Assembly: GCA_945834545.1 (NCBI GenBank)
Contig: CAMAHO010000002.1
Coordinates: 1 to 37,269, forward strand
DNA: 37,269 nucleotides
Reading direction: 5' to 3'
DNA from: an uncultured Lachnospiraceae bacterium
GTDB taxonomy: Bacteria; Bacillota; Clostridia; Lachnospirales; Lachnospiraceae
In this document: piece after piece, positions 1 through 37,269 of the stretch
Numbering within the stretch: the first letter of the stretch is position 1
Layout of the letters: every line of letters starts with the position of its first letter
The notes under the pieces: generated by a model
Database searches by the model: none
Told to the model about the DNA's origin: nothing
Seen by the model: the letters and a program-made list of their open reading frames with translations, nothing else
Program-made: the position numbers and the translations under genes

Positions 1-558
1 AATGGCAGGGTAGGCACTGGAGCATTTTAACAATACCACCTGATTGTTCTTTCCCTGACTGCGAATTGCTGCCAAAGCTTCCTCAATCTCCGTGACACTG
101 CTCATTCCGGTGGACAAAATAATCGGCTTTCCCGTATTGGCAATGTACTTAATCAGCGGAATGTCAACCAGCTCAAAGGATGCTATTTTATAATATTCCA
201 TGCCCAGTTTTTCCAAGAAATCCACTGAAGTGATGTCAAAGGGTGTGGACAAGAAATCCAGCCCCAGTCTCTCCGCCTCCTGCTTTAGCTCTGCCTGCCA
301 CTCCCAGGGAGTATAGGCCTTACCGTACAGGGAGTACAGGTTTTCCCCCTCCCAGGTGCCGTTTTGTACCTGAAAATACTGGTTATTGCAGTCTATGGTC
401 AGGGTATCCGGGGTATAAGTCTGAATCTTGATGCAGTCTGCGCCGGCTTGGGCCGCAGCCCGGATAATCTCAAGGGCCTTCTCCTTATTTCCATTGTGGT
501 TTCCCGACATCTCGGCAATCATATAGGTTCCTTTTTTTAACTTTTCATAAAGGTCCAT
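1..558 (-). CDS. pseI: PseI/NeuB-family synthase (pseudaminic acid synthase-like), 3' end truncated by window edge
   Basis: Minus-strand translation from ATG at 558: MDLYEKLKKGTYMIAEMSGNHNGNKEKALEIIRAAAQAGADCIKIQTYTPDTLTIDC...; AE.SGNHNG and KIQTYTPDT are NeuB/PseI-type motifs. Open to the window edge. Confidence 0.85.
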   Translation of the reverse strand, partial: MDLYEKLKKGTYMIAEMSGNHNGNKEKALEIIRAAAQAGADCIKIQTYTPDTLTIDCNNQYFQVQNGTWEGENLYSLYGKAYTPWEWQAELKQEAERLGLDFLSTPFDITSVDFLEKLGMEYYKIASFELVDIPLIKYIANTGKPIILSTGMSSVTEIEEALAAIRSQGKNNQVVLLKCSSAYPAI

Positions 559-1644
559 CTAAGCTTCTCCTTCCTTGGCCTGTTCACTTTCCTCAAACCC
601 TTTTCTGCACAATACCATAGTAAGCAGGAAGCTTAATACAAAGCCCAACACCATGGATAACAGAAATGGCAGAAATCCCGGACCCACATATGCTACACTG
701 GTTAAGAAACTGGGGAAGGCAAAGGAGGTACAGTGGGTTCCTGCCGCCCCTACCACAGCTCCGCCCACAGCACCGGAAATACAAGCTGCCAGCATGGGCT
801 TTACCAAAGGTACATTCACACCAAATAATGCCGGCTCCGTGACACCCAAGGCTGCGGTCAGCGATGCCTGATATGCAATACTTTTCTTCTTTTTGTCCTT
901 TTTATAGTTTAGTGCAACCGCCAAGGCAGCTCCTGCCTGTCCATAGACAGCTGCGCCCACCAAAGGCATAATGACATCATAGCCTTGAAGGGCAATATTG
1001 TTGATGCTCACCGGCACCACGCTCCAATGTGCCCCAACGACCACCATAGGCTGCATGACAAAACCCATAAAGGCTCCCGCCACAATGGCGTTCCAATCAT
1101 AGATGGCAAAAAACACCTTGGTTAATACATCGCCAATCAGCGAACCGATGGGTCCAAACACCAGGAAAGTAATCGGCAACACTATCAGACAACACAAAAT
1201 CGGCTTCATAAATCCTTTTATGTTTTCCCCCAGATACTTGTCGCAGGGCTTTTCCACAAAATGCAACAGCCCCACCGCCATAAGCACCGGGATGACGCTG
1301 GAATGGTACACCGTAGAAGGAATGGTCAGTCCCAGGAAGGGCATAGTCCCACCGTTTTCCAGTACAGCCACCACCTCCGGATACAGCATAGCAATGGGAA
1401 TCAACAGAGAAATAAAGGGGTCCGTCTTCCACTGCTTCGCCGCCGTAATCGCAAGAAAAAAGGGCAAAAAATAAAAAAAGCCGTCTGCTACTGCATAGAA
1501 TATCTGATACACTCCGCTTTCCTGCGTAATCCACCCAAACTGTGCAGCAAGCACCACCACGCTCTTTAATATACTGGCTCCTGTTATACTATTTATAATC
1601 GGGAAAAAAATACCTGAAATCTGGTCAATGACTTTCTTGTACAT
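559..1644 (-). CDS. PTS EIIC domain permease (glucose/sucrose/beta-glucoside superfamily), stand-alone IIC without IIB or IIA
   Basis: 361 aa; multiple TM segments and GVTEPALFGVN signature of the EIIC family; RBS AAGGAG upstream of ATG 1644. Stop codon is 1 nt from the next start. Confidence 0.85.
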   Translation of the reverse strand: MYKKVIDQISGIFFPIINSITGASILKSVVVLAAQFGWITQESGVYQIFYAVADGFFYFLPFFLAITAAKQWKTDPFISLLIPIAMLYPEVVAVLENGGTMPFLGLTIPSTVYHSSVIPVLMAVGLLHFVEKPCDKYLGENIKGFMKPILCCLIVLPITFLVFGPIGSLIGDVLTKVFFAIYDWNAIVAGAFMGFVMQPMVVVGAHWSVVPVSINNIALQGYDVIMPLVGAAVYGQAGAALAVALNYKKDKKKKSIAYQASLTAALGVTEPALFGVNVPLVKPMLAACISGAVGGAVVGAAGTHCTSFAFPSFLTSVAYVGPGFLPFLLSMVLGFVLSFLLTMVLCRKGFEESEQAKEGEA

Positions 1645-1656
1645 AATGCTCTCCTT

Positions 1657-1707
1657 GTTGCATTAGGGACGGGGTTCTTTGCTGCCCATCTGTGTCCCTT
1701 ATGCAAC
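1657..1707. repeat. REP-like palindrome 1
   Basis: GTTGCATTAGGGAC (1657-1670) and GTCCCTTATGCAAC (1694-1707) form an inverted repeat with one mismatch; loop contains ggggttctttgctgcccat. Confidence 0.85.
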
Positions 1708-1732
1708 ACATTATATACTGATATGAAGAAAT

Positions 1733-1764
1733 GTTGCAATAGGGACGGAGTTTTTTGCTGCTCA
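1733..1764. repeat. REP-like half-unit 2
   Basis: gttgcaatagggacggagttttttgctgctca, same unit as the other REP copies; overlaps the RAYT stop codon at 1762-1764. Confidence 0.75.
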
Positions 1765-2547
1765 TTCTTCTTTCTCTTCCATTAACCTCTGCTGCTTCTC
1801 TAAACTTTTACAGATAGACCTATATGTCTTTCCTGTCAATCTCCCTAGCTGCCGTACTGAAATCCCCGCGTGGTAGAAGGCAAACAAATAGTATTCAAAA
1901 GAATCCACACTTAATCTGCAGAACTCTTTTAATGATTTACAAGAAGTAAATGATACTATTAATTCTCTGGTTTCCTCATCTGTATATGCGCTATAGGGTT
2001 TCTCCTCCATGCCCAATTCTCTCGTATCTGTTTGCAAAAAATGCAATAATCCATCCTGATTTCCAAAGAGCGAAAGTGGGGTTTTCACATCAATCCATTT
2101 TATTCTGTTTTCAGAATATGCACCATAGCTGCTCCAAGGATATTCGCCTACCTTGGTCTCCACACCTGCATGCAACGGATTTTGATGTACGTAACGAAAC
2201 ACGCGCATAAAATAGCCCTGGTCATTGATAGGTTCACTACGAAATCGATCCTGAAATAAATACCCCTGTCTTTCATATTTCGCATTGTACCATTTGGCAA
2301 ATGTAACCTGGATTTTTCTCATAATATTCCCTAAATTGCCTTTTGTGTTTCCTAGCAATAAATGCACATGATTACTCATCAAGCAATACGCGAATATTTG
2401 AAAATCCTCCTGCTTTTGATAGTGCTCCAAAATACTCAAAAATGTGCTGAAATCGTCTTCCTCTTCAAAAATAATGCTCTTATTGATTCCCCTGGCTATC
2501 ACGTGATATATATCCAGATTACTGATTTCTCTTGCTTTCCTTGGCAT
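1762..2547 (-). CDS. REP-associated tyrosine transposase (RAYT, Y1_Tnp/IS200-like HUH family)
   Basis: 261 aa: HVIARGINKSIIF..., HUH motif SNHVHLLL, catalytic Tyr context FRYVHQNPLHAGV; RBS AGGAGG before ATG. Confidence 0.92.
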   Translation of the reverse strand: MPRKAREISNLDIYHVIARGINKSIIFEEEDDFSTFLSILEHYQKQEDFQIFAYCLMSNHVHLLLGNTKGNLGNIMRKIQVTFAKWYNAKYERQGYLFQDRFRSEPINDQGYFMRVFRYVHQNPLHAGVETKVGEYPWSSYGAYSENRIKWIDVKTPLSLFGNQDGLLHFLQTDTRELGMEEKPYSAYTDEETRELIVSFTSCKSLKEFCRLSVDSFEYYLFAFYHAGISVRQLGRLTGKTYRSICKSLEKQQRLMEEKEE

Positions 2548-2661
2548 ATGTCCTCCTAGTATTCATTTGTTTTCCGTTTGAAAGTTTGGTCGAATGACCA
2601 GCAAATACAGAATCTACAGAAATATTTAAATTATCATAACAGATATTACATCAAAAAACAA

Positions 2662-2712
2662 GCAACATTAGGGACGGAGTTTTTTGCTGCTCATCTCCGT
2701 CCCAAATGCTGC
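2662..2712. repeat. REP-like palindrome 3
   Basis: gcaacattagggacggag ... ctccgtcccaaatgctgc inverted repeat, loop ttttttgctgctcat. Confidence 0.88.
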
Positions 2713-2798
2713 TCAAAGTCCACAAGCCAAGAGTTTATATTCTCTTCATTATTGATATGTTTCGTTAAAATAAGATACATCTCATCTATCGGCTGCAC
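2691..2798 (-). pseudogene. Possible gene relic (35 codons, no start) caught between two REP palindromes
   Basis: Minus-strand open frame VQPIDEMYLILTKHINNEENINSWLVDFEQHLGRR*, preceded by TAG and ending inside REP 3; protein-like composition but no recognised family. Confidence 0.3.
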
Positions 2799-2805
2799 CT
2801 AAGTA

Positions 2806-2856
2806 GCAACAAATGGGACAGAGATGAGCAACAAAAAACTCCGTCCCTAATGCATC
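2806..2856. repeat. REP-like palindrome 4 (inverted relative to copy 3)
   Basis: gcaacaaatgggacagag ... ctccgtccctaatgcatc inverted repeat; contains the gltD stop codon (2847-2849). Confidence 0.88.
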
Positions 2857-4343
2857 AAGGATTCGTCTACGGCCATAGCTGCGGCGCGGCCTTCTGCGAT
2901 GGCCCATACTACAAGAGATTGACCGCGATGCATATCGCCTGCGGTAAAGACGCGGTCCTTGGAGGTTGCGTAAGAGTTTGGTGCAGTTGCCACATTGGTG
3001 CGATTGTCAAGCAAGACACCAAAGCTGTCTGTTACATAGCTCTCACTGCCTAGGAAGCCGGCAGCAATGAGAACCAAATCCGCCTTTAATTCCTTCTCTG
3101 TGCCGGGAACCGGTTCCATGACAAACCTTCCGGAAGAGGGATCCTTCTTGGAGGCTAGCTCTACCGTCTTTACACCTCGAAGATTCCCCTTGGCATCCTT
3201 TAAAAACTCGGTTACGGTTGTCTTAAAGATGCGAGGGTCTTTGCCAAATTTGGCAATGGCCTCCTCCTGACCATAGTCGGTCTTTAACACCTTTGGCCAC
3301 TCCGGCCAAGGATTGTTCTCTGCCCGTGTTACGGGTGCGGGAGGCATCATCTCCAACTGAGTCACACTGCCGGCACCCAAACGGATACTGGTACCTACAC
3401 AGTCATTTCCCGTGTCGCCACCGCCGATGACAATCACATGCTTTCCTTCCAAGCTTCCGAAGGAAAAACCCTGAAAGGACATAACCTTTGCGGAATCATA
3501 GTCACAGTCCATGAGCTTCTTGCTGACCTCCTTTAGAAAGTCAACTGCAAAATAGATTCCCTTTGCATCCCTCCCGGGGGCAGTAATATCTCTGGGGTGA
3601 GAGGCACCACAGCACAAAATCACTCTGTCAAATTCCTTTAACAGCTTGGACGCCTTCTCCTCTTTTCCCACATCCACACCGCACTGGAAGCGAATTCCTG
3701 CTGCCTCCATCAAGGCAATTCTTCGGTCAAGAACTCTCTTATCCAGCTTCATATTGGGAATGCCGTAACGAAGCAATCCGCCGGGTCTGTCGCTTCTTTC
3801 AAAGACAGTTACCTGATGGCCTCTGTGATCGAGCCACTGTGCAGCTGCCAGACCCGAGGGACCGCTGCCCACGATGGCAATCTTCTTGCCGGTCTGCACA
3901 GGAGACGCTTCCTCTTTCACCAGACCATGCTCATAGGCATACTCAATAATCGCTCTCTCATTCTCCTTAGTGGAAACAGCGCCGCCGTGCAGTCCACAGG
4001 TACAGGCTGCCTCGCAGAGAGCCGGGCAAACCCTGGAGGTAAACTCCGGAAAGCTGTGGGTTTTACTCAGTCTGCTGTATGCCTGCTCCAAATTGCCCTT
4101 GGAGACCAAATCGTTGGTCTCCGGAATCAGGTTGTGGAGAGGACAACCCGATACCATACCCGCTATCATCATGCCCGACTGACAGAAGGGCACGCCGCAA
4201 TCCATACATCTGCTGCCCTGTTTCACCGTTTCCTTGACAGGCAGGACGGTGTGAAATTCTTCAAAACTTTTGATGCGCTCCAAAGGGCTAACCAAGGGGG
4301 CATCTTTTCTCTCATACTCTAAGAATCCTGTTGCTTTTCCCAT
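2847..4343 (-). CDS. gltD: Glutamate synthase small subunit (NADPH)
   Basis: GFLEYERKDAP..., CMDCGVPFCQSG and CPLHNLIPE Fe-S motifs, GSGPSGLAAAQWL dinucleotide-binding motif. ATG at 4343 (MGKATGFLEY) preferred over the upstream GTG at 4352. Confidence 0.95.
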   Translation of the reverse strand: MGKATGFLEYERKDAPLVSPLERIKSFEEFHTVLPVKETVKQGSRCMDCGVPFCQSGMMIAGMVSGCPLHNLIPETNDLVSKGNLEQAYSRLSKTHSFPEFTSRVCPALCEAACTCGLHGGAVSTKENERAIIEYAYEHGLVKEEASPVQTGKKIAIVGSGPSGLAAAQWLDHRGHQVTVFERSDRPGGLLRYGIPNMKLDKRVLDRRIALMEAAGIRFQCGVDVGKEEKASKLLKEFDRVILCCGASHPRDITAPGRDAKGIYFAVDFLKEVSKKLMDCDYDSAKVMSFQGFSFGSLEGKHVIVIGGGDTGNDCVGTSIRLGAGSVTQLEMMPPAPVTRAENNPWPEWPKVLKTDYGQEEAIAKFGKDPRIFKTTVTEFLKDAKGNLRGVKTVELASKKDPSSGRFVMEPVPGTEKELKADLVLIAAGFLGSESYVTDSFGVLLDNRTNVATAPNSYATSKDRVFTAGDMHRGQSLVVWAIAEGRAAAMAVDESLMH

Positions 4344-4362
4344 TTTCCTCACCTAACCCTTT

Positions 4363-7300
4363 CTATTTGTCCGTAAAGCTTGCGTAAAACGCTTCAATCT
4401 GCGCATCCTTGGTACTCATTCCGCGCTCCTTAAACTCATAAGTAAGCTCCACCATCTTCTTATAATCAGCGGGAATAATCTTTTTGAACTTCGGTATATA
4501 CTCCTCAAAATGCTCTAAAATGTCCTGGGCTTTTCTGGAATCGGTATAGGCCACATGCTTTTTTAGCATACTGCGAAGCTCTTCCTTGTCCGCCTTCTCG
4601 GTCAGCTGCTCCATGAGAATCATTTCCTTATTGATATTGCGATACAGACTGTTGTCCTCGTCCAGCACATAGGCCACACCGCCACTCATACCGGCTGCAA
4701 AGTTCTTTCCGATGGAGCCCAAGATGACAGCCAGACCGCCGGTCATGTACTCACAGCCGTGTTCTCCTACACCCTCAACCACACATTTGGCTCCGGAGTT
4801 ACGAACACAGAATCTCTCACCGGCCTTTCCTGCGATGTAGGCTTCTCCAAGGGTTGCTCCGTACAGGGCAACATTTCCGATAATGATGTTATTCTCTGCA
4901 TCATAGCCGGCATTCTTAGGGGCCTTTACGATGAGCTTTCCTCCTGACAAGCCCTTGCCGAAATAATCGTTGCTGTCTCCTTCAAGCTCCAGGGTAAGTC
5001 CCTTGGGAATGAAAGCTCCAAAGCTCTGGCCGCCTGCACCCTTACACCCAAGTACAAGGGTATCCTCTGCCAGCCCTTCTCCATGCTTTCTGGTAATCTC
5101 AGCCCCAATCAGGGTACCAAAGGTTCGGTCAATATTGGTCACCTTCACCTGGGTTTTGTATTTCTTGCCCTTGCCAATGGCCTCTCTGAGAGCCTTATCC
5201 TCTGCCATCAGTCTTTCATCCTTTGTGTTCTCCAGGGCAAAGTCATACGCACAGGCAGGGTCAAAAACCTTCTCCTCCAGGGAATTCCGGCTCAAGATGG
5301 ACTCCAGGTTAATCTTAGATCCATTTCCCTGAAGCTCCTCTTTCTTCTTTAACAAATCTGTCCGACCAACCAGCTCATTCACAGTACGAACGCCCAGTTT
5401 CGCCATATATTCACGCAGCTCCTCTGCTATAAAGAGCATGAAGTTTTCCACATACTCAGGCTTGCCAATAAAGCGCTTTCTAAGCTCCGGATTCTGGGTG
5501 GCAATGCCCATAGGACAAGTATCCAGGTTGCAGACACGCATCATAACACAGCCCAAGGTAACCAGAGGTGCCGTTGCAAAACCAAACTCCTCCGCACCCA
5601 GAATAGCAGCGATAGCCACGTCACGGCCGCTCATAAGCTTTCCGTCGGTCTCAATGACCACGCGGTTTCGCAGACCATTCTGCAGTAGGGTCTGATGGGT
5701 TTCCGCAAGGCCCAGCTCCCAGGGCAGACCTGCATTGTGTATGGAGCTTAAGGGAGCAGCGCCTGTACCGCCGTCATAACCGGAAATCAGGATGACGCCG
5801 GCGCCAGCCTTGGCTACACCTGCTGCAATGGTTCCTACTCCTGCCTCAGATACCAGCTTGACAGAGATTCTTGCATATTTATTTGCATTCTTTAGGTCAT
5901 AAATCAGCTGAGCCAGGTCCTCAATGGAGTAAATATCGTGATGAGGGGGAGGAGAAATCAGACTCACACCGGGAGTGGAGTGTCTGGTTTTTGCTATCCA
6001 AGGGTAGACCTTTCCTCCGGGCAGATGACCGCCCTCACCGGGCTTAGCGCCCTGAGCCATCTTAATCTGCAGCTCCTTAGCACTCACTAAATAACGGCTG
6101 GTCACACCAAAACGACCGCTGGCAACCTGTTTGATAGCAGAGCTTCTGTCGTGCTCTGTCCCCGCGCTGGCCAGTCTCTCGTCACTTTCACCGCCCTCAC
6201 CACTGTTTGATTTTCCGTGAAGGTGATTCATGGCAATGGCCAAAGCCTCATGGGCTTCCTCTGAAATGGAGCCATAGGACATAGCACCGGTCTTAAAGCG
6301 CTTTACGATTTCCGTAGCACTTTCCACCTCAGAAAGATCAATTCCCTTCTCCGGATAGACAAAATCCATCAGACTTCGCAGATAACCGGTTTCCTCCTTA
6401 TCAACCATCTGGGTATAGAGCTTGAATTTCTCATAGCTTCCCTCTCTGGTAGCCATCTGCAGCATATGGATGGTCTGAGGATTGTACCTGTGGGTTTCCC
6501 CGTTTGCACGCATCTTGTGTCTTCCCATAGAATCAATGGTCATGTCCGTAGGAAGTCCTAAGGGATCAAAGGCAAGGGAGTGCTGCTTATCCACTTCCCT
6601 GGCAATATCTTCTATTGTAATACCGTCGATGCGGGATACCGTACCGGTAAAATACTTCTCCACCACCTTTTGGGAGATACCGATTGCCTCAAAGATTTTG
6701 CTGCCCTGATAGGATTGAATGGTGGAAATACCCATCTTGGAAGCCACCTTGACAATCCCCTGAATGATGGCATTGTCGTAATCTCTGGCAGCCGCATAAT
6801 AATCCTTATCTAACAGTCCCTCTTCAATCAGGCTGGCAATGGATGCATGTGCCAGATAGGGATTCACCGCACACGCACCATAGCCAAGGAGGGTTGCAAA
6901 ATGGTGTACCCCGCGGGGTTCACCGGATTCCAAAATGAGGGACATAGCAGTACACTTCTTGGTCTGAACCAGATGTCTGTGAACAGCCGCCACTGCCAAC
7001 AGAGAAGGAATCGCCACATGATTTTCATCCACTCCTCTGTCCGACAAAATCAAAATGTTACAGCCATCCCGATAGGCCCTGTCTACTTCCACAAACAAAT
7101 GCTCCACAGCTCTCTCCAGGGGAGAAGATTTGTAAAATAAGGTAGAAACCTTTGCCGCCTTGAAACCATTCTTGTTCAGGTGCGAAATCTTCATCAAATC
7201 CAAATCGGACAGAATAGGATTCTTAATCTTAAGAACATGACAGTTCTCCGGCTTTACAGAAAGCAAATCTCCGTTTTTGCCCGCATACACTGTGGTGGCA

Positions 7301-8922
7301 GTGACAATCTTTTCTCTCACCGCATCAATGGGCGGATTGGTAACCTGGGCGAATTTTTGTTTAAAATAATAAAACAGCGGCTGATATTCCTTGGAAAGAG
7401 CGGCAATTGGCGTATCCACACCCATAGCCCCAATGTGCTCCGCACCGTTTAAGGCCATACTGCCAATCTCTTCCTTGTAATCCTCGTAGGTATAGCCAAA
7501 GGCCTTCTGGAGCTTGGTAAGCTCCTCTTTTCTATAGGAAGGAACCTTTTCATTGGGAATCTTAAGCTCTGCTAGATTAATCAGATTAGCATCCAGCCAC
7601 TCACCGTAGGGCTCACAGCCTGCATACTTCTCCTTAAGCTCCTCATCGTAGATGATTTTGCCCTGCTTCATATCCACTAACAGCATTTTGCCGGGATGTA
7701 GTCTTTCCTTCTTTAAGATATGAGCCTCATCCAATTCCAGAACGCCAACCTCGGAGGAAAGCACCAGTCTTCCGTCATCCATCACATAATAACGGGAGGG
7801 ACGAAGACCGTTTCTGTCAAGAATGGCACCCATGACATCACCGTCGGAAAACAGAATGGACGCCGGTCCATCCCAGGGCTCCATCATAGTGGCATAATAC
7901 TGATAGAAATCTCTTTCCTTCTGGGAAATGGTATCGTTGTGCTCCCAAGGCTCGGGAATCAAAATCATAGCAGCCAAGGCCGGGTCCATGCCGGACATAA
8001 TCATAAACTCCAGAGCATTATCCAGCATAGCGGAGTCAGAGCCCTCTGCTGAGATAATGGGCAGAACCTTGGTAAAGTCCTCCTCGCTAAAGCAGCTTAC
8101 ATGCATGGTCTCCTCTCTGGCTAACATCTTATCTACATTGCCCTTAATGGTATTGATTTCCCCGTTGTGTACCATAAAGCGGTTGGGATGTGCGCGAACC
8201 CAGCTGGGGTTGGTGTTGGTAGAGAACCTGGAATGCACCAGGGCTACTGCGGAAGCAAAATCGCTGTCCTGCAGATCCGTAAAGAAGGTACGAAGCTGTC
8301 CCACCAGAAACATTCCCTTGTATACGATGGTTCTGCAGGATAGGGAGGGCACATAGGTATTGTCATTGCTTTGCTCAAAGACACGACGAACCACATAGAG
8401 CTTGCGGTCAAACTCCAAATCCGTCATATCCTCCTCTGGTCTCTTGATAAAGGCCTGCATAATCACAGGGCAGCTCTCTAGGGCCTTCTGCCCTAACACC
8501 TGGGGCGCATTGGGCACCACTCTCCAACCAAGCAGAGTCAGACCCTCCTTTTTCAGGATGACCTCAAACATCTTTTTTGCCTGGTTTCTTTTTAATTCAT
8601 TTTGGGGAAAGAAAAACATTCCCACCGCATAGCTTCTTTCCTTACCCAGAGTAATCCCCAGCTCCTTGCAAACCTTCCCAAAGAAAGCGTGGGGAATCTG
8701 GGTTAAAATACCAACGCCGTCACCAGTCTTTCCTTCTGCATCCTTGCCGGCTCTGTGCTCTAGGTTTTCCACAATACTCAGGGAATCCGCCACAATCTGA
8801 TGACTTGCCTTTCCGTGGATATCTACAATCGCACCGATACCACAGTTATCATGCTCGAAGCTGCTATCGTATAAAGCCCCCTGGGCTGTCTGTTCCTTTA
8901 CCTGAAATAATTCCTGACTCAT
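4363..8922 (-). CDS. gltB: Glutamate synthase large subunit
   Basis: 1519 aa; class II GATase N-terminus ([12 protein letters not shown]), FMN/Fe-S central domains ([28 protein letters not shown]), C-terminal GXGXG domain. Confidence 0.97.
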
Positions 8923-10529
8923 AACCTCTCCTCCTTCATCTGAAGTGCTGCCTGTATTAGTCCCTGAAACAGTGGATGGGGTGCATCCGGTCTGGACTTA
9001 AACTCCGGATGTGCCTGGGTTGCCACAAAGAAGGGATGTTCCTTTACCTCCACCATCTCCACAATGTGACCATCCGGGGAAAACCCGGACAATACCATGC
9101 CATGCGTTTCTAATACCTCCCGATACTCGTTATTCACCTCGTATCTGTGTCGATGACGCTCAGAAATCATTTCTTTTCCATATAATTTATAGGCTACTGT
9201 ATCCTTCTTTAACATACAGGGATATGCACCTAACCGCAGAGTTCCCCCAAGGTTTTCCACACCATTCTGGTCGGGCATGAGGTTAATTACCGGGTGCTTT
9301 GTCTCCGGAACCAACTCAATACTGGCTGCGCCCTCCAGTCCGCAGGCATTGCGTGCATATTCCACAATGGCAAGCTGCATGCCAAGGCACAGACCCAGAT
9401 AGGGTATGCCCTTCTCCCTACTGTAACGGATGGCCGTAATCATTCCCTCTGTTCCACGCTTTCCAAAGCCTCCGGGAACCAGAATGCCGTTTACTCCGGA
9501 CAGGAGGGAGTCCACCGTCTCCTCCGTCACCTCTTCCGAATCAATCCAGCGTATCTGAACCTCTGCCAGATTTGCGATACCGCCGTGCTTTAGGGCCTCC
9601 ACTACACTTAGGTAGGCATCATGCAAAGCCACATACTTTCCTACCAACGCAATTTCCACACTGGTTTTGGGATGATGAAAATCCTCCACCAGCTTCTTCC
9701 ATTTTGACAAATCCGGCTCCGGGCAGGGGATATGCAGGCATTCGCAAACGGCCTTTGCAAGGTTTTCCTCCTCTAACATCAAAGGCACCTCGTACAAGGA
9801 TTGAGCATCCAGGTTCTGCAACACATGCTCCTTGGGCACATTACAGAACAAAGCGATTTTCTCCTTCATATGCTCGTCTACCGGGTAATCCGAACGGCAC
9901 ACCAAGATATCCGGCCAGATACCCATGCTCTGTAAGCTCTTTACGCTCATCTGTGTGGGCTTTGTCTTCATCTCACCGGAGGCTTTGAGGTAAGGAATCA
10001 AGGTGACCTGAATCATGATGGCGTTCTCTCTACCCACTTCAGCCTGGAACTGGCGGATGGCCTCTAAAAAGGGCTGGCTCTCAATATCTCCTACCGTTCC
10101 GCCAATCTCAATGATGGAGATGGTGTCTTCCTTGTCATCCTTAGCCTTATAGAATTTATCCTTTATCTCATTGGTGATATGGGGAATGACCTGAACGGTT
10201 CCTCCGCCATAATCACCATGTCTTTCCTTATTTAAGACGGACCAGTAGATTTTCCCTGTTGTAACATTGGAATTTCTATCCAGGCTCTCGTCGATGAATC
10301 TTTCATAGTGACCCAAATCCAAATCGGTCTCTGTACCATCATCCGTCACAAACACCTCTCCATGCTGGATGGGATTCATGGTACCTGGGTCCACATTAAT
10401 ATAAGGGTCAAACTTCTGCATGGTAACATGATAATTCCTTGCCTTCAAAAGCCGCCCCAAACTGGCTGCAGTGATGCCCTTTCCTAAGCCGGAAACAACA
10501 CCGCCTGTCACAAACACATATTTAACCAT
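8919..10529 (-). CDS. pyrG: CTP synthase
   Basis: [28 protein letters not shown]..., GATase motif [12 protein letters not shown] at 10529 behind a GGAG RBS. TGA overlaps the gltB ATG (ATGA). Confidence 0.97.
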
Positions 10530-10570
10530 TCTCTCTCTCCTTTTAAGGTCTCCCGTATACACTAATGTAC

Positions 10571-10713
10571 GGGCTTGACCCTCTTATGTGTTCTCCGTTC
10601 CCACGCTCTCGCTCCGTAAAACGCGTAGCGGTACATAAGGTGCTAAAGTACAGCACCTAAGTACCGACGCGTTTTAAGGGGGAACTTGAGAATACATAAG
10701 AGGGTCTGCGCCC
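10571..10713. repeat. Nested palindromic element in the pyrG leader (~143 bp)
   Basis: Outer arms gggcttgaccctcttatgtgttctccgttccc / gggggaacttgagaatacataagagggtctgcgccc; inner arms taaaacgcgtagcggtacataaggtgct / agcacctaagtaccgacgcgtttta. Confidence 0.75.
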
Positions 10714-10801
10714 TTATCCTTAAAATGGGATACCTAAAAAATCATTTTGAATCTTTCTTACAAAGCTTGTAAGTATTCTTTTGTTTGAAATTGTAAGTGG
10801 G

Positions 10802-12565
10802 TTATTCTACATCCTGCAGGGCTTCGAAGTCCTCTTCACCGGTACGGATCTTGACAACCTTTTCCACAGGGTAAACGAAAATCTTACCGTCTCCGATATG
10901 GCCTGTATAAAGGGCTTTCTTAGCTGCCTCGATAACGGACTCTACAGGAATCTTGCTGACTACTACGTCAACCTGTACCTTAGGAAGAAGGGTGGCATCC
11001 ATCTCAACACCACGATATCTTTCGCCGGCACCCTTTTGGATACCACAGCCCATAACCTGTGTTACGGTCATACCGGTTACACCCAAATCGTTCAGGGCTT
11101 TCTTTAATGCATCGTATCTGGAAAGCTTTGCAATGATTACGACCTTGCTGATGCCGGTAGGTGCTAAAGGTGCCACAACAGGAACGGCTGCATCCTTCTT
11201 TGCCTGGCTTGCGCTCTCATACTCTGCAACACCTAAGCTGGTGTTCTCGTTCACACTCATTGTCATAGTGTTGGAGATATCCATAATGCTGAAGCCTGCA
11301 TAAGCACTTGGCAAGCCGTGCTCGGTAGCATCCAGACCGATGATTTCTTCCTCTTCAGTAACGCGAAGACCGAATATTGCTTTGATTACAAGGAAGGTAA
11401 TGGTGATTGTCACTGCAGTCCAAGCTGCAACAGAGGCAAAACCGACAAACTGGATACCTAACAATTGAAAACCACCGCCGTAGAACAAACCTACCAGTTC
11501 TTCCCCTTCGCCGTTTGCAATGCTGTAGCCGGGAGCCGTGTTGGTAGCAAATAAGCCTACTGCAAGAGTACCCCAGATACCGTTTAAGCAGTGAACTGCA
11601 ACTGCACCAACGGGGTCATCAATATGTAATACATTGTCTAAGAACCAAACGCCGAAGCAAACCAGCAAACCGGCAACTGCACCGATGATGATAGAGCCAA
11701 GGCAATCTGTTACATCGCAGGGAGCAGTGATCGCTACCAGACCTGCAAGGGATGCGTTGAGACACATAGAAACATCCGGTTTGCCATACTTGATCCAGGT
11801 AAAGATCATACATACAACAGTAGCGATTGCAGGAGCAACGGTTGTGGTAAGGAAAACAGAGCCAAGCTGCTCTAAGCTGGTACAAGCTGCACCGTTAAAT
11901 CCATACCAGCCAAGCCATAGGATGAACACACCAAGGGCACCGATGGGAAGATTGTGACCGGGGAAAGCATTTACCTTTTCTACCTTTCCGTCCTTACCGG
12001 TTACAAACTTACCGATACGAGGTCCAAGAATCTTGGCACCAATCAAAGCAGAGATACCACCTACCATATGGATTGCACAGGAACCTGCGAAATCGTGGAA
12101 GCCCGTCTGAGAAAGCCAGCCGCCACCCCAAATCCAGTGTGCTTCGATAGGATAAATCAAAGCGGAAATAACGGCTGAGTAAACACAGTAGGAAAGGAAT
12201 TTGGTTCTCTCTGCCATAGCACCGGAAACGATAGTTGCTGTGGTAGCACAGAATACCAGGTTGAATACGAAATTCGAGAAATCAAAGCTTTCGTATGCTG
12301 TAAAGATATCAAAGCCGGGTTTTCCGATGAGACCTACCACATCCTCACCAAGCAACAGGCTAAAGCCGATCAATATAAAAACTACGGTACCGATACAAAA
12401 ATCCATCAGGTTCTTCATCAGGATGTTTCCTGTATTCTTAGCTCTGGTAAAGCCTGCCTCTACCATCGCAAAGCCTGCCTGCATCCAAAATACCAGGGCA
12501 GCGCCGATTAAGAACCACACGCCAAACACTTGGCCGCTAACAGCACTCATAATTTCTTCTGTCAT
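10802..12565 (-). CDS. amt: Ammonium transporter with C-terminally fused P-II (GlnB/GlnK) domain
   Basis: Amt core (WIWGGGWLSQTGFHDFAGSCAIHMVGG), then P-II domain VVIIAKLSRYDALKKALNDLGVTGMTVTQVMGCGIQKG...GDGKIFVYPVEKVVKIRTGEED. ATG 12565 behind GAGGAGG. Confidence 0.93.
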   Translation of the reverse strand: MTEEIMSAVSGQVFGVWFLIGAALVFWMQAGFAMVEAGFTRAKNTGNILMKNLMDFCIGTVVFILIGFSLLLGEDVVGLIGKPGFDIFTAYESFDFSNFVFNLVFCATTATIVSGAMAERTKFLSYCVYSAVISALIYPIEAHWIWGGGWLSQTGFHDFAGSCAIHMVGGISALIGAKILGPRIGKFVTGKDGKVEKVNAFPGHNLPIGALGVFILWLGWYGFNGAACTSLEQLGSVFLTTTVAPAIATVVCMIFTWIKYGKPDVSMCLNASLAGLVAITAPCDVTDCLGSIIIGAVAGLLVCFGVWFLDNVLHIDDPVGAVAVHCLNGIWGTLAVGLFATNTAPGYSIANGEGEELVGLFYGGGFQLLGIQFVGFASVAAWTAVTITITFLVIKAIFGLRVTEEEEIIGLDATEHGLPSAYAGFSIMDISNTMTMSVNENTSLGVAEYESASQAKKDAAVPVVAPLAPTGISKVVIIAKLSRYDALKKALNDLGVTGMTVTQVMGCGIQKGAGERYRGVEMDATLLPKVQVDVVVSKIPVESVIEAAKKALYTGHIGDGKIFVYPVEKVVKIRTGEEDFEALQDVE

Positions 12566-12590
12566 AATAGTTTCCTCCTCATATAAATGG

Positions 12591-12626
12591 AAAGGCACGT
12601 TCCCCTTGGGAACGCGCCTTTGCGTT
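12591..12626 (-). promoter_or_regulatory. amt leader hairpin with AAAGGC hexaloop alternative
   Basis: Minus strand AACGC-AAAGGC-GCGTT (5-bp stem, hexaloop) overlapping AAAGGCGCGTTCCC aagg GGAACGTGCCTTT. Confidence 0.6.
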
Positions 12627-12722
12627 TAAAATAATATATAAGATAATACCTGCGGATTTCTCCGTACTTTGTACTCTCGCAATCCTATCAAATATTCGCA
12701 TATAGTATGCTCATATTTGAGC

Positions 12723-12783
12723 GGGTCCCAAGGTCTGTTACCCACATTTGAGTAAGCTCATGTGGGTAAAGACCTTTTGACCC
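12723..12783 (-). terminator. Long hairpin downstream of glnA
   Basis: GGGTCccAAGGTCTgTTACCCACATtTGA gtaagc TCAtGTGGGTAAaGACCTTttGACCC begins 5 nt past the glnA stop; no clear U-tract, so it could be a processing/stability hairpin or a REP-type palindrome instead. Confidence 0.5.
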
Positions 12784-12788
12784 TGGTA

Positions 12789-14882
12789 TTATACATAGAA
12801 CAGTATCTTTGCATAATCCGGATAAGGAAGTACATCCTCAGGAAGCAGTTCCTCTGCCTCATCTGCAACCTTGCGAAGCTCTTCCATCTTAGCCAGAATG
12901 GTTGCCTGATAGTACTTAGCAGCTACCAGCGCCTCTGTCAGACCTTCTGCCGTTTCAATCTCTCCTGCCAGCTCACTTACCAGTTCAGAAATGCTGTCAT
13001 ACTGACCGGAAAGCTTTGTCAAAAGACGAACCTCAGCATTTACCGAAAGGCTGTCACACACTGCCTTCTTCTTGGAAACAGAAGTAGCGATCTGATCCAT
13101 ATACTCCATAAGAGCCGGTAAGAACTGCTTATTGACCATATCTACCATTGTCTTAGCTTCAATATGAATGGTCTTGGTATAGTTCTCTAAGAGAATCTCA
13201 TATCTGGAGTAAATCTCACTCTCCGTAAAGATATGATGCTTTGTAAAAAGCTTCTTATTCTTATCTGCCACAAACACAGGAAGTACATCCGGTGTGGACT
13301 TGTAGTTGTATAAGCCTCTCTTTTCTGCCTCTGCTACCCACTCATCGGTATAGCCGTTTCCGTTAAAGATAACCTTCTTGTGCTCTGCGATTCTGTCCTT
13401 CAATAGGCTGTGAATCTTGTCAGTCATCTGGTCAGCAGCTACATCCTTAAGCTCTTCATAAATCTTAGACAACTCTTCTGCCACTGCTGTATTTAACACC
13501 ACATTGGGTCCGGATACAGAAAGGGAAGAGCCCAGGGAACGAAACTCGAACTTATTACCGGTAAATGCAAAAGGTGAAGTTCTGTTACGATCCGTTGTAT
13601 CCTTAAAGAAATGAGGAAGTACACTGGCGCCGATATCCATAGTCACCTTTTCCTTATTTCCAAAGAAAGTGTCATTCTCAATGGACTTTAGTACCTCGGT
13701 AAGCTCATCTCCCAGGAATACGGAAATAATAGCAGGAGGTGCTTCGTTGGCTCCCAGTCTGTGGTCGTTTCCGGCAGATGCAACCGACAATCTCATCAAA
13801 TCTGCATAATTGTCAACTGCCGAGATAACTGCCATGAGGAATACCAGGAACTGTGTATTCTCTGCTGGAGTCTTGCCGGGGTCTAAGAGGTTTACCCCGG
13901 TATCCGTAGTCATGGACCAGTTGTTGTGCTTTCCGGAACCGTTGATTCCTGCGAAAGGCTTTTCGTGAAGGAGACATACAAAGCCGTGTTTGTCTGCTAC
14001 CTTTCTCATCACATCCATTGTCAACTGGTTGTGGTCCACTGCCACATTGGTGGTATCAAATACAGGTGCTAGCTCGTGCTGAGCAGGTGCTACCTCGTTG
14101 TGTTTTGTCTTAGCGGGAATTCCCAGCTTCCAAAGCTCCTCATCCAGGTCGTGCATATAAGCGGAAACTCTGGGCTTTAAGGCTCCGAAATAATGGTCCT
14201 CCATTTCCTGTCCCTTAGGAGGCTTCGCACCAAGCAAGGTTCTGCCGGTGAAAATCAAATCCATTCTCTTCTTGAAGTCTTCCTTATCTACCAGGAAGTA
14301 CTCCTGCTCAGGACCTACTGTGGTAGCAACACTCTTCACCCCTGTGTTGCCCAACAGTCCAAGCACCTTAACTGCCTCCTTGTTTAGTGCCTCCATAGAA
14401 CGAAGGAGAGGAGTTTTCTTATCCAGTGCTTCACCACTGTAGGAACAGAAGGCTGTGGGTATGTAAAGCGTTCCATCCTTGATGAAGGCCGGTGAAGTAG
14501 GATCCCAGGCTGTATATCCTCTGGCTTCAAAAGTTGCTCGAAGTCCTCCTGAAGGGAAACTGGAAGCATCCGGTTCACCCTTAACCAATTCCTTTCCGGA
14601 GAATTCCATGATTACCTCGCCGTTTCCTACGGGATTGATAAAGCTGTCGTGCTTCTCAGCAGTGAAACCGGTCATAGGCTGGAACCAGTGAGTGAAATGA
14701 GTTGCCCCATGCTCTACTGCCCATTCCTTCATAGCGATTGCTACTGCATTGGCTACATCCAATTCCAAATGAGAATTGGTATCAATTGTCTTTCTAAGTG
14801 CTTTATAAATATCCTTAGGGAGCTTTTCACGCATTACTCTGTCGTTAAACACCAAGCTTCCATACATTTCAGGTACTGTCAT
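12789..14882 (-). CDS. glnA: Glutamine synthetase type III
   Basis: 697 aa from MTVPEMYGSL; GSIII motifs GPEQEYFLVD, KHNEVAPAQHELAPVFDTTNVAVDHNQL, GINGSGKHNNWS. The ORF-track N-extension overlaps the leader. Confidence 0.95.
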   Translation of the reverse strand: MTVPEMYGSLVFNDRVMREKLPKDIYKALRKTIDTNSHLELDVANAVAIAMKEWAVEHGATHFTHWFQPMTGFTAEKHDSFINPVGNGEVIMEFSGKELVKGEPDASSFPSGGLRATFEARGYTAWDPTSPAFIKDGTLYIPTAFCSYSGEALDKKTPLLRSMEALNKEAVKVLGLLGNTGVKSVATTVGPEQEYFLVDKEDFKKRMDLIFTGRTLLGAKPPKGQEMEDHYFGALKPRVSAYMHDLDEELWKLGIPAKTKHNEVAPAQHELAPVFDTTNVAVDHNQLTMDVMRKVADKHGFVCLLHEKPFAGINGSGKHNNWSMTTDTGVNLLDPGKTPAENTQFLVFLMAVISAVDNYADLMRLSVASAGNDHRLGANEAPPAIISVFLGDELTEVLKSIENDTFFGNKEKVTMDIGASVLPHFFKDTTDRNRTSPFAFTGNKFEFRSLGSSLSVSGPNVVLNTAVAEELSKIYEELKDVAADQMTDKIHSLLKDRIAEHKKVIFNGNGYTDEWVAEAEKRGLYNYKSTPDVLPVFVADKNKKLFTKHHIFTESEIYSRYEILLENYTKTIHIEAKTMVDMVNKQFLPALMEYMDQIATSVSKKKAVCDSLSVNAEVRLLTKLSGQYDSISELVSELAGEIETAEGLTEALVAAKYYQATILAKMEELRKVADEAEELLPEDVLPYPDYAKILFYV

Positions 14883-14906
14883 CTCTCTTTCTCCTTTCTC
14901 ACTTTT

Positions 14907-14948
14907 TATGAGCGCCCTTAAGTTGCGCATCCTTAAGAACCACTCATA
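14907..14948 (-). promoter_or_regulatory. Second stem-loop in the glnA leader
   Basis: Minus strand TATGAG tggtt CTTAAG gatgcgcaa CTTAAG ggcg CTCATA between the first hairpin and the start codon. Confidence 0.45.
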
Positions 14949-14956
14949 GAAATAAA

Positions 14957-14994
14957 GAAAAGGCGCCTTGGACTAATCCAAAGCGCCTTTGCTT
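14957..14994 (-). promoter_or_regulatory. glnA leader terminator-like hairpin overlapping an AAAGGC hexaloop stem
   Basis: Minus strand AAGC-AAAGGC-GCTT overlapping AAAGGCGCtTTGGA ttag TCCAAgGCGCCTTTTCTTT, directly after the promoter. Confidence 0.65.
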
Positions 14995-15002
14995 ATGGGT
15001 GT

Positions 15003-15031
15003 ACTTTAGCACTTTCGTTTTTTCTTGTCAA
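15003..15031 (-). promoter_or_regulatory. Sigma-A-type promoter for glnA
   Basis: Minus strand TTGACA - 17 bp - TAAAGT. Confidence 0.75.
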
Positions 15032-15124
15032 CACTTTTTTGAAACAATGTTTGAAACCTCTTTTCGAGTGCAAATAAAAGAATCATTCCCAGGGAAAAGC
15101 ATCCCCAGGATCAGAGAGTTATCA

Positions 15125-15658
15125 TTAAATCTCATGTGTGTCACTATCTTCATTTGACCCATCGTAGGCATTTTTCTCTACATAGCTCATCATCTGGTTA
15201 TTAAGAATCACGTAGAAGCAATACGCCAGCAATCCTCCCAACAGTCCTGTAATACTCGGATTGACCTTGCGTACTCCCATCAAAATGACAATACAAAACC
15301 AGAAGACAACAAAACCTGCAATGCGGAAGATATGTTCCTTTAGCCATTTCTTCTTAAAAAACTGAATTCGTTCTTTCAGGGTAAAGCTGCTGGCCTTTAT
15401 GGTCTGCGTCAGATTCTCCTCCGCAGCCTCCTTGTATTCCTCATTAGAAAGCCGCTTTCCGCTCAAAATCTCATTGATACTAACCCCAAACAACTCGCTC
15501 ATGGCAAGAAGTGCATCCGCCGGTGGCAGATAAGTACCGGTTTCCCAGCGTGACACCGTTTTATTCGTCACGCCTATTTTCTCGCCAAGCTGTTCCTGGG
15601 TAAGCCCCTTTTCCTTGCGAAGCTCTGCTATAAATTTACCACTCTTTTCAAAATCCAT
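15125..15658 (-). CDS. XRE-family HTH regulator with C-terminal membrane segments
   Basis: FIAELRKEKGLTQEQLGEKIGVTNKTVSRWETGTYLPPADALLAMSELFGVSINEILSGK, then two hydrophobic segments. Confidence 0.88.
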   Translation of the reverse strand: MDFEKSGKFIAELRKEKGLTQEQLGEKIGVTNKTVSRWETGTYLPPADALLAMSELFGVSINEILSGKRLSNEEYKEAAEENLTQTIKASSFTLKERIQFFKKKWLKEHIFRIAGFVVFWFCIVILMGVRKVNPSITGLLGGLLAYCFYVILNNQMMSYVEKNAYDGSNEDSDTHEI

Positions 15659-15736
15659 TGTCGTTCACCTCCAAGGACACTATACCAGTTTTTCACTATT
15701 TTGTCTTTCCCATAAACAGCGAATTGGTCTCAGGCT

Positions 15737-16116
15737 GGTCCTGGGGACGCTAAAAAGTGGCTTTTTTACTGTCCCCGGTGGTCCTTTTGTCAGCAGAGTT
15801 AGCGCAGGATAAAGGCAGCCCTCCATAGATGGCTTTCCATCAATTCACGGAGAATGCTTCGTTTTTCTTAATACTTTGCCCATAACCAGAGAGCCTTCGA
15901 CACGATGTCGAAGGCAGTCGCCCCTGAGCCAGGACGGCGAATGGGCGACGGTCTCGTACGATGCCAAAAATGAAATCAAAGTATTTAGAAAAACCAGCAT
16001 TCGCAGTGTGATGGAAAGCCACCTATGGAGGGTTGCCTTACCCCCGCGCTAACTCACAGACATAAAAAGGACCACCGGGGACAGTAAAAAAGCCACTTTT
16101 TAGCGTCCCCAGGACC
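15737..16116. repeat. Composite palindromic element A (~380 bp, conserved core 15847-16010)
   Basis: Left arm ggtcctggggacgctaaaaagtggcttttttactgtccccggtggtcctttt is the reverse complement of the right arm aaaaggaccaccggggacagtaaaaaagccactttttagcgtccccaggacc; pairing continues inward (ccctccatagatggctttccatc / gatggaaagccacctatggaggg). Confidence 0.9.
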
Positions 16117-16130
16117 ACCTAAAACAAAAG

Positions 16131-16178
16131 GGACCGTCCAAAGCGGAGAGAGAGAGAGGGGTTTGCTTTGGACAGTCC
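16131..16178 (-). terminator. Terminator-like hairpin downstream of carB
   Basis: Minus strand GGACTGTCCAAAGC ... GCTTTGGACGGTCC followed by CTTTTGTTTT. Confidence 0.65.
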
Positions 16179-16188
16179 AGGAAGCTGG

Positions 16189-19100
16189 CTAAAATATAGT
16201 AGAGACCTTGATGGTCTGCTCCTCCAAGACATCTAAAAGAACCTTAACCGTGTCTAAGGAGGTGAACATGGTGACATTGTTTTCAATGGCGCAACGACGG
16301 ATTGCCACACCGTCCTCGTAGTGAACACCTGAGAGAATAGCTCTGGTGTTGATCACATAGCTCACATAGCCGGCGCGAATGGAGTCTAAGATCTCCTCGC
16401 TGCCCTCGCTGAGCTTTCTGCGCACGCGGGTGCGGATACCATGCTCCTTTAAGAAATCCGCACTTCCTATGGTGGCTTCAATGTTAAAGCCCATATCGTA
16501 AAATCTCTGTATCAAAGGTAAGGCTTCCTCCTTATCTTCATCAGCAAGAGTGACCATTACCGTTCCGTAATTCTGTAGCTTGATTCCCGATGAAATCAAT
16601 GCCTTGTACATAGCACGATGTAATTTCTCATCATAGCCTATGGTTTCTCCGGTGGATTTCATTTCCGGAGACAGGTAGGCATCCATTCCCTTCAGCTTGG
16701 AGAAGGAGAAGGCCGGTGCCTTCACATACCACAGCTTGCGTTCCTCGGGATATAGGGAGAAAATGCCCTGCTCCTTCAGACTGATTCCCAGGATGACTCT
16801 GGTGGCGATATCTGCCAGAGAGTAGCCTGTGGCCTTGGACAAGAAAGGAACCGTACGAGAGGACCTTGGATTCACCTCAATGATGTACACATCCTCCTTT
16901 TCGTCCACAATGAACTGAATATTATAAAGGCCGACGATACCTATTCCCAGGCCCAGCTTTTTCGTATATTGCAGGATAGTTCCCTTTACCTTATCCGAGA
17001 TACTGAAACTGGGGTACACACTGATGGAATCTCCGGAGTGAACTCCGGTTCTTTCTACCAGCTCCATGATGCCGGGAACGAAGACGCTCTGTCCGTCACA
17101 GATGGCGTCCACCTCCACCTCTTTTCCACGGATATACTTATCTACCAATACCGGCTTATCCACATCCACTTCCACAGCGGTTTTCAGATAATGCCTCATA
17201 TCCGCTTCCTTGGAAACGATCTGCATTGCGCGGCCTCCAAGCACGTAGCTGGGGCGTACCAAAACGGGATATCCGATTTCCTCAGCTGCCTTCACCCCAT
17301 CCTCTATGTTGGTGACAGCCATTCCCTTTGGCTGCGGGATTGACAAGCTTTCCAGCAGCTTTTCAAAGGAGTCTCGGTTTTCCGCCTTCTCAATGGCCTC
17401 GCAGTCTGTACCTATGATGTGTACGCCATACTCCTCCAGAGGCTTTGCCAGGTTAATGGCGGTCTGACCACCCAGAATGGCAATGACCCCTTCCGGCTGC
17501 TCCATCTCGATAATATTCATCACATCTTCTACACAAAGAGGCTCGAAATACAGCTTATCCGAGGTGGTGTAATCCGTAGACACGGTCTCCGGATTGTTGT
17601 TTATGATAATAGCCTCATAGCCCTCAGCCTTGATGGTTTTCACGGCATGCACCGTTGAATAGTCAAATTCCACACCCTGACCGATACGAATGGGGCCGGA
17701 GCCCAGCACGATAATTTTTCGTTTCTCGGATAGGATGGATTCATTCTCCTCCTCATAGGTGGAATAAAAGTACGGTATATAGCTTTCAAACTCGGAGGCG
17801 CAGGTGTCTATCATCTTATAGACAGGCATCACCTTGTGCTTCTTGCGAAGCTCAAATATCTGCCTGCTGTCCATATTCCAAAGCAGTGCAATCTCCCTGT
17901 CGCAAAAGCCCAGCTTCTTTGCGCTCTTTAACACTTCCAAGTCGCCTGGATTCTGTGCCAGCCGTTCTTCCATTTCCACAATATGAAGCAGCTTATGGAT
18001 AAAGAACACATCCATTCCTGTAACGCGGGCAATCTCTTCTGCGTTAATCTTTCTTCTGAGAAGCTCTGCTATGGCGTAAATCCTGTCATCCGTTCCCACC
18101 TGGATGTACCGAAGGATAGCCTCCGTCTCCATATCGTCAAATTTACTGTGATGCAGGTGAAACAGACCGATTTCCAGGGAGCGAATTGCCTTAAGCAAGC
18201 TCTCCTCCAGGCAGCGCCCTACGCTCATTACCTCACCAGTGGCCTTCATCTGGGTTCCCAGAGAATTGTTGGCATCGGTGAATTTATCAAAAGGAAAACG
18301 TGGCATTTTGGCAGCCACATAATCCAATGCGGGCTCAAAGGAAGCCAAGGTATTTGCCAGAGGAATCTCGTCTAAGCGCATCCCCACACTGATCTTGGCA
18401 GAAACTCTGGCAATGGGATATCCGCTTGCCTTGGAAGCCAAGGCAGAGGATCTGGACACTCTGGGATTGACCTCAATCAAATAATAATGGAAGGATTTGG
18501 GATCCAGAGCAAACTGTACATTGCACCCTCCTTCTATCTTCAGCGCACGGATGATTTTCAGTGCACTGTCTCTAAGCATATGATATTCCTTGTTTGTCAA
18601 GGTCTGGGAGGGACAAACCACAATGGAGTCCCCGGTATGAATCCCCACAGGGTCCATATTTTCCATATTGCAGATGGTAATGGCAGTGTCGTTGGCATCC
18701 CGCATTACCTCGTACTCAATTTCCTTGTACCCCTTTACACTCTTTTCAATTAACACCTGATGCACCGGCGAAAGAGCCAGGGCATTCTTGATGATTTCTC
18801 CAAATTCTGTTTTGTTTTCAGCAAAGCCGCCACCGGTTCCGCCCAGGGTAAAGGCAGGTCTCACCACCACCGGGTAGCCAATTTCTGTTGCAGCCTCATA
18901 GGCCTCATCTATACTTTCTGCGATTAAGGACGGCAGCACCGGCTCTCCCAGGCTTAGGCACAGCTCCTTAAACAGCTCTCTGTCCTCAGCCCGCTCGATG
19001 CTTTCTGTCTTGGTGCCCAACAGTTCCACACCACATTCTCTGAGAATCCCCTTTTTCTCCAGCTGTATCGCCAGATTCAGTCCTGTCTGTCCTCCGATTC

Positions 19101-19365
19101 CCGGCAAAATGGCATCCGGTCTCTCCATTCGGATAATCTTGGCCAGAAACTCCAGGGTAAGAGGCTCCATATAAATCTTATCCGCAATGGTCTGGTCGGT
19201 CATAATGGTGGCAGGATTGGAGTTGCAAAGCACAACCTCATAGCCCTCCTCCCGCAAAGCCAGACAGGCCTGGGTCCCTGCGTAATCAAACTCCGCAGCC
19301 TGACCAATGATAATAGGACCTGAGCCGATGACTAAAATCTTATGGATGTCTGTTCGCTTAGGCAT
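16189..19365 (-). CDS. carB: Carbamoyl-phosphate synthase large subunit
   Basis: 1058 aa; [37 protein letters not shown], duplicated ATP-grasp halves. Confidence 0.97.
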
Positions 19366-20461
19366 GACATACTTCCTCCTTCCATTGCTTCATATTGTTC
19401 AGGAAGTAGTCAAATAAGTAATTGCTATCCTGTGGTCCCGGAGCACTCTCGGGATGATACTGCACACTAAACACCTTATCCCTTTCGCACCGTACCCCCT
19501 CTATGGTATTGTCCAACAGATTCAGGTGGGTAACCTCTAAGGGGGTTCCCTGAATGCTCTCAGGGTCCACTGCATAGGAGTGGTTCTGGGAAGTGATTTC
19601 TATTTGATCTGTCAAAAGGTTCTTTACCGGATGATTGCCCCCTCGATGTCCGAATTTCAATTTATAGGTCTTCGCTCCATAGGCTCTGGATATAATCTGA
19701 TGTCCCAGACAGATTCCAAAGATTGGGAATTTCCCAATTAGCTGTCTGATGCACTTGGTGGTGGCCTCCACATCCGCCGGGTCTCCCGGGCCGTTGGAGA
19801 TAAACACCCCGTCCGGCTTCATCTCTTCGATGACCTGAGACGTGGTATCCCAAGGGACTACTGTGACACGGCACCCTTTCTTTGCCAGTTCTCTCACAAT
19901 GTTGGCCTTCATGCCGCAGTCTATGGCTACTACATGGAAGGATGCCTTCTCGATTTTCCCGGAATGATACTGGGTTTTTGTGCTGACCAGACTCACCGCA
20001 TCCCTAGGAAGCTCCCAGGCGGTCAGCCTGTCCAAGGCTTCCTTGGTATCCGTGGAAGCATCTGTTATGATAGCCTTGCAGCTACCAAAGTTTCGAATAT
20101 GCCTTGCAAGCTTTCTGGTATCTACCCCACTAAGCCCCGCAATGTCATATTTTTCCATAATCTGACCCAACGTTGCCGTACAGCGGAAATTGGAGGGCTC
20201 ATCACAGTACTCTCTGACAATGAGGCCTGACATAGATGGCTTTAGGGTCTCATAATCATCCTTGGCCATGCCATAATTGCCGATTAGCGGGTATGTCATA
20301 ACAACGGCCTGGTAGGTGTAGGACGGGTCAGACAAAATTTCCTGATACCCAACCATGGAGGTGTTAAACACCAGCTCTACCATTTTTTCGCTAGGTGAAC
20401 CGAATCCTTTCCCTTGAAGGACTGTGCCGTCCTCCAAAATGATTTTTCTCTCTTTTTCCAT
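19358..20461 (-). CDS. carA: Carbamoyl-phosphate synthase small subunit
   Basis: [22 protein letters not shown]..., GATase I motif [12 protein letters not shown] 20461 behind a GAGGAG RBS. Confidence 0.96.
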
Positions 20462-31148: not shown

Positions 31149-31206
31149 AATAACTTCATCTTTCTAATCTGCTTTGGTGGTGCCAGCCACCCGATATAGC
31201 TTTTTC

Positions 31207-34161
31207 TTATTTTTCGTTCAAAAAGACATAATACACATCCCCATACCGCTCTGTATGGACAAATCTTCCGTAATCCCGCACAGTCTTAAGGGTTCCATCC
31301 TTGCACACAATTCTGTATTCCACATAATCCAGATCCTTATCCTTGTGGATTTGCGCCTTGATTTTCTGCTGCACCAGTTCCCGGTCTTCCGGATAAATCA
31401 TACCCTCAAAGGTATTTCCGGTGAGCTGCTTAAACTCCTCTCTGTCAGCACATTGAAAAAGCCTTACCATCTCTGAGTTAAAGGAAACAATCTCGCCCGT
31501 TTCATCTGCTTTATAGATGAAAAATCCACCCGGCAATAATTCTGAAATCTCATCCACCTTACGGAGCATATCCTCAGAAATATTGTTATGCGGTCTTCTC
31601 AAGGTATGGTTGTGAACCTGATAAAAATGACTCTTGTTGCGGTACATATTCTGGTCAGCAAGGGCAACCATATGCTCCAGCTCACCGATTCTTTCCACCC
31701 ATACGCTACCTACAGCAGCTGACCGTCCTTCCTTCCAGGACTGTTCCAGTAGCTCAAGCTTTTTCTCAAACTCCTCCTTGCTGTCCTCAAAGGAAAAGAC
31801 CACAAACTCGTCCCCTCCCAATCGATAGCAGTCTGCCCCGGAAAAGACACTGCGAAGAGTGGATGAAACATCCAGAATCAGCTTATCTCCAGCCTTATGT
31901 CCATTCTTGTCATTGACAAGCTTTAATCCATTAATGTCTGCAAAAAGAATACCCAGAGGACGGGTGATTCTGTCTGCTTCCTGCTCTAATAAAGCCACAT
32001 CCTCATAGTACATTTTCCTGTTCTTAAATCCGGTTAAGGCATCCGTCTGAAGCTCTGCCACCATACTGTCATAGGTCTTCAGATGTACAAGGTTCTCAAT
32101 TCGAGTCATAAGTCGAGTGAAATTATATGGCTTTTCCAGGAAATCTGCTGCCCCTAATTGAATACACCTTTGCTCTTCCTCCTGACTGTTCATGGAGGAG
32201 GTCACAATCACCGGTATCCGGTTAAAGACCGTGTTTTTTCGAATTTCCTCCAAAAACTCATATCCATCCATAACCGGCATTTGGATGTCCAAAAGGATGG
32301 CTGTGATGCTACGGCTGTTCTTTCTGAGCACAGCGAGCCCTTCCTTTCCATTCTCAGCCGTCAGAACGGTATAGTACTCCTCCAGAATCTCCGAAAGCAT
32401 TTCTCTGTTGATCTCATTATCCTCTACAATCAGAATCGCTCTTTTGTGATCCCCTTCAGCCTCAATTTCAGTTTGCTCTGTTGCCTTTCCTTTTTCGGTG
32501 TTTCTGGCTACCAAAAGCTCAAACTCCTCCTCCGGCAAGGGCTTGGCATAAAAGTATCCCTGGGCGTGGTCGCAGCCAAGCTCGGTCAGTCTGTTCTTCT
32601 GCTCCGGTGTTTCCACACCTTCCGCAATGATATTCAAATGCATTCTGTGAGCCATATTGATAATGTCGTTCAGGATGCTTTGCTCGATGGGCTTTGCCAT
32701 CTCACTGCGAATAAAGCCCATGTCCAGCTTTAGGACATCCACCGACATCTGACCTAACATATTGAGGGAGGAGTAGCCACTTCCAAAATCATCCATTTCG
32801 ATGACAAAGCCCTGTCTTCTGAGCTCCTTCACGGTTTTCATCAGCTGCTCCGGATTCTCCGTGTAGGCACTCTCCGTAATTTCCAGGTGCAAATATGCCG
32901 GGTCCAGGCAGTAGGTCTTTACCAGCTGGCAGAAATGCTCCACCAGCTGCGTGCGATAGACATCGATTCGGGACACATTCACAGAAACCGGAACGATTCC
33001 ATAGCCCTTTTTCTGCCACTCCTGCTGTTTTTTGCAGGTATACTCCCAGACATAACTGTCCAGCTGGCTGATAAAGCCATTCTTCTCAAATAACGGAATA
33101 AACTCTCCCGGGGAGATAAAGCCCCACTCCGGGTGTACCCATCGCACTAAAGCCTCTGCTCCAATCAAGGTACCGTCGTGGAGATTGTATTTGGGTTGGA
33201 AATAGACGGTAAACTGCTCCTCTGACAGGGCTCTTTCCATGGCGTCCGTTATGGCCTGCTCCCTAAGAAGCTGATTGCGCAGAGTATCGTCATAAACTGC
33301 CACATAACAGTCATATCGCCCCTTAATGGTATCCAACATCCAAAGAGCTCTGTCACACATCAGTTCCACCGGGATATCCCTTTTGGTAATCTCATAGACC
33401 CCCAGCTTGACAACCACATTGTCCTTAAGCTCAGACCTGGTGGCCTGTCTGCCTCTGATAAAATACTCTCTTCCAATTTTCTCTTTTTCTCTATCCATGA
33501 GACAGAGGAATCTGTCCGCCGTGTAGCGGCCGCAAATGCTGCCCTTGGGCGCTCTTTTCTTTAATATGTCAGCCTCCTCCATAAGCAGCCTGTCCCCGGC
33601 TTCCCGGCCGTAGGTATCATTGTAAAGCTTGAAATTCTCTACATTACAGCTGACAATGGAGAACTCCTTCTCCGGAAACTCATCCAATTTCTCTCTGACC
33701 TTGTCGTAGAAGTACTCTTTGGTATACAAACCGGTGAGTTTATCGTATTTGAACTGGTTACTTACGCAATTATTCTCTTTTTGCCTGACAAGAGTAGCTA
33801 TTCTGTGCTTTAATGCCTCCGGCCTATAGGGCTCGACGATATAATCACAGCCGCTCCAGTCAATTACCTCCAGCTCATTTGCTTCATTGGTGATAATCAA
33901 TACCGGAATCACAGCCAGCGTCTTCTCCTTATGAAGCTCCTCTAAAAGCCCAAGAATCCTCTCCTTGGACAGACGGACATCCAAAAGGACAACACTGACC
34001 TCTTTCTCCGGGCGACTTAGGTATTCCATGGCTTCCTTCTCATCCGTCACGGCCTCTATGCTATACTCGTCCTGTAAAATTGTCTGAAGCCCTGTCCAGT
34101 TCTGTTGGTCAGCTCCAACCACTAACAACTGCTTTTTCTCATTTCTGACTTCCAATCTCAT
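31207..34161 (-). CDS. Multidomain c-di-GMP protein: REC - degenerate GGDEF - EAL - REC - GGDEF - PAS
   Basis: GGDEF1 site reads GRYTADRF (degenerate); EAL has EALVRW, DDFGSGYSS, EGVET; REC2 ILIVEDNEINREM...LLDIQMPVMDG; GGDEF2 YRLGGDEFVVF; C-terminal PAS. Start is ATG 34161 or TTG 34170. Confidence 0.92.
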   Translation of the reverse strand: MRLEVRNEKKQLLVVGADQQNWTGLQTILQDEYSIEAVTDEKEAMEYLSRPEKEVSVVLLDVRLSKERILGLLEELHKEKTLAVIPVLIITNEANELEVIDWSGCDYIVEPYRPEALKHRIATLVRQKENNCVSNQFKYDKLTGLYTKEYFYDKVREKLDEFPEKEFSIVSCNVENFKLYNDTYGREAGDRLLMEEADILKKRAPKGSICGRYTADRFLCLMDREKEKIGREYFIRGRQATRSELKDNVVVKLGVYEITKRDIPVELMCDRALWMLDTIKGRYDCYVAVYDDTLRNQLLREQAITDAMERALSEEQFTVYFQPKYNLHDGTLIGAEALVRWVHPEWGFISPGEFIPLFEKNGFISQLDSYVWEYTCKKQQEWQKKGYGIVPVSVNVSRIDVYRTQLVEHFCQLVKTYCLDPAYLHLEITESAYTENPEQLMKTVKELRRQGFVIEMDDFGSGYSSLNMLGQMSVDVLKLDMGFIRSEMAKPIEQSILNDIINMAHRMHLNIIAEGVETPEQKNRLTELGCDHAQGYFYAKPLPEEEFELLVARNTEKGKATEQTEIEAEGDHKRAILIVEDNEINREMLSEILEEYYTVLTAENGKEGLAVLRKNSRSITAILLDIQMPVMDGYEFLEEIRKNTVFNRIPVIVTSSMNSQEEEQRCIQLGAADFLEKPYNFTRLMTRIENLVHLKTYDSMVAELQTDALTGFKNRKMYYEDVALLEQEADRITRPLGILFADINGLKLVNDKNGHKAGDKLILDVSSTLRSVFSGADCYRLGGDEFVVFSFEDSKEEFEKKLELLEQSWKEGRSAAVGSVWVERIGELEHMVALADQNMYRNKSHFYQVHNHTLRRPHNNISEDMLRKVDEISELLPGGFFIYKADETGEIVSFNSEMVRLFQCADREEFKQLTGNTFEGMIYPEDRELVQQKIKAQIHKDKDLDYVEYRIVCKDGTLKTVRDYGRFVHTERYGDVYYVFLNEK

Positions 34162-34189
34162 CCACCTCAATTCTCTTTCCCCATAGGTA

Positions 34190-34218
34190 CTTCCACTCCT
34201 ATTTCAAAGGAGTGGAAG
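34190..34218. other. Perfect 10-bp hairpin upstream of the multidomain gene
   Basis: cttccactcc tatttcaaa ggagtggaag; no U-tract. Confidence 0.5.
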
Positions 34219-34362
34219 CCAGCATCTCAAACTGGTTTCGCACCTTCAAAAAACAATCTATCAACTTCGGTGAAAATACCCTGCCTTCAAGCCTTCCTCA
34301 ATCTCCTGTATTTGATTTTTCGAAAATCCCTTGTCTTTCAGTTGAAGTCTCACTGCGTCCAT
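34199..34362 (-). pseudogene. Possible decayed HD-GYP C-terminal tail plus 33-codon small ORF
   Basis: Frame 34199-34297 reads GRLEGRVFSPKLIDCFLKVRNQFEMLASTPLK*, resembling the tail of HD-GYP proteins (xFxPxLxxxFLxxxxxF). Overlapping frame 34261-34362 reads MDAVRLQLKDKGFSKNQIQEIEEGLKAGYFHRS*. Confidence 0.35.
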
Positions 34363-34429
34363 CTTGTATCCTGCCCGGTGATTGCTTTAGCTTCTTTGTT
34401 TTCTCCTATCTCGGATTTATGTACCAACT

Positions 34430-34795
34430 TTAGTCTAACTGCTTTATTGCTTCCGTTACGGTTTGATATTCTTCCTTCACCTGCTGCAAAATCGCCTCAC
34501 AGGTTTCCTTGTCTACCTGTTCCTCGGTTTCTTTTCCACGCAAGCACTCAGTCAGTACAGATGCCGATTCCCCCAGTCTCTGAAACCCCAGATTAAAGCA
34601 GACCCCCTTTAAGGAGTGTGCACCGCGAAACGCTTCTTGGTACTGCCCCTGCTCATATGCCTTGCACAGGAGTTCAAAGCTCGGGTCAGCCAGAAACTTA
34701 ACCACAAACTTTCGAATTAACTCTTCCTTTGAGATACGGCTCTTAACAGCCTCCAAATCTCCGCCTACTGCCTCATAAAATGCTTTCAATTCCAT
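34430..34795 (-). CDS. Stand-alone HPt (histidine phosphotransfer) protein
   Basis: 121 aa; AFRGAHSLKGVCFNLGFQRLGESA is the HPt motif. Confidence 0.88.
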   Translation of the reverse strand: MELKAFYEAVGGDLEAVKSRISKEELIRKFVVKFLADPSFELLCKAYEQGQYQEAFRGAHSLKGVCFNLGFQRLGESASVLTECLRGKETEEQVDKETCEAILQQVKEEYQTVTEAIKQLD

Positions 34796-34834
34796 ACATA
34801 TACACTCCCCACATAAAAAAACTTATTTGGACAA

Positions 34835-34862
34835 ATTATAACATATATTATGCAATTTTCAA
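34835..34862 (-). promoter_or_regulatory. Putative promoter of the HPt-led signalling operon
   Basis: Minus strand TTGAAA - 16 bp - TATAAT upstream of the HPt ATG. Confidence 0.6.
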
Positions 34863-34890
34863 ATACTCCTGTTTGGGAGTTACGTCCGTA

Positions 34891-34940
34891 GCAAAAAAAA
34901 TCTACGGATATACTCCTGAAATCTCAGGAACTATCCGTAG
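34891..34940 (-). terminator. Rho-independent terminator after the deoR-type gene
   Basis: Minus strand CTACGGATAgTTCCTGAgatTTCAGGAgtaTATCCGTAG followed by ATTTTTTTT. Confidence 0.88.
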
Positions 34941-34987
34941 ACATAAATGAATTTCCTTAAACTCCTATATTGGGATTGTGTGCTTAC

Positions 34988-35734
34988 CTAAGGAACCACG
35001 ATGATGTTCCGGCAGTTCGCATAGTGGCCGGTGGGGGCAGTATTGGTGAGGATAGTAGCCTCCTCAAATGCCGCAAAGGTGACTGCTGAGGTCTTGCGGA
35101 ACTTATCCTCGTCGGCCAGCACATAGCCAATCGCACAGTGACCTAAGGCTGCTGATTTGGTGAGGGCTTCGCTCTGGTCAGGGGTTGTGAAACCGTTTTG
35201 TCGACTCACACCGTTGGTGCCAAAAAAGCCCTTGGTGAAATGATATCTTCCAATGTCTAAAAGAGCCTGGGCTCCTATGATAGCTTCCGTGATGGCCTTA
35301 AGTTCTCCGCCAATCATAATGACCTTTAAGCCCTTTTGCGCCATCTTCCTGCCATGAGCAACCGCATTTGTCACGTAGGTAGCCTCCTTGCAGGTCAAAA
35401 ACTCTATCATGCACTCCGTGGTCGTCCCGGCATCCAGATACACGAAATCCTCCGGACCGATGAGAGAAGCCGCATAACGGGCAATTCTTTTCTTCTCGTC
35501 CATGTTGACTTCAAGTTTCTGCATCATGGAAAGTTCTGTGGTGGTAACTCCTCCTTCCATGGCGATGGCGCCGCCAAACACCTTGGTCAGCTTCCCTGCC
35601 TTGTCCAAATCTGTCAGGTCCCTTCGGGCCGTGGATTCGGAAATCCCGAATTTCTCCCTAAGCTCCGATACCGTGATACTTCCCTTCTCATTGACCAGAT
35701 TCAGAATCAACTCCTGTCTGTGCTCTGTTAGCAT
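34988..35734 (-). CDS. DeoR-family transcriptional regulator
   Basis: MLTEHRQELILNLVNEKGSITVSELREKFGISESTARRDLTDLDKAGKLTKVFGGA... typical DeoR N-terminus and sugar-isomerase-like C-terminal domain. Confidence 0.93.
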   Translation of the reverse strand: MLTEHRQELILNLVNEKGSITVSELREKFGISESTARRDLTDLDKAGKLTKVFGGAIAMEGGVTTTELSMMQKLEVNMDEKKRIARYAASLIGPEDFVYLDAGTTTECMIEFLTCKEATYVTNAVAHGRKMAQKGLKVIMIGGELKAITEAIIGAQALLDIGRYHFTKGFFGTNGVSRQNGFTTPDQSEALTKSAALGHCAIGYVLADEDKFRKTSAVTFAAFEEATILTNTAPTGHYANCRNIIVVP

Positions 35735-35735
35735 A

Positions 35736-37269
35736 CTACGCCTCCACAATCGTCTTTTTCATTGGTAAAATGCATCCCGGCGAAACAGAAAACTCATCGA
35801 TTCCCATGTCCAAAAACTCCTTGGTCAGACTCATGTCTGCCCCAAGCTCACCACAGATACCCACCCAGATACCCGCCTTGTGTGCACTCTGTGCCACCAT
35901 GCGAATCATCTTTAGGATAGCCGGATGATGGGGATCATAGAAGCTGTCCAGATTGGGATTCTGCCTGTCAACCGCTAAGGTGTACTGACTTAGGTCATTG
36001 GTTCCGATGCTAAAGAAGTCCACTTCCTTTGCAAGCTCTTCACTCTCCATCACTGCTGCCGGCGTCTCAATCATAATGCCGGAGGAGGGATTTCCGAAGG
36101 CGATTCCCTGCTCTGTAAGCTCTGCCTTGACTTCCTCCTCGATTTCCCGAATCTTCTTCACTTCCCACAAGCTTGTAATCATAGGATACATTATAGCCAG
36201 ATTACCATATGCGCCGGCGCGATACAAGGCTCTGAGCTGTGTTTTAAAAACTTCCGGTCTTGTGAGGCAGATTCTGATTGCCCGATATCCCAGTGCCGGA
36301 TTTTCCTCCTGCTCCAGTCCAAAATAGCTGCAGGTTTTGTCAGCACCGATATCCAGTGTACGGATAATGACCTGCTTGCCGGCCATGGTTTCCAAAACTG
36401 TTTTATAAATCTGAAACTGCTCCTCCTCCGTGGGATAGGTATCCTTTTCCAAATAGAGAAATTCACTGCGAAACAGCCCAATACCGGCGGCATCGTTTTC
36501 CAGCACCAGTGCCAAATCCTTGATATTTCCGATGTTGGCATAGAGCTTGATCTTCTTGCCCTCCCGGGTAACCGCATCCTTCCCCTTTAACTCATTCAGG
36601 AGTTCTTTCTGCCGTCTCTCCTCAGCCTGTTTCCTTGTCATCTCCGCCAAAAGAGCCTCCTCCGGCTCCACATAAAAGCGTCCTGTGTTGCCGTCTACGA
36701 TGCCAAGCTTCCCGTCAAACTCCTCCGTAATGGAAAGCTTGGTGCTGACAAGAGCGGGAATTCCCATAGTCCGAGCCAAGATAGCTGTGTGGGAATTTAA
36801 GGATCCTTGAACGGTGACAAAGGACAGAACCTTGTCCTTGTCCATCTGGACCGTTTCCGAGGGAGCCAGGTCCTCTGCCAGAATGATCACCGGTTCCTCC
36901 ATGGAGAGTCCATTTCCGCCTTCTCCTGCCAGCACAGACAAAAGTCTCTCGGAGATATCCTTCACATCAGCAGCCCTTCCGCGCATATACTCATCATCCA
37001 TAGCCGCAAATACCTGTGCCAGATTGTCGCCGGTAGTGGCTACTGCATACTCTGCATTTACCATCTGGGTGTCAATGATATTGTACACAGACTCGGCGTA
37101 TCCATCGTCCTCCAACATCATCTGGTGGATTTCAAAGATGGCAGCATTGGCCTCCCCTACCTCCACCAAAGCCTTTTCGTAAAGTACCTGAAGCTGTTCC
37201 TGGGCCTTCTTGACCGCCTCCTTAAATCGCTTCTTTTCCTCCTCAGGCTCCTGTATTTTGACACGTTTC
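35736..37269 (-). CDS. ptsI: PTS enzyme I (phosphoenolpyruvate-protein phosphotransferase), 5' end beyond window
   Basis: SLNSHTAILARTMGIPALV (active His), GIGLFRSEFLYL, DFFSIGTNDLSQYTLAVDR, GICGELGADMSL. Frame is open to the right edge (RVKIQEPEEEKKRFKEAVKKAQEQLQVLYEKA...). Confidence 0.96.
   Translation of the reverse strand, partial: KRVKIQEPEEEKKRFKEAVKKAQEQLQVLYEKALVEVGEANAAIFEIHQMMLEDDGYAESVYNIIDTQMVNAEYAVATTGDNLAQVFAAMDDEYMRGRAADVKDISERLLSVLAGEGGNGLSMEEPVIILAEDLAPSETVQMDKDKVLSFVTVQGSLNSHTAILARTMGIPALVSTKLSITEEFDGKLGIVDGNTGRFYVEPEEALLAEMTRKQAEERRQKELLNELKGKDAVTREGKKIKLYANIGNIKDLALVLENDAAGIGLFRSEFLYLEKDTYPTEEEQFQIYKTVLETMAGKQVIIRTLDIGADKTCSYFGLEQEENPALGYRAIRICLTRPEVFKTQLRALYRAGAYGNLAIMYPMITSLWEVKKIREIEEEVKAELTEQGIAFGNPSSGIMIETPAAVMESEELAKEVDFFSIGTNDLSQYTLAVDRQNPNLDSFYDPHHPAILKMIRMVAQSAHKAGIWVGICGELGADMSLTKEFLDMGIDEFSVSPGCILPMKKTIVEA

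Follow-up and report, generated by a model that had tools for sequence, protein, structure and literature searches.

Leaders with a single start-proximal hexaloop at glutamine and nitrogen genes of a Lachnospiraceae bacterium suggest a variant of ANTAR antitermination

In a 37,269-nt stretch of the genome of an uncultured Lachnospiraceae bacterium (the window hereafter), the genes glnA, amt and purF are each preceded by a leader in which a small hexaloop hairpin shares a strand with a longer terminator-like hairpin. Comparison of sequences indicates, with a probability that we put at roughly 0.83, that these leaders are transcription attenuators of a NitR-type ANTAR nitrogen regulon in which a single hexaloop, placed at the start of the transcript, replaces two. 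An earlier note on this DNA had guessed at a single-hexaloop leader of ANTAR type, and its guess is supported by the set of genes involved, the presence of a sole ANTAR gene in the genome, the covariation of the stems and the absence of a second hairpin.

The three leaders have in common the 10-mer GCAAAGGCGC, which matches exactly on the minus strand at 12614-12623 (amt), 14983-14992 (glnA) and 21909-21918 (purF); three copies in the whole window compare with a mean of 0.09 in shuffled sequences, and none of 100 shuffles reaches three. The stems that enclose the AAAGGC loop differ from leader to leader, being AAGC/GCTT at glnA (14981..14994), AACGC/GCGTT at amt (12611..12626) and ATGGC/GCTAT with one G-U pair at purF (21906..21921), all on the minus strand. 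In every leader the loop and the 3′ half of the stem double as the 5′ arm of a terminator-like hairpin of 14-15 bp (minus strand, 14990-14959 at glnA, 12621-12591 at amt and 21916-21883 at purF), and the two structures are mutually exclusive. A U-rich tail follows the terminator hairpin at purF and at glnA, where it extends to about 14949. The amt hairpin has a weak U tract in this genome (CCATTTATAT), and a good one is present at the equivalent site in several relatives, among them L060, L061 and L080. The three positions of the 10-mer, the three stems, the dual use of the hexaloop bases and the U-rich tracts of glnA and purF were all claimed in the earlier note and are all confirmed.

The glnA leader is preceded by a promoter of the form TTGACA-17-TAAAGT (15003..15031, minus strand; -35 at 15031-15026, -10 at 15008-15003), an architecture shared by relatives, and the hexaloop stem begins only about 1-3 nt past the predicted transcription start. 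A similar promoter, TTGACA-17-TATACT, stands before the purF leader (21931..21959, minus strand); no convincing promoter of its own was found for the amt leader. The genes behind these leaders, all on the minus strand, encode a type III glutamine synthetase (glnA, 12789..14930; GSIII_N, 4.5e-81), whose true start is likely the ATG at 14882, an ammonium transporter with a fused P-II domain (amt, 10802..12598) and amidophosphoribosyltransferase, a glutamine amidotransferase (purF, 20484..21857). The purF operon apparently extends to carA-carB, encoding the glutamine-dependent carbamoyl phosphate synthase (16189..20482, minus strand). Known structured RNAs also occur in the vicinity. Two plus-strand matches to the TwoAYGGAY RNA (RF01731), each of about 120 bits, lie on either side of the purF-carA-carB operon (15845-16009 and 22094-22257), the latter inside repeat-rich DNA, and a Clostridiales-1 RNA (RF01699, 118 bits; 12644-12791, minus strand) lies after the glnA stop and ahead of the hexaloop leader of amt. 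We considered the Clostridiales-1 RNA as part of the amt switch and dropped the idea, as no match to it was found at 10 related glnA loci and its region of 157 nt is free of A1/G4 hexaloops on stems of 3 bp or longer.

Might these leaders be ordinary terminators or palindromic DNA operators that carry a hexaloop by chance, with no regulated antitermination? The 10-mer is indeed found 11 times in the 2.18-Mb genome, mostly without a long stem or terminator, and was rejected as a signature on its own for this reason. Comparison of 80 related glnA loci argues otherwise. In a survey of every hexaloop on a stem of 4 bp or longer that shares bases with the 5′ arm of a terminator, the loop sequence not being preset, loops with A1 and G4 made up 124 of 245, against about 19 predicted from a multiplicative background based on the other cells; G1 with G4 came next with 23, and the remaining classes had 2-16 each. 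The loop consensus is AANGGC with a free third position (AAAGGC, AAGGGC, AACGGC), and variants with G1 are also seen (GAAGGC, GAGGGT). Under strict rules the hexaloop leader is present at 66 of the 77 glnA genes with sufficient upstream DNA, and several of the 11 that fail (L072, L083, L104, L126 and L138) display a shorter or G-U-containing stem by eye. The relatives thus retain the A1/G4 hairpin, the fit to ANTAR targets on which the earlier note had remarked, and do so with covarying stems. In the hexaloop stem 94.5% of the cells are paired, a percentage biased upward by the choice of alignments having both structures (a bias from which the loop-class test is free), and 35 double-sided changes are observed against 5.7 after shuffling; the terminator stem has 115 double changes against 25.7. 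The strand common to both stems therefore covaries with two partners. Many of these sites are orthologous glnA leaders and hence not independent, while the leaders of amt, purF, asnB, glmS and pyrG are not orthologous to them. The covariation in both alternative pairings, the excess of A1/G4 loops and the occurrence of just four structured sites in the genome, at a specific set of genes, make a chance hexaloop highly improbable, and a DNA operator would offer no reason for a hexaloop stem of changing sequence to persist. Two glnA leaders (L068:4874-4928 and L071:4911-4967) carry the loop AAGAGC, in which A replaces G at position 4; both genomes contain two ANTAR genes, and the altered loops possibly reflect a changed specificity.

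The genome was surveyed with models and with sequence patterns. The covariance model R1, built on the leader with all four genomic sites in its seed, recovers these four with E<1e-3 and has its next best match at E=4; two extra rows are palindromic sites read from the other strand rather than additional places. The fourth site, though part of the seed, was first found by a scan for loop and stem. It is thus the combination of promoter, hexaloop and terminator that is specific, and its four sites lie at nitrogen or glutamine genes only, as would be expected of the enrichment that the earlier note proposed to look for; more sites may be missing from this list, since the assembly is 85% complete. 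The fourth site (C96:4409-4458) is the leader of a second glnA and reads TTGACA-17-TATTAT-AGGGA[AAGAAC/AAAGGC/GTTCTT]ACC-AAAG-GGGTAAGAGCGCCTTTG. The next gene downstream is the sole ANTAR gene of the genome, so that the search for such a gene, likewise suggested beforehand, led to an operon bearing its own copy of the leader.

A second hexaloop is absent from these leaders, internal sites included. Of 124 sites, 83 have a promoter of sigma-70 type whose end is separated from the stem by 4-16 nt, usually 8-9 nt, and the foot of the stem is mostly predicted to fall around +1 to +4. The 10 nt or less of transcript ahead of the stem would be too short for another hexaloop hairpin. All characterised ANTAR antiterminators possess two hexaloop hairpins, P1 and P2 (PMC3369931, PMC3369936), and one could suppose that these leaders are canonical as well, with P1 overlooked, for example because transcription starts at a more distant promoter and the message is longer than predicted. 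In the 45 nt ahead of the stem, however, P1-like hairpins are found at 7 of the 83 promoter sites and 5 of the 41 promoter-less sites, compared with 11.4% of random windows, and none of those at the 83 promoter sites lies inside the predicted transcript. Most promoter-less internal sites, such as those of amt behind glnA, have room for P1 and lack it too. This background frequency agrees with the earlier note, which had seen one hairpin and no second, and leaves an overlooked P1 with very little probability. Among twenty sites inspected at the level of the class, most again have one hexaloop, and their stems are often new but compensated (e.g., ACAGC/GCTGT and TAGC/GCTA) at glnA, amt or an apparent asparagine synthetase gene. 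One locus (L298, G097:C5:49295-49508) has three tandem model matches about 83 nt apart before an ABC transporter gene, two of which are confirmed as hexaloop/terminator units.

The leaders resemble the dual-hexaloop RNAs recognized by EutV, NasR and AmiR (Ramesh 2012, PMC3369931; Walshe 2022, PMC8934654) in the A1/G4 hexaloop on a sequence-free stem of at least 3 bp, in its overlap with the 5′ arm of a terminator, in their location upstream of nitrogen genes and in the presence of an ANTAR protein in the genome. They differ in having one hairpin at the transcript start, with no room for P1. We therefore regard them as a probable variant of the ANTAR antiterminator and do not file them within the dual-hexaloop class, the tandem hairpins of which are missing. 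For EutV, both hairpins are required in vivo (PMC3369931) and lengthening the linker by 20 nt abolishes antitermination in vitro (PMC8934654), suggesting that EutV may not be able to act through one hairpin. In the known ANTAR-RNA contact the protein stacks on G4 and does not touch A1, which is consistent with the G1 variants observed here. In the literature searched, with subscription journals and supplements lying outside it, we found no description of single-hexaloop leaders of this kind.

The candidate reader of these leaders is a protein of 182 aa. Its ANTAR domain (PF03861) scores 55.9 bits against a curated cut-off of 27.3, and the AlphaFold model (mean pLDDT 91.5) has a receiver fold plus helices, with Rv1626 and EutV as the best matches among solved structures and AmiR lower down. 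Unlike an EutV-type receiver, the protein and its relatives mostly have Gly or Ser at the position of the phospho-acceptor Asp. Equivalents of EutV Met172, Glu160 and Lys149 are retained and that of Tyr164 is His, Phe or Tyr; the contacts Arg142, Lys143 and Lys147 lack conserved equivalents. The ANTAR gene stands behind a type I glutamine synthetase gene (glnA1) in nearly all of the 40 relatives compared, and it adjoins the second glnA in this genome too. A leader is found right before glnA1-ANTAR in only about a third of the relatives. In several relatives glnA1 lies behind gltD-like genes with no leader of its own, and a universal autoregulatory leader was not confirmed. In this genome the ANTAR gene is followed by dapF (L001:595-1473), which in two relatives has its own hexaloop leader (L078:2704-2750 and L248:2399-2449), linking diaminopimelate epimerase to the regulon.

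A nitrogen attenuator of this shape could also work without the ANTAR protein, be it as a riboswitch for a small molecule, through a different RNA-binding protein or by an effect at the start site such as reiterative transcription. Reiterative transcription operates at Bacillus pyrG, which is also an example of a start-proximal antiterminator elsewhere. One relative (G026), moreover, has the leaders and no detected ANTAR match. Yet what is conserved in the leaders, namely the hexaloop, A1, G4 and a stem of unconstrained sequence, coincides exactly with the determinants established for EutV and NasR (PMC3369931, PMC3369936, PMC8934654). Leaders also track ANTAR genes across the class. Among 46 relatives from the glnA-locus set, 45 have an ANTAR gene and 43 have leaders by the model, the converse mismatch of an ANTAR gene with no leader model match being seen in G031, G033 and G042. 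In a class sample of 147 genomes the ANTAR gene is present in 35 of the 36 with a leader match at E<=1e-4 and in 47 of the 111 others (p=7e-10, phylogeny ignored). A ligand pocket would not fit into an element of this size, and no Rfam family reaches threshold at the leader; a reiterative start in the style of pyrG was rejected for want of homopolymeric start sites. A non-ANTAR reader is thus unlikely, if somewhat less so than the two alternatives discussed above.

Among the genes behind 156 leader sites, glutamine synthetases account for 87 and ammonium transporters for 32, counts that are inflated by the choice of many loci around glnA, and they are followed by purF/glmS (9), asnB (4) and pyrG (4), with gdhA, gltB, nadE, carA, gatD, dapF and amino-acid transporters among the others. 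Strong matches across Clostridia likewise lie upstream of glutamine synthetases, ammonium transporters and glutamine amidotransferases.

How could one hairpin at the very start of a transcript control these genes? Under the favoured reading, that of a single-hexaloop ANTAR attenuator, RNA polymerase would start at the foot of the hairpin, and the first ~20 nt would fold as the small hexaloop hairpin presenting A1 and G4. By default, the far more stable terminator would replace the hexaloop once its 3′ arm is made, and transcription would stop. The predicted fold energies are -2 to -4.5 kcal/mol for the hexaloop and about -24 to -29 kcal/mol for the full leader with terminator, implying that a bound protein would be needed to hold the hexaloop for read-through. 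We infer that, when nitrogen or glutamine is scarce, the ANTAR protein from the second glnA operon binds the hexaloop and keeps it folded, and the direction of control would then be read-through into the protein's own glnA-ANTAR operon as well as into glnA, amt and purF-carAB.

The likely counterpart of this protein, compared by protein type and gene setting, is NitR of Clostridium saccharobutylicum, the gene of which also adjoins glnA. The cluster there is reportedly glnA-nitR-gltAB. The genes at issue are glnA-nitR and gltAB in that species, whereas here amt and many glutamine amidotransferase genes are included as well. Antitermination of the GS/GOGAT genes by NitR under nitrogen limitation has been proposed (PMC6316151, as cited there from Stutz 2007). 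With no phospho-acceptor Asp in the receiver, the ANTAR protein probably takes its signal from a partner rather than from a kinase, and the adjacent glutamine synthetase is the most plausible candidate. Precedents are AmiR-AmiC and NasT-NasS, in which the ANTAR protein is gated by a separate ligand-sensing partner (PMC3369936, PMC3795266), and AmiR shares the non-phosphorylated pseudo-receiver. In contrast to those systems, the neighbour here, a putative partner, is a glutamine synthetase and not an amide or nitrate sensor.

The structural study of EutV reduced the definition of the minimal ANTAR site to one hexaloop, discussed why antitermination still needs two, and called for the study of natural single-hexaloop targets (PMC8934654). 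The leaders described here would constitute a large and conserved natural set of this kind on the central nitrogen genes of many Clostridia, making it testable whether one hairpin is sufficient and whether proximity to the start takes the place of P1. They also furnish a short searchable motif for the glutamine regulon, spanning glutamine synthetase, transport and amidotransferases, which models of dual hexaloops are expected to miss. More tentatively, and with doubts prevailing, we hypothesize that a glutamine regulon common to Clostridia is governed by a kinase-independent ANTAR protein, which would be gated directly by the glutamine synthetase of the neighbouring gene and would use one 5′-terminal hexaloop for antitermination. 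If so, one hairpin would be enough for natural ANTAR antitermination, and glutamine synthetase would be its sensor.

Follow-up and report, generated by a model that had tools for sequence, protein, structure and literature searches.

Copies of the TwoAYGGAY RNA appear to be carried by a REPIN-like, putatively mobile palindrome in a Lachnospiraceae genome

Element A is a 382-nt palindrome in a 37,269-nt stretch of DNA from an uncultured Lachnospiraceae bacterium (the window), and with a probability of roughly 50% it belongs to a family of mobile, non-autonomous foldback palindromes of REPIN-like or MITE-like kind that are headed by the TwoAYGGAY RNA, a candidate CsrA-binding RNA. The TwoAYGGAY core is already known; its copies here are probably carried by a REPIN-like mobile palindrome, and a putative regulatory RNA appears in this way to ride on a mobile element. 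The observations behind this reading are the identity of the core, its dispersal and covariation, the insertion of a whole unit in a relative, the REP-like tips, and a RAYT gene with matching repeats. TwoAYGGAY is labelled cis-regulatory in Rfam, and its position as the head of a mobile palindrome changes how its copies are to be annotated and counted. The features concerned are located in the window as follows.

1655..1764, + strand: type 2 REP-like repeats adjoining the RAYT gene, also present in element B's arms
1762..2547, - strand: RAYT gene, 261 aa (Pfam Y1_Tnp, 3.9e-13; NCBIfam NF047646, 4.3e-21)
2660..2857, + strand: type 2 REP-like repeats, direct at 2660-2693 and inverted at 2825-2857, across the RAYT gene from those at 1655-1764
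15736..16117, + strand: element A, complete palindromic unit, 382 nt (inverted-repeat boundaries; fold z-score -25.6)
15736..15788, + strand: element A left outer arm, type 1 REP-like repeat (GGTCCTGGGGACG...GTCCCCGGTGGTCC), 100% complementary to 16065-16117
15796..15842, + strand: element A left inner arm, copy-specific, 87% complementary to 16009-16055, its sequence not shared by other copies
15845..16009, + strand: element A core, TwoAYGGAY RNA, RF01731, model positions 1-168 (cmscan, 121.4 bits)
15868..15870, + strand: lower-stem TTA on the left side of the conserved CTTA/TTAG mismatch, facing 15985-15987 with a central U.U (by inspection)
15893..15915, + strand: element A head hairpin 1, GCCTTCGACA-CGA-TGTCGAAGGC, an AYGGAY loop without its GGA
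15917..15949, + strand: element A head hairpin 2, loop A-GGAC, GGA retained at 15932-15934
16009..16055, + strand: element A right inner arm, copy-specific, complementary to the left inner arm
16065..16117, + strand: element A right outer arm, inverted type 1 REP-like repeat, complementary to the left outer arm
21969..22380, + strand: element B, complete palindrome with tandem type 2 REP-like repeats (GCAACATTAGGGACGGAGTTTTTTGTTGC) in its arms
22094..22257, + strand: element B core, RF01731 (120.2 bits)

The cores of elements A and B both match RF01731 over its full length and are members of the known Rfam family TwoAYGGAY; cmscan gives 121.4 bits for A and 120.2 bits for B, where the threshold is 43. 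A preliminary description of this DNA had not recognised the element as belonging to a described RNA or MITE class, and had named beforehand an Rfam match to a known family as the result that would speak against its newness. Comparison with Rfam returned such a match, and the newness of the core is not borne out. The family was described by Weinberg et al. (2010; PMC2864571) as a probable RNA that is probably not cis-regulatory, and binding of CsrA by TwoAYGGAY was proposed by Gardner and Eldai (PMC4333381). The element A core covers the whole model (1-168) at 121 bits and shows the two head hairpins as well as a lower stem with tandem G.A-type mismatches. Its apical loops are derivatives one base shorter, ACG-AT and A-GGAC, with GGA only in hairpin 2; despite these shortened loops, the homology to RF01731, as judged from the model match, is not in doubt. 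Differences from the family are that the Rfam model stops at the core, whereas the stem here runs on into arms of about 25-400 nt, that one AYGGAY loop in this genome is without GGA, and that mobility and REP-like tips are absent from the descriptions found in the literature.

The two elements share their core as a direct repeat of 148 nt at 86% identity (15847-15994 and 22096-22243), in agreement with the preliminary description, and its claim that the arms of element A are self-complementary also holds: the outer arms pair over 53 nt at 100% (15736-15788 with 16065-16117) and the inner arms over 47 nt at 87% (15796-15842 with 16009-16055). The arms of element B pair over 123 nt at 98% (21969-22091 with 22258-22380). 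Folded as RNA, 15736-16117 reaches -256.9 kcal/mol, compared with -108 +/- 6 in shuffles (z -25.6), and the DNA fold gives a z-score of -27.5; both are far beyond chance. The arms of the two elements had further been called unrelated. This is right for the inner 25-60 nt, which are copy-specific, but the outermost arms of A and B both carry a (T)GGGGACG...TTTTTT repeat. The "unrelated arms" are two REP-like families together with a copy-specific part, which in this genome is just the 25-60 nt separating the core from the REP-like tip. When stretches 20-40 nt from the core are compared, the median match between arms is 0.80 within the same copy, 0.45 between different copies and 0.50 for shuffled sequence.

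The 2.18-Mb, 85%-complete assembly contains 12 full RF01731 cores and one fragment, and core identity among the 11 copies compared is 79-94%. Every copy with both ends resolved terminates in one of the two REP-like repeat families. Type 1 (GGTGGTCCTGGGGACG...GTCCCCGGTGGTCC) forms the tips of element A, while type 2 (GCAACATTGGGGACGGGGTTTTTTGTTGC) is carried by element B. Coreless type 1 repeats are present too, as single hairpins, as tandem runs (L180, L186) and as inverted pairs about 100 bp apart (L173, L174, L187), and contig ends of this assembly often fall within type 1 repeats. The two copies with type 2 repeats, L007 and L010, are sisters in the core tree (support 0.89), which joint propagation of core and tip would predict. 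In element A two inverted REP-like sequences fold into a single hairpin. Since the GTAG foot of classical REPs is absent from both the type 1 and the type 2 repeat sequences, the element is termed REPIN-like and is not filed as a classical REPIN. At one place in the assembly (L004-L006, contig C50, 3049-5529) 2.5 kb contain three cores, of which two belong to a tandem duplication of 1157 bp that is identical over 2 kb; this may be an assembly artefact or a palindrome-driven duplication. In G041, which belongs to another genus, copies L150 and L151 likewise terminate in repeats (GGGGACGG), although a search of G041 gave no Y1 transposase.

The RAYT gene of the window has NF047646 (REP-associated tyrosine transposase) as its best NCBIfam match, at 75 bits, which is slightly below the 80-bit cut-off. 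Its flanks are 96-100% identical over 27-33 nt to the arm regions of L004, L007 and L010. The arrangement resembles the REPIN/RAYT system (Bertels and Rainey, 2011) in having an inverted REP doublet, a spacer of variable sequence in which pairing is kept, and a RAYT gene flanked by the type 2 repeat that is also seen in element B; compensatory changes in the REPIN spacer were noted in that study itself. It differs in that REPINs have a short spacer, with 71 bp separating the 16-mers of GI, whereas a conserved, structured 165-nt core is found here, in that the repeats are without GTAG, and in that many other carriers are without RAYT. A RAYT cognate to the type 1 repeat at the tips of element A was not found in the 85%-complete assembly, and a RAYT-type Y1 transposase was not found in most other carrier genomes. 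Where both occur elsewhere (G223, G243, G035 and G099) the RAYT flanks have no match to the element arms, and across 42 genomes no tendency of RAYT and element to co-occur was seen. From the matching repeats we infer that RAYT may be the mover of the element in this genome. CGTC-tagged palindromic repeats (Di Nocera et al., 2013) are also similar in that CGTC adjoins the palindrome and in forming inverted dimers, but their stem and loop sizes are unlike those seen here, no CGTC-flanked transposase gene was found by Di Nocera et al. (2013), and Firmicutes are not listed there.

Within the order, RF01731 was detected in 22 of 296 genomes, 18 of them over the Rfam cut-off, and mostly in several copies each. 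A DNA search with an element-bearing query listed 39 matches in G206. Sixteen of the carriers belong to the same family as this genome, and in each of them the core again heads a palindrome, its arms measuring about 25 to 400 nt. No family match was found in the incomplete sister genome G319, where a different palindrome of about 200 nt with no Rfam match (L193) sits in the same intergenic space downstream of carB. In genus g9 a conserved unit of about 470 nt terminates in a GAAT...TTTTCTWAAT motif, with copy-specific paired arms beyond it. An alignment of 19 such units with 113 consensus pairs was compared with shuffles and with controls in which the partner strand had been slid. Double compensatory changes are found in 87 of the 113 pairs (55 in shuffles, 24-38 in slid controls), and the share of paired cells is 93.3%, which falls to 73% in shuffles and to 36-43% with the partner slid. 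It had been proposed from element A and element B that structure rather than sequence is what is retained. For the g9 pairs, with their 87 double changes in 113, this stands; for the copy-specific arms, the results do not support selection for RNA pairing. Arm mismatches overall are symmetric, with 409 G.T and 431 C.A, while on the AYGGAY strand of the extended g9 structure G.T exceeds A.C, with 61 vs 25 cells and 28 vs 17 distinct types. The nucleic-acid structure is real, and the selected form may be RNA or single-stranded DNA.

Nearly all related genomes have cores in which TTA is directly repeated within the palindrome, and the conserved internal mismatches, including the U.U in CTTA/TTAG, recur across nearly all genera. 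That the stem TTA repeat is a target-site duplication left by an inner insert was rejected as the sole explanation because conservation across genera extends to the mismatch and to the sequence outside it. All gene orientations are represented among the copies. Relative to tandem flanking genes the AYGGAY strand was antisense in 41 cases and sense in 19, a count made from longest open frames that is too rough for reliance. Flanking genes common to different genera, such as carB at L003 and L089, were judged by a back-of-envelope estimate to be coincidences at about the level of chance.

Insertion is best documented in G267, where a 679-bp palindrome (L145) separates a terminator from the gene that follows. 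The orthologous sites in G188, G231 and G369 have the genes and a terminator but no palindrome, and by parsimony L145 is an insertion. GGCC is found at both junctions and once in the empty site of G188, just downstream of the terminator. The arms are missing from the empty sites as well, and are therefore part of the inserted DNA unit; as judged from these sites, the arms at L145 arrived with the element and were neither an earlier hairpin in the target nor a copy of the flank. A second copy, L146, also has GGCC at both ends and is absent from G188, and one G188 copy is absent from G267 at a site that aligns uncleanly. For the GGCC duplication L145 is thus the one clean site and L146 a probable one; the third is not clean. 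In size, in having no ORF of its own, in its terminal inverted repeats and in a possible 4-bp target duplication the element is similar to a MITE. It differs in that the terminal inverted repeats are copy-specific; repeats shared by the whole family were not found, since the arms vary between copies, and no partner DDE transposase was identified.

How a transposable unit comes by closely matched terminal arms that differ between its copies is a question that sequence can answer. The orthologous copies L141 and L147 of the siblings G188 and G267 share 95.8% identity and have changed little in their arms, and since these arms are nearly the same, rapid compensatory substitution is not the source of the differences seen between copies. 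On this ground and for the lack of a G.T excess, the view of the arms as a fast-evolving RNA helix was rejected. Copying of the arms from the target flank was considered for L146 because host GTTTTGGGCCT recurs there in inverted form on the opposite side. This is contradicted by L145, and a palindromic target centred on GGCC is the better explanation for L146. Other loci of these genomes show further changes. At the uppP-cysE locus, L222 (G267) and L223 (G188) have the insertion and arms in common but differ in core subtype, which suggests conversion between copies. At the uppP locus G231 has a head-less remnant of the element (L226), and G369 a full head (L232). At yet another intergenic site the element has opposite orientations in G188 (L139) and G267 (L300), the latter without outer arms. 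A second structured palindrome of about 90 nt (GTTACGGCTACAAGC...GCTTG) is found in g9 (L231, L238, L239 and L244; downstream of uppP). It has no Rfam match, often lies inside the stem of a terminator, and varies between G188 and G267 in a collinear region (G188:C12 and G267:C1:235001-435000). A third palindromic element (CATGCTCCCGGAGGCC...) is present at about 1330-1450 of L251 (reverse complement) and at a site in contig C12 of G188, with paired arms that are unrelated between copies.

As to the RNA, loops taken from minimum-energy folds carry GGA in hairpin 2 only in 12 of 12 copies of this genome, while 76 of the 97 copies outside it have GGA in both loops. The element resembles the CsrA-sequestering RNAs of the CsrB/RsmZ type (clan CL00106) in its GGA motifs in hairpin loops, but it has just two such loops, one of them degenerate, and is a predicted RNA on multi-copy mobile DNA. 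The two or more GGA loops expected for sequestration of CsrA are not found in this genome, where one of two loops has the motif in all 12 copies. A csrA gene is present in this genome (contig C11, 20034-20192), and in 22 of 22 carriers compared with 16 of 21 non-carriers (Fisher p 0.02, phylogeny ignored), an association that is weak because most relatives have csrA. Binding of CsrA is a fair hypothesis for the family, and for this genome a weakened one.

According to the preferred reading, the element would move as a folded single-stranded hairpin whose tips are recognised, in this genome presumably by the RAYT-type Y1 transposase. New copies would land in intergenic space, where several of the resolved sites adjoin a transcription terminator. 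Upon read-through transcription the head could offer two GGA hairpin loops to CsrA, as suggested by published work and by the weak tests above, and the copies may then serve as CsrA decoys. In this genome the decoy role is probably weakened because only one loop retains GGA. The system is suited for testing whether a mobile element can carry a decoy for a regulatory protein. A wider suggestion, put forward tentatively and with considerable doubt, is that REPIN-like palindromes disperse CsrA-binding heads in gut-type Clostridia, that selfish copy number would set the decoy level, and that the head might have been adopted by differing tip and transposase systems in different genera.

It is possible, if doubtful, that the element is selfish DNA only. 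The hairpin would then be kept for single-strand transposition, templated correction at the DNA level would keep the arms identical, and the AYGGAY loops would be recognition features for the transposase with no connection to CsrA or RNA. Arm mismatches without an excess of G.T over C.A, copies in all gene orientations, insertion as a whole unit, and the loss of GGA from one loop in 12 of 12 copies here with the remaining fold intact are all in line with this. Most copies elsewhere nevertheless retain GGA in both loops, and G.T exceeds A.C on the g9 AYGGAY strand, although the difference in cells (61 vs 25) comes down to just 28 vs 17 distinct types. Furthermore, internal loops and mismatches such as the U.U in CTTA/TTAG are long-lived, while correction of the arms should erase neutral ones. 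An unlikely explanation from the opposite side is a family of trans-acting, CsrA-sequestering sRNA genes that has grown by ordinary duplication, with arms that extend the RNA structure and without any mobility. The proposal of Gardner and Eldai (PMC4333381), the presence of csrA in every carrier and the strong covariation agree with such a family. It does not account for a whole palindrome that is sharply inserted with GGCC at both junctions, nor for REP-like tips that are common to coreless repeats and the RAYT locus, and the genomic context is not constant.

Insertion of the core into the loops of pre-existing hairpins, such as terminators or REPs, would make the unrelated arms the remains of the old target hairpin. 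All copies in this genome with both ends resolved do lie within REP-like pairs that also exist empty, and another structured element in related genomes sits in terminator stems. This explanation is nevertheless quite unlikely. At the clean site, L145, it is contradicted because three relatives have empty sites without the arms, and because the inserted unit follows the terminator hairpin and does not lie within it. A cis-regulatory RNA acting on adjacent genes is very improbable. The Rfam type label Cis-reg is the only point in its favour, whereas adjacent genes and orientations differ copy by copy with no conserved gene partner seen, Weinberg et al. (PMC2864571) thought a cis-regulatory role improbable, and carB in the sister genome G319 is without the element.

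Besides the two elements, the window contains a Clostridiales-1 RNA (RF01699, 118 bits) at 12644-12791 on the minus strand, just downstream of the glutamine synthetase III gene at 12789-14930.
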